Below, piece after piece: positions 1-64,000 of a DNA stretch of 64,000 nt; positions within the stretch are counted from its first letter, which is position 1, and each line of letters begins with the position of its first letter. Made by a program: the position numbers and the translations under genes. The DNA comes from Streptomyces durmitorensis (lineage in GTDB: Bacteria > Actinomycetota > Actinomycetes > Streptomycetales > Streptomycetaceae), in NCBI RefSeq assembly GCF_023498005.1, contig NZ_CP097289.1:2356001-2420000 (forward strand), given 5' to 3'. The notes beneath the pieces are model-generated. The model was not told where the DNA came from. It saw nothing but the letters and a program-made list of their open reading frames with translations, and did no database searches.

Positions 1-193
1 CGACGTCTCCGGGGCGGATCAGCTGGGGTTCGCCGTGGTCGGGCACGATCCAGGCGGTGCCCCGCACCATGATCATGACCGAGAGCGGTGCCTCGTCCGC
101 GATGCGGACGGACCAGGCCGGGTCGAAGCACGCACGGATCATGAAGGCTCCTCGCGCGCGGGGGCCCTCCAGCAAGCCTGCGAGTACGTCCAT
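1..193 (-). CDS. AraC-family regulator, N-terminal cupin part (partial)
   Basis: Only the first 64 codons are inside the window; the gene runs off the left edge. The ATG is at 193. The visible residues (FMIRACFDPAWSVRIAD, then SVMIMVRGTAWIV and a PGDV turn) resemble the small cupin domain that precedes the AraC helix-turn-helix in many actinobacterial regulators; the DNA-binding domain itself is not visible. It diverges from the NmrA-type reductase at 274 with 80 bp between the start codons, the usual arrangement for a regulator and its target, so control of that gene is a reasonable inference. Family assignment rests on the N-terminus alone. Confidence 0.75.
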   Translation of the reverse strand, partial: MDVLAGLLEGPRARGAFMIRACFDPAWSVRIADEAPLSVMIMVRGTAWIVPDHGEPQLIRPGDV

Positions 194-273
194 ACCGGAA
201 GCGTAGACGCACGCGTATGGGGGTGAGTCCCTGACGGATGGCTCCTTGTGGCGCGGGCCAGTTCACTGAAGGC

Positions 274-1122
274 ATGACAGAAAACGCGGTAAACACGCAG
301 AGCATGACGGTGTTGGTCACGGGCGCTTCCGGCAAGACGGGACGCCGGGTCGCGGAGGCCGCCGAGGCGGCGGGCCACACGGTGCGGGCCGCTTCGCGGT
401 CGGGCGCGGTGCGGTTCGACTGGTACGACCCCTCGACGTGGGAGGACGCGCTGCGGGGCGCGGACGCCGCGTACCTCGCCTACCAGCCGGACGTCGGCGC
501 GCCCGGCGCGGGCGATGCGGTGGGTGCGCTGGCCCGGCAGGCGGTGGAGCTCGGTGTGCGGCGGATCGTGCTCCTGTCCGCACGGGGCGAGGACCAGGCG
601 GAGCCCACGGAGCGGGCGGTGCGGGAGTCCGGAGCGGAGTGGACCGTCGTACGGGCGAGTTGGTTCGCCCAGAACCTCAGCGAGGGCCATCTCCTCGACA
701 GCATGCGCGAAGGGGAACTGGTGTTCCCCGGCGGGGAGGTGCTCGAACCGTTCATCGACACGCGGGACATCGCGGACGTGGTGGTGGCGGTGCTCCGTCC
801 CGACTCGGGTTACGCGGGACGGGTGGTGGAGGTGTCGGGGCCGCGCCTGTTGTCGTTCCGCGACGCGGTGGCCGAGATTGCGGCGGCCGCGGGGAGGGAG
901 ATCCGGTACGTCCCCGTATCGGCGAGGGAGTACGGGGGTGCTCTCGCCGGGTACGGGGTGCCGGAGGAGGAGACGGAGTTCCTGATCGAGCTGTTCGAGA
1001 CGAATCTGGACGGGCGCAACGCGCATCTCTCCGAGGGGGTGCGGGAGGTACTGGGGCGGGCGCCTCGTGACTTCGCCGAATTCGCCAGGGAGCATGCGGA
1101 GGCGGGCGTCTGGAAGGCGTGA
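274..1122 (+). CDS. NmrA/SDR-type NAD(P)-binding oxidoreductase
   Basis: A 282-residue cytoplasmic protein with an N-terminal Rossmann fingerprint (VLVTGASGKTGRRVAEA) and the NmrA/atypical SDR layout: LLSARG at the end of strand 4, a VVRASWFAQNLSEG segment and DTRDIADVVVAVL in the C-terminal half. Such proteins act as NAD(P)H-dependent reductases or redox sensors; the substrate cannot be read from the sequence. Starts at ATG 274 or ATG 304 are both possible, since the Rossmann strand begins right after 304; a GTG-type start at 238 would leave no room for a promoter. It is divergent from an AraC-type regulator, a common pairing for this family, and ends ahead of a strong hairpin shared with the convergent gene. 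Confidence 0.85.
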   Translation: MTENAVNTQSMTVLVTGASGKTGRRVAEAAEAAGHTVRAASRSGAVRFDWYDPSTWEDALRGADAAYLAYQPDVGAPGAGDAVGALARQAVELGVRRIVLLSARGEDQAEPTERAVRESGAEWTVVRASWFAQNLSEGHLLDSMREGELVFPGGEVLEPFIDTRDIADVVVAVLRPDSGYAGRVVEVSGPRLLSFRDAVAEIAAAAGREIRYVPVSAREYGGALAGYGVPEEETEFLIELFETNLDGRNAHLSEGVREVLGRAPRDFAEFAREHAEAGVWKA

Positions 1123-1173
1123 ATTTTCCCCAACCCCACCCTTTCCCGAAAACCCGCTGCGCGGGGGCCTCCT

Positions 1174-1213
1174 CAAACGCCGGAGGGCTGAAAATTCAGC
1201 CCTCCGGCGTTTG
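1174..1213. terminator. Perfect 19-bp inverted repeat between convergent genes
   Basis: Two 19-nt arms (1174-1192 and 1195-1213) are exact reverse complements with a two-base loop. It lies between the stop of the NmrA-type gene and the stop of the convergent YihY-type gene, so it can serve as a bidirectional terminator. The right arm core CCGGCGTTTG recurs at 23491-23497 beside another terminator, so it may belong to a dispersed Streptomyces intergenic element. Confidence 0.85.
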
Positions 1214-1234
1214 CGGAGCGGGGCGGAAAAGGCC

Positions 1235-2377
1235 CTACTCCGGCGGTGCTTCCCCGTCCCCCCCGTTCTTCTTCACATGCGTCCGCAGGCGCGAGGAGAC
1301 ATCGTCCGGCGGAAGGAAACGCGACCACCGCTCCGGGAACTCGGACGGCATGTCCTGGTCGTCGGGGTCCGCGGAAGCCTCCCGCGCGGCGGCCGCGCGG
1401 GCCACCACCTCCACCGCACGCGCCTCCCTGATCCGGTCGTTGGCCGCTCGCGCGGCCGCCGTGGCGACGGAGGGCCACACCCGGTCGATCGCCGCGTTCA
1501 CCGCGGCCCCCACCAGGACCGCGAACGCCGACACGCCTATCCACAGGAGCACGGCGACGGGCGCCGCCAACGAGCCGTAGATCGTGGGCCCTTCGACCGT
1601 GCTCGTCAGGTAGATCCGGAGCAGGAAGCTCCCCAGGACCCACATCCCCAGGGCGATCAGCGCACCGGGCATGTCCTCCACCCAGGGCGAGCGCACCGGC
1701 ACTGACACGTGGTACAGCGTGGTCAGGAACACCACGGACAGCAGCGTCACCACCGGCCAGTACAGGACCTGCACCACCGTCGTGGAACCGGGCACCAGCT
1801 TCACCACCGCGTCGGGCCCCGCCACCATCAGCGGCAGCGCCACCGAACCGATCAGCAGCGCCACGATGAACAGGCCGAACGCCAGCAGCCGGGTCTTGAC
1901 GATGCCGCGTGCGCCGTCCAGGCCGTACATGACCGTGATCGTGTCGATGAAGACGTTCACGGCGCGCGAGCCCGACCACAGGGCGAAGAGGAAACCGATC
2001 GAGATGACGTCGGGCCTGCCGACCCGCATCACGTCCTCCAGTATCGGCTGCGCGATCTGGCTGACGCCCTTGTCGGAGAGGACCGTGCGGGACGCCTCAA
2101 GGATGTTGTTCTCGACGCTGGCGATCGTGTTCGCGCCCGTCCAGCGGTCCACGTACGCGAGAAGGCCGATCAGGCTCAGGAGCAGCGGCGGCACGGACAG
2201 GAGCGTGAAGAACGCCGCCTCGGCCGCGAGACCGAGGATGCGGTATTCCACGCACGAGTTGACCGTGTCCTTGAGCAGCAGCCAGGCAGTCCTGCGCTTG
2301 GAGACGTTGCTGTAGAGAGCGCGGGCCCGGTGCCAGCGGCCGGACGGCCTCCCGGGTGTTTCATTTGCCTGGTGCAC
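1235..2377 (-). CDS. YihY/BrkB family inner-membrane protein
   Basis: A 380-residue integral membrane protein of the YihY/BrkB (formerly ribonuclease BN) family. The hallmark segment EAAFFTLLSVPPLLLSLIGLLAY is near residues 53-75, and about six membrane spans can be traced (roughly 55-80, 140-160, 180-205, 215-240, 255-275 and 285-310). The C-terminal 70 residues are charged and cytoplasmic (AARAANDRIREARAVEVVARAA, ending HVKKNGGDGEAPPE). The molecular function of the family is not settled; an export role has been suggested. The start at 2377 has an AGGTGC-type Shine-Dalgarno upstream and lies 17 bp from the divergent AidB-like gene, so the promoters must overlap the opposite coding regions or be very compact. 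Confidence 0.85.
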   Translation of the reverse strand: MHQANETPGRPSGRWHRARALYSNVSKRRTAWLLLKDTVNSCVEYRILGLAAEAAFFTLLSVPPLLLSLIGLLAYVDRWTGANTIASVENNILEASRTVLSDKGVSQIAQPILEDVMRVGRPDVISIGFLFALWSGSRAVNVFIDTITVMYGLDGARGIVKTRLLAFGLFIVALLIGSVALPLMVAGPDAVVKLVPGSTTVVQVLYWPVVTLLSVVFLTTLYHVSVPVRSPWVEDMPGALIALGMWVLGSFLLRIYLTSTVEGPTIYGSLAAPVAVLLWIGVSAFAVLVGAAVNAAIDRVWPSVATAAARAANDRIREARAVEVVARAAAAREASADPDDQDMPSEFPERWSRFLPPDDVSSRLRTHVKKNGGDGEAPPE

Positions 2378-2394
2378 CTCCTTACCGTAGCGGC

Positions 2395-4032
2395 ATGGCA
2401 GCCACCACCCACACAGTGACCAACCAGGCTCCGCCCCTGGTGGGATATGACGTCTTTACGTCAGACCGCGCTCTCGCAGAGGGAGTCGAACGGCATCTCG
2501 ATCCCGCCCTTCTCGGTACCGCTCGTGAGCAACTCTCCGAACTCGGGCGCACGGCGGGATCGGCCCAGGCGCAGGAATGGGGAGTGCTCGCCAATGAGAA
2601 TCCGCCCGTTCTGCACACCCATGACCGCTATGGGAATCGCATCGACGAAGTCGCCTTCCATCCCTCGTGGCACCGGCTGCTCGGCAAGGCCGTTTCGCAC
2701 GGCTTGACGACCGCCTGGTCGCGGCCGGGCGGTCATCTGCGGCGCGCTGCCGGATTCCTGGTGTGGACGCAGGTCGAGGCGGGGCACGGCTGCCCCCTGT
2801 CGATGACGCACGCGGCGGTGCCCGCGCTGCGGACCGATCCCGCGCTCGCCGCCGAGTGGGAGCCGGGGCTCACTTCTCTTGTCTACGACGAAGGTCTTCG
2901 GCCCGCTTCCCAGAAGGCCGGAGTGCTCTTCGGGATGGGCATGACGGAGAAACAGGGCGGCAGCGATGTGCGCACGAATACGACGCGTGCGCGCGCCCTC
3001 GCGGAGGACGGCACCTATGAACTCACGGGGCACAAGTGGTTCTGTTCCGCACCCATGTCCGACGGCTTTCTCGTGCTCGGGCAGACCGACGCGGGACTTA
3101 CGTGCTTTCTCGTGCCGCGTGTTCTTGAGGACGGCACCCGGAACGCCTTCGCCATTCAGCGCCTGAAGGACAAACTGGGCAACAAGTCGAACGCGTCGAG
3201 CGAGGTCGAGTTCGACGGGACGTGGGCGCGCCAGGTCGGCGACGAAGGGCGCGGGGTGCGCACCATCATCGAGATGGTGGCGGCCACCCGGCTCGACTGC
3301 GTGGTGGGCTCGGCGGCGATCATGCGGCAGGCCGTCGCACAGGCCGTGCACCACGCCACGTACCGGGAGGCGTTCGGCGGCAAGCTCGTCGACAAGCCGC
3401 TGATGCGCAACGTCCTCGCGGATCTGGCCCTGGAGTCGGAGGCGGCCACGACGCTCGCGCTGCGGCTCGCGGCGGCGTACGACGACGGGGGCGAGCAGGA
3501 GCGGGCGTTCCTGCGGATCGCGGTGCCCGCCGCGAAGTACTGGGTGACCAAGCGCTGCACGCCGCTCGTGGTGGAGGCCCTCGAGGTGCTCGGCGGCAAC
3601 GGCTACGTCGAGGAGTCGGGGATGCCGCGGCTGCTTCGCGAGTCGCCGCTCAACTCGATCTGGGAGGGCTCGGGGAACGTACAGGCCCTGGACGTGCTGC
3701 GTGCGCTGCAACGCGAGCCGCTGGCCCTGAACGCCTTCCTCCAGGAGGTCGGCCGCGCGCGCGGCGCCGATCACCGTCTGGACGGCGCGATCAAGGGGCT
3801 GCTCACCGAACTGGCCGATCTGGACGGCATCGAGGCGCGGGCGCGGCGGCTGGTGGAGCGGATGGCGCTGGTGCTCCAGGGTTCGCTGCTCGTGCGGTAC
3901 GCGCCCCCGGAGGTGCCCGACGCGTTCTGTGCCTCGCGGCTCGGCGGGGACTGGGGCTCGGCGTTCGGGACGCTGCCGCACACCCTCGATCTGGCCTCCG
4001 TGGTGGAGCGGGCCGCTCCCGGCGGCGAGTAG
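2395..4032 (+). CDS. aidB: AidB-like acyl-CoA dehydrogenase family protein
   Basis: A 545-residue flavoprotein matching E. coli AidB in length (541) and signature segments: GMGMTEKQGGSDVRTNTTRA around 180-200, TGHKWFCSAPMSD, RLKDKLGNKSNASSEVEFDG, and EVLGGNGYVEESGMPRLLRE with SPLNSIWEGSGN near 400-430. AidB proteins keep the acyl-CoA dehydrogenase fold and FAD, bind DNA in E. coli, and belong to the adaptive response to alkylation there; whether this protein has dehydrogenase activity or protects DNA is not shown by sequence. I chose ATG 2395 (MAATTHTVTNQ), not the upstream in-frame start at 2356, because that would overlap the divergent gene. A strong hairpin follows the stop. Confidence 0.9.
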   Translation: MAATTHTVTNQAPPLVGYDVFTSDRALAEGVERHLDPALLGTAREQLSELGRTAGSAQAQEWGVLANENPPVLHTHDRYGNRIDEVAFHPSWHRLLGKAVSHGLTTAWSRPGGHLRRAAGFLVWTQVEAGHGCPLSMTHAAVPALRTDPALAAEWEPGLTSLVYDEGLRPASQKAGVLFGMGMTEKQGGSDVRTNTTRARALAEDGTYELTGHKWFCSAPMSDGFLVLGQTDAGLTCFLVPRVLEDGTRNAFAIQRLKDKLGNKSNASSEVEFDGTWARQVGDEGRGVRTIIEMVAATRLDCVVGSAAIMRQAVAQAVHHATYREAFGGKLVDKPLMRNVLADLALESEAATTLALRLAAAYDDGGEQERAFLRIAVPAAKYWVTKRCTPLVVEALEVLGGNGYVEESGMPRLLRESPLNSIWEGSGNVQALDVLRALQREPLALNAFLQEVGRARGADHRLDGAIKGLLTELADLDGIEARARRLVERMALVLQGSLLVRYAPPEVPDAFCASRLGGDWGSAFGTLPHTLDLASVVERAAPGGE

Positions 4033-4040
4033 CGGGAGCG

Positions 4041-4076
4041 CGGGGGTGGTGCTGCGCCGACACGGCACCACCCCCG
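4041..4076 (+). terminator. GC-rich hairpin after the AidB-like gene
   Basis: Arms CGGGGGTGGTGC (4041-4052) and GCACCACCCCCG (4065-4076) pair perfectly over 12 bp with a 12-nt loop, 9 nt after the AidB stop codon. There is no U-tract, which is usual for Streptomyces terminators. Confidence 0.75.
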
Positions 4077-4180
4077 CTCTCAAGCCCCGTTGCGGAGCAT
4101 GAACACCGCCTGAGCGGCGTTGTCATCAGCTTCGACCGCCGCACTGCTGTTCGCGAGAGTTGCAGACCGTTGCAAGCCGC

Positions 4181-4221
4181 CATCGGTTCATCACCGGACT
4201 ACATCGGTTCATTACTGAACC
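4181..4221 (+). promoter_or_regulatory. Phased direct repeat and inverted repeat upstream of the GAF regulator
   Basis: CATCGGTTCAT occurs at 4181 and again at 4203, exactly 22 bp apart (two helical turns). The second copy merges into the palindrome GGTTCA-TTAC-TGAACC (4206-4221). This sits about 80-120 bp upstream of the GAF regulator start and resembles an operator, possibly autoregulatory. The rest of the 4077-4298 gap shows no other feature I can support. Confidence 0.5.
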
Positions 4222-4298
4222 AATACCCTTGCGTGCGCCGAGGGGGCACGATGGGTGGATGCCCCGGCGCACTGGCCCCGCTCGGGAAGGACCCGGTG

Positions 4299-5591
4299 AT
4301 GAACGCGACTTCGACGATCAACCTCGCGAAGATCTCCACCATGGACTCCGCGCGGGCCGCGCGACTGCTCGCGGGTGTCCGCCACGCGGCGCTCGCCGGA
4401 CAGCAGCCGCCCGTGCTTCCGCGTCCGGTGATCGAGGAGTCCTGGGGGCGCATGCTGCTCGACGGGGTGGATCCGGACCGCGACTTCCGCTCCCGGCTGC
4501 TCAGCTACGAAGAGTTGGAGGAGCGGCGCCGCGCCTCGCCTCTGACGGACATCATGCCGGTGCTGCGGGACGCGCTCGTCTCGGTGGCGGACACGGCGCA
4601 CCACATCATGGTCGTCTGCGACGCGGAGGGCCGGGTGCTGTGGCGCGAGGGCAACTCCACGGTGCTGCGCAAGGCGGACTCGCTCGGCTTCGAGCTGGGC
4701 GCGGACTGGGCCGAGAGCATCGTCGGCACGAACGGCATAGGGACACCGCTCGTCGTGCGCCGGCCCGTGCAGGTGTTCTCCGCCGAGCACTTCGTGGAGA
4801 CGCATCACGCGTGGACGTGCACGGGCGCGCCCATCACCGATCCCCGTGACGGCCGCCTGCTCGGCGTGGTCGACATCAGCGGTCCGCTGAACACGATGCA
4901 TCCGGCGATGCTCGCCCTGGTCGACACGGTGGCGAAGCTCGCCGAGGCCCGGCTGCGCGAGAGCCATCTGACGGCGCTTGACCGGCTGCGCTCGGTGGCG
5001 GCGCCGGTCCTCGCCCGCCTGGAGGGCCGCGCGGTCGCGGTGGACTCGCACGGCTGGACGGCGGCGGTCACCGGAATCCCGCACACCGACCGGCTCGCCC
5101 TGCCCAAGCAGCTGGCCGCGGGGCACATGTGGCTGCCCTCGCTCGGCACCTGCGCGGTGGAGCCGCTGCCCTGCGGCTGGCTGCTGCGCGTCGAGGAGGA
5201 GCCGCAGCCGCTGGCCCCGACCCGCGTGGTGCTTGACGTGAGCGGGCCGCGCCGCTGGTCGGTCACCGTCGAGGGCGGTGGCGCGGGCGGCTGGACGCAT
5301 GAACTGAGCCCGCGGCACGCCGAGTTGCTCTATCTCCTGTCCACCCACCGCAAGGGCCGCAGCGCCTCGGGCCTCGCCGAGGACATGTTCGGCGACCCGG
5401 CGCGCACGGTGACGGTCCGCGCCGAGATCTCCCGGGTCCGCCGCTATCTGGGCGGACTCCTGGCCCACCGCCCCTATCGCTTCCCCGAGGACGTGGACGT
5501 GGACGTGATCCTGCCCGAGCACCCCGCGAACCTCCTGCCGCATTCGACGGCGCCCGCGGTGCGCGAGGCACGGAGGGTGCCGGAGCCTTGA
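4299..5591 (+). CDS. GAF-domain transcriptional regulator with C-terminal helix-turn-helix
   Basis: A 430-residue cytoplasmic regulator. Residues about 25-75 resemble the N-terminal region of AcoR-like activators (SWGRMLLDGVDPD, then LLSYEELEERR), followed by a GAF sensory domain near 85-215 containing EGNSTVLRKADSLGFELGAD, GTNGIGTPL and WTCTGAPITDPRDGRLLGVVD. The last 90 residues carry a winged-helix segment (ELSPRHAELLYLLSTHRKGRS, then VTVRAEISRVRRYLGGLL). There is no AAA+ sigma-54 module, as expected in Streptomyces. ATG 4299 is chosen because GGAAGGA lies eight bases upstream. Ligand and targets are unknown; homologues often sit near aldehyde or alcohol dehydrogenase genes, but none is adjacent here. 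Confidence 0.85.
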   Translation: MNATSTINLAKISTMDSARAARLLAGVRHAALAGQQPPVLPRPVIEESWGRMLLDGVDPDRDFRSRLLSYEELEERRRASPLTDIMPVLRDALVSVADTAHHIMVVCDAEGRVLWREGNSTVLRKADSLGFELGADWAESIVGTNGIGTPLVVRRPVQVFSAEHFVETHHAWTCTGAPITDPRDGRLLGVVDISGPLNTMHPAMLALVDTVAKLAEARLRESHLTALDRLRSVAAPVLARLEGRAVAVDSHGWTAAVTGIPHTDRLALPKQLAAGHMWLPSLGTCAVEPLPCGWLLRVEEEPQPLAPTRVVLDVSGPRRWSVTVEGGGAGGWTHELSPRHAELLYLLSTHRKGRSASGLAEDMFGDPARTVTVRAEISRVRRYLGGLLAHRPYRFPEDVDVDVILPEHPANLLPHSTAPAVREARRVPEP

Positions 5592-5688
5592 GTGCGTCTG
5601 ACCGCCGGCAGTCGTACCGCCGCCCGGGGACGGCGTCGAGGCGGGCCCGCCTTGGCCCTCACCCCCGCCCCATGGTTCTCTGACCTGC

Positions 5689-6252
5689 ATGAGCCTCACT
5701 GTCACCACCTGGTCCCTGGAGCAGACCGCTCCCACCGATCTGCTGCCTGCCGCCGCCCCCGAAGGCGATGACGTACGGATCGTCCGGGCCGAGGTCCCCT
5801 CCCCCGAGTTCAGCCGCTTCCTCTACGCCTCCGTCGGCGGCGACATCCGATGGACGGACCGGCTCTCCCTCTCTTACGCCCAGTGGCAGGAGGAGCTCGG
5901 GAAGCCGGGCGTCGAGACCTGGGTCGCGTACGACAAGGGGACTCCCGCCGGGTATGTGGAGCTGGCGGCGCAGGAGGGCGGTGTCGTCGAGATCGTGTAC
6001 TTCGGGCTCATCCCCGCCTTCCGGGGGCGGCGGATCGGCGGGCATCTGCTCTCGTACGGGGTGCGGCGGGCCTGGGACCTGGCCGAGCGCTGGCCCGAGC
6101 TCACGCCGACCAAGCGGGTGTGGCTGCACACCTGCTCCAAGGACGGCGAGCACGCCATGGACAATTACCTGCGGCGGGGCTTCAAGCTGTTCGACACGGA
6201 GGTCTCGCAGGAGCGGGACGTAGCTACGCCTGGCCCCTGGCCCGGCGCGTAG
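5689..6252 (+). CDS. GNAT family N-acetyltransferase
   Basis: A 187-residue cytoplasmic acetyltransferase. The acetyl-CoA binding core is clear: VEIVYFGLIPAFRGRRIGGHLL (motif A with R-G-R-R-I-G-G), preceded by ETWVAYDKGTPAGYVELAA and followed by WLHTCSKDGEHAMDNYLRRGF, a typical motif B. The acceptor cannot be predicted. The ATG at 5689 comes 97 bp after the GAF regulator stop; that gap holds nothing I can recognise. The gene ends in a Pro/Gly tail just before a 12-bp tandem repeat, and it is separated from the cysteine operon by more than 200 bp of regulatory DNA. Confidence 0.85.
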   Translation: MSLTVTTWSLEQTAPTDLLPAAAPEGDDVRIVRAEVPSPEFSRFLYASVGGDIRWTDRLSLSYAQWQEELGKPGVETWVAYDKGTPAGYVELAAQEGGVVEIVYFGLIPAFRGRRIGGHLLSYGVRRAWDLAERWPELTPTKRVWLHTCSKDGEHAMDNYLRRGFKLFDTEVSQERDVATPGPWPGA

Positions 6253-6255
6253 CCC

Positions 6256-6297
6256 TGCGGGCGGCCGTGCGGGCGGCCGTGCGGGCGGCCGTGCGGG
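6256..6297. repeat. 12-bp tandem repeat, 3.5 copies
   Basis: TGCGGGCGGCCG is repeated exactly at 6256, 6268 and 6280 and followed by a half copy (TGCGGG) to 6297. It starts four bases after the GNAT stop codon. It could be a slippage minisatellite or contribute to RNA structure at the transcript end. Confidence 0.9.
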
Positions 6298-6391
6298 ATT
6301 CGACTGCGGGTTCGTTGTGGCTGGGCGCGCAGTTCCCCGCGCCCCTTTGGGGCGCCATCGCCGGGGCGATGGCGAGTGACCGACACCACAC

Positions 6392-6432
6392 GTCTCGCAT
6401 TGCGAGACCACTCCGTCCACATTCTGGATAAT
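6392..6432 (+). promoter_or_regulatory. Promoter/operator of the cysteine operon
   Basis: A perfect 17-bp palindrome, GTCTCGCA-T-TGCGAGAC (6392-6408), lies 19 bp upstream of a -10-like GATAAT (6427-6432). If transcription begins near 6439 the palindrome centre is about 39 bp upstream, overlapping the -35 zone. A short inverted repeat GTCCAC...GTGGAC (6415-6439) spans the -10 region. IclR-family NdgR is reported to regulate sulfur amino-acid genes in Streptomyces; whether it is the factor here is only a guess. Confidence 0.6.
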
Positions 6433-6470
6433 GGTGGACTGGGCCGAAAGTCCCGTGACACGCTTCCGTC

Positions 6471-6554
6471 ATGGATCGCACTGGAATTGCCTTGGTGAGT
6501 CGGCGTCACGTCGATCTCTGCCGCATGTCCAGCGCCATGTGTCCGGCGAGCTGA
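6471..6554 (+). CDS. 27-residue leader peptide of the cysteine operon
   Basis: The ORF encodes MDRTGIALVSRRHVDLCRMS followed by SAMCPAS and a TGA stop. This RRHVDL-type short peptide is the form repeatedly found ahead of sulfite reductase and related sulfur genes in Streptomyces and annotated as a putative leader peptide. It contains two cysteine codons (residues 17 and 24). Its role is presumed to be in cis: ribosome progress through the Cys codons would alter folding of the downstream RNA (nested hairpin 6584-6634) and so tune expression of the reductase operon to cysteine supply. It is too short for routine gene finders. No strong Shine-Dalgarno is visible, so translation may be inefficient or start near the transcript end. 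Identity as this peptide family is firm; the mechanism is inferred. Confidence 0.8.
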   Translation: MDRTGIALVSRRHVDLCRMSSAMCPAS

Positions 6555-6583
6555 CAGCACCAGCGCCGACGACTCTCTCTGCT

Positions 6584-6634
6584 TGACCCCTTATCTGCGC
6601 ACCGCCGCGCCCCTAGCGCGAAGTGTGCAGGTCA
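6584..6634 (+). promoter_or_regulatory. Nested RNA hairpin (attenuator candidate)
   Basis: Thirty bases after the leader stop, TGAC (6584) pairs with GTCA (6631), CTGCGCAC (6595) with GTGTGCAG (6623, one G-U pair), and CGCGC (6606) with GCGCG (6616) around a CCCTA loop. The structure ends about 22 nt before the AAGGA Shine-Dalgarno of the sulfite reductase gene. Its position after the leader peptide suggests attenuation or control of ribosome access. Confidence 0.6.
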
Positions 6635-6670
6635 GAGCCGCCCTCAGCCCGCCTTGAAGGACGTATAGCC

Positions 6671-8368
6671 ATGGCTGCCACCCCTGAAAAACCCACGACT
6701 GCCGCGCCCCGGCGCAAGGCGAGCCGTCACCGTGGTGAGGGCCAGTGGGCCGTTGGCCACTTCACGCCGCTCAATGGGAACGAACAGTTCAAGAAGGACG
6801 ACGACGGTCTCAATGTGCGGACACGCATTGAGACGATCTACTCCAAGCGCGGGTTCGACTCCATCGACCCGAACGATCTTCGTGGGCGTATGCGCTGGTG
6901 GGGGCTCTACACCCAGCGTCGGCAGGGCATCGACGGCGGCAAGACCGCGATCCTTGAGCCGGAAGAGCTGGACGACGAGTACTTCATGCTGCGGGTGCGG
7001 ATCGACGGCGGACGCCTCACCACCGAGCAGCTGCGCGTCATCGGCGAGATCTCGCAGGAGTTCGCGCGCGGGACCGCCGACCTCACCGACCGGCAGAACG
7101 TGCAGTACCACTGGATCCGCATCGAGGACGTTCCCGAGATCTGGGAGCGGCTCGAAGCCGTGGGGCTCTCCACGACCGAGGCCTGCGGTGACACGCCCCG
7201 CGTCATCCTCGGTTCGCCCGTCGCCGGTGTCGCCGAGAACGAGATCATCGACGGCTCCCCCGCCATCGACGAGATCCAGCGCCGCTTCATCGGCAACCCC
7301 GAGTTCTCGAACCTGCCCCGCAAGTTCAAGACGGCGATCTCCGGGTCGCCCCAGCTCGACGTCGCGCACGAGATCAACGACATCGCGTTCGTCGGCGTCA
7401 ACCACCCCGAGCACGGCCCCGGCTTCGACCTCTGGGTCGGCGGCGGCCTCTCCACCAACCCGAAGCTGGGCGTACGGCTCGGTGCCTGGGTGCCGCTCGA
7501 CGAGGTCCCGGACGTGTACGGCGGTGTCATCGGCATCTTCCGCGACTACGGCTACCGTCGCCTTCGCACCCGCGCCCGCTTGAAGTTCCTCGTCGCCGAC
7601 TGGGGCCCGGAGAAGTTCCGGCAGATCCTTCAGGACGAGTACCTCAAGCGCGAGCTCATCGACGGACCCGCGCCCGAGCAGCCCACCGGCACCTGGCGCG
7701 ACCACCTCGGCGTGCACAAGCAGAAGGACGGCCGCTTCTACGTCGGCTTCGCCCCCCGCGTCGGCCGCGTGGACGGCACGACGCTCACAAAGATCGCCGA
7801 CGTCGCCGCCGCCCACGGCTCGGGCCGCCTCCGCACCACCGCCGAGCAGAAGATGATCGTGCTCGACGTCGAAGAGGCGCAGGTCGAGTCCCTCGTCGCC
7901 GGGCTCGAAGCCCTCGATCTGCGGGTCACTCCCTCCCCCTTCCGGCGCGGCACCATGGCCTGCACCGGCATCGAGTTCTGCAAGCTGGCGATCGTCGAGA
8001 CGAAGGCGCGCGGCGCCTCGCTCATCGACGAACTGGAGCGCCGCATCCCGGAGTTCGACCACCCGATCACCATCAACATCAACGGCTGCCCGAACGCCTG
8101 CGCCCGCATCCAGGTCGCCGACATCGGCCTCAAGGGCCAGCTCGTCCTGGACGACGAAGGCAACCAGGTCGAGGGCTTCCAGGTGCACCTGGGCGGCGCG
8201 CTCGGACTTGAGGCCGGGTTCGGCCGCAAGGTCCGCGGCCTGAAGGTCACTTCGGCCGAGCTGCCCGACTACGTCGAGCGGGTCCTCACGCGCTTCCAGG
8301 AGGAGCGCGCCGACGACGAGCGCTTCGCCACCTGGGTGGCCCGTGCGAGCGAGGAGGCACTGAAGTGA
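6671..8368 (+). CDS. cysI: Assimilatory ferredoxin-type sulfite reductase (siroheme/[4Fe-4S])
   Basis: A 565-residue cytoplasmic enzyme that reduces sulfite to sulfide with six electrons. Two nitrite/sulfite reductase ferredoxin-like half domains flank two siroheme-binding domains. The cluster ligands are visible as C-x5-C (Cys431 and Cys437, in ACTGIEFCKLA) and C-x3-C (Cys473 and Cys477, in NGCPNACARIQ), the second pair bridging to siroheme. TDRQNVQYHWIR near 137-148 is the siroheme-side segment seen in mycobacterial SirA/NirA. The family also includes nitrite reductases; location with cysH, cysC, cysD, cysN and a chelatase makes sulfite the likely substrate. The ATG at 6671 follows AAGGA. 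The stop overlaps the GTG of the next gene, so the two are translationally coupled. Confidence 0.95.
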   Translation: MAATPEKPTTAAPRRKASRHRGEGQWAVGHFTPLNGNEQFKKDDDGLNVRTRIETIYSKRGFDSIDPNDLRGRMRWWGLYTQRRQGIDGGKTAILEPEELDDEYFMLRVRIDGGRLTTEQLRVIGEISQEFARGTADLTDRQNVQYHWIRIEDVPEIWERLEAVGLSTTEACGDTPRVILGSPVAGVAENEIIDGSPAIDEIQRRFIGNPEFSNLPRKFKTAISGSPQLDVAHEINDIAFVGVNHPEHGPGFDLWVGGGLSTNPKLGVRLGAWVPLDEVPDVYGGVIGIFRDYGYRRLRTRARLKFLVADWGPEKFRQILQDEYLKRELIDGPAPEQPTGTWRDHLGVHKQKDGRFYVGFAPRVGRVDGTTLTKIADVAAAHGSGRLRTTAEQKMIVLDVEEAQVESLVAGLEALDLRVTPSPFRRGTMACTGIEFCKLAIVETKARGASLIDELERRIPEFDHPITININGCPNACARIQVADIGLKGQLVLDDEGNQVEGFQVHLGGALGLEAGFGRKVRGLKVTSAELPDYVERVLTRFQEERADDERFATWVARASEEALK

Positions 8369-8544
8369 GCGAACGTGCCGCCCCTTTCTACTGCCCCTAC
8401 TGCGGTGACGAGGACCTGCGCCCGAACGAGACCGGTCACGGCGCATGGGAATGCGCCGCGTGCAATCGAGCCTTCCAGTTGAAGTTCCTCGGGCTCCTCG
8501 CCCAGGGAGTTCAGCGCAGCAGTGGTGGAGGGGAAGAGATATGA
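8365..8544 (+). CDS. Small zinc-ribbon/ferredoxin-like protein of the cysteine operon (CysX-like)
   Basis: This 59-residue gene starts with GTG overlapping the sulfite reductase stop and ends by overlapping the cysH ATG, so it is coupled on both sides. Four cysteines form two C-x2-C pairs (Cys10/Cys13 in FYCPYCGDE and Cys30/Cys33 in WECAACNRAF), the pattern of a zinc ribbon or small rubredoxin-like metal site, followed by a short hydrophobic helix. Corynebacterium glutamicum has a small gene, cysX, at the same place between cysI and cysH, described as ferredoxin-like; this is probably its counterpart. It could deliver electrons or help assemble CysI or CysH. Function is not established. Confidence 0.85.
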   Translation: MSERAAPFYCPYCGDEDLRPNETGHGAWECAACNRAFQLKFLGLLAQGVQRSSGGGEEI

Positions 8545-9254
8545 GAGCCGTTCAGACCCAAGAGCAGCGTACGAACGACGAGTTGAAGGCTCTCGCCGAG
8601 CAGGCCGGGCGGGACCTGGAGGACGCGTCCGCGCTGGAGATCCTCCAGTGGGCCGTCGACACGTTCGGCGAGCGCTTCTGCGTGACCTCCTCCATGGAGG
8701 ACGCCGTCGTCGCCCACCTCGCCTCGCGGGCCCGCCCCGGCGTGGACGTCGTGTTCCTCGACACCGGCTACCACTTCCCCGAGACCATCGGCACCCGTGA
8801 CGCCGTCGCCGCCGTGATGGACGTCAACGTCATCACGCTCACCCCTCGGCAGACGGTCGCCGAGCAGGACGCCGAGTTCGGCGCGAAGCTGCACGACCGG
8901 AACCCCGACCTGTGCTGCGCCATGCGGAAGGTCAAGCCCCTTGAGGAGGGCCTGACTTCGTACGCCGCGTGGGCGACGGGCCTGCGCCGCGACGAGTCCC
9001 CGACCCGGGCCAACACCCCGGTCGTCGGCTGGGACGAGAAGCGCCGGAAGGTCAAGGTCTCCCCGATCGCGCGCTGGACGCAGGACGACGTGGATGCCTA
9101 TGTCCTGGAGCACGGCGTCCTCACCAACCCCCTTCTCATGGACGGTTACGGCTCCGTGGGCTGCGCGCCCTGCACCCGCCGCCTCCTGGAGGGCGAGGAC
9201 GCACGCGCCGGACGCTGGTCGGGCAACGCCAAGACCGAGTGCGGGATCCATTGA
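8541..9254 (+). CDS. cysH: APS reductase (adenylylsulfate reductase, [4Fe-4S] type)
   Basis: A 237-residue cytoplasmic enzyme converting adenylylsulfate to sulfite and AMP with thioredoxin. The PP-loop type fold is seen in VTSSMEDAVVAHLA and FLDTGYHFPET. The paired cysteines Cys125-Cys126 (LCCAMRK) and Cys208/Cys211 (GCAPCTRR) mark the iron-sulfur APS reductase subclass, in contrast to the enterobacterial PAPS reductase that lacks them. The catalytic cysteine is Cys234 in the C-terminal TECGIH. The ATG overlaps the stop of the small upstream gene, and the stop overlaps the cysC ATG (TGATG). Because it uses APS directly, the adjacent APS kinase is not required for cysteine synthesis. Confidence 0.95.
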   Translation: MRAVQTQEQRTNDELKALAEQAGRDLEDASALEILQWAVDTFGERFCVTSSMEDAVVAHLASRARPGVDVVFLDTGYHFPETIGTRDAVAAVMDVNVITLTPRQTVAEQDAEFGAKLHDRNPDLCCAMRKVKPLEEGLTSYAAWATGLRRDESPTRANTPVVGWDEKRRKVKVSPIARWTQDDVDAYVLEHGVLTNPLLMDGYGSVGCAPCTRRLLEGEDARAGRWSGNAKTECGIH

Positions 9255-9850
9255 TGACAGAGCTGACAGGTCCTCAGACGGCGACCGAGCCCCGACACGT
9301 ATCGGAGAAGCACGTGACCACCGGAGCCACCATCTGGCTCACGGGTCTACCCAGCGCGGGCAAGACCACCATCGCCTACGAACTCGCGGGCAAGCTCGGC
9401 GAGGACGGCCACCGCGTCGAGGTGCTCGACGGCGACGAGATCCGCGAGTTCCTCTCGGCGGGCCTCGGCTTCAGCCGCGAGGACCGGCACACGAACGTGC
9501 AGCGCATCGGCTTCGTCGCCGAACTGCTCGCGCGCAACGGCGTGAAGGTCCTGGTGCCGGTGATCGCGCCGTTCGCGGACAGCCGCGAGGCGGTGCGCAA
9601 GCGCCACCAGACGGGCGGCACGCCCTACCTGGAGGTCCACGTGGCCACGCCGGTGGAGGTCTGCTCCGTACGCGACGTGAAGGGTCTGTACGCCAAGCAG
9701 GCGGCCGGCGAGATCTCCGGACTCACGGGCGTCGACGACCCCTACGAGGCACCCGAGTCACCCGATCTGCGCATCGAGTCCCAGGACCAGACCGTGCAGG
9801 AGTCCGCGGCGGCCGTGCGTGCGCTGCTCATCGAAAGGGGTCTGGCATGA
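9254..9850 (+). CDS. cysC: Adenylylsulfate (APS) kinase
   Basis: A 198-residue P-loop kinase phosphorylating APS to PAPS. Walker A is GLPSAGKTT near residues 30-38; the APS-binding segments DGDEIREFLSAGLGFSREDR and NVQRIGFVAELLARNGV follow in the usual order, with the flexible lid VKGLYAKQAAGEISGLTG near 140-157. The first 20 residues are a poorly conserved extension; a GTG at 9314 is an alternative start, but ATG 9254 is coupled to cysH through TGATG. The kinase coexists with an APS-type reductase, so its PAPS product may serve sulfotransferases or regulation. The stop overlaps the cysD start. Confidence 0.92.
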   Translation: MTELTGPQTATEPRHVSEKHVTTGATIWLTGLPSAGKTTIAYELAGKLGEDGHRVEVLDGDEIREFLSAGLGFSREDRHTNVQRIGFVAELLARNGVKVLVPVIAPFADSREAVRKRHQTGGTPYLEVHVATPVEVCSVRDVKGLYAKQAAGEISGLTGVDDPYEAPESPDLRIESQDQTVQESAAAVRALLIERGLA

Positions 9851-10785
9851 CGACCACCGTGGCCACCGTGACCGAGGGGACGGACAGCCCGTACGCACTG
9901 TCCCACCTGGACGCCCTTGAGTCCGAGGCGGTGCACATCTTCCGCGAGGTGGCGGGCGAGTTCGAGCGGCCGGTGATTCTCTTCTCCGGCGGCAAGGACT
10001 CGATCCTCATGCTGCACCTGGCGCTGAAGGCCTTCGCCCCCGCGGCGATTCCCTTCTCCCTCCTGCACGTGGACACCGGGCACAACTTCCCCGAGGTCCT
10101 CGAGTACCGCGACCGCGTGGTCGCCGAGCACGGCCTTCGCCTGCACGTCGCCTCCGTGCAGGACTACATCGACGCGGGCAAGCTGCGCGAGCGCCCCGAC
10201 GGGACGCGCAACCCGCTCCAGACCGTGCCGCTCACCGAGAAGATCCAGAGCGAGAAGTTCGACGCCGTGTTCGGCGGCGGACGCCGGGACGAGGAGAAGG
10301 CCCGCGCCAAGGAGCGCGTCTTCTCCCTGCGGGACGAGTTCTCGCAGTGGGATCCGCGCCGCCAGCGCCCCGAGCTGTGGCAGCTGTACAACGGCCGCCA
10401 CGCTCCCGGCGAGCACGTCCGCGTCTTCCCGATCTCCAACTGGACCGAGCTGGACGTCTGGCAGTACATCGCCCGCGAGGGCATCGAGCTCCCCGAGATC
10501 TACTTCGCGCACGAGCGGGACGTGTTCGCCCGCTCCGGCATGTGGCTGACCGCCGGTGAGTGGGGCGGCCCCAAGGACGAGGAGACGGTGGAGAAGCGGC
10601 TGGTCCGCTACCGCACGGTGGGCGACATGTCCTGCACCGGCGCCGTCGACTCCGACGCCACCACGCTGGACGCCGTCATCGCCGAGATCGCCGCGTCCCG
10701 TCTCACCGAGCGCGGCGCCACCCGCGCCGACGACAAGATGTCCGAGGCCGCGATGGAAGACCGCAAGCGCGAGGGGTACTTCTAA
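9847..10785 (+). CDS. cysD: Sulfate adenylyltransferase subunit 2
   Basis: A 312-residue catalytic subunit of ATP sulfurylase, which with CysN makes APS from sulfate and ATP. The PP-loop motif LFSGGKDSILMLHLA is near residues 41-55, followed by LHVDTGHNFPEVLEYRD, FGGGRRDEEKARAKER and VFPISNWTELDVWQYIARE, all in canonical order; the C-terminus carries DKMSEAAMEDRKREGYF as in other CysD proteins. The ATG overlaps the cysC stop (ATGA). Two bases separate its stop from the cysN start, so the two subunits are produced in a coupled way. Confidence 0.95.
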   Translation: MTTTVATVTEGTDSPYALSHLDALESEAVHIFREVAGEFERPVILFSGGKDSILMLHLALKAFAPAAIPFSLLHVDTGHNFPEVLEYRDRVVAEHGLRLHVASVQDYIDAGKLRERPDGTRNPLQTVPLTEKIQSEKFDAVFGGGRRDEEKARAKERVFSLRDEFSQWDPRRQRPELWQLYNGRHAPGEHVRVFPISNWTELDVWQYIAREGIELPEIYFAHERDVFARSGMWLTAGEWGGPKDEETVEKRLVRYRTVGDMSCTGAVDSDATTLDAVIAEIAASRLTERGATRADDKMSEAAMEDRKREGYF

Positions 10786-10787
10786 AC

Positions 10788-12161
10788 ATGACCAGCACCA
10801 CCGAACCCGACAAGGCGCAGCCGCTCTCCACCGAGCAGCTGTCGGCCACCACCCTGCTGCGGTTCGCCACCGCGGGGTCCGTCGACGACGGCAAGTCCAC
10901 CCTGGTGGGGCGGCTCCTGCACGACTCCAAGTCGGTCCTCACCGACCAGTTGGAGGCCGTGGAGCGCGTCTCGCTGGGCCGTGGCCAGGAGGCGCCCGAC
11001 CTGGCGCTGCTCACCGACGGTCTGCGGGCCGAGCGCGAGCAGGGCATCACCATCGACGTGGCCTACCGCTACTTCGCCACCCCCGCGCGCCGGTTCATCC
11101 TCGCCGACACCCCGGGCCATGTGCAGTACACCCGGAACATGGTCACCGGCGCCTCGACGGCCGACCTCGCCGTGGTTCTCGTCGACGCCCGCAACGGCGT
11201 CATCGAGCAGACCCGCAGGCACGCCGCCGTCGCCGCGCTCCTGCGCGTCCCGCACGTGGTGCTGGCCGTGAACAAGATGGACCTCGTCGCGTACGAGGAG
11301 ACCGTCTTCGCGAAGATCGCCGAGGAATTCACCGCGTACGCCAGTGAGTTGGGCGTCCCGGAGATCACCGCGATCCCGATCTCCGCGCTCGCCGGCGACA
11401 ACGTGGTGGAGCCGTCCTCCAACATGGACTGGTACGGCGGCCCCACGGTCCTTGAGCACCTGGAGACGGTCCCGGTCAGCCACGACCTGACCTCCTGCCA
11501 CGCGCGCCTTCCCGTCCAGTACGTGATCCGCCCGCAGACCGCCGAGCACCCCGACTACCGGGGCTACGCGGGACAGATCGCGGCGGGCACCTTCCGGGTC
11601 GGCGAGACCGTGACCGTGCTTCCCTCGGGCAAGACGTCGAAGATCGCCGGGATCGACCTCCTGGGCGAGCCGGTGGACGTCGCCTGGACGCCGCAGTCCG
11701 TGACGCTGCTCCTGGAGAGCGACATCGACATCGCGCGCGGCGACCTGATCGTGCCGAGCGGTGACCAGCCGCCGATCTCGCAGGACCTCACGGCGACGGT
11801 CTGCCATGTCGCGGACACCGCCCTGGCCGTCGGCCAGCGGGTGCTGCTCAAGCACACCACGCGCACGGTCAAGGCGATCGTCAAGGAGATCCCCTCGCGG
11901 CTCACCCTGGACGACCTCTCCCAGCACCCGGACCCCGGACAGCTGGTCGCCAACGACATCGGCCGCGTCGTCATCCGCACCGCGGAGCCGATCGCGGTCG
12001 ACTCGTACGCCGCGTCGCGCCGCACGGGTTCGTTCCTCCTGATCGACCCGGCGGACGGCACGACGCTCGCCGCGGGCATGGCGGGCGACGCGTTCGCCAC
12101 CGTCTCCGAGCCGGCCGAAGAGGCCGCGCCGGTCGCGGACGAAGAGGGCTGGGACTTCTGA
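10788..12161 (+). CDS. cysN: Sulfate adenylyltransferase subunit 1 (GTPase)
   Basis: A 457-residue elongation-factor-like GTPase that drives sulfate activation by CysD. G1 is AGSVDDGKSTLVGRLL near 26-41, the switch region contains GLRAEREQGITIDVAYRYF, G3 is DTPGHVQYTRNM and G4 is NKMDLV. Beta-barrel domains 2 and 3 follow (RGYAGQIAAGTFRVGETV and LESDIDIARGDLIV). There is no C-terminal CysC fusion, consistent with the separate cysC gene upstream. The last residues are acidic and end in EGWDF. The gap to the next clear gene (12162-12391) holds a possible leader peptide and hairpin. Confidence 0.95.
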   Translation: MTSTTEPDKAQPLSTEQLSATTLLRFATAGSVDDGKSTLVGRLLHDSKSVLTDQLEAVERVSLGRGQEAPDLALLTDGLRAEREQGITIDVAYRYFATPARRFILADTPGHVQYTRNMVTGASTADLAVVLVDARNGVIEQTRRHAAVAALLRVPHVVLAVNKMDLVAYEETVFAKIAEEFTAYASELGVPEITAIPISALAGDNVVEPSSNMDWYGGPTVLEHLETVPVSHDLTSCHARLPVQYVIRPQTAEHPDYRGYAGQIAAGTFRVGETVTVLPSGKTSKIAGIDLLGEPVDVAWTPQSVTLLLESDIDIARGDLIVPSGDQPPISQDLTATVCHVADTALAVGQRVLLKHTTRTVKAIVKEIPSRLTLDDLSQHPDPGQLVANDIGRVVIRTAEPIAVDSYAASRRTGSFLLIDPADGTTLAAGMAGDAFATVSEPAEEAAPVADEEGWDF

Positions 12162-12255
12162 CCATGACCTCGATCGACTACTTCTCGACCTTCGCGAAGG
12201 AGGGCGGCCGCGTCGGCAGCGGCGCCCTCGGCAGCGGTCAGGGCGGGGTGGGGCG

Positions 12256-12354
12256 ATGTGCGTGATGACGTACGCGCACCGCTTGCGCGCCCACACCCCC
12301 CGCGAGTTCGACCTGCGAAGACGAAAACCTGCCGATCTCCCGGCCACGCCCTGA
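12256..12354 (+). CDS. Possible second leader peptide upstream of the ABC importer
   Basis: A 32-codon ORF starts at ATG 12256 behind GGGGTGGGG and encodes a basic peptide (MCVMTYAHRLRAHTPREFDL, then RRRKPADLPATP). Its TGA stop (12352-12354) is exactly the three-base loop of the hairpin CACGCCC-TGA-GGGCGTG. The arrangement is like the leader/hairpin unit ahead of the sulfite reductase gene, and the peptide has an early Cys codon and an Arg-rich REFDLRRRK segment. No homologue can be confirmed from sequence alone, and an overlapping 33-codon ORF (12164-12265) is an alternative. Treat as a candidate. Confidence 0.4.
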   Translation: MCVMTYAHRLRAHTPREFDLRRRKPADLPATP

Positions 12355-12370
12355 GGGCGTGAGAGCCGGG
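12339..12370 (+). promoter_or_regulatory. Hairpin around the candidate leader stop codon
   Basis: CACGCCC (12345-12351) and GGGCGTG (12355-12361) form a perfect 7-bp stem with the stop codon TGA as loop. CCCGG (12339) and CCGGG (12366) can extend it across a small asymmetric internal loop. It ends 6 nt before the GAGAGGA Shine-Dalgarno of the binding-protein gene, where it could act as a partial terminator or a translation switch. Confidence 0.55.
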
Positions 12371-12391
12371 CCAACGAGAGGACCACCTCCC

Positions 12392-13522
12392 GTGCCTGCC
12401 AGCTTCCGCACTCCACGCACCACCGGCCGCCGCCGCGCTCTTGCCGCCGTGGCCGCCCTGCCGCTGTTCGCCGTGGTGCTCACCTCCTGCGGCTACGGAT
12501 CCTCCGCGGACAAGGAGGACGACAAGGCCAAGGTGGCCGCCGGTGCGAAGAAGATCGAGGGCCTGGACGAGGTGAAGATCGGGTACTTCCCGAACCTCAC
12601 GCACGCCACCGCCCTGGTCGGTGACCAGGAGGGCCTGTTCCAGAAGGAACTGGGCGCGACGAAGGCCAAGTACACGCAGTTCAACGCCGGTCCTTCGGAG
12701 ATCGAGGCGCTGAACTCGAAGTCCATCGACATCGGCTGGATCGGCCCGTCGCCCGCGATCAACGGCTACACCAAGTCCCAGGGCAAGAACCTGCGCATCA
12801 TCGGCGGCTCGGCGTCCGGTGGCGTGAAGCTGGTGGTCAACCCGAAGAAGATCAAGTCCCTCGACGACGTCAAGGGCAAGAAGATCGCGACGCCGCAGCT
12901 CGGCAACACCCAGGACGTGGCCTTCCTCAACTGGGTCGCCGAGAAGGGCTGGAAGGTCGACGCGGAGAGCGGCAAGGGCGACGTCTCGGTGGTCCGCTCC
13001 GACAACAAGATCACCCCGGACGCCTACAAGTCCGGCTCCATCGACGGCGCCTGGGTGCCGGAGCCGACCGCGTCGAAGCTGGTCGCCGACGGCGGCAAGG
13101 TGATCCTCGACGAGGCCGACCTGTGGCCGGACAAGAAGTTCGTGATCACGAACATCATCGTGTCGCAGTCGTTCCTCAAGGAGCACCCGAAGGTCGTCGA
13201 GGCGGTCCTGCGCGGTTCGGTGAAGACCAACCAGTGGATCAAGGACAACCCCGACAAGGCGAAGGCCTCCGCCAACGCCGCCCTCAAGGAGGCGTCGGGC
13301 AAGGCGCTGCCCGCCGAGGTCATCGACCCGGCATGGAAGTCCATCCAGACCACGGACGACCCGCTGGCCCGCACCCTCGACTCCGAGGCCAAGCACGCCG
13401 TGAAGGCGGGCCTCCTGGAGAAGCCGAACCTCAAGGGCATCTACGACCTGAAGCCGCTGAACAAGGTCCTCAAGGCCGAGGGCAGGCCCGCTGTCGACGA
13501 CGCCGGTCTCGGCGTCAAGTAA
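12392..13522 (+). CDS. ABC importer substrate-binding lipoprotein (sulfonate/sulfate type)
   Basis: A 376-residue lipoprotein: a basic N-terminus (PRTTGRRR), a hydrophobic stretch and a lipobox LTSC with the lipidated Cys33. The mature part follows the SsuA/TauA-like periplasmic fold: KIGYFPNLTHATALVGDQEG, FNAGPSEIEALNSKSIDIGWIGPSPAINGY, GSASGGVKLVV, and DGAWVPEPTASKLVADGG. Members bind aliphatic sulfonates, taurine, nitrate or related anions. Its operon with sulfate assimilation genes points to a sulfur compound; the exact ligand is open. The GTG start has GAGAGGA about nine bases upstream; the longer in-frame start at 12359 would overlap the hairpin. Confidence 0.9.
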   Translation: MPASFRTPRTTGRRRALAAVAALPLFAVVLTSCGYGSSADKEDDKAKVAAGAKKIEGLDEVKIGYFPNLTHATALVGDQEGLFQKELGATKAKYTQFNAGPSEIEALNSKSIDIGWIGPSPAINGYTKSQGKNLRIIGGSASGGVKLVVNPKKIKSLDDVKGKKIATPQLGNTQDVAFLNWVAEKGWKVDAESGKGDVSVVRSDNKITPDAYKSGSIDGAWVPEPTASKLVADGGKVILDEADLWPDKKFVITNIIVSQSFLKEHPKVVEAVLRGSVKTNQWIKDNPDKAKASANAALKEASGKALPAEVIDPAWKSIQTTDDPLARTLDSEAKHAVKAGLLEKPNLKGIYDLKPLNKVLKAEGRPAVDDAGLGVK

Positions 13523-13558
13523 CCCCGGAATACGACCAGTTCCCAGGAGGTGACGACC

Positions 13559-14350
13559 ATGGCGACGACCACCCTCGCCAAGGCGGCGGAAGACATCACG
13601 GCCGCCCCGCACGCTGCCCGGATCGAGCATGTCTCGAAGTCCTTCGCCACGCCCGCCGGGCAGCAGCTCGTCCTGGACGACATCACGCTCGATGTCGCTC
13701 CTGGCGAGTTCGTCACCCTCCTGGGAGCCTCGGGCTGCGGCAAGTCGACGCTGCTCAACCTGGTGGCCGGGCTCGACAAGCCGTCGGCGGGCGACATCGC
13801 CACCGACGGCCGCCCTGCCCTGATGTTCCAGGAGCACGCGCTGTTCCCGTGGCTGACCGCGGGCAAGAACATCGAGCTCGCCCTGAAGCTGCGCGGTGTC
13901 GCGAAGGCCGAGCGGCGCGAGCGCGCCGAGGAGCTCCTCGGCCTCGTACGGCTCCAAGGGGCGTACGGCAAGCGGGTGCACGAGCTGTCCGGCGGCATGC
14001 GCCAGCGCGTTGCCTTGGCCCGCGCACTCGCGCAGGACAGCAAGATCCTGCTGATGGACGAGCCGTTCGCGGCGCTCGACGCGATCACGCGTGACGTCCT
14101 GCACGACGAGCTGACCCGCATCTGGCGCGAGACCAACGTCTCCGTCCTGTTCGTCACGCACAACGTGCGCGAGGCGGTCCGCCTCGCCGAGCGCGTCGTG
14201 CTCCTCTCGTCGCGTCCGGGCCGGGTGGCGCACGAGTGGCGGGTGGACATCCCCCACCCGCGCCGCATCGAGGACTCCGCCGTGGCGGAACTGTCCGTCG
14301 AGATCACCGAACAACTGCGTGGGGAGATCCGCCGACATGGCCAGCACTGA
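13559..14350 (+). CDS. ABC importer ATP-binding protein (sulfonate/sulfate type)
   Basis: A 263-residue ATPase with Walker A GASGCGKST, Q-loop LMFQEHALFPWLTAG, signature LSGGMRQRVALARAL, Walker B ILLMDEPFAALDA and H-loop VTHNVREAVRLA. It is of the SsuB/TauB/NrtD class. AGGAGG eight bases upstream fixes the start at ATG 13559. Its 3' end overlaps the permease gene by 14 bp. With the lipoprotein upstream and the permease downstream it forms a complete importer embedded in the cysteine operon, probably supplying sulfate or organosulfonates. Confidence 0.95.
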   Translation: MATTTLAKAAEDITAAPHAARIEHVSKSFATPAGQQLVLDDITLDVAPGEFVTLLGASGCGKSTLLNLVAGLDKPSAGDIATDGRPALMFQEHALFPWLTAGKNIELALKLRGVAKAERRERAEELLGLVRLQGAYGKRVHELSGGMRQRVALARALAQDSKILLMDEPFAALDAITRDVLHDELTRIWRETNVSVLFVTHNVREAVRLAERVVLLSSRPGRVAHEWRVDIPHPRRIEDSAVAELSVEITEQLRGEIRRHGQH

Positions 14351-15257
14351 CACTCCGGTCGACAAGGCCGAGAGGGACAGCGGCGCCGCGAGGGACAGCA
14401 GCCAGGACCTGGCCGGTCTGGAGGCGGGCCTCGACGCCCTGGACGCGGTCCAGACCCGGCGTACGCCCTTCCGCCAGACCCTCGTCCAGAAGATCCTGCC
14501 CCCGGTGACCGCCATCGTGCTGGTCCTCGTGGTGTGGCAGGTCCTGGTGTGGGCGAAGGTCACCGACTCCTACAAGCTGCCCGCGCCCTCCGCCGTCTGG
14601 GACGAGGTGGAGGAGGCCTGGCTTCAGGGCACGCTCCTGGAGTACATCTGGACGTCCGTCTCGCGCGGTCTGCTCGGCTTCCTGATGGCGCTCGTGATCG
14701 GCACGCCGCTCGGTCTGATCGTGGCCCGGGTGCGGTTCGTCAGGGCCGCGATCGGGCCCATCCTGTCCGGTCTGCAGTCGCTGCCCTCGGTCGCGTGGGT
14801 GCCGCCCGCCGTGATCTGGCTGGGGCTCAACGACCAGATGATGTACGCGGTGATCCTGCTCGGCGCGGTCCCCTCGATCGCCAACGGCCTGGTCGCGGGC
14901 GTCGACCAGGTGCCGCCGCTCTTCCTGCGGGCGGGCCGCACCCTGGGGGCGACGGGCCTGCGCCACACCTGGCACATCGTCATGCCGGCGGCGCTTCCCG
15001 GTTACCTGGCGGGGCTCAAGCAGGGCTGGGCGTTCTCGTGGCGCTCGCTCATGGCCGCGGAGATCATCGCGCAGTCGCCCGACCTGGGCATGGGGCTCGG
15101 CCAGCTCCTGGAGGCGGGCCGCACGAACAGCAGCATGTCGCAGGTGTTCTTCGCGATCCTGCTCATCCTGATCGTCGGCATCGCCATCGACCTGCTGATC
15201 TTCAGCCCCCTTGAGCGGCGCGTCCTGCGCAGCCGCGGACTCCTCGTGAGGAGCTGA
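14337..15257 (+). CDS. ABC importer permease (sulfonate/sulfate type)
   Basis: A 306-residue membrane protein with a 45-residue charged cytoplasmic N-terminus and about six membrane spans starting at residue 55 (PPVTAIVLVLVVWQVLVWA). The EAA loop that contacts the ATPase reads RAGRTLGATGLRHTWHIVMPAALPGYLAGLK near 200-230. LQSLPSVAWVPPAVIWLGL is characteristic of the SsuC/TauC family. ATG 14337 has GGGGAG upstream and lies within the end of the ATPase gene; the in-frame start at 14319 lacks one. Six bases separate its stop from the chelatase gene. Confidence 0.92.
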   Translation: MASTDTPVDKAERDSGAARDSSQDLAGLEAGLDALDAVQTRRTPFRQTLVQKILPPVTAIVLVLVVWQVLVWAKVTDSYKLPAPSAVWDEVEEAWLQGTLLEYIWTSVSRGLLGFLMALVIGTPLGLIVARVRFVRAAIGPILSGLQSLPSVAWVPPAVIWLGLNDQMMYAVILLGAVPSIANGLVAGVDQVPPLFLRAGRTLGATGLRHTWHIVMPAALPGYLAGLKQGWAFSWRSLMAAEIIAQSPDLGMGLGQLLEAGRTNSSMSQVFFAILLILIVGIAIDLLIFSPLERRVLRSRGLLVRS

Positions 15258-15263
15258 CCCACC

Positions 15264-16025
15264 ATGCACGGCCGTCCCGTCCTGTTCGTCATCGCCCACG
15301 GCAGCCGCGATCCGCGGCATGCCGCGACGGTGCGCGCCCTGGTGCGACGGGTCCGGGAGCAGCGGCCGGGGCTGCGGGTGGAGACGGGATTCCTCGACTT
15401 CGACTCGCCCTCGGTCCCCGAGCTCCTGGAGTCCCTGGACGCCGAGGGAGTGCGCGACGTCATCGCGCTCCCCCTGCTCCTCACGCGGGCGTTCCACGCG
15501 AAGTCGGACATCCCCGCGGTCCTGAGCCAGGCCCCGCCCCGCCTGCGCATCCGGCAGGCGGCGGTGCTCGGCCCCTCGCCGCTGCTCCTGACCGCTCTGG
15601 ACCAGCGGCTGTACGAGGCGGGCCTCACGCCCGCCGACAAGTCCTCGACCGGGGTCGTACTGGCCTCGGCGGGGTCATCGGACCCGGAGGCGATCGCAGT
15701 GATCGCTGAAATCGCGCGGGAGTGGCGGCACACCGGTTGGTGCGCCGTGCGGCCTGCGTTCGCCTCCGCATCTCTGCCCCGTACGGAGGACGCCGTGCGG
15801 GAGCTACGTGACCTGGGTGTGCGACGGGTGGCGGTGGCGCCGTACGTCATCGCGCCCGGTTTCCTGCCGGACCGCATCGCGCGGGGCGCGGCCGAAGCGG
15901 ACGTCACGGCCCAAGTCCTTGGCCCTTCGGACGGGTTGGCGCGGCTGCTCGTGCAGCGCTACGACGAGGCACGCGCCGAGTCCGGTGCGGTCGGGCGGGT
16001 GGCGCGGGTTCCCGTGCTGGCCTAG
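15264..16025 (+). CDS. Sirohydrochlorin chelatase (CbiX/SirB type)
   Basis: A 253-residue cytoplasmic protein with two CbiX-type half domains. The first begins FVIAHGSRDPRHAATVRALV, with the metal-binding AHGSRD signature, then LPLLLTRAFHAKSDIPAV; the second half has VVLASAGSSDPEAIAVI and VAVAPYVIAPGFLPDRI. Such enzymes insert Fe2+ (or Co2+) into sirohydrochlorin, the last step of siroheme synthesis. Placement at the end of a sulfite reductase operon supports iron and siroheme for CysI, matching cysY in the Corynebacterium cluster. The second half has AGSSD in place of HGS, so the catalytic site probably lies in the N-terminal half. Confidence 0.9.
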   Translation: MHGRPVLFVIAHGSRDPRHAATVRALVRRVREQRPGLRVETGFLDFDSPSVPELLESLDAEGVRDVIALPLLLTRAFHAKSDIPAVLSQAPPRLRIRQAAVLGPSPLLLTALDQRLYEAGLTPADKSSTGVVLASAGSSDPEAIAVIAEIAREWRHTGWCAVRPAFASASLPRTEDAVRELRDLGVRRVAVAPYVIAPGFLPDRIARGAAEADVTAQVLGPSDGLARLLVQRYDEARAESGAVGRVARVPVLA

Positions 16026-16036
16026 TTTGTGGGTTC

Positions 16037-16894
16037 ATGACCCTTACCAGATCCCGCACGCTCTGGCTGCGGACCGAGCCCCTGCACGCAGTGATCTACT
16101 TCGAGGAGCACTGCCGCGATCTGGGCAGGGCGCTGGGCCTCAAGGGATTCTGGATGGGCTACTTCGCGGCCCGCACCGCCCCCATGGGCCCGGTCGAGTC
16201 GGGCCCCGCGACGGCCGCGCTCGGCGTCTTCGCCCCCGGCATGGTGGAGCGGGCCCTCCCCTCCGCCTGGCAGTACGTGTCGCCGGGCCGGATCGTGGAG
16301 GAGCGCGCGGCCTACACGGCGCGGGCCCTGCGCGCACTGGTGCCGGGCATCGACGACCAGGCCATCGCCCTCTGTCCGCCCCTCACCGCGATGGTCGACG
16401 ACGCCCCCTCGCTCGCCCGCCCACTGTTCACGGCGAACCGCGACGTGAGCGAGCGGACCGACCCTGTGCAGCGGCTGTGGCAACTGGTGACCTGCGTAAG
16501 GGAGTTCAGGGGCGACGCGCATGTCGCCGCACTCGCCGACCACGGCCTCGACGCCTGCGAGGCGCTGGTGCTCGCCGCCGCCACGGGCCGCGTGGACCCG
16601 GACACCATCCGGCACGACCGCGGGTGGAGCGAGCAGGACTGGGCGCACGCGGTGGACCGGCTGCGCGGGCGTGGCCTGGTGGACGGTGACGGGCACATCA
16701 CCGAGCGCGGCCGCACGGAGCGGGAGTTGATCGAGGACGACACGGACCGCCTGTCGGCGCGCCTGCTGCGCCCGCTCGCCGCGCGGGACGCGGACACGCT
16801 CCTGGCGTCGCTGGAACGTCCGGTGCGGCACATCCTGGCGGCGAACGTCGTCCCCTTCCCCAATCCCATCGGCCTTCCGCAGCCCACGGGTTAG
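16037..16894 (+). CDS. SCO6745-family protein with helix-turn-helix region
   Basis: A 285-residue protein that looks like the actinobacterial SCO6745 family. The N-terminal half is helical (TEPLHAVIYFEEHCRDLGRALGLKGFWMGYFAARTAPMG) and the C-terminal half has a winged-helix-like segment (GWSEQDWAHAVDRLRGRGLVDGDGHITERGRTERELIEDDTDRLS), reminiscent of MarR folds. No enzymatic motif is visible. A role as a regulator or small-molecule binding protein is possible but not demonstrated. It starts 11 bp after the chelatase and could be co-transcribed, though its function seems unrelated to sulfur. Confidence 0.75.
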   Translation: MTLTRSRTLWLRTEPLHAVIYFEEHCRDLGRALGLKGFWMGYFAARTAPMGPVESGPATAALGVFAPGMVERALPSAWQYVSPGRIVEERAAYTARALRALVPGIDDQAIALCPPLTAMVDDAPSLARPLFTANRDVSERTDPVQRLWQLVTCVREFRGDAHVAALADHGLDACEALVLAAATGRVDPDTIRHDRGWSEQDWAHAVDRLRGRGLVDGDGHITERGRTERELIEDDTDRLSARLLRPLAARDADTLLASLERPVRHILAANVVPFPNPIGLPQPTG

Positions 16895-16940
16895 TCAATC
16901 CGGTTGCCGAAGTACGGTTCCTGCCCCTACCGTCACGCCG

Positions 16941-17450
16941 ATGACCCCCGTACTCCGTTCCGAGCGTCTGAGCCTGACCCCCTATGTCGCCGCCGACGAG
17001 GAGCAGTTCGTCTCGCTCCTTCAGGACGAGGCCGTGGGCCGCTGGTTCGGCGACGGGATGCAGAGCGTGGAGCAGACCCATGCCCTGTTCCGCCGGATAT
17101 TCGGCCTCGTGTACGCCGAGAACCAGTTCCCGGTCTGGGCGGTGCGGCACGAGGGGCACTATGTCGGCCACGCCGAGATCAAGCCGTCCCCCGAGAAGTG
17201 GCTCGACGGCCACGAGATCGTCTACGGCCTCTTCCGGGGCAGCTGGGGCAAGGGCCTCGGCACGGAGCTGGCCCGGCTCCTCACCACGTACGGCCATGAG
17301 ACCTTGGGCCTGAGCGAGGTGCACGCGACCGTGGACGCCCAGAACATCGCGTCCCTCACCATCCTCAAGCGCCTCGGCTTCACGCAGGGCCGAGCGGTCC
17401 CTGAGGACAACGGCCGCACCACGCTCCTGATGACGTCGGTGCTCGGCTGA
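16941..17450 (+). CDS. GNAT family N-acetyltransferase (RimJ/RimL-like)
   Basis: A 169-residue acetyltransferase of the RimJ/RimL-like GNAT group. It opens with the usual LRSERLSLTPYVAADEEQFV, has EIVYGLFRGSWGKGLGTELARLL as the acetyl-CoA-binding motif A, and ends with ATVDAQNIASLTILKRLGFTQG, the typical N-x-x-S/L-x-x-L-x-x-x-GF motif. The acceptor is unknown (protein N-termini, antibiotics or metabolites are all possible). It is convergent with the ketopantoate reductase-like gene; the 56-bp gap shows no clear hairpin. Confidence 0.87.
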   Translation: MTPVLRSERLSLTPYVAADEEQFVSLLQDEAVGRWFGDGMQSVEQTHALFRRIFGLVYAENQFPVWAVRHEGHYVGHAEIKPSPEKWLDGHEIVYGLFRGSWGKGLGTELARLLTTYGHETLGLSEVHATVDAQNIASLTILKRLGFTQGRAVPEDNGRTTLLMTSVLG

Positions 17451-17506
17451 AGGTACGCAGCTGAAGTCGAGGCCTCCGGGCCATGCGCCGCCCCTGCCGA
17501 CGGGCC

Positions 17507-18538
17507 TTACGAGGACCTCTCCCCTGCCGCCCTCTCCTCTGCCTTCGCCACGAGTCCCAGCAGTTCGGTCACCGGCATCGACCCCGCGTCGCGCCGCTCG
17601 CGCGCGAACGCGTTCGCCACGCCCTGCAAGGTGTCGTTCACCGGCGTCGGCACTCCGTGCAGGCGGCCGAGCAGCGCGATCTCGCCGTTGAGGTAGTCCG
17701 CCTCGATGGTGCCCGTGCCCCGGCTCAGGCTCTGCCAGGACGAGCCTGCGCCGCGCTCCGCGCCGTCGAAGGGCTCGAAGCGGATGCGGTCGCCGCGGGC
17801 CTCCTTCTGCTCCTGCTCGCTCACCGCCTCGATGCCGGCGGCGGCGAGCACCGCCTCGCCCTCGGCCCGCGCCCGCCGGTAGAGCGCGATGGCCTCGTTG
17901 CCGCTGAGCACGCCCGTGACCGCCTCGATGGAGTTGGCCAGGTTGGCGAGGAGCTTGCCGTACTTCCAGCGCATCACGTCCGCCACGACGGGCGAGAGCA
18001 GCTTCGACTTCTCCAGGTCGGCGGAGATGAGGCGGGCGGTGTCGTCCGTGCCCTGCGGGTAGCGGCCGAGGTGCAGGATGCCGGTGTAAGGGGCACCCGC
18101 CGCGGAGACCGAGCCCGGTTCGACATGGGTCGCGGGCAGCCAGACACACATGCCGTACACCCTGCGGAAGCGGCGCAGCGCGATGCGCTCGCTCTCCACG
18201 CCGTTCTGCGCGCAGACCAGCGGAAGAACCTCGCCCGCCGTGCCGCCGCCCGCCACCGGACGCCCGCTCCAGGCGTCGAGAGCGGCCGCGCCGTCCTGTG
18301 TCTTCACGGCGAGGAACAGCACGTCGTCCGCTCTCAACTCGCCCAGTTCGGCGGGTGTTTGGACGACGGGCAGACGGTGGGTCACCGCCCCGTCGGGCGT
18401 CCTGACCCGCAGCCCGCTCTCCCGTACCGCCTCGTAGTGCGCACCCCGCGCGACGAGGACCACGTCATGTCCGCTCTCGGCGAGGCGTCCGCCCACGGTG
18501 CCGCCGATCGCCCCTGCTCCGATGATGATGTAGCGCAT
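17507..18538 (-). CDS. Ketopantoate reductase family protein (PanE/ApbA-like)
   Basis: A 343-residue NADPH-dependent oxidoreductase. The nucleotide motif GAGAIGGTVGGRL is at residues 7-19, and VKTQD in the middle of the N-domain contains the family lysine. The C-terminal domain includes VMRWKYGKLLANLANSIEAV with the second conserved Lys-x-x-x-Asn pattern, and TIEADYLNGEIALLGRLHGVPTPVN, which matches the PanE C-terminal signature. True PanE converts ketopantoate to pantoate, but this paralogous group is common in Streptomyces outside pantothenate clusters, so the physiological substrate is uncertain. It lies 32 bp downstream of the NTF2-like gene on the same strand and may share its transcript. 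Confidence 0.85.
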   Translation of the reverse strand: MRYIIIGAGAIGGTVGGRLAESGHDVVLVARGAHYEAVRESGLRVRTPDGAVTHRLPVVQTPAELGELRADDVLFLAVKTQDGAAALDAWSGRPVAGGGTAGEVLPLVCAQNGVESERIALRRFRRVYGMCVWLPATHVEPGSVSAAGAPYTGILHLGRYPQGTDDTARLISADLEKSKLLSPVVADVMRWKYGKLLANLANSIEAVTGVLSGNEAIALYRRARAEGEAVLAAAGIEAVSEQEQKEARGDRIRFEPFDGAERGAGSSWQSLSRGTGTIEADYLNGEIALLGRLHGVPTPVNDTLQGVANAFARERRDAGSMPVTELLGLVAKAEERAAGERSS

Positions 18539-18570
18539 GGGGCCGAGCCTCGCACATCACGGCGCGAAGA

Positions 18571-18954
18571 TCAGGCTTCCGGCGGCGCTTCCACGCTGAA
18601 CGGCGTCCCCTGGTGGAACCAGAGCAGCCACTCGCCCTCGTACAGCCGCCACAGCGAACTGCGGTGCGCGAGGCGGCCGTTGCTCTCGGTGTCGAAGGTG
18701 AGGTGCACGACGCCGTCGGCGAGCTGGACGCCCCGCATCCGCGAGGTCATGATCGGGCGGCCGGTCCTGTTCGCGCTCTCGGTCAGGGCCTTGATGATCG
18801 ACGCGCGGTCCCAGTGGGTGCCCGAGGTGCCGAATTCGGTGAACTCCGGGTGCAGCAGCTCCCCGAGCAGCTCGGGCGACGCACGGACCTCGGGGGCGAG
18901 CAGGCGCAGTTCGGCCTCGATGGCCGCGTCGACGGCGGGCGTGCGGTCAGCCAC
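18571..18954 (-). CDS. NTF2-like/DUF4440 small protein
   Basis: A 127-residue protein with a SnoaL/NTF2-like cone-fold profile of the DUF4440 kind: helical N-terminus (AIEAELRLLAPEVRASPELLGELLHPEFTEFGTSGTHWDRASII) and a C-terminal sheet (VHLTFDTESNGRLAHRSSLWRLYEGEWLLWFHQGTPF). Such proteins can be enzymes or ligand-binding subunits; nothing in the sequence indicates which. The GTG start at 18954 has AGGAG upstream and overlaps the end of the DUF1697 gene by eight bases, so the two are coupled. Confidence 0.8.
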   Translation of the reverse strand: MADRTPAVDAAIEAELRLLAPEVRASPELLGELLHPEFTEFGTSGTHWDRASIIKALTESANRTGRPIMTSRMRGVQLADGVVHLTFDTESNGRLAHRSSLWRLYEGEWLLWFHQGTPFSVEAPPEA

Positions 18955-19510
18955 GGCTCGGCTCCTGCGTCAGCTCGACCAGCTTGGAGACCGTGTTCCA
19001 GTTGCGGGAGGTGGCGACGACGCCCTTGAACAGGGCCGGACGCGACAGGACCTCGCCCAGTTTGGAGCGGCCGAGGCCGTCCGGGGCGTAGAGGTAGAGG
19101 GCGCGGTCACCGAGTCGGAACTCCTCGGGCAGGAAGGCCGCCCGGTCGAGCGCGTCGAACCGGGAGGCGTCCACCGGCTCGGAGAAGTACGTGACGTGCA
19201 GCTGCTTTCCTTCGAGCGTGGCCGCGGGGAAGGGGCAGGCGTCGGCGACCGCCTTCAGATACGCGCCGTCGCGCACCAGGACGTCCACGTCGAAGCCGAA
19301 GTGCCGCTCGATGGCCTCGCCGATCCGCGCGGCCAGGGCGTCCTCGTCGGCGGCCTCGCAGGTGAAGACCGCGTTGCCGCTCTGCAGATGGGTGCGTACG
19401 TCGCCGAATCCGAGACCGGAGAGGAGCGGGCGCAACTCCCCCATCGGCACTTTCCTCTTGCCGCCCACATTGATGCCGCGAAGAAGCGCCGCGTATGCCT
19501 TGACCGTCAT
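18947..19510 (-). CDS. DUF1697 family protein
   Basis: A 187-residue protein with the DUF1697 hallmarks: YAALLRGINVGGKRKVPMGELR at the N-terminus, LQSGNAVFTCEAADEDALAARI in the middle, and LGRSKLGEVLSRPALFKGVVATSRNWNTVSKLVEL at the C-terminus. The family has no known biochemical role. The longer in-frame reading back to 19663 is rejected because its first 50 residues are Arg-rich noise and run through the terminator of the upstream protease gene; ATG 19510 begins directly at MTVKAYAALLRG. It heads a three-gene minus-strand group with the NTF2-like and PanE-like genes. Confidence 0.85.
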   Translation of the reverse strand: MTVKAYAALLRGINVGGKRKVPMGELRPLLSGLGFGDVRTHLQSGNAVFTCEAADEDALAARIGEAIERHFGFDVDVLVRDGAYLKAVADACPFPAATLEGKQLHVTYFSEPVDASRFDALDRAAFLPEEFRLGDRALYLYAPDGLGRSKLGEVLSRPALFKGVVATSRNWNTVSKLVELTQEPSRG

Positions 19511-19523
19511 CCGCACACCATAA

Positions 19524-19564
19524 GACGGCCGTCGCACCCCGTGGGGGTGGGCGCGACGGCCGTC
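19524..19564 (-). terminator. Terminator hairpin of the subtilisin gene
   Basis: GACGGCCGTCGC (19524-19535) and GCGACGGCCGTC (19553-19564) pair perfectly over 12 bp. The hairpin is 29 bp downstream of the subtilisin stop and just upstream of the DUF1697 start, isolating the two minus-strand genes. Confidence 0.8.
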
Positions 19565-19592
19565 GGTCCTATGGGTGTTGCCCGACCGGGTG

Positions 19593-20801
19593 TTACTCGA
19601 CGACCTTGAGCAGCTTGTTCGGCGTGCCCTCGCTCGGGTTCGAGATCTTGTCCGCGGTCGCACCGTCGGTCAGCGCCTTGGCGACGGCGTCCGGCTTGGC
19701 GTCCGGGTGGGCCGCGACGTAGATGGCTGCGGCGCCCACGACGTGCGGGGTCGCCATCGACGTACCGGAGATCGTGTTGGTGGCGTCGTCGTCCGTGTTC
19801 CAGGCGGACGTGATGTCCGAGCCCGGGGCGTAGATGTCCACGACCGAACCGAAGTTGGAGAAGTCCGACTGCTCGTCGTCCTTGGTGGAGGAGGCGACCG
19901 TGATGGCTTCCTTCACGCGGGACGGAGAGCCCTGACCTGCGTCCGAGGACTCGTTGCCGGCCGCGACCGCGAAGGTGACGCCGGAGGCGATCGCCTTCTG
20001 GACCGCCGCGTCGAGCGCCTCGTCGGCGCCGCCGCCGAGGCTCATGTTGGCGACCGAGGGGCCCTGGTGGTTCTTGGTGACCCAGTCGATGCCCGCGACG
20101 ACCTGCTCGGTGGTGCCGGAGCCCTGGTCGTCCAGGACGCGGACCGCGACGATCTTCGCCTTCTTGGCGACGCCGTGCGCCTCACCTGCGATGGTGCCGG
20201 CGACGTGCGTGCCGTGGCCGTTGCCGTCGTCCGCGTTGTCGTCGTTGTCGATGGCGTCGAAGCCGGACGTGGCGCGACCGCCGAAGTCCTTGTGGCTGAC
20301 GCGGACGCCGGTGTCGATGACGTACGCCGTGGCGCCCTCACCGGCCGCGTCGGGGTACGTGTACTTCTTGTCGCCCGCGGTGTCCGCCTGGTCGACGCGG
20401 TCCAGGCCCCACGACGGCGGGTTGTCCTGGGTGGCGTCGATGCTGAACTTCTTGGACTGGACGACCTTGCCGACGGCCGGGTCGGCGGCCAGGCGCTTGG
20501 CCTCGGTCTCGGTGAGGCTCTTGGCCGAGAAGCCGTTGATCGCGGACGAGTAGTTCCGCTTCAGCTCGCCGCCGTACTCCTCGGCGAGGTCGGACTTGGC
20601 GCCCTTGTCGGCCTTCTCGTCGAGCATGACGATGTAGCTGCCGGAGACGGCACCCTTGGCGTCGGCTCCGTAGACCTTGCCCTCGGCGGGGGTTGCCGCA
20701 CCGGCGAACGAGGTGGCGAAGACGGTGACGCCGACTGCGGTGGCGGTCGCGGCTATCGCCGAGACGAGCTTCACCGAGCGTGCACGCTTGTGTGTTGCCA
20801 T
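19593..20801 (-). CDS. Secreted S8 subtilisin/proteinase K-like serine protease
   Basis: A 402-residue pre-pro-protease. Signal peptide: basic HKRARSVKLV, hydrophobic core and AGA cleavage region near residue 36. The I9 inhibitor propeptide covers about 40-124 (GSYIVMLDEKAD, then INGFSAKSLTETEAKRLAADPAVGKVVQ). The catalytic triad is Asp163 (YVIDTGVRV), His196 (GNGHGTHVAGT) and Ser348 (SGTSMATPH), with oxyanion Asn283 (AAGNESSD). The domain order and spacing fit the proteinase K subfamily; it ends at the catalytic domain with no C-terminal module. The upstream ATG at 20963 is rejected because it would put 54 non-signal residues ahead of an ideal signal peptide; GGAGAT lies before ATG 20801. 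Confidence 0.93.
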   Translation of the reverse strand: MATHKRARSVKLVSAIAATATAVGVTVFATSFAGAATPAEGKVYGADAKGAVSGSYIVMLDEKADKGAKSDLAEEYGGELKRNYSSAINGFSAKSLTETEAKRLAADPAVGKVVQSKKFSIDATQDNPPSWGLDRVDQADTAGDKKYTYPDAAGEGATAYVIDTGVRVSHKDFGGRATSGFDAIDNDDNADDGNGHGTHVAGTIAGEAHGVAKKAKIVAVRVLDDQGSGTTEQVVAGIDWVTKNHQGPSVANMSLGGGADEALDAAVQKAIASGVTFAVAAGNESSDAGQGSPSRVKEAITVASSTKDDEQSDFSNFGSVVDIYAPGSDITSAWNTDDDATNTISGTSMATPHVVGAAAIYVAAHPDAKPDAVAKALTDGATADKISNPSEGTPNKLLKVVE

Positions 20802-21169
20802 GAAGAGGGATCTCCTCGTGGTGATGTGGGGGGATGTGGGGGGTTTCAAAACTTCACTGCAACGGCCCCCGAGATCCGGAAGATCTCCGGGCGTTGGGAC
20901 GAAACCATGTCTGATTGACGCGCGCAGATCAATACCTACATGCACCTGTGACTTGTTCAACAAGGTTCTGTAATAACAAAACGGGCCCCCGTCGGCAGAT
21001 CGGACACCGCGCGGCCCCTCCCCTCAAGTCGTCATAGATGTAAGGGGCTTGTGACGGCCTTGCTCCTTCTTGACGAGGAGGGCCTGCGGTCCGCAGGGAG
21101 GAGAGCGCGCCCGCCCGGTTCACCGGCCAGCACGACGAGCGATTCCCGGCCCCGCCCTAGCTTCGAGCC
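20802..21169. promoter_or_regulatory. Divergent 368-bp intergenic region (subtilisin/MMPL)
   Basis: On the minus strand TTGAAC (20960-20955) and TAGGTA (20938-20933), spaced by 16 bp, are a plausible promoter for the protease. The palindrome CTTGTT-C-AACAAG (20952-20964) overlaps its -35 element and could be an operator. The leader to the protease start would be about 125 nt. The region from about 21000 to 21169 must hold the MMPL promoter, but I see no convincing -35/-10 pair there and no small ORF. Confidence 0.45.
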
Positions 21170-23434
21170 ATGGGGAATCAGAACAGGCGAGTACGGGGGA
21201 TAGCCGCCCGTGCCGGCGGATGGAGCGCCAGGCACCGATGGGCGGCCGTGGGCATCTGGGTGCTCTTCGTCGTCGTGTCCATGGGGATCGGCTCGGCCGT
21301 GGGCCGTACCGACGTCGACCAGAACGATCTCAAGGGCGAGATCAACCAGGCGACAGGGATCGTGGACGACGCCGGAATCAAGGAACCGGTCGGCGAGAGC
21401 GTCCTGATCCAGACGAAGGAGCGGGGCGGCAACGCCCTCAAGGCGACCGATCCACGCTTCCGCCAGGCCGTCGACGACGTCATGAAGGCGGTCGGGGCCA
21501 CCGGTGAGGTGACGGCGGTGACGTCGCCGTACAAGAGCGACTCGGTCTCCAAGGACGGCCGCAGTGCCCTGGTGCGGTTCGACATGCGCGGTGACGACGA
21601 GACCGCGGGCGACCGGGTGGGGCCGGTCCTCGACGCGGTCGACAAGGTGGCGGACGCGCACGAGCGCGAGGGGCTGCGGATCGAGGAGCTCGGCGGCGCC
21701 AGCATGCAGAAGACGTTCGACGACGCCTTCGGCAAGGACTTCCAGCAGGCCGAGTACTCCGCGGTGCCGGTGGCCTTCGGCATCCTGCTCATCGCCTTCG
21801 GCGCGCTGGTCGCCGCGCTGCTCCCGGTGGCCCTGGCCGTCACCGCGATCATGGCGACGATGGGCCTGATGGCCTTGGTCAGCCAGGTCCAGCCGATGAG
21901 CGAGACCGCGAACTCGGTGATGCTCCTGGTCGGCCTCGCGGTCGGCGTCGACTACTGCCTCTTCTATCTGCGGCGCGAACGCGAGGAGCGCGCCAAGGGC
22001 CACGACGCGCAGACCGCGCTGCGCATCGCGGCGGCCACCAGTGGCCGGGCCGTGGTCGTCTCGGGCATCACGGTGTGCGTGGCGATGGCGGGCATGCTGT
22101 TCACCGGCATCGGCGAGTTCGAGGCGATGGGCGTCGCCTCGCTGATGGTGGTCGCGGTCGCCATGGTGGGTTCGGTGACGGTCCTGCCCGCGCTGCTCTC
22201 CCTCCTGGGCGAGCGGGTGGAGAAGGGCCGCGTGCCGTTCCTGCGGCGCAAGGAGCGGGCGGGCGGCGTACCCAGCGAGAGCAGGCTGTGGCGCGCGGTC
22301 GTCGGCCGGGTCCTGAAGCGTCCGGTCGTCTCGGTGGTGATCGCGGCGGGCGTCCTGGCGGCGATCGCGCTGCCTGCGCTCGGCATGAAGACCCAACAGC
22401 TCACGCTGGACCAGGAGTTCGGCGACTCGCTGCCGATCGTGGCGACGTACGAGCGGGTGAACGAGGCGTTCCCCGGCGGCTCGGAACCCGCCGAGGTGGT
22501 GGTCAAGGCCGACGACATCGATGCGGCTCCGGTGCGGGCGGCGATCGCCGACTTCCGCGAGCGGGCGGTGAGTTCGGGGGCCTCCAAGGGACCGGTCGAC
22601 ATGAAGGTGCACAAGGGCGAGAACGTCGCGTTCCTGACCGTGCCGCTGGTCGGCGGCTCCGACCAGGAAAAGGCCGAGAAGAGTCTCGACCTGCTACGGG
22701 ATGACGTGCGGCCCGCGACGCTGGGCGAGGTCGACGGGGTCGAGGCCCCGGTGACGGGCCAGGTGGCCGGGTCGAAGGACTTCAACGACCAGCTCTCGTC
22801 GTCCGTGCCGCCGGTCTTCGCATTCGTGGTGGTCTTCGCGTTCGTGCTGATGCTGCTGTCGTTCCGCTCGCTGACGATCGCGGTCACGTCGACCGTCCTC
22901 AACCTGCTGTCGGTGGGGGCGGCCTACGGAATCCTCGTGATGGTCTTCCAGCACGGCTGGGGCGCGTCGCTGGTGGGCGCCGAGGGAGTGGGCGCGATCA
23001 TCGCGTGGCTGCCGCTGTTCCTGTTCGTGATCCTGTTCGGCCTCTCGATGGACTACCACGTGTTCGTCGTGTCCCGGATCCGGGAGGCGCGGCTTCAGGG
23101 GCGTACGACGAGGGATGCGATCAGCCACGGCGTGGTGACCACGGCGGGCGTCGTGACGAGCGCGGCCGTGATCATGGTCGCCGTCTTCGCGATCTTCGGG
23201 ACGCTGTCCATGCAGTCCATGAAACAGATGGGCGTAGGCCTCGCGGCGGCGGTCCTGATCGACGCGACGGTGATCCGGGGCGTACTGCTCCCGGCGGTGA
23301 TGGCGCTGCTCGGGGAGCGGAACTGGTACCTACCGCGGTGGCTGAGGTGGCTACCGGACTTCACGCATGACGAGTCCTCCGCGGAGGAGGTGCCGGTGTC
23401 CCGGCCCGGGGAGCGGGTCCGAGTGACGGGCTAG
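21170..23434 (+). CDS. MMPL/RND-superfamily membrane transporter
   Basis: A 754-residue RND-type transporter of the actinobacterial MMPL family, which exports lipids or hydrophobic compounds using the proton gradient. Span 1 is near residues 22-43 (WAAVGIWVLFVVVSMGIGSAVG), followed by an extracellular porter loop, spans 2-6 (about 195-345) and a mirrored second half after a second large loop (400-540), with spans 7-12 to the end. The segments LVGLAVGVDYCLFYLRR (first half) and LFLFVILFGLSMDYHVFVVSRIREA (second half) are the Asp-containing span 4/10 equivalents that carry protons. It stands alone between two intergenic regions, with no regulator beside it, and is followed by a bidirectional hairpin. 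Confidence 0.9.
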   Translation: MGNQNRRVRGIAARAGGWSARHRWAAVGIWVLFVVVSMGIGSAVGRTDVDQNDLKGEINQATGIVDDAGIKEPVGESVLIQTKERGGNALKATDPRFRQAVDDVMKAVGATGEVTAVTSPYKSDSVSKDGRSALVRFDMRGDDETAGDRVGPVLDAVDKVADAHEREGLRIEELGGASMQKTFDDAFGKDFQQAEYSAVPVAFGILLIAFGALVAALLPVALAVTAIMATMGLMALVSQVQPMSETANSVMLLVGLAVGVDYCLFYLRREREERAKGHDAQTALRIAAATSGRAVVVSGITVCVAMAGMLFTGIGEFEAMGVASLMVVAVAMVGSVTVLPALLSLLGERVEKGRVPFLRRKERAGGVPSESRLWRAVVGRVLKRPVVSVVIAAGVLAAIALPALGMKTQQLTLDQEFGDSLPIVATYERVNEAFPGGSEPAEVVVKADDIDAAPVRAAIADFRERAVSSGASKGPVDMKVHKGENVAFLTVPLVGGSDQEKAEKSLDLLRDDVRPATLGEVDGVEAPVTGQVAGSKDFNDQLSSSVPPVFAFVVVFAFVLMLLSFRSLTIAVTSTVLNLLSVGAAYGILVMVFQHGWGASLVGAEGVGAIIAWLPLFLFVILFGLSMDYHVFVVSRIREARLQGRTTRDAISHGVVTTAGVVTSAAVIMVAVFAIFGTLSMQSMKQMGVGLAAAVLIDATVIRGVLLPAVMALLGERNWYLPRWLRWLPDFTHDESSAEEVPVSRPGERVRVTG

Positions 23435-23436
23435 AA

Positions 23437-23476
23437 CTTCCCGGCCGGGCTGGAGACATCCAGCCCGGCCGGGAAG
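23437..23476. terminator. Perfect 18-bp hairpin between convergent genes
   Basis: Arms 23437-23454 and 23459-23476 are exact reverse complements with a GACA loop, three bases after the MMPL stop. It can end both the MMPL transcript and the convergent CDP-alcohol phosphotransferase transcript. Just after it, 23478-23501 carries a copy of the CCGGCGTTTGAGGA-type element also seen at 1163-1213. Confidence 0.85.
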
Positions 23477-23550
23477 CTTCAGCCCGTCCGGCGTTTGAGG
23501 ACGAACTCGGCGAAGCCGGTGATGAACGGCGCCCCAGGCCCCCGGCCCGC

Positions 23551-24519
23551 CTACGCTGCCGCGATCAGCTTGCGCTCCTCGAAGGAATCGATCGTCCGCG
23601 TGAAGTCCCGCGTCGAAAGCAGCAGCTTGTAGATGATGGCCAGCTCGAAGACGAGGAGCAGCGCACCGGAGACGATCGTCGCCGGGAGCACCACGTCGAA
23701 CAGCGGGCCGATCATGAAGACACCCATCTGGAACTCGATGCCGCTCACCAGGTGCGTACGGATCCGGTGCCGCAGCAGGAAGGACCGCGCCCGCAGGTAC
23801 GCGGGGAACTTGTGGCGGAACTCCTGGTGCAGGTCGATGACCTGGCGCTTGGACACGGGCTCAGGGGCCTCCGGGGTTTCCGGAACCCCCTGCTCCGACT
23901 GCGCCTTCTGCATGTCCTGCTCGATGTCGGCCTCGGGGTTGTCCCGGAGCAGGTCCTCCATGAAGGCCAGCTCGGCTTCGTTCTCGGCCCGGCGGGCCGC
24001 CCTCATGCGGACCTTGATCTGCTTACGCATGGTGTGACGGATCTTGAAGATCTCGAGCCCGTTGATGTAACGCAGCGTGTCGAGGGCGACCACGGCGACC
24101 GCGGCCCAGATGTAGAACGCGTCCCCGGTGCGGTGGAACTGGCCGCCCATCAGGGCCACCGCGCACGCCATCACACGGATGCGGTCGAAGACGAAGTCGA
24201 GCCACGCCCCGAACACCGAGCCGGTGCCGGTGAGGCGGGCGACCTTGCCGTCCATGCAGTCGAGGATGAAGCTGAAGTGGTAGACGACGGCACCGGCGAC
24301 CAGCCACTGCCAGTCGCCCAGCGCGAAGAACGCCGCGGAGACGAGCCCCAGCAAGAACGCGCCCCAGGTGATCTGGTTGGGCGTGATTCTGGTCCGCATC
24401 GCCGTCCACCGCACGAGCGGCGTGGCGACCGGGTCGACCAGAATCACGGTCCACCAGGCATCGCGCTTCTTCTGGGTGATGCGGCGCACCTCGTCGAGGG
24501 GCGGTATGTCTCGTCGCAT
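23551..24519 (-). CDS. CDP-alcohol phosphatidyltransferase family protein
   Basis: A 322-residue integral membrane enzyme. The catalytic signature D-G-x2-A-R-x8-G-x3-D-x3-D is complete (DGKVARLTGTGSVFGAWLDF and the following VFD), beginning near residue 93, within a set of about six spans. A large charged cytoplasmic insert near 165-225 (MRKQIKVRMRAARRAENEAE, EDLLRDNPEADIEQDM) is unusual for phospholipid synthases and is seen in larger family members. The enzyme swaps CMP on a CDP-linked lipid or polyol for another alcohol; the substrates are unknown. ATG 24519 with AGGAAG upstream is preferred over TTG 24528. Confidence 0.85.
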   Translation of the reverse strand: MRRDIPPLDEVRRITQKKRDAWWTVILVDPVATPLVRWTAMRTRITPNQITWGAFLLGLVSAAFFALGDWQWLVAGAVVYHFSFILDCMDGKVARLTGTGSVFGAWLDFVFDRIRVMACAVALMGGQFHRTGDAFYIWAAVAVVALDTLRYINGLEIFKIRHTMRKQIKVRMRAARRAENEAELAFMEDLLRDNPEADIEQDMQKAQSEQGVPETPEAPEPVSKRQVIDLHQEFRHKFPAYLRARSFLLRHRIRTHLVSGIEFQMGVFMIGPLFDVVLPATIVSGALLLVFELAIIYKLLLSTRDFTRTIDSFEERKLIAAA

Positions 24520-24687
24520 GGGGGTCAACTTCCTGGCGTTCGCGGAACGTTCACCTCACGCTAAGAAGACATTGGTTCAAGGAACAAGAACCTGGGTGTG
24601 CAACCTTTGGTGGGGGGTAACGGTCAACCTTTCAGGACGAGTCAATACCTATGCCAGAACCACCCTGCGTTACCTGAGCGTTACCGA

Positions 24688-24727
24688 ATGACCGGGTCGT
24701 AACAAAAATGACCAGTTCGTAACAGAA
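24688..24727. repeat. Two-copy 20-bp tandem repeat
   Basis: Two 20-bp units (24688-24707 and 24708-24727) share ATGACC and TCGTAACA with three or four differences. They lie in the 223-bp gap upstream of the CDP-alcohol gene and directly beyond the glycosyltransferase stop. The period of about two helical turns would suit a bound regulator; it may also be chance duplication. The gap shows no other clear feature. Confidence 0.6.
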
Positions 24728-24742
24728 ACGCTTCACGGAGTG

Positions 24743-25963
24743 TTACGCCCCGGCCCGCCCGGCCGCCTTCGCGAGCTCCTCCTCGATCAGGTCGGCCGCC
24801 CTCTTCGTGCCGCCCTCCCCCGCCATCCCGGCCTGCACATCGGCGAGTCGACGCGCCACCTCCGGATCGTCGACCAGGCCGAGCACGGCCGCCCGCAGCG
24901 TCTCGGCGGTGGCCTCCTCCACCGGTACGTGCCGGGCCACCCCGAGCCCCTGGAGCATGTCCGCGTTGCCGAACTGGTCGACGGCCTGCGGCACGGCGAC
25001 CATCGGCGTCGCGGTGGCGAGACCTTCCTGACTGCCGCCCGCGCCTGCGTGCGTGATGAAGGCGTCGGCCTGCTTGAGGACCGCGAGCTGCGGCACCCAC
25101 TGACGGACTTCCACATTCCCCGGGACGTCCCCCAGTTCACTCGCCTCGACATGTTTGCCGACCTGAAGCACGACATGCCAACCGGGCAGACCCCCGAACG
25201 CCTTGACGCACTCACGGTAGAAGGCGGGCTGCTTGGTGAAGGACGAGCCGAGTGAGACGAGCAGTACCTTCTGCGCGCCGGCGGGACGCTCCCAGTCGCC
25301 CTGCGCCGACCGGTCGCCCTGACAGGCGCCGACGAACGTGTGCACCGTCTCGTCGACCCGGTCGGCGTTCGGCTGGAACGCCTTGGGGATCAGGACGAGG
25401 GAGCGCGGCGGGCGGCCGACGAAGGGATCGGGGTGCTGGCTGATCCCGTTCTCCTCCAGCCAGGCGTGGAAGCGCGCGTAATAGGCCTTGCCGCGCTCGG
25501 TCTCCTTCAGGTCGGCGTACATCGGCTCCGCGACCTCTTCCTCGTACCCGTCCCAGGCCACCAGGTTCGGCGAGAGCGAGATCTCGGGCACACCCCAGCG
25601 GCGGGCGAGCACGCGCGCGGGATAGGAGGTGATGTCGTGCAGCACGAGGTCCGGCTCGTCTCCTTCGTACGCCGCCGCCAGCTGCGGCAGCGTCTCGATC
25701 GCCTCGGTGAGGAACGGCTCGATGTTGTCGATCAGTTCGGTGCCCCACGCCTCCGGGTCGTCGTCCGGGCCGGGCAGTGTCGTCGTGAAGAGGACGGGCT
25801 CGGCGCCGGTCTCGGCGACCTTCTCCTCGAAGAGGTGCGGGATCGCGTACGTGACGCGGTGGCCGCGGGCGACGAGCTCGCGGATCACTTCGAGGCTCGG
25901 GTTGACGTGCCCGTGCGCGGCGATGGAGAACATGGCGATATGGGCACGCTGGCGTGTGGTCAT
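24743..25963 (-). CDS. mgt: Macrolide glycosyltransferase (Mgt/OleD-like, GT1)
   Basis: A 406-residue GT-B enzyme very close in recognisable sequence to OleD of S. antibioticus and Mgt of S. lividans. The N-terminal acceptor domain has [20 protein letters not shown] with the catalytic-base histidine at about residue 17-19, and [21 protein letters not shown] with the partner Asp. The C-terminal donor domain has [20 protein letters not shown] and [31 protein letters not shown]. Such enzymes transfer glucose from UDP-glucose to macrolides such as oleandomycin or erythromycin and inactivate them, giving self-resistance or detoxification. No polyketide synthase is in the window, so it is more likely a stand-alone resistance gene. 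A 14-bp palindrome lies 19 bp upstream of the start. Confidence 0.93.
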
Positions 25964-25981
25964 GCCCGGACCTTAAACGAG

Positions 25982-25995
25982 ACGAGACGTCTCGT
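25982..25995 (-). promoter_or_regulatory. 14-bp palindrome upstream of the glycosyltransferase
   Basis: ACGAGACGTCTCGT is a perfect palindrome centred 25 bp upstream of the mgt start, in the 86-bp gap after marR. It resembles TetR-type half-site architecture and differs from the MarR operator at 26519. It is a candidate operator for an unlinked regulator. Confidence 0.5.
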
Positions 25996-26005
25996 GCAAC
26001 CCCAT

Positions 26006-26057
26006 TCCGGATCCGCCCGGCCTACTCGATACCTCCGGATCCGCCCGGCCTACTCGA
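26006..26057. repeat. 24-bp exact direct duplication at the marR 3' end
   Basis: The 24 bases at 26006-26029 recur exactly at 26034-26057, with a four-base spacer. The second copy includes the last codons and stop of marR. The first copy is therefore a non-coding duplicate of the gene end, a recent micro-duplication. Confidence 0.9.
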
Positions 26058-26496
26058 CGTCAAGGCCGCTCCGCGACGCGGCGTCGTTGTAGCGCAGCAG
26101 ACACTCGGCGAACTTCTCCAGGTCGGGCCCGCTCCACTCCGTGAGCCGCTCCTGGAACGCGACCCGGCGCGCATCGGTGACCTGCGCGAGCACCTCGATA
26201 CCCCGGTCGGTGAGGTGCAGCACGTGCACCCGGTGGTCGGTCGGATCGAGCCGCCGCTCCACCAGACCGGCCTTCTCCAGGGCCCCCACCTGCCTGCTGA
26301 TCGTCGACTTGTCCAGCGTGTAGTGCGCCGCGAGATCGGTGGCCCGGCATCCGCCCTGGTACTCGAGGTGACTCAGGAGTGTGTACGACACGAGCGAGAG
26401 CTCGGGGTGCATCCGCGCGGCGGTGGCGCGGGCCCGCCGCGCGAACGCCGTCATCTCCCGCTGAATGATCTCGATGGACGCGTCCCGGTCGGCCAC
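26050..26496 (-). CDS. MarR-family transcriptional regulator
   Basis: A 148-residue winged-helix dimer of the MarR family: dimer helices at both ends (SIEIIQREMTAFARRARATAARM and DARRVAFQERLTEWSGPDLEKFAECLLRY), recognition region YQGGCRATDLAAHYTLDKSTISRQVGALEKAGLVERRLD and wing DPTDHRVHVLHLTDRG. GTG 26496 is chosen because GGAGAGGGAG lies just upstream and earlier in-frame codons run through the divergent promoter. A 15-bp perfect palindrome 23 bp upstream of its start is the likely operator, controlling itself and the divergent membrane-protein gene at 26578. The downstream mgt gene could be read through from this promoter. Confidence 0.92.
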   Translation of the reverse strand: MADRDASIEIIQREMTAFARRARATAARMHPELSLVSYTLLSHLEYQGGCRATDLAAHYTLDKSTISRQVGALEKAGLVERRLDPTDHRVHVLHLTDRGIEVLAQVTDARRVAFQERLTEWSGPDLEKFAECLLRYNDAASRSGLDVE

Positions 26497-26518
26497 GATT
26501 TCTCCCTCTCCACGAATG

Positions 26519-26533
26519 GTTGTACAGTACAAC
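26519..26533. promoter_or_regulatory. MarR operator palindrome
   Basis: GTTGTAC-A-GTACAAC is a perfect 15-bp palindrome in the 81-bp divergent region, close to both start codons (23 and 45 bp). Size and symmetry fit a MarR dimer site that represses both directions. Confidence 0.75.
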
Positions 26534-26577
26534 ACCGAGAATGAGTGTATACGCCAACTATCGCGAGAGGTCTTCCG

Positions 26578-27672
26578 ATGACCGCCACCTCGGCGCCCGC
26601 CCACAAGGCATCAGCCGGCCCGGCAACAGCCTCCGGACCACTCCGTCACGTCTTGCTGCACCTCGTCACACCCCTGCTGATGTGCCTCGGCATGGGCCTC
26701 GCCTACATGGGCGCGTTCGTCACGCCGCAGCCCCACGAGCTGCCGATCGCCGTCGTCGGTTCGGGCGAGCAGACGCAGGCCCTCGCGCAGACCGTCAAGG
26801 ACAAGGCGGGCGACGCCCTCGACGTACGGACCGTCGGCTCACGCGCCCAGGCGGTCGACGCGCTCAAGTCGATGGATATATCGGGGGCCTACGTCCCCGA
26901 CGCCAAGACCCCCGAGGTGATCGTGGCCACCGCGGGCTCCGACATGAGCGCCATGGCGGTCGAGAAGATCTTCACGCCGGTCGCGGCGGAGCGGGGCGTG
27001 CCGCTGAAGGTCTCCGATGTGGCGCCGACCGTCGACGACGACCCCACGGGGCAGGGCCTGTTCTTCCTGCTCGTCGCGGTGAGCATCGGCTCGTACGCGT
27101 CGGTGGCGGCGCTGGGGGCCGCCGGGGCCGGAATGCGGATGCGGGCCCGGGCGGCGCTCGCCCTCGGCGTCTCGTTCGCCGTGAGCCTGATCGGCGCGGC
27201 GCTCGCCGGGCCCGTCTTCCACCTGGTGCACCAGGGCCTGTGGGGCGTGTGGGCCATGGCATGGCTCTACGCGGCCGGCATCCTCTTCATCGGCATCGGA
27301 CTGCACACGTTCCTGAAGCGCTGGACGACGCTGACGATGATGGTCCTCTTCGTCATGCTCAACTTCACCTCGTCCGGCGGTCTGTTCAGGCCGGAGCTCC
27401 AGAACGGCTTCTTCGGCTCCCTGCACGCCTTCTGGAACGGTGCCGGATTCGTCGAGGGCATCCGCAGCCACCTGTACTTCGGCGTCCACGGCCTCGCCCA
27501 GCACGTGTGGACCCTGGCCGCGTGGCTGCTGCTCGGCCTGGTGATCACCGGCATCGCGGCGCTCTGGGAGCGGCGTGCGCGGGCAGCGGTGGACGCGCCC
27601 GTGCCCGGCCACGAGGCCGGGCACGAACAGCGGGAGCAGGAGGAGGAGATGGAGGAGTCGGTGGCCGTGTGA
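26578..27672 (+). CDS. YhgE/ABC-2-like multispan membrane protein
   Basis: A 364-residue membrane protein: span 1 near 22-45 (VLLHLVTPLLMCLGMGLAYMGAF), an extracytoplasmic domain of about 120 residues, then four to five spans (about 163-190, 200-225, 230-260, 265-290 and 310-335) and an acidic cytoplasmic tail (EQREQEEEMEESVAV). The layout, one span plus external domain plus a C-terminal membrane bundle, resembles YhgE/Pip and ABC-2 permease-like proteins linked to export. No ATPase gene is adjacent. It is divergent from marR across a palindromic operator, so it is probably the induced target, perhaps a drug or lipid efflux component. Confidence 0.7.
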   Translation: MTATSAPAHKASAGPATASGPLRHVLLHLVTPLLMCLGMGLAYMGAFVTPQPHELPIAVVGSGEQTQALAQTVKDKAGDALDVRTVGSRAQAVDALKSMDISGAYVPDAKTPEVIVATAGSDMSAMAVEKIFTPVAAERGVPLKVSDVAPTVDDDPTGQGLFFLLVAVSIGSYASVAALGAAGAGMRMRARAALALGVSFAVSLIGAALAGPVFHLVHQGLWGVWAMAWLYAAGILFIGIGLHTFLKRWTTLTMMVLFVMLNFTSSGGLFRPELQNGFFGSLHAFWNGAGFVEGIRSHLYFGVHGLAQHVWTLAAWLLLGLVITGIAALWERRARAAVDAPVPGHEAGHEQREQEEEMEESVAV

Positions 27673-27702
27673 CGGCCACCGACTCCGTGACGGCCGTGCC
27701 GC

Positions 27703-29922
27703 CTAGTGCCGTTCGGAGTACGCCCGGGCAGAGGCCTGCGGCCAGTACTCCTCGGGAGCGGGTGGCGGCCCGTCCGGCGTGTGGTGGCGGCCCCGGGTCT
27801 TGTTCGACCTGCGCGGCCACCACAGCCCGCGGCCCAGGATCGCGGCGAGCGCGGGCACCAGGACGAGGGAGAGCACCAGCGAGGACAGGAGAATCCCCAG
27901 GCCGGTCGCGAAGCCGATCTCCTGGGTCGCGGGGCTCGCGGCCAGGCTTGCGAAGGAACCGGCGAGCACGATTCCGGCCGTGGCGACGGCGGGTGCGGTG
28001 TGCCGCACCGCCTCGGCCACGGCGTGCCTTGCCGGGACCGGCTTCTCCATCTCCTCCCTGATCCGGTCGGTGATCAGGATGTTGTAGTCGGTGCCGAGGG
28101 CGACGACGAACAGGAAGAGCACCAGGGGCAGCGTGAACGAGACCCCGGTCCTGTCGAGGCCGTGCTGGAAGACCAGCGTGCTCGCGCCGAGGGTGGCCAC
28201 GAACCCGAGCCCCACGGCGATCAGCAGCACGACCGGTGCCAGCAAGGAGCGCAGCAGCAGGAAGAGGATCACCGCGATCAGCAGGGCCGCGACCGGGAAC
28301 ACCAGACGCAGGTCCTTCTCCACGGCCGTCGAGATGTCGGCGAAGAGCGCGGCCGTTCCCGTGACGTACGCCTCGGTGCCCTCCGGAGCGGTCCGCGCCA
28401 CCGTGTCCCTGACCGGCCCCGAGACCAGGTCGCGCGCCTTCTGCGTATCGGACTCGACGCTCAGGAAGAGATCGACCCGCGCGGCCGTGCGGTCCTTGCT
28501 GAGCACCGGTTCGCCGACCTCCCCGACGCCCTGCGCCTTGCCGAGGGCACGGGTCATCCCGGTGAGCGAACTCTCCTTGATGTCGGAGCCGTTCGTGCTC
28601 CGTACGTACACGCTGTGCGGGTCGGACACGCCCGCGGGCAGGCTGCGCGCGATCTGCTCCGCCGTCCTGACCGACGCGGTCTCGGGCAGGCCCTGCTGGT
28701 CGTAACTCATCTTCATGCCGACCGCGCCCGCGCCGAGGGCGCACAGGAGCACCAGGCTGCCGAGGGCGTACCGCACCGGCCTGGCGCTCACCGCGTGCCC
28801 CAGGCGTGCGCTGACGCCGCCGGTGCGCTCCTTCTTCCAGGCACGTGCGGGCCAGAACATGCCGCGCCCGAGCAGGGCGAGAAGCGCGGGCATCAGCGTG
28901 AGGCTGGCGAGGAGCATCACGAGTACGGAGATCGCGATCGCGGGGCCGAGGACCCGGAACTGTCCGAAGCTCGCGAGGCCGAGGGTCGCGAAGGCCGCCA
29001 CGATGGTCAGGGCGGCGGACGTGATCGCGTTGCCCACACGCCCGGTCGTCTCGGCCGCGGCCGTCCGGGCGTTCTGCTCGGGGTGGTTACGCAACTGCTC
29101 CCTGAAGCGGAACATCAGGAAGAGGAAGTAGTCGATGCCGATTCCCAGGAGCACGACACCGATCAGCGAGGGCGTGGAAGGGTCGAGGACGATACCGAAG
29201 AGCTTCGCCGCGCCGACCACCGCTCCCGATGCGACACCGCCGATCAGCGCCACCGCGATCAGCGGCACGAACGCGGCCGCCAGGCTGCGGAACACCAGCA
29301 CGTTCAGAAGGACGATGAGGCCCATCGTCAGCATGCCGACGACTTTCCCCGTGGATTCCTCCGCGTCCGTGTTGTCCACCGTGGAGGCCAATCCGCCGGT
29401 GAATCCCACGCGTAGGCCGTCGGCGGCGAATTCGTCCTTCGCGCCGTCACGGAATTCCTTGTAGACGTCCTGCAGACCCGGGTCATTGGGATTTCCGTCG
29501 AGAGAGACCGTGAGGAGCCGGAAACTCTTGTCCGGGGCCACGGCACCCGGCGAGACGCGCGGGGTCTGGGAATGGTCCTTCATGAGCTCTTCGGGCTTCG
29601 GTGCGACGATCCGCTCCCGGCCCAGGTCGGCCGCGGTGGCCGCGATGTGCCGCTGGTCGCCCGCCGTGAGCTTGCCGCCGTCGTCCCTGGCGACCAGCAC
29701 GGTCAGGGCGTTGGGGTCGGGCTTGGTGCCGAATTCGTCCTCCGCGATGCGCAATGCGACGGCCGAGTCGTATTTCTTGGGCAGGAAGTCCCCGGCCTGG
29801 GAGTCGGTGACGTCGTACATCATCGTTTGCCCCACGAACGACAGTGCCGCTCCGAGGATGGTCCAGACGACGATGGTCAGCCATCGGTGTCGGGTGGAGA
29901 ACGAGGTCAGCTTGCGAATCAT
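27703..29922 (-). CDS. MMPL/RND-superfamily exporter
   Basis: A 739-residue MMPL transporter with the duplicated six-span design: span 1 near 13-35 (WLTIVVWTILGAALSFVG), first porter loop to about 175, spans 2-6 (about 178-345), span 7 near 375 (LGSLVLLCALGAGAVGMKM), second loop to about 520, spans 8-12 to 705. The proton-relay-type segments are VVLLGIGIDYFLFLMFRFREQ and VVALGTDYNILITDRIREEM. It likely exports lipids or toxic compounds. It diverges from the sensor kinase/response regulator pair at 30138 with 215 bp between, suggesting that the two-component system controls it. It is only remotely similar to the MMPL at 21170, so the two are not a recent duplication. Confidence 0.9.
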   Translation of the reverse strand: MIRKLTSFSTRHRWLTIVVWTILGAALSFVGQTMMYDVTDSQAGDFLPKKYDSAVALRIAEDEFGTKPDPNALTVLVARDDGGKLTAGDQRHIAATAADLGRERIVAPKPEELMKDHSQTPRVSPGAVAPDKSFRLLTVSLDGNPNDPGLQDVYKEFRDGAKDEFAADGLRVGFTGGLASTVDNTDAEESTGKVVGMLTMGLIVLLNVLVFRSLAAAFVPLIAVALIGGVASGAVVGAAKLFGIVLDPSTPSLIGVVLLGIGIDYFLFLMFRFREQLRNHPEQNARTAAAETTGRVGNAITSAALTIVAAFATLGLASFGQFRVLGPAIAISVLVMLLASLTLMPALLALLGRGMFWPARAWKKERTGGVSARLGHAVSARPVRYALGSLVLLCALGAGAVGMKMSYDQQGLPETASVRTAEQIARSLPAGVSDPHSVYVRSTNGSDIKESSLTGMTRALGKAQGVGEVGEPVLSKDRTAARVDLFLSVESDTQKARDLVSGPVRDTVARTAPEGTEAYVTGTAALFADISTAVEKDLRLVFPVAALLIAVILFLLLRSLLAPVVLLIAVGLGFVATLGASTLVFQHGLDRTGVSFTLPLVLFLFVVALGTDYNILITDRIREEMEKPVPARHAVAEAVRHTAPAVATAGIVLAGSFASLAASPATQEIGFATGLGILLSSLVLSLVLVPALAAILGRGLWWPRRSNKTRGRHHTPDGPPPAPEEYWPQASARAYSERH

Positions 29923-30011
29923 GCCAACAGGTCATCACGCGGGGCCCCTTGAGAGCGTCGGCCGCCGGAAGGGGACGCACCCCTGACCCTGGTCCGGTAC
30001 TTCGTGGCGGG

Positions 30012-30027
30012 CAGTACTCCGGTACTG
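30012..30027. promoter_or_regulatory. Inverted repeat between the MMPL gene and the two-component system
   Basis: CAGTAC-TCCG-GTACTG is a 16-bp inverted repeat; a partial related copy (CCGGTACT) lies just upstream at 29994-30001. It is near the centre of the 215-bp divergent region, a good place for binding of the NarL-type response regulator encoded at 31343. Confidence 0.5.
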
Positions 30028-30137
30028 GGTGGAAGAACCGCCCCTGCGGCCATTCATGTGCCCGTGCGCCGGGATGTAATGGGGCGTAAAGGCGGGACGA
30101 CAGGGCCCGCCGAACCGGCTTTCTTGGAGGCGCCCGG

Positions 30138-31346
30138 ATGGGCCGCGATTTCTTCCCACCCGTACCGCCCACGGGCAGGGCGCGGCCGACGCCGGGTGAC
30201 GTGGCGGTCGCCGTCGTCGCGGTGGGGCTCGACGTACTGGCCTACCTCGCCCCGGGCGAGGAGGGCCCGGGGGCGCCGGTCACCGTGCTCGGTGTCCTGC
30301 TGGTCGCTTCCTCCGTGCTCCCGCTGCTCTTCCGGCGCCATCACCCCGTGCCGGTGCTCGGCGCGGTCCTCGTCGTGCAGCTCGCCGTCAATCTGGGTCT
30401 CGCCGTCGACCCGGGCGCCCCGATGTCGAACAGCTACGGAGGCGCCGTCGCGGTCGCGCTCTACACCGTGGCCAGGTACAGCGGGCCGCGCGCCGTGGCG
30501 CTGGGTGTCGTGGCGACAGCGCCCGTGCAGCTCGTGCGCTATCTGCACAACGACATACCGTTCCTGGGCATGGGCATCACCGATGTGCTGCTCACGCCCT
30601 GCCTCATCGTCGCCGTGGGCCTGGCCGTGCGGCAGTGGAAGCGGCAGCTGGACATCAACCGCACGCTCCTGGCCGACCGCGCGGTGACCGAGGAACGGCG
30701 CCGCATCGCGCGGGAGCTCCACGACATCGTGGCCCACCACATCACCACCATGTACCTGATGTCCGGCGGGGCCAGGTCGACCCTGGACCGCGATCCCGAG
30801 ACGGCACGCGAGGCCCTGGTGACCCTGGAGGAGTCCGGCCGCACCGCGCTGCACGAGATGCGCCAGCTCCTCGGGGTCCTGCGCAGCACCGACACGCTGG
30901 AGGAGACGCCGTCGGAACCCCAGCCAGGGGTGGACGGCATCGAGCGGCTCGTCGCCGATTCGACCGCCGCGGGTCTGCCGGCCGAACTCCACGTCACCGG
31001 GCGGCCCGTGGCCCTGCCGATGACGGTCGGCCTCACCCTCTACCGCATCGTGCAGGAGGCGCTGACCAACGCCCGCAAGCACGCGGGCCCCGCGGCCCGC
31101 GCCACGGTGCGGCTCGCGTACCTCCCGGACCGGGTCACCGTCGAAGTGGCCGACGACGGCACCGGTGAGGGCAAGGCACCCGGCGGGAGCGTCGCGGGCG
31201 GCGGATACGGTCTGCTGGGGATGCGGGAACGCATCGCTCTGCACGACGGTTCACTGCGTGTCGGAAGCCGCGCGGAAGGCGGGTTCGAGGTGGTCGCGAG
31301 CGTGCCGCTGCCCGCCGACACCTACGAGAAGGACAGGATCCGATGA
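30138..31346 (+). CDS. NarL/LuxR-type two-component sensor histidine kinase
   Basis: A 402-residue membrane kinase. The first 165 residues contain about four to five spans (20-40, 46-65, 70-92, 100-135 and 145-165) with short loops, so it likely senses an envelope signal within the membrane. The HisKA_3 helix follows: RRRIARELHDIVAHHITTM, with phospho-acceptor His195. The ATPase domain (about 285-392) has IVQEALTNARKHA (N box), VADDGTG (G1) and GYGLLGMRERI (G2). GGAGG lies about 8 bases before ATG 30138. The stop overlaps the response regulator ATG (ATGA), so kinase and regulator are coupled. Confidence 0.93.
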   Translation: MGRDFFPPVPPTGRARPTPGDVAVAVVAVGLDVLAYLAPGEEGPGAPVTVLGVLLVASSVLPLLFRRHHPVPVLGAVLVVQLAVNLGLAVDPGAPMSNSYGGAVAVALYTVARYSGPRAVALGVVATAPVQLVRYLHNDIPFLGMGITDVLLTPCLIVAVGLAVRQWKRQLDINRTLLADRAVTEERRRIARELHDIVAHHITTMYLMSGGARSTLDRDPETAREALVTLEESGRTALHEMRQLLGVLRSTDTLEETPSEPQPGVDGIERLVADSTAAGLPAELHVTGRPVALPMTVGLTLYRIVQEALTNARKHAGPAARATVRLAYLPDRVTVEVADDGTGEGKAPGGSVAGGGYGLLGMRERIALHDGSLRVGSRAEGGFEVVASVPLPADTYEKDRIR

Positions 31347-32083
31347 CATCCTCCGCCGAACCCGCGCCCGAACCCGCGCCCGTGGCTGGGACCGGGGCCG
31401 AGCCCGACGGCCTCACCGTCCTCATCGCGGACGACCAGCCGCTGGTGCGCCGGGGCCTGTCCCTGATCCTGCGCTCCGACCCCGCCATCCGGGTCGTCGG
31501 CGAGGTGGGCGACGGCGAGCAGGCCGTCGCTTCGGCCCTCGAACTCCGCCCCGACGTGGTCCTGATGGACATCCGCATGCCCGTCCTCGACGGCGTAAGG
31601 GCCACCGAGCGGCTGACCGCCGAGCTGCCCGGGTGCCGGGTCCTCGCGCTCAGCACCTTCGACATGGACGAGCACGTGGTCGGTGCCCTGCGGGCGGGGG
31701 CCTCGGGGTTCCTGCCCAAGGACGTCTCCCCCGAGGAGCTGGTGGCCGCGCTGCGCACCGTCCACCGCGGTGAGTCCGTGGTCGCCCCGCGGCTGCTCAC
31801 CCGGCTGCTCGCCACCTTCGTGACCCCGGCTCCGGCGTCGCATCCGCCGGCCACGGACCTCGCCGGGCTCACCCCGCGCGAGGTCGACGTGCTCCGCCTG
31901 ATCGCCGCGGGCCTCGACAACACCGAGATCGCGCAGCGGATGGAGATCGGCGTCCAGACCGTGAAGAACCACGCCACCGGCGTCTTCGCCAAGCTGGGCG
32001 TCCGTGACCGCGCGCAGGCGGTCATCGCCGCGTACGAGTCGGGGCTCGTGCGGGCGGGGCAGGGCAACGGGGCCCGTCCCTGA
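31343..32083 (+). CDS. NarL/LuxR-family response regulator
   Basis: A 246-residue regulator. A Pro/Ala/Glu-rich N-terminal extension of about 22 residues precedes the receiver domain: acidic pair Asp30-Asp31 (LIADDQPLV), phospho-acceptor Asp76 (VVLMDIRMPVLDG), Ser/Thr switch (ALSTFD) and Lys (GFLPKDVSPEELVAAL). The C-terminal LuxR helix-turn-helix is LTPREVDVLRLIAAGLDNTEIAQRM followed by VQTVKNHATGVFAKLGVRDRAQAV. It partners with the kinase encoded by the overlapping upstream gene and probably binds the palindrome at 30012. Its stop is 15 bp from the convergent sugar-binding lipoprotein gene. Confidence 0.94.
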   Translation: MTSSAEPAPEPAPVAGTGAEPDGLTVLIADDQPLVRRGLSLILRSDPAIRVVGEVGDGEQAVASALELRPDVVLMDIRMPVLDGVRATERLTAELPGCRVLALSTFDMDEHVVGALRAGASGFLPKDVSPEELVAALRTVHRGESVVAPRLLTRLLATFVTPAPASHPPATDLAGLTPREVDVLRLIAAGLDNTEIAQRMEIGVQTVKNHATGVFAKLGVRDRAQAVIAAYESGLVRAGQGNGARP

Positions 32084-32098
32084 ACTCCCGGCCACGGC

Positions 32099-33406
32099 CT
32101 ACCGCTGGTACCTCTTGAGCACCAGATTCCCGTCTTTCACGAGCCGTTTGCGCAACTCGTCCAGGCCGATCGCCCCGCTGTAGTACTCCTGGAGCGCCGG
32201 GGTCGCCACCTTGTCCTTCCACTCCGGATACCCCCGCACCGACTGTGCGGGCGCCGGGCGCAAGTGCTCCGCGAGCGCCGTGCCCGCCGCCCAGTCGTCC
32301 TTCTTCGTCCGCAGGGCAGGATCCCTCAGGGCCTCCGCGCCAGTCGGCAGCATCCAGTCGCCGCGCGCGAGTTTCACCATGTTGTCCGGCTGGAGGAAGA
32401 AGTCGATGAACTCGGCCGCCTCCTTCTTGTGCGGGCTGTCCTCGGAGACGGACAGCGTCTGCGGGCTGACGCCCTGCGCGAGCCCCTCCGCTCCCGCCGG
32501 GGCGGGAAGCACCTGCCAGTCGAAGCCCTTGGGCGCCTGCTGGACGATCTGCTGGCGGTAGGAGAAGCCGAGCGGGACCATCGCGTACTTGCCGCCGAAG
32601 AAACCCGGCAGCGTGTCGGAGCCGCCCATGCCCAGGGTCGTACCGGACGCGCTCTTGTCGGTGTTGACCTGGTCGTGGACCGTGCGCGGCATGATCTCGT
32701 CGGCCGCGTCGAAGCGGACGTCGACCTTGCCGTCCGCGCCCCGGTGGAACATCTTTCCGCCGGTCGAGAGCGAGAGGTTGAGCGTCGCGGACACCGGCTC
32801 CTTGAGCGGCCAGGCCACCCCGTACTTCCCGTCCGTGCCGTCGCCGAGTTCCTTGCTGACCGACCGGAACTCCGCCCAGCTCCACGGCTTTTCGGGCGTG
32901 GGAATCCGCACGCCGGACTTCTTCAGCCACTTCGCGTTGGCGATCAGGACGCGCGGCTCCTGGAGGAAAGGCACTCCGTAGACCTTGCCCCCGAAGGTCG
33001 TCGTCTCCCAACTGCGCTTCGGGATATCGGACTTGAGCCGCTCGGGGAGCAGGTCGCCGATGTCCGCGAGATAGCCGCCGTACGCGAAGTCGGCGAGGTC
33101 GTCCGAGGCGTCATGGATGATGTCCGGCGCCTCTCCGCCCTCGAAGGAGGTGAGCAGCTGGTCGTGGACGCTGTCCCAACTGCCCTGGACGTACTCGACC
33201 TTGACATCGGGGTGGGTGGCGTTCCACTCCTTGACGAGCGCCTTGTTGGCGTCGACGGACTCCTTCTGCCAGGCAAGGGACTGGAACTGAAGGGTGATCT
33301 TCCCGTCGTCGTCCCCGGAGTCACCGCTGCAGCCGGTGAGCAGCAGCGCGAGGGCGGTGGCGGCCGCGGTCACCAGGCGTGGGCCGAGGCGTGGTGCCGT
33401 GCGCAT
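32099..33406 (-). CDS. Sugar ABC importer substrate-binding lipoprotein
   Basis: A 435-residue solute-binding lipoprotein: twin basic residues, hydrophobic stretch and lipobox LTGC with Cys26. The mature part is of the MalE-like (family 1) type: ITLQFQSLAWQKESVDANKALVKEWNATHPDVKVEYVQGSW, DIIHDASDDLADFAYGGYLADIGDLLPERLK, YGVPFLQEPRVLIANAKWLKKSG and a C-terminal KKEAAEFIDFFLQPDNMVKLARGDWMLPT. Ligand is a sugar or oligosaccharide, not further specified. ATG 33406 overlaps the stop of the permease gene (TGATG). This is the last gene of a three-gene importer operon without its own ATPase. Confidence 0.92.
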   Translation of the reverse strand: MRTAPRLGPRLVTAAATALALLLTGCSGDSGDDDGKITLQFQSLAWQKESVDANKALVKEWNATHPDVKVEYVQGSWDSVHDQLLTSFEGGEAPDIIHDASDDLADFAYGGYLADIGDLLPERLKSDIPKRSWETTTFGGKVYGVPFLQEPRVLIANAKWLKKSGVRIPTPEKPWSWAEFRSVSKELGDGTDGKYGVAWPLKEPVSATLNLSLSTGGKMFHRGADGKVDVRFDAADEIMPRTVHDQVNTDKSASGTTLGMGGSDTLPGFFGGKYAMVPLGFSYRQQIVQQAPKGFDWQVLPAPAGAEGLAQGVSPQTLSVSEDSPHKKEAAEFIDFFLQPDNMVKLARGDWMLPTGAEALRDPALRTKKDDWAAGTALAEHLRPAPAQSVRGYPEWKDKVATPALQEYYSGAIGLDELRKRLVKDGNLVLKRYQR

Positions 33407-34242
33407 CAGGCCTTCACCGCCCCTGCCAGCATGCCGCCCGTGATCCGCTTCTGGATGATCGCGAAGATGACGAGCGAGGGGATGGTCGCGAGGAACGCCG
33501 CGGCGGCGAGCGGCCCGAGGTCCGCGACGCCCTCGGAGCCGATGAAGCGGTTGAGGATGACCGGCAAGGTCTGCTTCTCCGGGGTCTTGAGCAGGACGAG
33601 CGCGAAGAAGAACTCGTTCCATGCGGTGATGAAGGCGAACATCGCCGTGGCGACGATGCCGGGGGCGAGCAGTGGCGCGACGACCGAGACGAACGTACGC
33701 ACCTTGCTCGCGCCGTCGACCGCCGCCGCCTCCTCCAGTTCGGTGGGCACGGCACGGACGTACCCGACGAGCATCCACAGCGCGAAGGGCAGCGACCACA
33801 CCACATAGACCATGATCAGGCCGAGCAGCGAGTTGATCAGGTGCAGGTTCTTCAGGATCAGGAACAGCGGGATGATGATCAGGACGAAGGGGAACGCCTG
33901 GCTGATCACCACCCAGCCCGTCGCCGCCTTCGAGACGCGATTGCGGTGCCGCGCCATGACGTACGCCATGGGGGTCGCGATGACGACCGCGATCAGGGAC
34001 GCGCTGAGCGCCGCGATCAGGGAGTTGCCCGCGGCCTGGAGCAGCGGCTGCTCGTCGAAGGCCTGCCGGAAGTTCTCCAGGGTCGGATCCTTAGGGATCC
34101 AGGTGGGGTGCAGGCTGCCAAGTTCCCGTGCGGGCTTGAAGGCCGTGGAGATCAGCCAGAGGAACGGGAAGGCGAGGAAGACGAGATAGGCGGCGAGAGC
34201 CGTGTACTGCGCGGCGCGCGTCGACTTCTTCGTACGCATCAT
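33406..34242 (-). CDS. Sugar ABC importer permease (MalG type)
   Basis: A 278-residue permease with six spans. Its EAA loop, ELEEAAAVDGASKVRTFVSVVAPLLAPGI, and short N-terminus ahead of YLVFLAFPFLWLISTAFKP fit the MalG group, and the C-terminus (QKRITGGMLAGAVKA) carries the GxxxGAVKG-like end common in this subfamily. It is translated from ATG 34242, which overlaps the upstream permease stop (ATGA) and has a strong AAAGGAGG Shine-Dalgarno inside that gene. Energy is probably supplied by the shared MsiK ATPase found elsewhere in Streptomyces chromosomes; that gene is not in the window. Confidence 0.93.
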   Translation of the reverse strand: MMRTKKSTRAAQYTALAAYLVFLAFPFLWLISTAFKPARELGSLHPTWIPKDPTLENFRQAFDEQPLLQAAGNSLIAALSASLIAVVIATPMAYVMARHRNRVSKAATGWVVISQAFPFVLIIIPLFLILKNLHLINSLLGLIMVYVVWSLPFALWMLVGYVRAVPTELEEAAAVDGASKVRTFVSVVAPLLAPGIVATAMFAFITAWNEFFFALVLLKTPEKQTLPVILNRFIGSEGVADLGPLAAAAFLATIPSLVIFAIIQKRITGGMLAGAVKA

Positions 34243-35162
34243 GACTCGTCGCCTCCTTTCAGGCGGCCGACGAGGTAGAAGGCGAGGATCACCGAGATCA
34301 CCGCGACCATCACGCAGCCCATGGCCGCGGCATAGCCGAACTGGCCGTAGCGGAAGGCCTCTTCGTAGGCGAAGAGCATGGGCAGGCGGGTGCGGCCGCC
34401 GGGGCCGCCCTGGGTCAGGACGTAGACCAGGGCGAAGGAGTTGAAGTTCCAGATGAAGTTGAGCGCCGTGATGGCGAGGGCGATCGGCTTGATCGCGGGC
34501 CAGGTGACGGTGCGGAAGCGGCGCCATGCGCCCGCGCCGTCCATCGCGGCGGCCTCGTGCAGCTCGCGCGGGGTGTTCTGCAGCCCGGCGAGCAGCGCGA
34601 CGGTGGTCTGCGGCATGCCGGCCCAGACGCCGACGACGATGACGGCGAAGAGCGCCGTGGCCGTCCCGGTCAGCCAGTCCTTGCCCTCCCCGAGGCCCAG
34701 GTTGGAGAGCGTCTCGTTGAGCACGCCCGCGTCCGGGTGGTAGACGAGCCGCCACATGATGCCGACGACCACTTCGGGCATCGCCCAGGGGATGATCGCG
34801 AGCGCCCGCGCCAGCCAGCGCATCCGCAACGGCTGGTTGAGCAGGAGCGCGAGGCCGAGCGCGAGGAAGAACTGCGGCACGGTGACGCCGAACGCCCAGA
34901 TCAGGCCGATGCGGAACGAGTCCCAGAACAGCGTGTCGTGCAGCAGGTCCTGGAAGTTGAGGGCGCCGACCCACTGGGTCGGTTCGGTGCGGCCCGACTG
35001 CGAGTCGGTGAACGCGAGCGTGATGCCGTAGAGGAGCGGGCCCACGCTCAGGACCAGGATCGGGATCAGCGCGGGAAGCACCAGGAACCAGGCGCCGTGG
35101 TCCGCGCCTCTACGGGCGGACGCGCCGTTCGCTGACCGCTTCGTTGCGGTCGCCAATGTCAC
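34239..35162 (-). CDS. Sugar ABC importer permease (MalF type)
   Basis: A 307-residue permease, first gene of the operon. Six spans are visible starting with AWFLVLPALIPILVLSVGPLLYGITLAFTDS; the EAA loop is ELHEAAAMDGAGAWRRFRTVTWPAIKPIALA, followed by the MalF-like YVLTQGGPGGRTRLPMLFAYEEAFRYGQFGYAAAMG. It pairs with the MalG-type permease that overlaps its 3' end. The upstream 180 bp contain a CTTGA/TCAAG inverted repeat that could bind a LacI-type repressor, though no such regulator gene is adjacent. Confidence 0.93.
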   Translation of the reverse strand: MTLATATKRSANGASARRGADHGAWFLVLPALIPILVLSVGPLLYGITLAFTDSQSGRTEPTQWVGALNFQDLLHDTLFWDSFRIGLIWAFGVTVPQFFLALGLALLLNQPLRMRWLARALAIIPWAMPEVVVGIMWRLVYHPDAGVLNETLSNLGLGEGKDWLTGTATALFAVIVVGVWAGMPQTTVALLAGLQNTPRELHEAAAMDGAGAWRRFRTVTWPAIKPIALAITALNFIWNFNSFALVYVLTQGGPGGRTRLPMLFAYEEAFRYGQFGYAAAMGCVMVAVISVILAFYLVGRLKGGDES

Positions 35163-35234
35163 GGAATCGGCTCCTTTGGGCGGCTCATCGGGGTTTGGCC
35201 GCCCAGGCGGCCCCCGTCATCGTGCTGATGGGAT

Positions 35235-35248
35235 CTTGATACGTCAAG
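35235..35248. promoter_or_regulatory. Inverted repeat upstream of the sugar importer operon
   Basis: CTTGA-TACG-TCAAG forms a 14-bp inverted repeat 73 bp upstream of the MalF-type permease start. It could be an operator for a sugar-responsive LacI-type repressor. It lies in the 180-bp gap shared with the divergent kinase-like gene; nothing else there is distinctive. Confidence 0.45.
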
Positions 35249-35342
35249 CAGCTGCGCAGGCCCCGCAGCCGCTTGGCCTGTGCGAATGGGAGACTGTGCC
35301 GGCGAACGTGGCGGATGCAGCGAGCGGTGCGGGAGGCAAGGG

Positions 35343-36197
35343 ATGGACGAGGCGCGGGCACGGGACGTACTGGGCGCTGCGGGTCTTGAGCGGGACGCGG
35401 CGCTGCTCGCGCTGGGCGAGAACGCCGTGTTCGGCAGCGGTGGGTCGGTGGTCAAGGTCGGGCGTGCGGCGCCGGAGCTCCTGGACCGCGCGCGGCGGGA
35501 GTTGCGGGTCGCGCGGTGGCTGGAGGAGTCGGGCGTGCCCGCGGTGCGGGCGGCCGAGGAGGAGCCCCGCTTGGTGGACGGGCATCCGGTGACGGTGTGG
35601 CACCGGCTGCCGCAGGCCGTGCGCCCTGCCGAGCCGCGTGACCTCGCCGCGCTGCTTCGGCTCGTGCACGCGCTTCCCGCGCCCGGGTTCGAGCTGCCCC
35701 GGCGTGAGCTCCTGGGCGGGGTCGAGCGGTGGCTGCGGCTCGCCGGCGACGCGATCGACGTCGAGGACGCGGACTATCTGCGGGAGCGCAGGGACGGGTT
35801 CGAGGCGGCGGCGTCGGCGCTCGCCCCCCGCCTCGCTCCCGGCCCCATTCATGGCGACGCTCTCCCCCGGAATGTCCTGGTGGGCGCGGACGGCCCGGTC
35901 CTGGTGGACCTGGAGACCTTCTCCGCCGATCTGCGGGAGCACGACCTCGTGGTGATGGCGCTCTCGCGGGACCGCTACGGACTGCCCGCCGACGCGTACG
36001 ACGGGTTCGTCGCGGAGTACGGCTGGGACGTGCGGGAGTGGGAGGGGTGCGCGGTGCTCCGGGGCGCCCGGGAGACGGCGAGCTGTGCGTGGGTCGCCCA
36101 GCACGCCCCCAGCAATCCGAAGGCCCTGGCCGAGTTCCGTCGTCGGGTGGCCTCGCTGCGGGACGGGGATCCGGCCGTGCGGTGGTACCCCTTCTGA
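35343..36197 (+). CDS. APH-family phosphotransferase
   Basis: A 284-residue protein of the aminoglycoside phosphotransferase/choline kinase fold. The nucleotide-binding strand and lysine are in GSGGSVVKVGR, the catalytic loop is GPIHGDALPRNVLV (HGD with the following Asn), and the metal-binding Asp is in GPVLVDLETF. The usual long hinge and C-terminal helices follow. The substrate is not known; such genes are common in Streptomyces and most are not antibiotic resistance determinants. ATG 35343 (MDEARARDVLGAAGL) has GGGAGG upstream; the in-frame start at 35280 adds a Cys/Gly-rich stretch that looks non-coding. It is divergent from the sugar importer. Confidence 0.85.
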   Translation: MDEARARDVLGAAGLERDAALLALGENAVFGSGGSVVKVGRAAPELLDRARRELRVARWLEESGVPAVRAAEEEPRLVDGHPVTVWHRLPQAVRPAEPRDLAALLRLVHALPAPGFELPRRELLGGVERWLRLAGDAIDVEDADYLRERRDGFEAAASALAPRLAPGPIHGDALPRNVLVGADGPVLVDLETFSADLREHDLVVMALSRDRYGLPADAYDGFVAEYGWDVREWEGCAVLRGARETASCAWVAQHAPSNPKALAEFRRRVASLRDGDPAVRWYPF

Positions 36198-36224
36198 GCG
36201 CCGCCGAGCCGCGGCCTGCCGCCC

Positions 36225-36950
36225 TCAGACGCCGGACGCGCTGAACTCCTCGCGCAGCGGCCACGTGCCGTCGATCACCGCGTCCGTCTCGCCCTTCTTC
36301 CGCAGGAACTTCTGGAAGTCCGCCGCCCATTCCGCATACCAGTCGATCTGGCGCCGGTGCAGCTCGGCCGGGCCGAACGCGGCCAGCTTGGGGTGGCGGT
36401 CGGCTATGGCCGTGGCCAGGCGGGCCGCGGCCAGGGCGTCCGACGTGGCGTCGTGGGCCGACTCCAGAAGCACTCCGTACTCCGTGCAGACCGCTTCCAG
36501 GTTCCGCTTGCCCTTGCGGTAGCGCTCGACGGAGCGGTCGATGGTGTACGGGTCGATGACCGGGGCCGGTTGCGCGCCGCCCAGGCGCTCGCGCAGGGAC
36601 GGCAGGCCGTGCCTGCGCAACTCGGCGGAGAGCAGGGTCAGGTCGAAGGTCGCGTTGTAGGCCACGACCGGAACGCCCGACTGCCAGTACGACACGAGCA
36701 CCGCCGCTATCGCGTCGGCGACCTCGTCGGCCGGCCTGCCGTCCGCCGCGGCCCGTTCGTTCGAGATGCCGTGCACCGCCACCGCCTCCGCAGGGATCTC
36801 GACCCCCGGGTCGGCGAGCCACTCCCTGCGGCCCAGCGTCTCGCCCGCTCTGACCTCGATCACGGCCGCCGTGACGATGCGCGCCTCGCGCGGGTCCGTC
36901 CCTGTCGTCTCCAGGTCGAACCCGATCAGCAGCTCCCGGTGCCAGCCCAT
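36225..36950 (-). CDS. DnaQ-like DEDDh 3'-5' exonuclease
   Basis: A 241-residue exonuclease. ExoI is GFDLETTGTDP (Asp and Glu at about residues 11 and 13), ExoII is VAYNATFDLTLLSAEL (Asp), and ExoIII is SAHDATSDALAAARL with the His and Asp of the DEDDh class. About 70 residues follow the exonuclease domain (DRHPKLAAFGPAELHRRQIDWYAEWAADFQKFLRKKG), a conserved tail in actinobacterial homologues that process DNA or RNA 3' ends. Not necessarily the replicative proofreading subunit; it has no polymerase partner nearby. ATG 36950 is preceded by AGAAGGGGG; longer in-frame starts have no clear signal. Confidence 0.9.
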   Translation of the reverse strand: MGWHRELLIGFDLETTGTDPREARIVTAAVIEVRAGETLGRREWLADPGVEIPAEAVAVHGISNERAAADGRPADEVADAIAAVLVSYWQSGVPVVAYNATFDLTLLSAELRRHGLPSLRERLGGAQPAPVIDPYTIDRSVERYRKGKRNLEAVCTEYGVLLESAHDATSDALAAARLATAIADRHPKLAAFGPAELHRRQIDWYAEWAADFQKFLRKKGETDAVIDGTWPLREEFSASGV

Positions 36951-37062
36951 GGCCGCCCCCTTCTCTGTGGTGCTTTCCCCCATTGACCACCACGATCCCA
37001 CGCACCACTGACAATCCGAGGCGCGCATTCCGCTTGCCGCCCCGGCGGGCGCCCCGGACGGC

Positions 37063-38304
37063 TCAGGAGACCGGCCGCGAGTCCGCCCAGGCCAGCTCGA
37101 ACTCCTCCCGGTACGTCTCGAAGAGTCCGCTCTCTTCCGGCTCGTCCGCCTTGACCACCCGGCGGCCACCGCGCAGGACGAGCACCGGCGCCTCCATCCC
37201 GCGCGTCCTGCGCAGGTACGACTGGACGACCGCGATGCCGTCCGCGCCGTCCCCGTCGACCAGATACGCGGTGAAGCGCGGCGTCTCGTCGAAGACGTGG
37301 ATCTCGAAGGCGCCCGGATCACGCAGGCGGGCCCGCACCCGGCGCATGTGCAGGATGTTCATCTCGACGCTGCGGCTCAGCTCGCCCCGCTTCAGGCCCA
37401 GTTCGCGCTCCCTGCGCTTGACCGCGCTGCTCGCCGGGTTGAGGAAGAGCAGCCGCACCCGGCAGCCGGACTCCGCCAGGCGCACCAGACGGCGTCCGGA
37501 GAAGTTCTGGACCAGGAGGTTCAGGCCTATCCCGATCGCGTCGAGGCGGCGGGCCCCGCCGAAGATGTCCTCGGCCGGGAACTGCCGAAGCAGCCGCACG
37601 CGGTCCGAGTGGACGCCCACCACGTCGGCGTACCGGTCGCCGACCAGGGACTCGACGGCGTCGATGGGCAACCGGCGCACGGAAGGCGTGTCGGTGCCCG
37701 TGCCGAGTATGTCCAGGAGCTTCGCCGATGCGCGCTCCGCCTGGGCGAGCACGGCGGTGGACAGGGCGCGGTTGCGCGACACGACGTTCCGGGTCACTTC
37801 CAGCTCGTCCAGAGCGAGCTCGACGTCCCTGCGGTCGTCGAAGTACGGCTCGAAGCACGGCCAGTGCTGCACCATCAGCTCGCGCAGCTGGGGCAGCGTG
37901 AGGAAGCTGAGGACGTTGTCGTCGGCCGGGTCGAGCAAGTAGCCCTTGCGCCGGCTGACTTCGCGTACGGCGACGGCCCGCTGCACCCACTCCTGCCCCG
38001 CGGGTCCTGCGGCGGCGACCACCCAGTCGTCGGCGTGGACGGGTTCGTAGATGGGTCGCAGAACAGCGGCCACGACCGCGCGCAGCCGCTGCTCCACGAG
38101 ATTCAGCCAGATGTAGGCCCGCCCGGCGCGCTGCGCGCGCGTGCGCACCTCGCGCCAGGCGTCGGCGCCCCAGTCCAGTTCGGGTCCGATCTGAGATCCC
38201 ATCTCCATCGGCCGCGCCAGGGACACCGCTCCGGGCGGGCCGTCCGCGGAACCCCCCTCGTGACCCTCGTCACCAGGGGGCAGTTCCCGCCCTCCCGAGC
38301 TCAC
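37063..38304 (-). CDS. SAV2148-family HEPN-domain protein
   Basis: A 413-residue cytoplasmic protein recognised as the conserved Streptomyces SAV2148 family. The region after an acidic N-terminus (residues 50-180) is helical (AWREVRTRAQRAGRAYIWLNLVEQRLRAVVAAVLRPIYEPVH) and contains an R-x6-H motif (Arg83-His90) typical of HEPN domains, many of which are RNases in toxin-antitoxin, abortive infection or CRISPR systems. The C-terminal part (about 230-400) with SGRRLVRLAESGCRVRLLFLNPASSAVKRRERELGL and FDETPRFTAYLVDGDGADGIAVVQSYLRRTRG resembles the sensing or phospholipase-D-like domains attached to other HEPN proteins. Function unproven. GTG 38304 follows GGAAGGGG; an ATG at 38346 is an alternative. 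Confidence 0.75.
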   Translation of the reverse strand: MSSGGRELPPGDEGHEGGSADGPPGAVSLARPMEMGSQIGPELDWGADAWREVRTRAQRAGRAYIWLNLVEQRLRAVVAAVLRPIYEPVHADDWVVAAAGPAGQEWVQRAVAVREVSRRKGYLLDPADDNVLSFLTLPQLRELMVQHWPCFEPYFDDRRDVELALDELEVTRNVVSRNRALSTAVLAQAERASAKLLDILGTGTDTPSVRRLPIDAVESLVGDRYADVVGVHSDRVRLLRQFPAEDIFGGARRLDAIGIGLNLLVQNFSGRRLVRLAESGCRVRLLFLNPASSAVKRRERELGLKRGELSRSVEMNILHMRRVRARLRDPGAFEIHVFDETPRFTAYLVDGDGADGIAVVQSYLRRTRGMEAPVLVLRGGRRVVKADEPEESGLFETYREEFELAWADSRPVS

Positions 38305-38407
38305 CCAGCGCACCCCTTCCGCTCCCCCGAGCACTCCCCCGTTCAACGATCAAGGAAGGGTACTCCGGGAGCGGCGGGCGGTGCAGCCGGATGGCAAGGG
38401 TGGATTC

Positions 38408-39727
38408 TCAACCGCCCAGCGGCGGCTGCCCGTTCTGGCCGGCGAGGTCCTGCGGAGTGAGCGGACTCATAGCGGTCACGTCGCGCGCGGCCAGCGAGAA
38501 GCCCTGCCAGTGGACCGGCATCGGCTGCTGGTCCTCGTCACGGGCGATGTGGTGGAAGCCTACGTGGACCCAGGTGACCGGATGCGTCAGGGACTGACCG
38601 TTCACCCACTTGTCGACGCTCGTCGGTGCTCCGTTGGCGCACCCCGGGTTGTTGCTCGCGTACTGCTCGCACTTCTTGTACTCGGTGAAGTACACGTCGT
38701 GCTTGGTGAAGGGGCGTCCGGCGTGCTTGGTGCTGGGCCCCGGCACGATCTCGTACGAACGGGGGTGGCCGTCCGCGTTCTTGCCCGCCCCGCTGACCAC
38801 GCGCCACCAGCGCATGTCCTTGCGGTCACCGGCGAGTTCCTTGGTGACCTTGGTGCGGGTGGTCTTCGTCTTGGGGCTGCCCTGGCCGGTGGGCGGGGTG
38901 ACCTTGGAGTCGTACTGCTCGACCTTGGCCTTCGGGGAGCCGTCCAGGCCGAAGTTGAGCCGCCAGAAGACGTTGTGGGCGTGGCTCTCAGCCTTGGCCT
39001 GGTCGCCCTTGCCGATGGGCCAGCCGCGGCTGTCACCGCCGTCGTAGTCGAACGGCGAGAGGCTGCCGGTCGCGCCGACCTGGGAGGTGATGGTGCCGTC
39101 CGACGAGAAGCGCCACTCGGTGATGTACTCGTACCAGGAGGCCTTGTTCACGGTGTAGACGAGCAGGTCCTTGCCCTGGCCGGTGTAGACCTTGCCGGTG
39201 CCGCCGGTGCTCTCGTCGTCGTTGAGGCGGTACGCGTGCCCACGCGCGCGCGTGGTGGTGCACAGACCCTTCACGTTGCCCCGCTGGGGGACCTTCACGG
39301 TCTTGATGGTGCCGCCGGGACACTCGCCGGGGTTCAGGTTCTGCAGGGCCTGGCCGAAGTCGGTGCCGGTGACGTCGTCGTACTCGGCCTCGCCGTCGTC
39401 GTAGGGGACGTGGACCTGCGCGAGCCGGGCGCTGGTCAGGACGGGTATCGGCTTCGCCTCACCCTTGGGCTGGTAGCTGATCTTGTCGAGGATCAGTCCG
39501 GAGAGCGTGTTGTAGTGCCAGCACATGCGCCAGGTCGTGCCGCCGTCGACGGTCTGCTCGATCTTGTAGGCGTCGCTGCAGTCGGCGGCCGGCGCCGCGG
39601 GGGCGCTCGGCGCCTGGGGGGCGGCCGTTGCGGGCGAGGCGACGGTGACGACGCCGCCGATCAGCGCGGAGACCGCTAGGGCCCTGGTGACCCTGGTGCG
39701 GGCGCGCGAAAGTCTGTTGACGTGCAT
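38408..39727 (-). CDS. Secreted copper amine oxidase catalytic-domain protein (subunit B-like)
   Basis: A 439-residue secreted protein (signal peptide with Arg-rich start and cleavage near ATAAP, residues 32-37). The body matches the catalytic beta-sandwich domain of copper amine oxidases: candidate catalytic Asp123 (GTDFGQALQNLNPGEC), candidate topaquinone Tyr199 in SWYEYITEW, copper histidines His249 and His251 (ESHAHNVFWRLNFGLDG), and His393 in FHHIARDEDQQPMPVHWQGF. The consensus around the cofactor Tyr is N-Y-D/E-Y; here Trp198 replaces the Asn, which may affect cofactor formation or orientation. Canonical enzymes also have N-terminal domains on the same chain; these seem to be the neighbouring upstream gene. 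Oxidative deamination of primary amines with H2O2 release is the expected reaction. Confidence 0.8.
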   Translation of the reverse strand: MHVNRLSRARTRVTRALAVSALIGGVVTVASPATAAPQAPSAPAAPAADCSDAYKIEQTVDGGTTWRMCWHYNTLSGLILDKISYQPKGEAKPIPVLTSARLAQVHVPYDDGEAEYDDVTGTDFGQALQNLNPGECPGGTIKTVKVPQRGNVKGLCTTTRARGHAYRLNDDESTGGTGKVYTGQGKDLLVYTVNKASWYEYITEWRFSSDGTITSQVGATGSLSPFDYDGGDSRGWPIGKGDQAKAESHAHNVFWRLNFGLDGSPKAKVEQYDSKVTPPTGQGSPKTKTTRTKVTKELAGDRKDMRWWRVVSGAGKNADGHPRSYEIVPGPSTKHAGRPFTKHDVYFTEYKKCEQYASNNPGCANGAPTSVDKWVNGQSLTHPVTWVHVGFHHIARDEDQQPMPVHWQGFSLAARDVTAMSPLTPQDLAGQNGQPPLGG

Positions 39728-39791
39728 TGCGGTGTGAACTCCCTCGTACGAGGAGAAGCAGAAGTGTGGTGTCGTGCGCGAGCGGCCGGAA

Positions 39792-40586
39792 TCAGCCGAG
39801 GCGGCCCACGGAGCGGGTGCTCAGGTCGACGACGAGGGACCGGGTGTCGATCCACGGGCCGTTCTTGACCTTGGTGACGACCTGGAGGCACCGGTGCTTT
39901 CCGCACTCGGTCAGGTCGGACGGGACGCGCTCGACGGTCTCCTTGCGGAAGACCATGCCGCTCAGCTGAAGCTGTCCCGGGCCGGTCAGCGCCTTGCCCG
40001 TGGCGTGCTTGAAGTCCTGCTTCAGGCCCTTGCCGAGCGGGTCCGCGATCAGCAGCTGGGCGCCCTCGGCGAGCTCTTCCTGGCTGGGCGGCGGCTGGAC
40101 GTTCTGCGTGGTGTTCGAGTCCTCCACCTTGCCGGTCTCCACGTTGACCGTCTTGGTGATGACCGCGTCCTTCTTGTAGTCGTAGTAGACGACTTCGGCG
40201 CGGCGCGGAGCCGCGGCGCCCGCGGCACCCGCGTCACTGGGGTCCGGCTCGCTGAGGTTCGTCGAAAGGAGCTGCGGGCCGCGGTCGCCCTCGACGTCCC
40301 TGGCGCTGGAGCGCATGGCGCCCGACACCGATGCCTTCTCGGCGCGCTCGATCTCGGCGTCGGTCAGCGGGTCGCTGCCTATGCCCTTCTCGCCCTCGTC
40401 GGGCGCCGCCTCGACGACGCCGTCCTTCGCGATGGCGTTCTGCTTCGCGTCCGCCGCGTTGGCCTGGCGGTCCCCCGACTCGCCCGCCCCCGGCAGTGTG
40501 ACGCCCACGAGCACCGCGGTGGCGGCCACCGCGACTGCCGCGCCCGCCATCACCTTGCCCAGGTTGCGTCTGACTAGCTCTCGCAC
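39792..40586 (-). CDS. Exported amine-oxidase-associated protein (N-domain-like subunit)
   Basis: A 264-residue protein with an N-terminal signal or anchor (VMAGAAVAVAATAVLVGVTL, residues 12-31), an acidic Ala-rich linker, then a compact region (EVVYYDYKKDAVITKTVNVETGKVEDSNTTQNVQPPPSQEELAEGAQLLIADPLGKGLKQDF) and two nearby cysteines (ECGKHRC). The Y-D-Y-x-K-D-x-V and PPPSQEE-type segments recall the N2/N3 domains that precede the catalytic domain in copper amine oxidases. It lies 64 bp upstream of the catalytic-domain gene on the same strand, suggesting a two-subunit enzyme. The start is GTG 40586 with AAGGGGAG upstream. The domain relation is an inference from pattern, not alignment. Confidence 0.6.
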   Translation of the reverse strand: MRELVRRNLGKVMAGAAVAVAATAVLVGVTLPGAGESGDRQANAADAKQNAIAKDGVVEAAPDEGEKGIGSDPLTDAEIERAEKASVSGAMRSSARDVEGDRGPQLLSTNLSEPDPSDAGAAGAAAPRRAEVVYYDYKKDAVITKTVNVETGKVEDSNTTQNVQPPPSQEELAEGAQLLIADPLGKGLKQDFKHATGKALTGPGQLQLSGMVFRKETVERVPSDLTECGKHRCLQVVTKVKNGPWIDTRSLVVDLSTRSVGRLG

Positions 40587-40744
40587 TTACTCCCCTTTTC
40601 CCCCACGAGCCCCAAGAAGGGGCATACCGAGTTTGTGGTCGGTCGGTTAGACGGCTTCAACTCCCGCGTGGTTGCCCCACTTTCGGGGAGACTCTGACCA
40701 AAGTGACCCCGGGCCGAGGGGGCGGTAGTGGAAGAGTCGTATGC

Positions 40745-42827
<2,083 letters not shown>

Positions 42828-42853
<26 letters not shown>

Positions 42854-44114
42854 CCAAGGAGGTGGTGTGCGCGCTGTCGTCCGCCGCGGGGCGGGCGGCG
42901 AGCGCGACGAGGAACGCGACGGCGGCGGCCGCGCTGCCGAGCGCGAACGCCGCTCCGGGGCCGTAGGACTCGGCCAGGCGCCCCGCCACGGCGAGCGTGA
43001 CCGCCTGGCCGCCGACGAAGGCGCTCGCGGCCCACGTCATCCCCTCGGCGAGCCGCCGCGGCGGGCAGGAGCGCTCGGTGAGCGCGAAGCCGGTGATCAG
43101 GTTCGGGGCGAAGATGGCGCCGAACACGGTCACCACGAGGTACAGGCCCGTCATGCTGTCCGTCCACACCAGCGGCAGCGAGAGCAGCGCCGCGGCCGCC
43201 GTCGCCACGCGCCAGCGCGCGTACAGGCCGAAGCGCTCGGGCAGCGCAGCCATGGAGAGCCCCACGACGGCGCTCATGACGCCCATGGCCGCGTAGACGA
43301 GGCCCGCCTGGCCCGGCTGTCCCAACTCCTCGGTGAGGGCCGTGATGCCCGCTCCACAGGCGCCGAGCAGGACACCGACGAAGACGAGCCCCACGCGGAC
43401 GACGACGACCTGGCGCGGGAGCCGTTCCCGGCCGCCACGCGCGCGTGGCGCTCGCTCCGCCGTGTGGGCCGTCCGGCCCGTGGGGTGCAGCGCGAAGCCG
43501 GAGCCGCAGACGGCGACAAGGAGCGCGGCCGCCCCGAAGGCGTACGCCGGGTGGCCCGCCACGGCTGCGAGGCCCACCAGGGCGGGGCCGAGCACGAAGG
43601 ACAGCTCGTCCATGGTGCTCTCCAGGGACAGCACGGTGTTGACCAGACGGCCGTCGCCGCCCGCCCCGCGGACCAGCGGGACGGCGCGTGCGCGAGCCAG
43701 CGGGCCGATCCCGGGGATGCTGGCACCGGCGAGCACGGCGAGGACGATCAGCGCGGGTGTGGGCAGCTCGATGAGGGCGCCGAGCGTGTACGCGGCGATG
43801 GCGACGGCGTTGAGCAGCGAGAAGCCGAGGACGACGGCGCGCTGGCCGCTGCGGTCGGCGAGGCGGCCGACGACCGGGCCCATGGTCACCTGGCCGAGCG
43901 CGAGCGCGCAGGCGACCACGCCGCCCGTGGCGAGCGATCCGCTGGTCTCCGTGACCAGCAGGACGCTGCCGAACTGGATCATGGCCACGGGGAGCCTGCC
44001 GAGGAACGAGATCACCGGAAGGAGCGCTCCGGTGTGCCCGATCACTTCCCGGTAGGTGTCCAGGAGTCCCCGTGCGCCGGGTTCGTGCCGTCCGGTCTGT
44101 TCCTTCGTCGCCAT
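42828..44114 (-). CDS. MFS transporter
   Basis: A 428-residue major facilitator with twelve hydrophobic segments. Motif A-like loop 2-3 reads GPVVGRLADRSGQRAV (near 80-95), and the second half has an equivalent ALPERFGLYARWRV. The central cytoplasmic loop (HPTGRTAHTAERAPRARGGRERLPRQ) is basic. The overall pattern fits 12-span drug or metabolite exporters; the substrate is unknown. It sits tail-to-tail with glgX (26-bp overlap of the 3' ends), so there is no room for a conventional terminator between them, and it is divergent from treY with an 81-bp gap. Confidence 0.88.
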
Positions 44115-44195
44115 CGTCCGACGCTAACGACGTCCGGCCGGGCACACGCATGAGCCGATGACACGAAAGCCCGCCAGGCGGGTACGTACGTTCCC

Positions 44196-46637
44196 ATGAC
44201 GCCTGAGCGCCCAGAGCCCGCGGTGCCACCACCGCCCACCGCCACCTACCGGTTGCAGCTCCAGCCGGAGTTCCCGTTCGAGGCCGCCGAAGCGGCCGTC
44301 CCGTACCTGGCCTCGCTGGGAGTCTCGCATCTGCATCTGTCCCCGGTGCTCGAGGCCGTTCCGGGGTCCGCGCACGGCTACGACGTCGTGGACCACGCGC
44401 GCGTGCGCGACGAGCTGGGCGGCGAGGAAGGGCTGCGGGCCCTTTCGAGCACCGCGCGGGCACACGGTCTGGGTCTCGTCGTGGACATCGTGCCGAACCA
44501 CATGGCAGCGGTTCCGCGCCACAACCACGCCCTGTGGGAGGTGCTGCGGGAGGGCCCCCGTTCGCCCTACGCCCGGTGGTTCGACATCGACTGGGACGCG
44601 GGCGGCGGGCAGGTGCTGCTTCCCGTGCTCGGACGCGGGGTCGGGGACGAGCTGGAGCGCCTGCGGGTCGACGGGAACGAGCTGCGCTACCACGAGCACG
44701 CGTTCCCTCTCCGTGAAGGCACCGGGGAGCTGCCGCTTCCTCAGCTCCTGGACGCCCAGTGGTACCGGCTCGCGTGGTGGCGCCTTGCCCGCACCGAGCT
44801 CAACTACCGGCGCTTCTTCACCATCTCGGACCTCATCGGGGTGCGCGTCGAGGACCCCGAGGTGTTCGACGCGACCCACGCGAAGATCCTCGAACTGCTC
44901 CGGGAAGGGGTCGTGGAGGGGCTGCGGGTCGATCACCCCGACGGGCTCGCGGACCCGGGGGCGTACCTCCAGCGGCTCCAGGAGGCCACGCGCGGGCGCT
45001 GGACGGTCGTGGAGAAGATCCTCGCCGACGGGGAGCAGCTGCCCGCCGCGTGGCCCGTCGCGGGCACCACCGGGTACGACGCGCTGCGCCACCTCGACGG
45101 CCTGTTCACGGACCCGGCGGGGGCGGGTGAGCTCCTGGGCCAGTACCGGAGGTTCACGGCGCCCGCGGTGGACCGGGGCGGCGACTGGGGGGCGACGGTG
45201 CGGCGCGCCGCGTACAAGGTGCTCACCCATGAGCTGGCCGCCGAGACCGACCGCCTCACGCGCGAGGCGACCGCGCTCTGCGCCCCGGACCCCGCGCTGC
45301 GCGACCACGCGCCGTGGGCGCTGCGCACCGCGCTCGTGGAACTGCTCGTGCGTCTTCCCGTCTACCGGCCCTACGTCTCCGGGGGCGCCGAACCGGCTTC
45401 GGTGCTCACGGTGAGGGCCGCCGACGAGGCCAAGGCCGCCTTCGCCGTGCGGGAGGAGGCCGAGGCGGTCGATGTCGTACGCGACCTGGTCCTCGGGCGT
45501 CTGGGGTCCGGGCCCGCGCTCGACGGCTTCCGCGCGCGGTTCGCGCAGACCTCGTCGGCGCTGCGGGCCAAGGCGGTCGAGGACACGGCGTTCTACCGGC
45601 ACGCGCCGCTCCTCTCGGCAGCCGAGGTGGGGGGCTCTCCCGAGCGGCCCGCGGTGACCCCGGAGGCCTTTCACGCCTACTGCGCGCGCGTGCAGCGCGA
45701 CTGGCCGTACGCGGGGACGGTGCTCAGCACGCACGACACGAAGCGCAGCGCGGACGTACGGGCGGGCATCGCCGTGCTCACGCAAGTCCCGGAGCGGTGG
45801 GCCGACCTCCTGGTCGACGTGACCGAGCAGACCGCGCGCGTGGGCGGCACCAGCGCGCCGGATCCCCAACTGGCCTGGGCGGCCTGGCAGACGGCCGTCG
45901 GTTTCGGCTTCCCCTACGACGAACGGCTCCAGAAGGCCCTGCTCAAGCACGTGCGCGAGGCGGGCCTGCACACGAGCTGGACCGAGCCGAACGAGGCGTA
46001 CGAGAAGGCGGTGACGGCGTTCGTGGAGGCCGGTCCCTGCGGGCCGCCGCTCTACACGGTCGCGGAGTTCGCGGGCGGCCTGCGGCCCCATGTGCGGGCC
46101 AACGTCCTGGGGGCCACGCTGCTCCAGCTGGCGATGCCGGGGGTGCCCGACCTCTACCAGGGCACCGAGGGCGAGTACCGGGCCCTGGTGGATCCGGACA
46201 ACCGGCGGCCCGTGCGGTTCCAGGCGCATGTCCTGGAGTACCTGGAGCAGCACCGTGACCGCTGGGACCTCTCCGAGGAGAAGCTGGCCCTCACGGCGAC
46301 CGCGCTGCGGCTGCGCAGGCGCCGCCCGGAGCTGTTCGGCGGCGCGGCGACGTACGAGCCGCTGGCGGCGCGGGGCCCCGGCGCGGCGCACTGCGTGGCT
46401 TTCGCTCGCTCCGGAGAGGTGATCGCGGCGGTGACCCGGCTCTCCTTGCGCCTGGCCGATGCGGGCGGCTGGCGGACGACGGAACTCGCGCTTCCGGAAG
46501 GGCGGTGGGTAGATCTGCTCACCCGGGAGCGGGAGTTCACGGGGCACGCGCGCGTGGAGGAGCTCTTCGGGGAACTGCCGGTGGTGCTTCTGGAGCGCGT
46601 GTCCACTGACCCCGCTGCCTCAGGGGCGGACGAGTAG
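44196..46637 (+). CDS. treY: Malto-oligosyltrehalose synthase
   Basis: An 813-residue GH13 enzyme that isomerises the reducing-end glucose of maltodextrins to an alpha,alpha-1,1 bond. Starts with the TreY signature ATYRLQLQPEFPFEAAEAAVPYLASLGVSHLHLSPVLEA and PGSAHGYDVVDHARV, with VVDIVPNHMAA downstream. Catalytic residues are Asp246 (GLRVDHPDGLADP), Glu273 (WTVVEKILADGE) and Asp514 (LSTHDTKRSADVRAG), and the C-terminal segment has PDLYQGTEGEYRALVDPDNRRPV. The length fits the family. Partner enzymes are TreZ (49946) and the debranching enzyme (40745). Its stop overlaps the convergent P450 gene by 18 bp. Confidence 0.96.
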   Translation: MTPERPEPAVPPPPTATYRLQLQPEFPFEAAEAAVPYLASLGVSHLHLSPVLEAVPGSAHGYDVVDHARVRDELGGEEGLRALSSTARAHGLGLVVDIVPNHMAAVPRHNHALWEVLREGPRSPYARWFDIDWDAGGGQVLLPVLGRGVGDELERLRVDGNELRYHEHAFPLREGTGELPLPQLLDAQWYRLAWWRLARTELNYRRFFTISDLIGVRVEDPEVFDATHAKILELLREGVVEGLRVDHPDGLADPGAYLQRLQEATRGRWTVVEKILADGEQLPAAWPVAGTTGYDALRHLDGLFTDPAGAGELLGQYRRFTAPAVDRGGDWGATVRRAAYKVLTHELAAETDRLTREATALCAPDPALRDHAPWALRTALVELLVRLPVYRPYVSGGAEPASVLTVRAADEAKAAFAVREEAEAVDVVRDLVLGRLGSGPALDGFRARFAQTSSALRAKAVEDTAFYRHAPLLSAAEVGGSPERPAVTPEAFHAYCARVQRDWPYAGTVLSTHDTKRSADVRAGIAVLTQVPERWADLLVDVTEQTARVGGTSAPDPQLAWAAWQTAVGFGFPYDERLQKALLKHVREAGLHTSWTEPNEAYEKAVTAFVEAGPCGPPLYTVAEFAGGLRPHVRANVLGATLLQLAMPGVPDLYQGTEGEYRALVDPDNRRPVRFQAHVLEYLEQHRDRWDLSEEKLALTATALRLRRRRPELFGGAATYEPLAARGPGAAHCVAFARSGEVIAAVTRLSLRLADAGGWRTTELALPEGRWVDLLTREREFTGHARVEELFGELPVVLLERVSTDPAASGADE

Positions 46638-47762
46638 CAGGCGCGGGGCCCGCGCCATGAGCCCCTGGGGCGCGGGCCTGAAGCCGGGCGCCCAGCGCAG
46701 GCCCGGCATGACGTCGAGCAGGGCCCGCAGGCCGCACTCGGCGGCGAGCCCCGCCAGGGTGGCGGCCGGGCAGAAGTGCCGTCCGGCGCCGAACGCGAGG
46801 TGGGCCGGGTCCGTGCGGAAGATGTCGTAGCGGTCGGGGTCGGCGAAGCGGAACGGGTCGCGTCCCGCGGAGCCTATGAGGCAGGCGACGACGGCTCCCG
46901 CGGGCAGTGTGGTGCCGCCCAGGGACACCGGCACGCTCGCGCGGCGCAGCACGACGGGGGTGGGCGGATCCCGGCGCAGGGACTCGGCCCAGGCGGCGGG
47001 TATCAGCCCCGGACGGGTGCGTACGAGGTCCAACTGGGCGGGGTGGTCGAGGAGGTTGGCCAGGAAGGAGGCCAGCGCGAGGGCGGTGGCCTCGCCGCCG
47101 CCGGTGAGGAGCGTCCCGGCAAGGCCGGTGACGGCCTCGTTGGAGAGGGCCTGCCCGTCCACCCGGGCGCCGCACAGCACGGAGAGCAGGTCCGCGCCGG
47201 GGTGGGCGCGCCGCCGCGTGACGTGGGGCCGCAGGAGGCCGTTCAGCTCCGGGTGGAGGCCGCCGGGACGCGCGAGCCCTCCCGTACGGCACCACTCCCG
47301 TACCCGGGCTGCGTCCTCCCAGGGCAGCCCGAGCGCGGCGACGGCGGCCGCGGCGGGCAGCCAGGCACTGAACTCGGCGACGAGATCGACCTCGCGCCGT
47401 CCGGCCAGGCGCCGGGCGAGGACGTGGGCGGTGCGCTCGGCGGCGGCCCGCAGCAAGGGCTCGATGAGCCTCCGATAGGCCGGGCCCGGCCCGTCGGCCG
47501 CAGGCCCGAACCGCACGTCACCGAGCGCGGCCCGCACATCCGCGTACCGGCTGAGCAGCCAGGCTCCGAGGAGCTCGTCGTGGACGAGGGGGAAGTCCTC
47601 ACGGAGGGCGCGATAGACCGGATAGGGGTCACGCTCCACGCCAGGGGCCAGGAGACTGGGCAGCACGGCGCGCGAGGCGGCCCCGGCCCGTCCGGCGTTC
47701 GGGGACGAGCTCGGCGGAGCCGGTGACAGGCGGTGCCCGCTGGGGGCCGAGCTCGTTGACAC
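46620..47762 (-). CDS. Cytochrome P450 (short, atypical)
   Basis: A 380-residue soluble P450. The heme loop is AFGAGRHFCPAATLAGL with thiolate Cys331, the ExxR helix is ESLRRDPP, and the I helix reads LAGTLLTGGGEATALALASF. It is about 20-25 residues shorter than usual Streptomyces P450s, and the missing part seems to be the B'-C region: after RFGPAADG the expected D-x-P-x-H-x-x-x-R heme-propionate segment is replaced by PGPAYRRLIEPLL. The I-helix acid/alcohol pair is also shifted (E-A-T). The enzyme may bind an unusual substrate or be partly degenerate. No ferredoxin gene is adjacent. Start ATG 47762. Confidence 0.85.
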   Translation of the reverse strand: MSTSSAPSGHRLSPAPPSSSPNAGRAGAASRAVLPSLLAPGVERDPYPVYRALREDFPLVHDELLGAWLLSRYADVRAALGDVRFGPAADGPGPAYRRLIEPLLRAAAERTAHVLARRLAGRREVDLVAEFSAWLPAAAAVAALGLPWEDAARVREWCRTGGLARPGGLHPELNGLLRPHVTRRRAHPGADLLSVLCGARVDGQALSNEAVTGLAGTLLTGGGEATALALASFLANLLDHPAQLDLVRTRPGLIPAAWAESLRRDPPTPVVLRRASVPVSLGGTTLPAGAVVACLIGSAGRDPFRFADPDRYDIFRTDPAHLAFGAGRHFCPAATLAGLAAECGLRALLDVMPGLRWAPGFRPAPQGLMARAPRLLLVRP

Positions 47763-47841
47763 GGTTTCAGGGCACCATCGGAGGGCGCCGTGCGCAGTTC
47801 CATACGCCCATTCGGGTGACGCTGTGGGGCAAGGCCGCCGC

Positions 47842-47898
47842 GGGATGACATCCCTTGGGTCGGGCGCTTGACACCCGCCCTACTGCGTGGCGTACTGC
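47842..47898 (+). promoter_or_regulatory. Candidate promoter and palindrome in the P450/M14 divergent region
   Basis: GGGATG-A-CATCCC (47842-47854) is a perfect 13-bp palindrome. Fourteen bases on, TTGACA (47868-47873) and TACTGC (47893-47898) could be -35/-10 elements (19-bp spacing, slightly long) for the carboxypeptidase gene starting at 47925. The 162-bp region also must contain the P450 promoter on the other strand. Confidence 0.45.
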
Positions 47899-47924
47899 GG
47901 ATTGCGTCAGCGGACAAGACGGGG

Positions 47925-49175
47925 GTGAGTCAACTGGCGGAGCAGAGGTATCCCAATGTGGCCGAACTCGTGATGTCCGCCCGGGAGTTGGCGGCCCACC
48001 GCCCCGAGCTCAGCTCCCTGCGCCAGGTGGGCTCGTCGCGCGCAGGAAGGCCACTGCACCTGCTGTCCGTCGGCCGCTCCCGCCGCGCCGTCCTGATCGT
48101 CGCCGGCGCGCACTCGAACGAACCGACCGGCGGTTCGACGCTGCTCAACCTCGCCGAGTGGGCCCTGCGGGACGAGGACCTGCGCTCGGACACCTCCTGG
48201 CACTTCCTCCTGTGCGCCGACCCGGACGGCGCGAACCTGCACCGCACGCCCGCCCCGCGCACCCTGTTCGACTACCACCGGCACTTCTTCCGCCCCGCGG
48301 GCCCCGAGCAGCCGGAGTGGTCGCCCTCGGTGCTTCCGCCCGACCGGCTGCCGCCCGAGACCCGCACCCTGACGGGCGTCATCGACGAGCTGCGCCCCTA
48401 CCTCCAGGTGTCCCTGCACGGAACCGATCTCGGCGGCAGCTGGGTGCAGTTGACGCGGGACATACCGGGGCTCGCCGAGCCGTTCGCCAAGTCCGCGGCG
48501 GAGCTGCACATCCCGGTGGAGACGGGGGCTTCGGACGCCGCGGGCTGGCCGGTCTCGGGGCCGGGGGTGCATGTGCTGCCGGGCCCCGGGTCCGCGGCCG
48601 CCTATCCGAGCCTCCCCGAGGACGCCCGGCACACCACCTGGCACCACGCCCACCGGTACGGCGGCCTGACCGCCATCGTCGAGGTCCCGATGTGGGCCAG
48701 CGACCTGGTGGACGACCTGACCCTCCATCCCTCCCCGGTGCTCGCGCTGCGCGGCTTCTCGCAGCGGCTGCGCCATGACGCGCGCCTGGTCGAGGACATC
48801 CTCCGGGAGGCGCTGCCGCGGCTCCCCGAGGCGCAGGGGCCACTGCTGCGCGCGGCGCGCTGGGCACTCGACCTGGTGCCCGGCCTGGCCGACGACTGGG
48901 CGGGGCTGCCGCCCGCCGGGACGTCGATGGCGTACATCGGCAGCGTCGACGCCTTCGGACGCCGTCTTCCGCTGCGGGCCGCCGCGATGCTGCTGCGGGT
49001 CCTTGACGCGGCGGGCGACCGGGCCGCGCCCCGCCTCGAACGGCTCGTCCTGCACTGGAGCGACGCGTTCGCCGAGCGGTTCGGGGCGCGCTGGGTGCCG
49101 CTGGCGGACCAGGTCGAGCACCAGTCACGGACAACGGTCGCGGCCGTGCGCCACGCGCGCGTGCGGGGCGATTGA
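47925..49175 (+). CDS. M14-family zinc carboxypeptidase-like protein
   Basis: A 416-residue protein with the M14 metallopeptidase layout. Zinc ligands: His63 and Glu66 in VLIVAGAHSNEPTGGSTLL (H-x2-E) and His165 in LQVSLHGTDLGG; catalytic Glu is probably Glu253 in TAIVEVPMW. It lacks a signal peptide, so it is likely cytoplasmic. About 150 helical residues follow the catalytic domain (VLALRGFSQRLRHDARLVEDILREALPRL). Substrates could be peptides or modified amino acids. GTG 47925 is used; the longer frame beginning with TTG at 47868 would lie on the candidate -35 element. Confidence 0.8.
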   Translation: MSQLAEQRYPNVAELVMSARELAAHRPELSSLRQVGSSRAGRPLHLLSVGRSRRAVLIVAGAHSNEPTGGSTLLNLAEWALRDEDLRSDTSWHFLLCADPDGANLHRTPAPRTLFDYHRHFFRPAGPEQPEWSPSVLPPDRLPPETRTLTGVIDELRPYLQVSLHGTDLGGSWVQLTRDIPGLAEPFAKSAAELHIPVETGASDAAGWPVSGPGVHVLPGPGSAAAYPSLPEDARHTTWHHAHRYGGLTAIVEVPMWASDLVDDLTLHPSPVLALRGFSQRLRHDARLVEDILREALPRLPEAQGPLLRAARWALDLVPGLADDWAGLPPAGTSMAYIGSVDAFGRRLPLRAAAMLLRVLDAAGDRAAPRLERLVLHWSDAFAERFGARWVPLADQVEHQSRTTVAAVRHARVRGD

Positions 49176-49226
49176 CGGCACGCACAACTGACCGCACGCA
49201 CAACGCGCGCCGTCCCCGAAGGGGCT

Positions 49227-49778
49227 TCACGAACCGGAGAGCCGGAAGCCCATCTTCCCGAAGCTGATCTGATCGCCGTCCTGGACGACGGCCGCACCGA
49301 TCACCCTGCGGCCGTTCACCGACGTGCCGTTGGTCGACCCGAGGTCGCGCAGCACCCACATGCCGCCCTGCCTGCTCAGCTCGGCGTGCACCCGGGAGAC
49401 GGTCTCGTGGCTGAGCCTGAGCCCGTTCGCGGGGTCGCGGCCGATCCGCAGCGGATGCGGGTTCGTCGGCACCGGCAGGAGCAGCTTCGGCAGCTTCTCG
49501 GCCTGCCAGGCCCTGCGCAGCCTGACCGTGAACCCGGAGACCGCGCCGACGGTGCCGAACACCGCCCGCGAGAAGCGCCCCTCGGTCCGCAGGTCGGCGG
49601 TGAGCGCGGCGAGTTCGTCGGGCTGGCGAGCGGCGAGCGCCAGCTCCATGCGCCGCACGAACGTGTCGTGCGACAGCTTGCCGAGGGCAGCGCCCTCCCT
49701 GAGCACCTCAAGTGCCCTGTCGCGCTCGGCGTCGGTCAGCCGCGCGGGGTACGTGTGGATCTCAAAGGACGACGTCAC
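49227..49778 (-). CDS. DUF1707-FHA domain protein
   Basis: A 183-residue cytoplasmic protein. Residues about 12-65 are a DUF1707 (SHOCT-like) module: LTDAERDRALEVLREGAALGKLSHDTFVRRMELALAARQPDELAALTADL. A short linker leads to an FHA domain (about 108-180): RIGRDPANGLRLSHETVSRVHAEL and DLGSTNGTSVNGRRV, with the conserved G-R, S-x-x-H and N-G residues that bind phosphothreonine. It is likely a phospho-dependent adaptor for Ser/Thr kinase signalling. GTG start at 49778. A small CCCC-GAA-GGGG hairpin (49214-49224) separates it from the convergent M14 gene. Confidence 0.9.
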   Translation of the reverse strand: MTSSFEIHTYPARLTDAERDRALEVLREGAALGKLSHDTFVRRMELALAARQPDELAALTADLRTEGRFSRAVFGTVGAVSGFTVRLRRAWQAEKLPKLLLPVPTNPHPLRIGRDPANGLRLSHETVSRVHAELSRQGGMWVLRDLGSTNGTSVNGRRVIGAAVVQDGDQISFGKMGFRLSGS

Positions 49779-49945
49779 CCTGCTGATTGTCGGTCAGCTC
49801 GGCCGGGGTGTCCAGAAAACGCGGAACGACCCCGGACCGATCACTTCTGCAGCACGATGGACGGGCGTCACCACTGATGACGTACGGATGAAGACAGATC
49901 GACACGGATGACCGGCAGCGGATGACAGACAAGGGGGAACTGTCA

Positions 49946-51691
49946 GTGGAGTTCGAGGTGTGGGCACCGGGAGCGGAGCGCGTGGCGCTGCTGTGCGAGG
50001 GCACCACGCGCGCGATGGAGCGCGCCGACGGCCGGGCCGGCTGGTGGACGGCGGAGGCGGAGGCCGCCGACGGGGCGCGCTACGGCTTCTCGCTCGACGG
50101 CGGCCCCGTGCTGCCCGATCCCCGCTCGCGGCGCCAGCCGGACGGCCCCGACGGGCTCAGCGCCCTCGTCGACCACGACCGGTACGCGTGGCGCGCGCCC
50201 TGGGCGGGGCGCGGGGTGCGGGACGCGGTCCTGTACGAGCTGCATGTGGGGACGTACACACCGGACGGCACGCTCGACTCGGCCGCGGGGCGGCTCGGCC
50301 ATCTGGCCGAACTGGGCGTCACACATGTGGAGCTGATGCCGGTCTGCCCGTTCCCGGGGCAGCACGGCTGGGGCTACGAGGGCGTGTCCCTGTGGGCCGT
50401 GCACGAGCCGTACGGCGGCCCCGAGGCACTGAAACGCTTCGTCGACGCGGCGCACGCGCACGGCATGGGTGTCGTGCTCGACGTGGTCCACAACCACCTC
50501 GGGCCGTCCGGCAACCATCTGCCCGCGTTCGGCCCCTACTTCACGGACACCCACCACACGCCGTGGGGCGCCGCGGTCAACCTGGACGCCCCCGGTTCGG
50601 ACGAGGTGCGCGCGTATCTGATCACAAGCGCGCTCGCGTGGCTGCGCGACTACCGTCTGGACGGCCTGCGTCTGGACGCGGTGCACGCGCTGCGGGACAC
50701 GCGCGCGTGCCACTTCCTGGAGGACCTTTCGGCGGCCGTGGACGAGCTGGCCGGGGAACTCGGCAGGCCGCTCTCGCTGATCGCCGAGTCCGACCAGGGC
50801 GATCCGCGGGTCGTCACCCCGCGCGCGCAGGGCGGTCTGGGCCTGCACGCGCAGTGGAACGATGACTTCCACCACGCGCTGCACACCGCGCTCACCGGCG
50901 AATCGCACGGCTACTACGAAGACTTCGCCCACGCCCCCTTCGCCGCGCTCGCCAAGACGTTCACGGGCGGCTTCTTCCACGACGGAACGTACTCGACCTT
51001 CCGGGGGCGCAGGCACGGCCGTCCCGTGGACCGCGCCCGGACGCCCGCGTACCGCTTCCTCGGCTATACGCAGACCCACGACCAGATCGGCAATCGCGCA
51101 CAAGGAGACCGGCTCTCCGCCTCCCTCTCCCCCGGCCTGCTCGCCTGCGCCGCCGTACTCACCCTCACAGGACCGTTCACGCCGATGCTGTTCATGGGCG
51201 AGGAGTGGGGCGCCGCCACACCCTGGCAGTTCTTCACGGACCACACCGATCCCGAGCTCGCGGATGCCGTGCGCCGGGGCAGGCGGCGGGAGTTCGCCGC
51301 GCATGGGTGGGCCGAGGACGACATCCCGGATCCGCAGGACCCGGCCACCAGGACCCGCTCCTGTCTCGACTGGGCCGAGCCCCTGACCGACCCGCACGCG
51401 CGCGTGCTGGCCTGGTACCGCGAGCTGATCGCCCTGCGCCGCGCCCTCGGCGACCTCCTCGACCCCGATCTGGCGGCGCTGCGGGTCGCGTACGACGAGA
51501 GCGCGCGCTGGTTCGCGGTCCGGCGCGGTGATCTGCGGATCGCCGTGAATATCGGCAAGGAGGCGGTCGACATCCCGTTGGGCGGCCGGGGAGCGCGAGT
51601 GCTCGCGGCGTGGGAGCCGGTCACCGCGCCGGGCGCGGACGGGCTGCTGCGGCTGCCCGCCGAGTCGTGTGCGGTGCTCGCGACGCCATGA
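49946..51691 (+). CDS. treZ: Malto-oligosyltrehalose trehalohydrolase
   Basis: A 581-residue GH13 enzyme that releases trehalose from malto-oligosyltrehalose made by TreY. An N-terminal CBM48-like domain (VEFEVWAPGAERVALLCEG) is followed by the barrel with YELHVGTYTPDGTLDSAAGRL and VVHNHLGPSGNHL. Catalytic residues: Asp244 (DGLRLDAVHAL), Glu281 (SLIAESDQGDPR) and Asp379 (GYTQTHDQIGNRAQGDR). FMGEEWGAATPWQFFTDHTDPEL is typical for TreZ. GTG 49946 is preferred because AAGGGGGA lies seven bases upstream and homologues begin at this point; ATG 49922 is the alternative. It is separated from treY by three unrelated genes. Confidence 0.96.
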   Translation: MEFEVWAPGAERVALLCEGTTRAMERADGRAGWWTAEAEAADGARYGFSLDGGPVLPDPRSRRQPDGPDGLSALVDHDRYAWRAPWAGRGVRDAVLYELHVGTYTPDGTLDSAAGRLGHLAELGVTHVELMPVCPFPGQHGWGYEGVSLWAVHEPYGGPEALKRFVDAAHAHGMGVVLDVVHNHLGPSGNHLPAFGPYFTDTHHTPWGAAVNLDAPGSDEVRAYLITSALAWLRDYRLDGLRLDAVHALRDTRACHFLEDLSAAVDELAGELGRPLSLIAESDQGDPRVVTPRAQGGLGLHAQWNDDFHHALHTALTGESHGYYEDFAHAPFAALAKTFTGGFFHDGTYSTFRGRRHGRPVDRARTPAYRFLGYTQTHDQIGNRAQGDRLSASLSPGLLACAAVLTLTGPFTPMLFMGEEWGAATPWQFFTDHTDPELADAVRRGRRREFAAHGWAEDDIPDPQDPATRTRSCLDWAEPLTDPHARVLAWYRELIALRRALGDLLDPDLAALRVAYDESARWFAVRRGDLRIAVNIGKEAVDIPLGGRGARVLAAWEPVTAPGADGLLRLPAESCAVLATP

Positions 51692-51706
51692 GGCCGACGG
51701 CAGGGG

Positions 51707-52831
51707 TCAGTTGACGATCGCCAGCTCGCGCGGGGTGGAGTTGAGGCGGCGTACGCCGTCATCGGTGACCGTCACGATGTCCTCGATGCGCACTCCGAAG
51801 CGGCCCGGCAGATAGATGCCGGGCTCCACGGAGAAGCACATCCCGGGCACGAGCGGCAGCTCCTCGCCCTCGATCATGTAGGGCGGCTCGTGGGTGGTGA
51901 CGCCGATGCCGTGCCCGGTGCGGTGGATGAAGTGCTCGCCGTACCCGGCTTCGGTGATCACCGCCCGCGCCGCCCTGTCGACGTCCTGGCAGGCGGCGCC
52001 GGGCCGCACCGCGCGGCAGCCGGCCTCCTGCGCCTCGCGGACTATGTCGTGGACCCGCTGCTCCTCGGCGTCGGGCTCGCCCACGTGCACCGTGCGCGAG
52101 GTGTCCGAGCCGTAGCCGTGCAGCAGGCCGCCGAAGTCCAGGACGACCATGTCGCCGCGTTCGATGACGCGGTGTCCCGCCTCGTGGTGCGGATTGGCGC
52201 CGTTCGGGCCGGATCCCACGACGGTGAAGTCGACCTGGGAGTGCCCGAACTGCCGCAGCAGATCGGCGAGATCGGCGGCGACATCGGTCTCCTTGCGGCC
52301 CGCGAACGAAACCTTCTTGATCTCTTCGTACGTCGAGTCCGCGGCGGCACCGGCCGCCGCGATGCGTTCGAGCTCCGCGGCGTCCTTGACGGCGCGCAGC
52401 ATGGGGAGCGCTTCGGTGAGGGACACGTAGGAGGTGTTCGGCAGCTCCTTCTGGAAGCCGAGCAGATGCATGGCCCAGGAGTTGTCGCTGATCCCGAAGC
52501 GCCCGTCGACATCCAGGAGCGGCGCGGTCGCGGCGTAGGGGTCCTTCCCGTCGGTCCAGTCGCGCAGCGAGAGCGCGCTCGCGCCCGCCGCCCGCCCTGC
52601 GTCCGGGGCCTCCAGGGTGGGCACCACGAGCACCGGCTCCTGGCCCGCCGCGAGCACCAGGACGGTGAGGCGCTCGGTGTCGGCGGTCGGCCGGTAGCCG
52701 GTGAGCCAGACCATGTCGGGGCCGGGTGCGACGAGCAGTCCCGCGAGCCCCGCGTCCGCCGCGGTGGCCGCGGCACGGTCCATGCGGGCCTTGTAGTCGT
52801 CGGCGGTGAAGGGCGCGGGGGTGCCGGTCAT
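51707..52831 (-). CDS. M24 metallopeptidase (Xaa-Pro aminopeptidase-like)
   Basis: A 374-residue cytoplasmic aminopeptidase with an N-terminal creatinase-like domain (residues 10-140) and a C-terminal pita-bread catalytic domain. The five metal ligands are visible: Asp in VVLDFGG, Asp in YGSDTSRTV, His in HRTGHGIGV, Glu in FSVEPGIYL and Glu in GVRIEDIV, with substrate His in TTHEPPY. The enzyme probably removes N-terminal residues before proline or works in peptide recycling. It is convergent with treZ with only 15 bp between the stops. Confidence 0.92.
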   Translation of the reverse strand: MTGTPAPFTADDYKARMDRAAATAADAGLAGLLVAPGPDMVWLTGYRPTADTERLTVLVLAAGQEPVLVVPTLEAPDAGRAAGASALSLRDWTDGKDPYAATAPLLDVDGRFGISDNSWAMHLLGFQKELPNTSYVSLTEALPMLRAVKDAAELERIAAAGAAADSTYEEIKKVSFAGRKETDVAADLADLLRQFGHSQVDFTVVGSGPNGANPHHEAGHRVIERGDMVVLDFGGLLHGYGSDTSRTVHVGEPDAEEQRVHDIVREAQEAGCRAVRPGAACQDVDRAARAVITEAGYGEHFIHRTGHGIGVTTHEPPYMIEGEELPLVPGMCFSVEPGIYLPGRFGVRIEDIVTVTDDGVRRLNSTPRELAIVN

Positions 52832-52960
52832 GGGGGCCTCCAGGGCTGCTCACTGGTGCGCGTACGGCCTGCTGCTCGTACGGCGCGCTGCCAATGAAGC
52901 CGATCCTGCCCGCACCGCCGCGCGTGCGCGACCGGGTTACGGCGGCCCCCGCCACGTCCC

Positions 52961-52992
52961 TTCACGTTCACGCACGTTCACGTCGCTTCACG
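52961..52992. repeat. Short TTCACG repeat cluster
   Basis: TTCACG occurs at 52961, 52967, 52977 and 52987, bridging the 3' end of the PDZ gene and the 156-bp gap before the M24 gene start. It may be simple-sequence drift. The rest of the gap (52832-52960) shows an imperfect inverted repeat built on CGTACGG but no clear promoter. Confidence 0.6.
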
Positions 52993-53803
52993 TCACGAAG
53001 CCCGGCGTCACCGACAGGGACTGCCGCCCTCCGCTCTCGTGGCGGACGCTCACCGTGACGTTCCTTCCCGGGGCCGCGGCGGCGACCGCGGCCGCAAGGG
53101 CCTTGGCCGAAGCGGTGCGGGTCCCGCCGAAGGCGAGCACCACGTCGCCGCGTACGAGACCCGCGGTGTGGCCGGGACCCGGACTGTGCACGCCGACGAG
53201 CAGGGCCCCTGGCCCCGTGGGGGCGTCGACGGCCTCCACGCCGATGGCGGGGCGCGCGGCGGCCCGCTCCCCGGCCTTGTCCGGCTCCTTCCCCGGCGGC
53301 TTCGACGGCTTCGGCGGGGCGGCGGGCTTGGACGCGGTACCCGGAGCGGCCGGCGCGCCGGGCCCCGCCGGTCCTCCGGGTGCTTCCGGTCCCGTCTGCC
53401 CGCCCTGCCCCTTGGCGCCACCCTGTGCCTGGGCCTGCTTCTGTGCCTGCTTCTGCATGTCGGCGAGCTTGCTCATGCCGATGACAGTGGCGCTGACGGT
53501 GCCGAGCCCCACCCCCGACAGCACGAGGACGGCCGAGAAGAGCAGCCCGAGGAGCAGGGTGATCAGCCGCCGTCCGCGCCGCCGCGCGGCGTGCGGGCGG
53601 TGGCCGGGACCGGATCGGTGGCCCGTGCCGGATGTCCGCCGGGCACCGGCCTTCCGGCCCATGCCCAGCCTCCGGGCCATGCCGAGCCCGCCGCCTCTGC
53701 CGGACTTCCGGCCGATGCCGAGCTTCCGGCCTATGCCGAACTTGCCGCCTCCGCCGGAATCCTGTCCGGGCATCGGCTTGGGACGCAACGCAGTCTGTTC
53801 CAT
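52988..53803 (-). CDS. Single-span membrane protein with C-terminal PDZ domain
   Basis: A 271-residue bitopic protein. The cytoplasmic N-terminus (about 80 residues) is extremely Gly/Arg/Lys-rich with a degenerate pentad (GIGRK, GMARR, GMGRK). One span follows (LITLLLGLLFSAVLVLSGVGLGTVSATVIGM, about 80-110), then a Gln/Gly/Pro-rich linker and an extracytoplasmic PDZ-like domain (IGVEAVDAPTGPGALLVGVHSPGPGHTAGLVRGDVVLAFGGTRTASAKALAAAVAAAAPGRNVTVSVRH). No protease domain is attached. It may act as a scaffold or regulate an envelope protease; the basic repeats might bind nucleic acid or acidic lipid heads. Confidence 0.8.
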   Translation of the reverse strand: MEQTALRPKPMPGQDSGGGGKFGIGRKLGIGRKSGRGGGLGMARRLGMGRKAGARRTSGTGHRSGPGHRPHAARRRGRRLITLLLGLLFSAVLVLSGVGLGTVSATVIGMSKLADMQKQAQKQAQAQGGAKGQGGQTGPEAPGGPAGPGAPAAPGTASKPAAPPKPSKPPGKEPDKAGERAAARPAIGVEAVDAPTGPGALLVGVHSPGPGHTAGLVRGDVVLAFGGTRTASAKALAAAVAAAAPGRNVTVSVRHESGGRQSLSVTPGFVT

Positions 53804-53899
53804 GGCTCGCCTCCGGCCACAGCCCTACCCGGCGTGACCCGGCGCGACGATTCACGAAAGAGTGACGTCCACGTGTGCGGCCGACGCGGACGCCGGCCG

Positions 53900-53956
53900 C
53901 CCGCGGTCTCCGACAGCCCGCGGTCTCCGACAGCCCGCGGTCTCCGTCAGCCCGCG
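53900..53956. repeat. 17-bp tandem repeat at the multicopper oxidase 3' end
   Basis: CCCGCGGTCTCCGACAG is repeated at 53900, 53917 and 53934 (one mismatch in the third), then a partial copy. The third copy includes the oxidase stop codon (53947-53949), so the repeats have grown out of the gene end. Possible variable-number locus. Confidence 0.9.
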
Positions 53957-55893
53957 TGACCTCCCTCGTGCCCGCTCCCGCCGTGGCCCCCGTCATGACC
54001 GCCGTGCCCCGCCCCGTGGTCGAACTTCAGGGCCTCCTTCGGCATGACCACGAAGGGGCGCATCATGCCCATGTCCTCGTGCTCCAGGAGGTGGCAGTGG
54101 TACATGAAGCGGCCGTAGGCACCGTCGAACTTGCCCATCACGCGCAGCATTTGACCGCCCGGGACCAGGAAGACGTCCTTCCAGCCCCGCTCGTTCGGGG
54201 CGAGGGGGATCTCCGTCTTCGGGTCGAAGGAGATCGGGGCCCGGGTGCCGCCCACGGTGACGTCGAAGCCTGACGCGTCGTACGCGTCGCGGCCCAGGAG
54301 CTGGAAGTCAGCCAGGTGGATGTGCATGGGGTGGGTCACCGGCGGGTCCACCGCGAGGTTCAGGAAGCTCCACTGTTCGTGGCTGCCCTCGGCGATGGTG
54401 AAGCCCAGGCCGTCGTTGAAGGTGCGGGCCGTACGGCGATAGGTCTTGGTCTTGCCGTCCGCACCCCGGACCTGGATGATCCCCTCGGTCGGGACGCGGA
54501 TGTCGCCCGCGTCCTTGATCTCGGTCATCTCCCAGATCTCCGGGTGGCCCCCGCCGCCCTTCGTGGCGGGCGGCGTCAGGACGACCAGGCGGTGGCCGTG
54601 CTCCATGTCGTGGCTCAGCGGGCGGAACGAGCCCGAGAGGATCTCCGGGAGCGAGAAGGGGTCGTCGCACTCGGCTTCCCGCACGCGGAACTCCATGACC
54701 TGCGGGTAGCGAACGTCGTTCGCCGGGTCCGGCACCCCGGGGGCCTGCCCCCTGCCCTTGTTCACCAGACGCACCCGCTTGCCCGCGAGCGCGCGGAAGT
54801 CGATCAGCAGGTCCATCCGCTCGGCCGGGGCGACGGTGAGCGTGGGCAGCGCCTCGTCGAAGTCGACCGGCACGGGGCGCGGCAGCAGGCCGCCGTCGCT
54901 GCCGATCTGGTGCAGGGCGCCCCGCACCGGGTTGTTGTCCTCGTCGACCAGGACGAGGTCGTAGATCCGGGCGTTCGACGCGTTCACCAGGCGGAGGCGG
55001 TGCCAGGCCGCGTCGACGTCCGCGTACGGCCAGATGCGGCCGTTGACCGTGCTGAACGGGCCCGTGAAGGGCAGCGACACCGGCTTGCCCGTCTCCGGGT
55101 TCTTGGGCTGGACGATCACGGTCTTGTGCAGCAGGCGGCCGTTCAGACGTCCGTCCTCGTCCGTGTCCAGGTTCCGGTCGGCGAGCAGGAGCGGGATCTC
55201 CCGCTCCCCGGAGGGGAGATGGAGCGCGTCCTCCTCGTCGTCCCTCACCAGATACGTGCCGTAGAGCCCCGCCTGGACGTTCCAGCGCGTGATGTTCATG
55301 GCGTGGTCGTGATACCACCACTGAACCGCCTGGTGGTCGTTCGCGTACTCGGAGAGCTGCGCGTCGCCGGTCCCCACCGCGTTGTCCGCCCACCCGTCGT
55401 TGCCCCCGCCGGTCTGCGCGCCGTGCAGGTGCGTGACCGACCAGGGCGGCAGCGCGGCCACGTCCTTGTTCGGTGCGACGCCCGCCCGGCCCGGCAGCGT
55501 GGCGGGGCTCGGGTCGGCCCGCGGCACCTCCACGGAGGTGACGGGATACTCGCTGCCCTTCGGGATGCGGTTGGTCCAGGCGATCCGGATGCGACGGCCA
55601 CGCCGCACCTCGATCGTCGGGCCCGGCACGCAGCCGCCATACCCCCACATCAGGGTCGGCGGCAGCTGCGGATGCAGCCGGATCCAGGCCGGCCGCAGCG
55701 CGATCTCGGTCTCCGCGGGCACGTCGGTCTCGTCGCGCATGTCGACGGAGTCCGGCCGCAGGACCGGCGGCACCGGCAGCGGTGTGACGTACGGAGTCAG
55801 CTCCCCCGGTGCCGGTGCCGGGGTCGCGTCCGCGTCGGCGGGCCCCGTCAGGCGGTCGGTGATGCGCTCGATGATGTCGGTCAAGATGAACAC
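53947..55893 (-). CDS. Multicopper oxidase (phenoxazinone synthase/CotA-like)
   Basis: A protein of about 648 residues with three cupredoxin domains. Copper motifs in order: HLHG ([16 protein letters not shown]), HDH ([21 protein letters not shown]), [16 protein letters not shown], and [14 protein letters not shown], with the axial Met of the type 1 site. Sequence pattern is closest to phenoxazinone synthase, EpoA and bacterial CotA-type laccases; it may oxidise phenols, aminophenols or metal ions. There is no obvious signal peptide, and the C-terminus is His/Gly-rich ([25 protein letters not shown]), perhaps a metal-binding tail. GTG 55893 is proposed; TTG 55884 with GGGGGTG upstream is equally possible. 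Confidence 0.9.
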
Positions 55894-55907
55894 CCCCGTG
55901 TTGATCA

Positions 55908-55934
55908 ATGCAAAGCAAGAACGCGATGCAAAGC
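55908..55934 (-). promoter_or_regulatory. Direct repeat upstream of the multicopper oxidase
   Basis: ATGCAAAGC occurs at 55908 and 55926, exactly 18 bp apart, directly upstream of the oxidase start on the opposite strand reading (GCTTTGCAT). These may be binding sites for a copper- or development-linked regulator. The rest of the 234-bp divergent region to 56127 shows no clear feature. Confidence 0.45.
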
Positions 55935-56127
55935 AGTGCAATGGCCGCTGGTGTGCGGCCGGTTGAACGGCCCGGTCAGTGGCCGCCCCCTTACATCAAA
56001 AGACTCGCGACGCCTCGGCCAAGTTCCGCGAATCCCTCATTCCGCAAGAAAAGTATCGGAAACCCCATATGGAATCGGGTAGTCCTGTTGAGGGTCTGGC
56101 GTCAGTGACCGCTGTTACTTTCGGAGC

Positions 56128-57348
56128 ATGACCGAACGTGCACTCCGTCTGCTGCGACAGGACCCACGTCTGGCCGAGCTGGCCGCGTTCCCTTTCGCAT
56201 TCGACCTGTCCCGCGCGGACCACGTCGAAGAGGTCCGCCTCGCGTCGGGTGGGCCGCTCGAACCGATCGCGGGGGACGATTCCGGGGGCACGTATTTCGT
56301 CTGCGGGGACGGATCCGTGCTGTACGCCGACTCCGAGGGGTCCGCGGGGACCATCGGGGACAGCGTGGACGAGGCCCTGGAGATCCTCGTCGGCCTGCCC
56401 GGCTGGCACGACTACGTAGGCCTGTCGCCCACCGACGGCGAGGCGCGGATACTCGCCGAGATCGCCGACACGGAGGGTGACTTCCGCGAGGACTGCGTTC
56501 CCGATCTCGACGCGCGCCGCACCGAGCTGAGAGCCGCGCTCGGGCTCCCCGAGCGCTCCCCCGCACAGCTTGTCGCGCGCCTGCACACCGCGCTCCTGCG
56601 CACCGAACCGGACCACCTCCTCCTCAACGCGGTCGAGCACCTGGCGTACCAGCGCCTCGACCCCCACCCGCGCCCGCCCTTGTGGGAACAGGTGCTCGCC
56701 AAGGGCCGCACCGACCTGGCCCTGCTGCGGACGGGCGACCGCACGGTCTGGGACGGCGTCGCCGGGGACCGGCCGCGCCGGGTGGCTGCGCTGCGCGCCG
56801 CGCAGTACGACCGGCGGAACACCGACCGCGCACTCCTGCGCCACCTCCTCAAGCACGAGGCGGACGCCTCCATGTCCGACGAACTGCGGCTCGCCGTCGT
56901 CCTGGTGGGGCTCCATGGCCTTGCCGAGGACCTGCCGCTGCTGCGCGAGGTCCACGAGACGACGTACGACACCTGGTGCGGTCTCGCCGGGCTCCCGGAC
57001 GAGGCCGGTCAAGTCCAGGAGTGGGCTCGCTCGTTCGACGATTCCAACTATGGGATGGACCCCGACGACGAACCGGAATCCACCTGGCTCGAACTCGCGC
57101 GGGACCAGGGGATGGTGGAGGCCGCCCGCACCTATCTGATCCGCGAGCTGGACGACACGGGTCCCGACACGGCACAACTGGCCGTCCTACGCGACGAGTT
57201 GGCACTGATCGGCGACTACACCCAGGCGATACGGGCGCAGCGCCTGCACCGCTCGCTCCAGGACACCGACGAGGGCCGCGCGGCGGCCGACGCGCGCCTC
57301 GCCGAGCTGGAGCGCAGGGCCGTGGAAGCGGCAGCGGCGGAATCGTAG
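56128..57348 (+). CDS. Conserved hypothetical protein, helical repeat-like C-terminus
   Basis: A 406-residue protein I do not recognise. The N-terminal 110 residues (FPFAFDLSRADHVEEVRLASGGPLEPIAGDDSGGTYFVCGDGSVLYADSEGSAGTIGDSVDEALEILVGLPGW) resemble the SMI1/KNR4-like beta-rich domain that can act as an immunity or scaffold module. From about 135 onward it is almost wholly helical, with HEAT/TPR-like pairs (AQLVARLHTALLRTEPDHLLLNAVEHLAYQRLD; MSDELRLAVVLVGLHGLAEDLPLLREVH), ending in a coiled segment. It stands alone between the multicopper oxidase and the EACC1-like gene (124-bp gap with nothing obvious). SMI1 resemblance is a guess. Confidence 0.65.
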   Translation: MTERALRLLRQDPRLAELAAFPFAFDLSRADHVEEVRLASGGPLEPIAGDDSGGTYFVCGDGSVLYADSEGSAGTIGDSVDEALEILVGLPGWHDYVGLSPTDGEARILAEIADTEGDFREDCVPDLDARRTELRAALGLPERSPAQLVARLHTALLRTEPDHLLLNAVEHLAYQRLDPHPRPPLWEQVLAKGRTDLALLRTGDRTVWDGVAGDRPRRVAALRAAQYDRRNTDRALLRHLLKHEADASMSDELRLAVVLVGLHGLAEDLPLLREVHETTYDTWCGLAGLPDEAGQVQEWARSFDDSNYGMDPDDEPESTWLELARDQGMVEAARTYLIRELDDTGPDTAQLAVLRDELALIGDYTQAIRAQRLHRSLQDTDEGRAAADARLAELERRAVEAAAAES

Positions 57349-57472
57349 ATTTTCCCGCACCGGTGCGGCCGCCGCCTCTAGGCTGCGGGACGGAGATCAG
57401 CTCGGCAGGAGCGGGAGTACGGCATCGGCTCCGGGCGGGGGATCGAGATCACCTCCGGGAAGGACCGCCCAC

Positions 57473-57961
57473 ATGACCGACGCACCGCTGCCCGCGGAGC
57501 TGCTCCTCGACCGGGACGTCTCCGACGACCTGCGGCGGGAGCTGGTCTCCGCGCTGGAGGGCCTCGGCGTCCACACGGCGCGGGTGCGCCGCGCGGTCGA
57601 CCACCGGGGCGCTGCGGACATCCCCTGGATCATGCTGGCGTCCCTGCCCCTACAGGCGTTCCTGAGCGGGCTCGGCGCGGAGGCGGTCAAGGACTCGTAC
57701 ACGGCGTTCAAGGATGTCGTACGCCGGTCGTCGCGCGCGGCGGATCCCGCTCATGGCACTGACCCCGCCGGTCCCGCTCCTCGGCCGCTGGTGCTCCAGG
57801 ACCGGCGTACGGGACTGCGCGTGGTCCTGGAGCCGGGTCTGCCGGGCGAGGCGTACGAGCAGCTCCTGGGCCTCGACCTGGCACGGTTCAGCGAGGGGCC
57901 GCTGCACTACGACAGCGCGCAGGGCCGCTGGCGCTCCGAACTGGACGAAGCGGCCGGCTGA
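57473..57961 (+). CDS. Small protein with EACC1-like layout
   Basis: A 162-residue protein, first gene of the terminal three-gene group. It begins with a short helical segment (SDDLRRELVSALEGLGVHTARVRRAVD), has a central amphipathic/hydrophobic helix (DIPWIMLASLPLQAFLSGLGAEAVKDSYTAFKDVVRR, about 49-86), then a basic/Pro linker and a beta-hairpin-like end (PLVLQDRRTGLRVVLEPGLPGEAYEQLLGL). This strand-helix-hairpin order is like effector-associated constant component 1 (EACC1), a small partner in multi-component conflict systems of multicellular bacteria. The assignment is by layout only. GGGAAGGA precedes ATG 57473; the next gene starts 41 bp later. Confidence 0.6.
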   Translation: MTDAPLPAELLLDRDVSDDLRRELVSALEGLGVHTARVRRAVDHRGAADIPWIMLASLPLQAFLSGLGAEAVKDSYTAFKDVVRRSSRAADPAHGTDPAGPAPRPLVLQDRRTGLRVVLEPGLPGEAYEQLLGLDLARFSEGPLHYDSAQGRWRSELDEAAG

Positions 57962-58002
57962 CCCGCCGGGGAACGGAGAACGGGGAACGGGGGTGGTGTG
58001 AC

Positions 58003-60324
58003 GTGGGGCCGCATGCTGACCTGGGCCGTGCGGAAGAGGCGTGTTCCGGGGCGGAAGAGGCTTGCTCCAGGGGTGAGTCGAGCCTGGCGCGCCGCGACGG
58101 GGACGCCGCCGAGCGGGACTTCCTGGATGCGCTCGCCCTGGTCGGGGAGCGGGACAGAGAGGGCCGGGACGGGGAGGGCCGGGACGGGGAGGGCCGGGAC
58201 AGGGTGGACGACGACGGGGGAGGCCGCGAGGCCATCCTGGGCCGCGTCCATGTCGGGCTCGGGCGGGTCCGCCTCGCGGCGGGGGACGCCGAGCAGGGTG
58301 CCGTCGAGTTCGAGCGGGCGCACGAGTTGCGGCCCGACGATGCCGGGCCCCTGCACTGGCTGGGGTGCGCGGCGGCACACCGGGCGGCGTACCAGGCCGC
58401 GGACGCGTACTTCACCTCGGCACTCAGGTGTGCGGGACCCCACCGCCGATCGCTGGTCCAACGCGCTTACGCACGCGCGCGGTTGGGGCGGTACGCGGAT
58501 GCGCTGGACGATCTGCGCGCGGCGAGCGACAAGGACGTGCTGGACGCCGACGCACGCTGGGTGATGGAGGCGCTGTCCGGTGGCGGCGCGTCGGGTGAGC
58601 TCGCCCTGCTGCTGCGGAAGGCGGCGCTGGCCGGGATGCCGGGTGGTTCAGGAGGGTGCGGCGAGTCCGGGACGGGTCGGGCTGGGGGTCGGGCTGGGGC
58701 TGGGGGTCGGGCTTGGGACCGGGATCGGGTCGCCCTCCTGATCGATGCCTCCCGGCGGCTGCCCGGTCCGGTGGAGGGTGAGTTCGTGCCGCTGTACGCG
58801 GTCGCCCTCGTACTCGGCGGGCGCCGCGAAGCCGCCGTCGAACTCCTGGAGGACGCCGCCCGACGCCACCCCGCCGACCACCGGATCACCCACACGCTGG
58901 CCCTCGCACTGCTCAACTCGGCTGACACACAAGGCCGTACGGACGATGACGCCGCGCAACGCTGGGAGCGGTGCGTCGCCGCCTGGGGCGCGCTGCTGCA
59001 CGACGACGCCTTCTGGGAACACCGGCGCGCATCTGCCGAGGCCAGGTTCGGCGTGCCCGTGGAGGAGGCGCTCGACGCGGGGCTCCGGGCCGATCTGCGG
59101 GAGCTACTTGAGCGGCGGATGCCGGAGGGCGACGCAGGGGGCCGCGTGCCGCCGGGGGCGCTGCTTCAGCGGGAGGCGGATGCCGCGAAGATCGTGGCCG
59201 GGGTGGGCGGGTTCGCGGCCGGGCTCGGTGGTGAGACCCTGGTGTGCGGGCCGTTGCGTGTCGCGGGGCTTGGCCTGGTCGACGACTTCGGGGCGTTCGC
59301 CGCGACCGGCGTCGGCACCGATGCTGATTCCGGTGCGGGTGCGGACGTGGGCGCGGGTGCGGGTTCAGGTGCGGGCGCGGACGCCGATGCGGGTGCCGGT
59401 ACCGGTACCGACGGCCGGGCTCAACTGACCTACGCCTTCTCCGAACTCGGCTTCGCCCAGCTCCTGCTGAAGCAGGGCAAGCCCGCCGAAGCTCTCGCCG
59501 CCCTCACCGAGTTGCGCTGCCGCAGGTGCCGCGAGCGGACGACCACGAACCAGGCGAGCACAACTCAGGCGAGCACAACTCGGCGTAAAGACGCGGCGAG
59601 TCCGCCCCCCGTGGCCGCCGCCATCTGCGAACCGGGCTGCGGCCGCTTCGACGAGCTGAACCCCTCCTACGCCGGGCACCCCGACAAGCACCGCCGCCTC
59701 GCGCGCGACGCCCGCACCCTCGCGCTGCGGGCCCGGCTCGATCTGGGGCGCAGTCAACTCACCGCTGATCGCCCCGACTTCGGAGCTGCGGCGGCATCCT
59801 GGCGGCGCGCCCTCGTGCACAGCAGGGAGCTGGAGCGCTACCGCGAGACCCAGGCAGCCGTCGTCGACCTGGCGCTCGGCGCGGCGCGCGCGGCGCATCG
59901 CGCGGGGGATCCGACGCGGGCCGTGGACACGCTCGACGCGGTGCGTGCCATTACCGGAGCCAATGAAAGAGGCCGCCTGGAGGGGCAGTTGGCGCGGCTG
60001 CTCGCCGACCGAGGCATCTCGGCGGTCAACCGGGACGGCACCTCGCTCGACGCGCCCGCCGAGGATCTGCGGCGCTCCGTCGCCTTCAACCCGCATCTGC
60101 TGCGCGCACAGGTCAGCCTCGGTGTCGTACTGCGCGGGCTCGCGGCGCGGCGCTGGCGTTCGGGGAGCGTGTCCGGGGCCAGGGCGACCCTGCAAGAAGC
60201 ACTGGACCAACTCACCGCGGCGCTCGTCCACTTCCCCGGCGATCCCGAGCTGACCGAGCAGCGCGACGCGGCCGTCGCCGACCTGGATCACGTCACGGCA
60301 GAACAGCAAGAGAGCGGGAGGTGA
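58003..60324 (+). CDS. TPR-like repeat protein with low-complexity linkers
   Basis: A 773-residue cytoplasmic protein built mainly of helical pairs. TPR-like units include LGRVRLAAGDAEQGAVEFERAHELRPDD, HRAAYQAADAYFTSALRCAG, YARARLGRYADALDDLRAASDKD, YAVALVLGGRREAAVELLEDAARRHPADH and, in the last third, RAAHRAGDPTRAVDTLDAV. Low-complexity inserts interrupt them: a (EGRDG)n stretch at about 53-67 encoded by a 15-bp tandem repeat, a Gly/Arg run near 220-245 and a Gly/Ala/Asp run near 440-470. Around 505-555 two CxxC-like pairs occur (ELRCRRCRER, CEPGCGRF), possibly a small zinc site. GTG 58003 follows GGGGGTGG. It is nine bases from the CHAT gene and likely forms a complex with it. Confidence 0.75.
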   Translation: MGPHADLGRAEEACSGAEEACSRGESSLARRDGDAAERDFLDALALVGERDREGRDGEGRDGEGRDRVDDDGGGREAILGRVHVGLGRVRLAAGDAEQGAVEFERAHELRPDDAGPLHWLGCAAAHRAAYQAADAYFTSALRCAGPHRRSLVQRAYARARLGRYADALDDLRAASDKDVLDADARWVMEALSGGGASGELALLLRKAALAGMPGGSGGCGESGTGRAGGRAGAGGRAWDRDRVALLIDASRRLPGPVEGEFVPLYAVALVLGGRREAAVELLEDAARRHPADHRITHTLALALLNSADTQGRTDDDAAQRWERCVAAWGALLHDDAFWEHRRASAEARFGVPVEEALDAGLRADLRELLERRMPEGDAGGRVPPGALLQREADAAKIVAGVGGFAAGLGGETLVCGPLRVAGLGLVDDFGAFAATGVGTDADSGAGADVGAGAGSGAGADADAGAGTGTDGRAQLTYAFSELGFAQLLLKQGKPAEALAALTELRCRRCRERTTTNQASTTQASTTRRKDAASPPPVAAAICEPGCGRFDELNPSYAGHPDKHRRLARDARTLALRARLDLGRSQLTADRPDFGAAAASWRRALVHSRELERYRETQAAVVDLALGAARAAHRAGDPTRAVDTLDAVRAITGANERGRLEGQLARLLADRGISAVNRDGTSLDAPAEDLRRSVAFNPHLLRAQVSLGVVLRGLAARRWRSGSVSGARATLQEALDQLTAALVHFPGDPELTEQRDAAVADLDHVTAEQQESGR
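58159..58203 (+). repeat. 15-bp tandem repeat inside the TPR-like gene
   Basis: GAGGGCCGGGACGGG is repeated three times (58159, 58174, 58189; the last with changes at its end), coding for an EGRDG pentad. The copies are in frame, so number changes would preserve the reading frame. Confidence 0.85.
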
Positions 60325-60333
60325 CGGCGGCCG

Positions 60334-63300
60334 ATGCTCGCCTATGAAGAACTCCGCATCCGCATCCGCCCCATCGGCATGTCCCGCTATCTCGTCACCG
60401 CCAACGGCCCCGCGACCGCCGCCGAAGTGATCGCGGTGAACGGCGAGCCTGCCGCGTTCCGTGCCCAGTGGGACCAGCTGATCTCGGCCGAGCTCGGCCT
60501 GTCCCCCATGGGCGAGCAGCACACGGTGGCGCAGCTCAGGGGCCTTGGCCGCGGCGTCTTCCGCCTGCTCTTCGGAGCGGGCGAAGGCGAGCGGCACCCG
60601 GAAGGTGTCGGTGCGTGCGTCGGCCTGGCGTTGGAGCGGGCGCAGCGGATGCGGCCCGCGCGCGGGCTGCGGATCCGGTTCGACGTGCCGGAGGAGCTGC
60701 GCGACCTGCCGCTGGAGGCGCTGTGCGCGCCGCCGGGGCAGCCGCAGCAGTCGCTCGCCCTCAACCACGGTTATTCGCTGGTGCGTTCGCTGCCCGGTGG
60801 CCCGCTGGGCCAGCGCCTTCCCGAGCCCGCGGACGAGCCGAGCCTGATCCGGCTGCTCGTGGCCTGTGCGTCACCCGTCGGCGCGGGCCTGCCGCCGCTG
60901 CGTCCCGACGCCGAAGTAGCCGCTCTGCGCCTTGAGTTGCCCGAGGTCGCCGTGCAGACCACGGTGCTCGGACGGGCGACGCGCAAGAGCCTGGAGGCGG
61001 CCATCGGCGCCCACTCCCCCTTGCCGACCGCACTGCTGCTCATCGCGCACGGAACGTACGACCACGAACTCGGCAAAGGCGTGGTGGCCCTGGAGACCGA
61101 GGACGGCGGCGTCGACCGCGTGCCAGCCGATCTGCTCAGCGGGATCCTCCTGAAGGCGCCGGGGCTGCGCCTCGTGACGCTCAACCTCTGTTCCGGGGCG
61201 GACAGTTCGCTCGCTGAGCCGTTCTCCGGGCTCGCCCAGGCACTGATCGGCGGGGGTGTGCCCGCCGTGGTGGCGATGCGGGGGCGGGTGAGTGACGTGT
61301 CGGCGGGGCAGTTCAGCCCGGAGCTGTTCAAGGGGCTCGCGGCGAACCGCACCATCGACGAGGCCATGGGCGCCGCGCGCCGCCGCATCTCGCATCTGCC
61401 GGGGCACACGGCGGTGGAGTGGGCGACGCCCACGCTGTTCCTGCACGAGTCCTGTCGGCAGGGCTGGCTGTTCAAGGCGCGGGAGGTACGGGACGACGGC
61501 GGCGCCGTCGCCGATCCGCTGCGCGAGGGCGCGGACGCGCTGCGGGCCTTCCAGAGCCCGGTCGGGCACGTCGACTCGACGGTCCTGATCGGTGCGGCGC
61601 GGTACCAGCGCGATCTGGGGCAGTGGGCGCAGGTGCAGCGGATACTGCGGGCCGAGACCCGTCAGTTCGAGGACGAGCAGCGGCGGCTGCGGGCGGAGGC
61701 GGCGTTCGAACTCGCCTGGGACGAGCTGGAGAAGCTCTGCGCCCTGCTGGCGGCCGAGCGGGACGCGGACGCCGTCGTCGACCAGTTCGCGTCCCTGCGC
61801 GACGCGCTGCCCGGCCCGCCGCCGGCCTGCCTCACGGCGGAGGTGGAGCGGCTCCGGCACCTCACGGGGCTCGCGGAGCGGGCGCGCGCCGCCGAGGAGG
61901 CCGGTGACTGGGGCGAGGCGATCGCGCGCTACGAGGAGCTGCTCACCGCTCACCCGGCGGGCATCAGGGGCACGGCGGCCCGCCTCGCCGCGGCCCGCGA
62001 CGAACTCCACGTGGCCGAGGCCTTCGCAGCCGCCGAGCGGGCCCGCCACCGCACCGACTGGGCGACCGCCGCAGCCGCGTACGCCGATGTCGTCGCCCGG
62101 CGCTCCGGCCATGAGGGTGCCAGGGCGGGCGCCGAGTACGTGGGCGGCCGGGTCGCGCAGGACGCCGGGGAGTGGGGCACGGCTGAGGCGGGGTACGTGG
62201 CGTGCGCGGGGCTCGCGGATTCCGTGGCGCGGGTGGCGTACGTCCGGGGGCGGGGGGCGGCCGAGGCGGGGGATTGGGGGGCAGCGTACGAGGGGTTCGC
62301 TGAGGCGGAGGCGCTGAGGGCGGAGGCACTGAGGGCGGAGGGTGGCGACCTGCGGCCGACCGTCGAGAACCCCGGAGAGAACGCCGGAGAGAGCCCCGGA
62401 GAAGACCCCCAAGAGGCCCCTGAGGAGAGCCCCGGCCCCGACCTCCCCTCCTGGCACGCCTACGCCTCCGGGCGAGTCGCCGAGGGTGAGCGTGCCTGGG
62501 CCGAAGCCGTCGAGGGGTTCGCCGGCGCCGACGGCTTCCTGGACGCGGGCGTACGGCTGCTGTACGCGCGGGGCCGGGGTGCCGCGGACCGGGAAGCCTG
62601 GCCCGAGGCGCTTGTCGACCTGGAGGCCGCCGCCGCTCAAGGGTGGGACACGGAGCCGTGGTTGAGCGGGCTGCGGGAGCGGACCTACCGAGGGGCTCTG
62701 GACGCGGCGGCGGTCGGGAACTGGGCGGACGCGCTGGCGAACCTCGACCTGTTGCCCCCTGGCTACCGCGATGTGGGGCCACGCAAGTGCTACGTCCAGG
62801 GCCAGGTCGCGGCCTCCGGCGGCGACTGGCCGAAGGCGGCGGACGCGTTCGGTGAGTGTGTCGCGGCGGGCCCGGCCGATGCGGGCTGCGGATTCGACGA
62901 CGCCGACGCGCTGCGGACGTACGCCGAGGGGCGCCGCTGCCAGGACGAGTCGCGCTGGCAGGACGCGCTCGCCTGCTTCACCCGGCTGTCGTCGGACCTC
63001 CTCGACGTGCCCGACCGCCTCCTGTACGCACGCGGCCGGGCAGCCGACGCCCGCGCCGAGTGGGCCGGCGTGATCGACGGCTTCGGCCGACTGCCCGACA
63101 CCTACGCCCATGGCGAGGTCCGCGACCGCCGCCGCTACGCCCGCGCCCGCGTCGCCGCCGAACTGCGCGGCGACTGGGGAGCGGTCCTGAGCCTGCTCAC
63201 GGACGTACCGGACACGGGCCGCGCCGGCGCGGTCGGCGCCCTGCGCCGCAAGGCGGAGGGCCGCCTCGCGGAGGCGGCGGGCGACTGGGCCGGAGCGTGC

Positions 63301-64000
63301 GAGATCTATGCAGGGGCGCTTGCCGCAGACGCGGAAGGGGGCGGCGATTGCGCGGGGGATGTCCGCGCGGAGGGGACGCACACGGAGGACTCCCCAACGG
63401 CGTACGGCGACGCGGAGAGCGCCCACGCGACGTACGCCGACGCGGCGACCGCTGACGCGCAGGGCAGCGGCGGTCACACGGCCGATGCGCAGTACACCGA
63501 CACGACGGGCACCGAAGCCGAGGACAGCAGCACGGCGGACGCCGCCACGACGGCCACTGACGCGCAGGACAGCCACGCACAGCACACCGACACGACGGAC
63601 GCCGAAGCAGAGGACGGCGGCGGCACGCAGCGCGACGGCAACCGGGCCAGTGGCACGCCGGGGGTCCGCGCGCAGGACACCGAAGCGAAGGACGACAGCA
63701 CGCCGGACGGCGACACGCGGGCCGCTGACGCGCGAGACAGCGGTACACACGATCGCGGCACGCCGGACCGCCTCACGCACCCCCCCGACATGCACGCCCC
63801 CGACACGCAGGACGCCAACGCACAGGACAGCACCCCGCACTCCCCCACCACGCGAGACAGCAACCCCGACCCCTGCCCAACCGGCCCCCACGACGCCCCC
63901 CACCAAGAGCTCCACCACCTCCACCGCTACGCCCTCGCCCGCACCCACGAGCTCGCCGGTGCGTGGGAGGACGTCTGTCGTGCCTACGAGGCGCTGCCCG
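60334..64000 (+). CDS. CHAT-domain (caspase-fold) protease with W-containing helical repeats, partial
   Basis: At least 1222 residues are in the window with no stop, so the C-terminus is missing. Residues 1-200 form an N-terminal domain (YEELRIRIRPIGMSRYLVTA, IRFDVPEELRDLPLEAL). The CHAT domain (about 170-370) has both catalytic residues: His239 in LLLIAHGTYDHELGKGVVAL and Cys286 in LVTLNLCSGADSSLAEPFSG, followed by GGGVPAVVAMRGRVSD. From about 515 to 998 there are roughly twelve repeats of about 36-40 residues with the pattern Y-A-x-G-R-x-A-x5-W-x2-A (for example YARGRGAADREAWPEALVDL and GDWPKAADAFGECVAAG). A Thr/Asp/Ala/Gln-rich insertion of about 190 residues (1000-1189) splits the array, which resumes at RYALARTHELAGAWEDVCRAYEALP. 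ATG 60334 follows GGGAGGTGA. Likely a self-activated or partner-controlled protease. Confidence 0.85.
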   Translation, partial: MLAYEELRIRIRPIGMSRYLVTANGPATAAEVIAVNGEPAAFRAQWDQLISAELGLSPMGEQHTVAQLRGLGRGVFRLLFGAGEGERHPEGVGACVGLALERAQRMRPARGLRIRFDVPEELRDLPLEALCAPPGQPQQSLALNHGYSLVRSLPGGPLGQRLPEPADEPSLIRLLVACASPVGAGLPPLRPDAEVAALRLELPEVAVQTTVLGRATRKSLEAAIGAHSPLPTALLLIAHGTYDHELGKGVVALETEDGGVDRVPADLLSGILLKAPGLRLVTLNLCSGADSSLAEPFSGLAQALIGGGVPAVVAMRGRVSDVSAGQFSPELFKGLAANRTIDEAMGAARRRISHLPGHTAVEWATPTLFLHESCRQGWLFKAREVRDDGGAVADPLREGADALRAFQSPVGHVDSTVLIGAARYQRDLGQWAQVQRILRAETRQFEDEQRRLRAEAAFELAWDELEKLCALLAAERDADAVVDQFASLRDALPGPPPACLTAEVERLRHLTGLAERARAAEEAGDWGEAIARYEELLTAHPAGIRGTAARLAAARDELHVAEAFAAAERARHRTDWATAAAAYADVVARRSGHEGARAGAEYVGGRVAQDAGEWGTAEAGYVACAGLADSVARVAYVRGRGAAEAGDWGAAYEGFAEAEALRAEALRAEGGDLRPTVENPGENAGESPGEDPQEAPEESPGPDLPSWHAYASGRVAEGERAWAEAVEGFAGADGFLDAGVRLLYARGRGAADREAWPEALVDLEAAAAQGWDTEPWLSGLRERTYRGALDAAAVGNWADALANLDLLPPGYRDVGPRKCYVQGQVAASGGDWPKAADAFGECVAAGPADAGCGFDDADALRTYAEGRRCQDESRWQDALACFTRLSSDLLDVPDRLLYARGRAADARAEWAGVIDGFGRLPDTYAHGEVRDRRRYARARVAAELRGDWGAVLSLLTDVPDTGRAGAVGALRRKAEGRLAEAAGDWAGACEIYAGALAADAEGGGDCAGDVRAEGTHTEDSPTAYGDAESAHATYADAATADAQGSGGHTADAQYTDTTGTEAEDSSTADAATTATDAQDSHAQHTDTTDAEAEDGGGTQRDGNRASGTPGVRAQDTEAKDDSTPDGDTRAADARDSGTHDRGTPDRLTHPPDMHAPDTQDANAQDSTPHSPTTRDSNPDPCPTGPHDAPHQELHHLHRYALARTHELAGAWEDVCRAYEALP

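Follow-up and report, generated by a model that had tools for sequence, protein, structure and literature searches.

A conserved operon in which a predicted caspase-like protease of the CHAT family is paired with a dedicated Hsp70 chaperone set, and which in some genomes appears to carry a further membrane, kinase and GAP1 attachment, is found at the end of a stretch of Streptomyces durmitorensis DNA (contig NZ_CP097289.1, positions 2,356,001-2,420,000). This stretch of 64,000 nucleotides is referred to here as the window, with position 1 as its first letter; positions above 64000 are counted on past its edge. In the initial annotation the unit was taken to be three closely spaced plus-strand genes, A, B and C. 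Their open reading frames and the gaps between them (41 bp for A-B, 9 bp for B-C) were correctly described, but the conserved unit, as judged from gene content and order, is larger than first noted: not three genes but a seven-gene operon running from A to G. All genes from A to J lie on the plus strand.

A search of genome contigs for the A family yielded 22 loci, 19 in Streptomyces and one each in Actinomycetospora, Amycolatopsis and Glycomyces; it used two A peptide patterns and thus favours relatives in which those peptides are conserved. At 19 of these loci, in four genera, B and C follow A in that order, so the three genes do co-occur. The exceptions are a locus that ends within B (L134), a deletion (L144) and a CHAT-WD40 context (L147). 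Gene D directly follows C in 17/17 loci whose sequence extends past C, and Hsp70 and G are present in all 11 extended loci. That gene order is kept in other genera argues against chance open reading frames or a chance neighbourhood. Some genomes are counted twice in the family tables; for example, S. smaragdinus is entered both as L146 and as G311.

Loss of the cassette has been observed in a draft contig of Streptomyces sp. MZ04 (L144), where a deletion with collinear flanks, about 22.65 kb by the S. durmitorensis layout, begins at codon 71 of A and ends midway through GAP1. At the scar (L144:3819-4916) the first 71 codons of A are fused to inner GAP1, with an overlap of about 20 nt between the flank alignments. 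In S. durmitorensis the cassette is not placed in an evident defence island when neighbour genes are judged by eye. At window positions 40703-51691, again by inspection, a P450 gene and one resembling a zinc carboxypeptidase lie between glycogen-debranching and maltooligosyl-trehalose genes.

Gene C starts at 60334 and crosses the window edge at 64000; its full length in the genome is 2102 aa, with an end equivalent to window position 66642. It is, by its sequence, a putative protease of the CHAT family with an intact His/Cys dyad. The CHAT domain (PF12770; 76 bits, cut-off 24; E 4.6e-21) is N-terminal, at residues 106-367 (60649..61434). The dyad singled out in the initial annotation, His239 (61048..61050) and Cys286 (61189..61191), is kept in 25/25 aligned rows, which represent 23 distinct cassette genomes (one entered twice) and one CHAT-WD40 protein; no misalignment of the site was seen. 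The W-containing helical repeats reported at the same time are also there: they occupy 61558..64000 within the window, and a simple pattern matches 18 of them in full-length C. An Asp/Thr/Ala/Gly-rich low-complexity stretch interrupts these repeats in translation at 63370-63930. Over 21 long rows C measures 1658-2204 aa and is highly repetitive; a frameshift may explain the much shorter frame of 824 aa at one locus (L139).

Towards the TPR-like tail of C lies a J-like module (about 64522-64767), a copy of the domain that makes up gene D. It is found inside all 21 long C proteins. The HPD motif is present in 0/21 of these modules; HPD letters do occur after residue 900 in 3 of 25 C proteins, each time outside the module. 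The 120 listed relatives of C extend to Actinomadura, Saccharopolyspora, Gandjariella and one Thermoanaerobaculia MAG. The CHAT region had no match among PDB sequences. Two candidate identities were discarded. A PADLOC match to BovA (2.7e-05) is confined to the CHAT region and was taken as a shared domain, and an NCBIfam match to HetF (E 0.085) was disregarded.

Gene B (58003..60324, 773 aa) was described as TPR-like, and this agrees with weak TPRs detected by Pfam (TPR_14 at 31.3 bits, where the cut-off is 23.5). The C-terminal part of C has a homologous region in B, residues 290-741 (58870..60225; 28%, E 1.5e-15). Matches labelled B in loci that have the downstream part only are the rear of C and were left out of the B counts. 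At ten loci the A-B gap is 383-1705 bp. In all ten the B frame stays open upstream as far as A or into it, so these gaps are probably a matter of B start choice; an open frame is weak evidence in GC-rich DNA.

Gene A (57473..57961) encodes a 162-residue protein that matches no Pfam family even at E 10. Its 187 homologues have hosts that include Streptomyces, Pseudonocardiaceae, Amycolatopsis, Actinomycetospora and Actinophytocola, and none of the 120 homologues listed has a precomputed Pfam domain. The tail of the protein, W-R-S-x-L-D-E (residues 153-159, codons 57929..57949), has its six named residues invariant in 49/49 aligned homologues. No match was found in plasmid and phage collections. 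The family matches at least 11 places in at least 10 of 121 genus genomes, with at most 30 candidates scored per genome. Three of the 11 are the cassette. At seven of the other eight, a CHAT-WD40 gene immediately precedes A and either overlaps it or ends at most about 30 nt before it; the eighth (G060) has no CHAT neighbour within the stretch examined. Thus A is 5' of CHAT, with B in between, in the cassette and 3' in the WD40 pairs.

The strand-helix-hairpin layout of A had been said to recall EACC1. An AF2 model of middling quality (pLDDT 76.7, pTM 0.66) has a similar order of elements, and its search for structural relatives returned none that was convincing. Sequence comparisons do not bear the likeness out. 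Pfam EACC1 (PF19953) matches 0/49 A homologues, the A profile aligned to 27 EACC1 proteins gives an hhalign probability of 0.1, and the EACC1 model, which matches 37 of 61 genus genomes, has no match anywhere in the S. durmitorensis genome. EACC1 proteins are marked by a single conserved TM helix with a patch of small residues. A 19-residue hydropathy peak of at least 1.6 is present in 17 of 49 A proteins and 14 of 27 EACC1 proteins, so this measure of TM helices fails to separate the two. Since A is found with both the cassette CHAT and the CHAT-WD40 proteins, it is best described as a probable partner of two kinds of CHAT protein, with an EACC1-like logic but without EACC1 membership by the tests made. 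The view of A in the initial annotation, as a small constant partner of the protease, is partly supported; its likeness to EACC1 is not supported.

The genes past position 64000, where a protease target was thought possible, encode a J-like protein, GrpE and two Hsp70s, and nothing among the genes just downstream of C was recognised as a gasdermin or another obvious substrate. Gene D (66639-66998, 119 aa) belongs to no family. It is modelled as a J-domain that lacks the HPD motif: the motif is seen in 0/28 rows from 21 distinct genomes, and the DnaJ sequence model (PF00226) matches 0/16 D proteins at E 10. Gene E (67030-67491) is GrpE (Pfam 4.9e-20). Gene F (67488-69632) is a full Hsp70 (PF00012, 1.4e-110) whose signature motifs are complete in 11 of 12 rows of at least 700 aa, the remaining row being without VPAYF. 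Gene G (69629-71524; Hsp70, 5.5e-29) also contains TPRs, and its alignment to DnaK structures is confined to the ATPase domain; it is read as an Hsp70 reduced to its ATPase domain, plus TPRs. The gene pairs C-D, E-F and F-G often overlap by 4 nt. In the table of gene overlaps and lengths, the G rows of L133, L135, L141, L142 and L146 are cross-matches to F.

Beyond G the S. durmitorensis locus continues with H, I and J and, convergent to these on the minus strand, genes for a kinase, PP2C, vWA and GAP1 (75664 to about 81160). These genes are present in 5/6 cassette loci of one survey, the sixth (G081) being on a contig that stops within C, and in 5 of the 11 extended loci. They are absent from three extended loci with more than 20 kb of sequence past G, those of Actinomycetospora, S. 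smaragdinus and Glycomyces; the remaining three are on contigs that stop no more than about 2 kb past G. Searched for GAP1, 13/18 cassette genomes gave a match, which in G310 was weak and on another contig, and five (G305, G306, G307, G311, G312) gave none. Genes A-G are read, from this distribution, as a putative core, and H-J, kinase, PP2C, vWA and GAP1 as an attachment in some Streptomyces. About 3.8 kb extra lies between J and the kinase in G280 (L088), where other full cassettes have little.

H (71521-73017), of no clear family, is a coiled-coil protein with two hydrophobic, transmembrane segments, and I (73014-73493, 159 aa), of no family, has one. In 21 aligned sequences Asp22 of I is invariant inside the hydrophobic segment. 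The pair recalls MotA/MotB, ExbB/ExbD or ZorA/ZorB, and Asp22 the ion-carrying Asp of MotB/ExbD-type stators. For H, PDB profile searches brought up coiled-coil proteins, and for I there were two chance rows; no stator identity is therefore claimed. A second system without A-G (L068-L086, L093-L126) has relatives of H followed by I (14/17 loci), vWA (10/17) and a kinase on the same strand (6/17); it looks like a TerY-P-like set sharing the membrane pair.

The GAP1 gene has GAP1-C (6.5e-54) and GAP1-M (7.3e-18) by Pfam; GAP1-N models gave no match at E 1 to this gene, the start codon of which was chosen by hand. DO-GTPase2 was not found in the S. durmitorensis genome, and the C. glutamicum control matched. 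A search for DO-GTPase1 had no match in the genome, nor did its positive control. Matches for the other minus-strand genes were PP2C_2 at 3.2e-30, Pkinase at 1.3e-16, followed by CxxC pairs, and VWA at 0.0032, below its cut-off; with that sub-cut-off match, vWA, PP2C and kinase genes stand together as in a TerY-P triad. The kinase (L003:664-2022, minus strand) also matches PADLOC PD-T4-6 kinase models (best 2.1e-15), probably through a shared kinase fold. J (73497-75647) has fn3 at E 0.23 only; its FNIII label is weak, being taken from the Kaur et al. layout and from inspection by eye.

Hsp70s cycle on their clients, driven by J-proteins and GrpE. HPD-less J-like proteins, of which Pam16 is one, attach to the Hsp70 machinery but do not stimulate it, and atypical Hsp70s, such as Ssz1, serve as regulators. 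From such behaviour we infer that the chaperone set acts on C and holds the protease until chaperone occupancy changes. The operon would then encode an Hsp70-gated CHAT protease, a chaperone-controlled switch; this is the preferred reading, with odds a little short of even. In its favour are the kept order of A, B, C and D with Hsp70 and G, the frequent 4-nt overlaps, the J-like copy in every long C, the conserved dyad and the place of A beside CHAT-WD40 genes. A more specific form of this idea is held with slightly more reserve. A private Hsp70 machine and HPD-less J-like adaptors might make up a chaperone-thresholded switch for sensing stress or phage, fired by a change in chaperone occupancy and not by a specific ligand, with a core of its own that has been joined to GAP1/TerY-P-like modules in some Streptomyces.

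In outline, the dedicated Hsp70 set would use the J-like and TPR modules to dock on C, and would keep the CHAT protease inactive. An event such as the presence of unfolded or foreign (phage) protein would draw Hsp70 away, or re-set it, and C would be freed. The freed protease could cleave a target and so give a protective or suicidal response. A is proposed to act on the CHAT module, perhaps as a regulator or as the first substrate, and the attachment (the H and I membrane pair, kinase, PP2C, vWA and GAP1) could add signals in some Streptomyces. A function of the operon in defence is a plausible prediction. If gating is true, the operon would be a compact model of an immune or death protease that reads protein-folding load, and it would supply a reason for the recurrence of Hsp70 and GrpE genes in actinobacterial conflict loci. 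The HPD-less J-like adaptor, both free and fused to the protease, would in that case be a handle for locating related systems.

Other explanations overlap with the gated protease in the odds given to them, and these need not sum to one. The chaperones D-G may do no more than fold or assemble a huge CHAT scaffold, with no role in switching, while A and B sense the signal directly. The length and repetitiveness of C suit such a role, as does the position of the chaperone genes after C in the operon. Against it stand the J-like domain fused inside every long C and the ATPase-only Hsp70, which point to a standing interaction; an interaction of this kind is compatible with a folding chaperone as well, and we consider that explanation somewhat unlikely. 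It is unlikely that the protease serves internal proteostasis or development, cleaving damaged or regulatory proteins of the cell itself and unrelated to phages or plasmids. Consistent with this are the lack of an A match in phage or plasmid collections, the window neighbours, which look metabolic by eye, and the lack of PADLOC matches of note apart from the CHAT and kinase domains. However, the patchy presence of A and of the cassette (at least 10 and 3 of the 121 genus genomes, respectively) and the deletion in MZ04 fit an accessory system.

A conflict system centred on a GAP1-type GTPase, with the CHAT genes as one more variable effector, would account for GAP1-M and GAP1-C. It would also account for the combinations Hsp70-GrpE-ATPase-only Hsp70 and kinase-PP2C-vWA, which are themes 2 and 3 in excerpts of Kaur et al. 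2020 (eLife 52696). DO-GTPase2, however, is absent from a genome for which the control was positive, no GAP1-N domain was matched at E 1, five of 18 cassette genomes have no GAP1 match, and A-G occur without the attachment in 3/3 loci with more than 20 kb past G. Such a system is distinctly unlikely here. Scarcely credible is a two-gene system of EACC1 and caspase into which a TPR gene was inserted, and to which the chaperones would be mere neighbours. The small gene 5' of a caspase-like gene, the strand-helix-hairpin order and the association of A with CHAT-WD40 genes all recall that arrangement, but the EACC1 comparisons made with Pfam and hhalign were negative, and the chaperones are conserved together with A-B-C.

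Several known systems share parts of the proposed Hsp70-gated protease. In Craspase, TPR-CHAT is reportedly a CHAT protease controlled through repeat domains. Gene C differs from it in having CHAT at the N-terminus, and the CHAT region of C matched no PDB sequence. No description of a CHAT-Hsp70 operon was found in the literature searched, which excluded subscription journals and bioRxiv; one may be contained in the source data of Kaur et al. The word CHAT does not occur in the text of that paper (eLife 52696).

Among the GAP1-N2 GTPase systems, as set out in excerpts of Kaur et al. 2020, Hsp70 with GrpE and ATPase-only Hsp70 and kinase with PP2C and vWA are two of three non-overlapping themes. 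According to these excerpts the systems have in common with the present locus HSP70, GrpE, HSP70 without the peptide-binding domain, kinase/PP2C/vWA, GAP1-M and GAP1-C. In contrast to what is described there, themes 2 and 3 are both found in one locus here, DO-GTPase2 is absent from the genome, and the A-G core occurs also without GAP1. The EACC1-caspase systems (System 4 in the same excerpts) likewise encode a small constant protein next to a caspase-like protease whose C-terminal part varies; in the present CHAT proteins that part is TPR or WD40. As far as those excerpts go, the differences are that A matches no EACC1 model or profile and that the small gene is 3', not 5', in the CHAT-WD40 pairs.

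TerY-P triads are combined with Hsp70-like units in CoCoNuTs, as described in part of eLife 94800, and vWA, PP2C, a kinase with a zinc ribbon and Hsp70-like units are thus shared with the present locus. The CoCoNuTs partners given in that part are McrBC-type GTPases and nucleases, whereas here a CHAT protease is the partner, accompanied by GrpE and a full Hsp70. A precedent for the proposed switch may be bNACHT25, which requires host DnaJ for phage sensing (PLoS Biol 2025, in excerpt). On that account the likeness would lie in chaperone-mediated sensing by a bacterial immune protein. In contrast to bNACHT25, which uses the host's own DnaJ, the cassette encodes a private chaperone set beside the protease.
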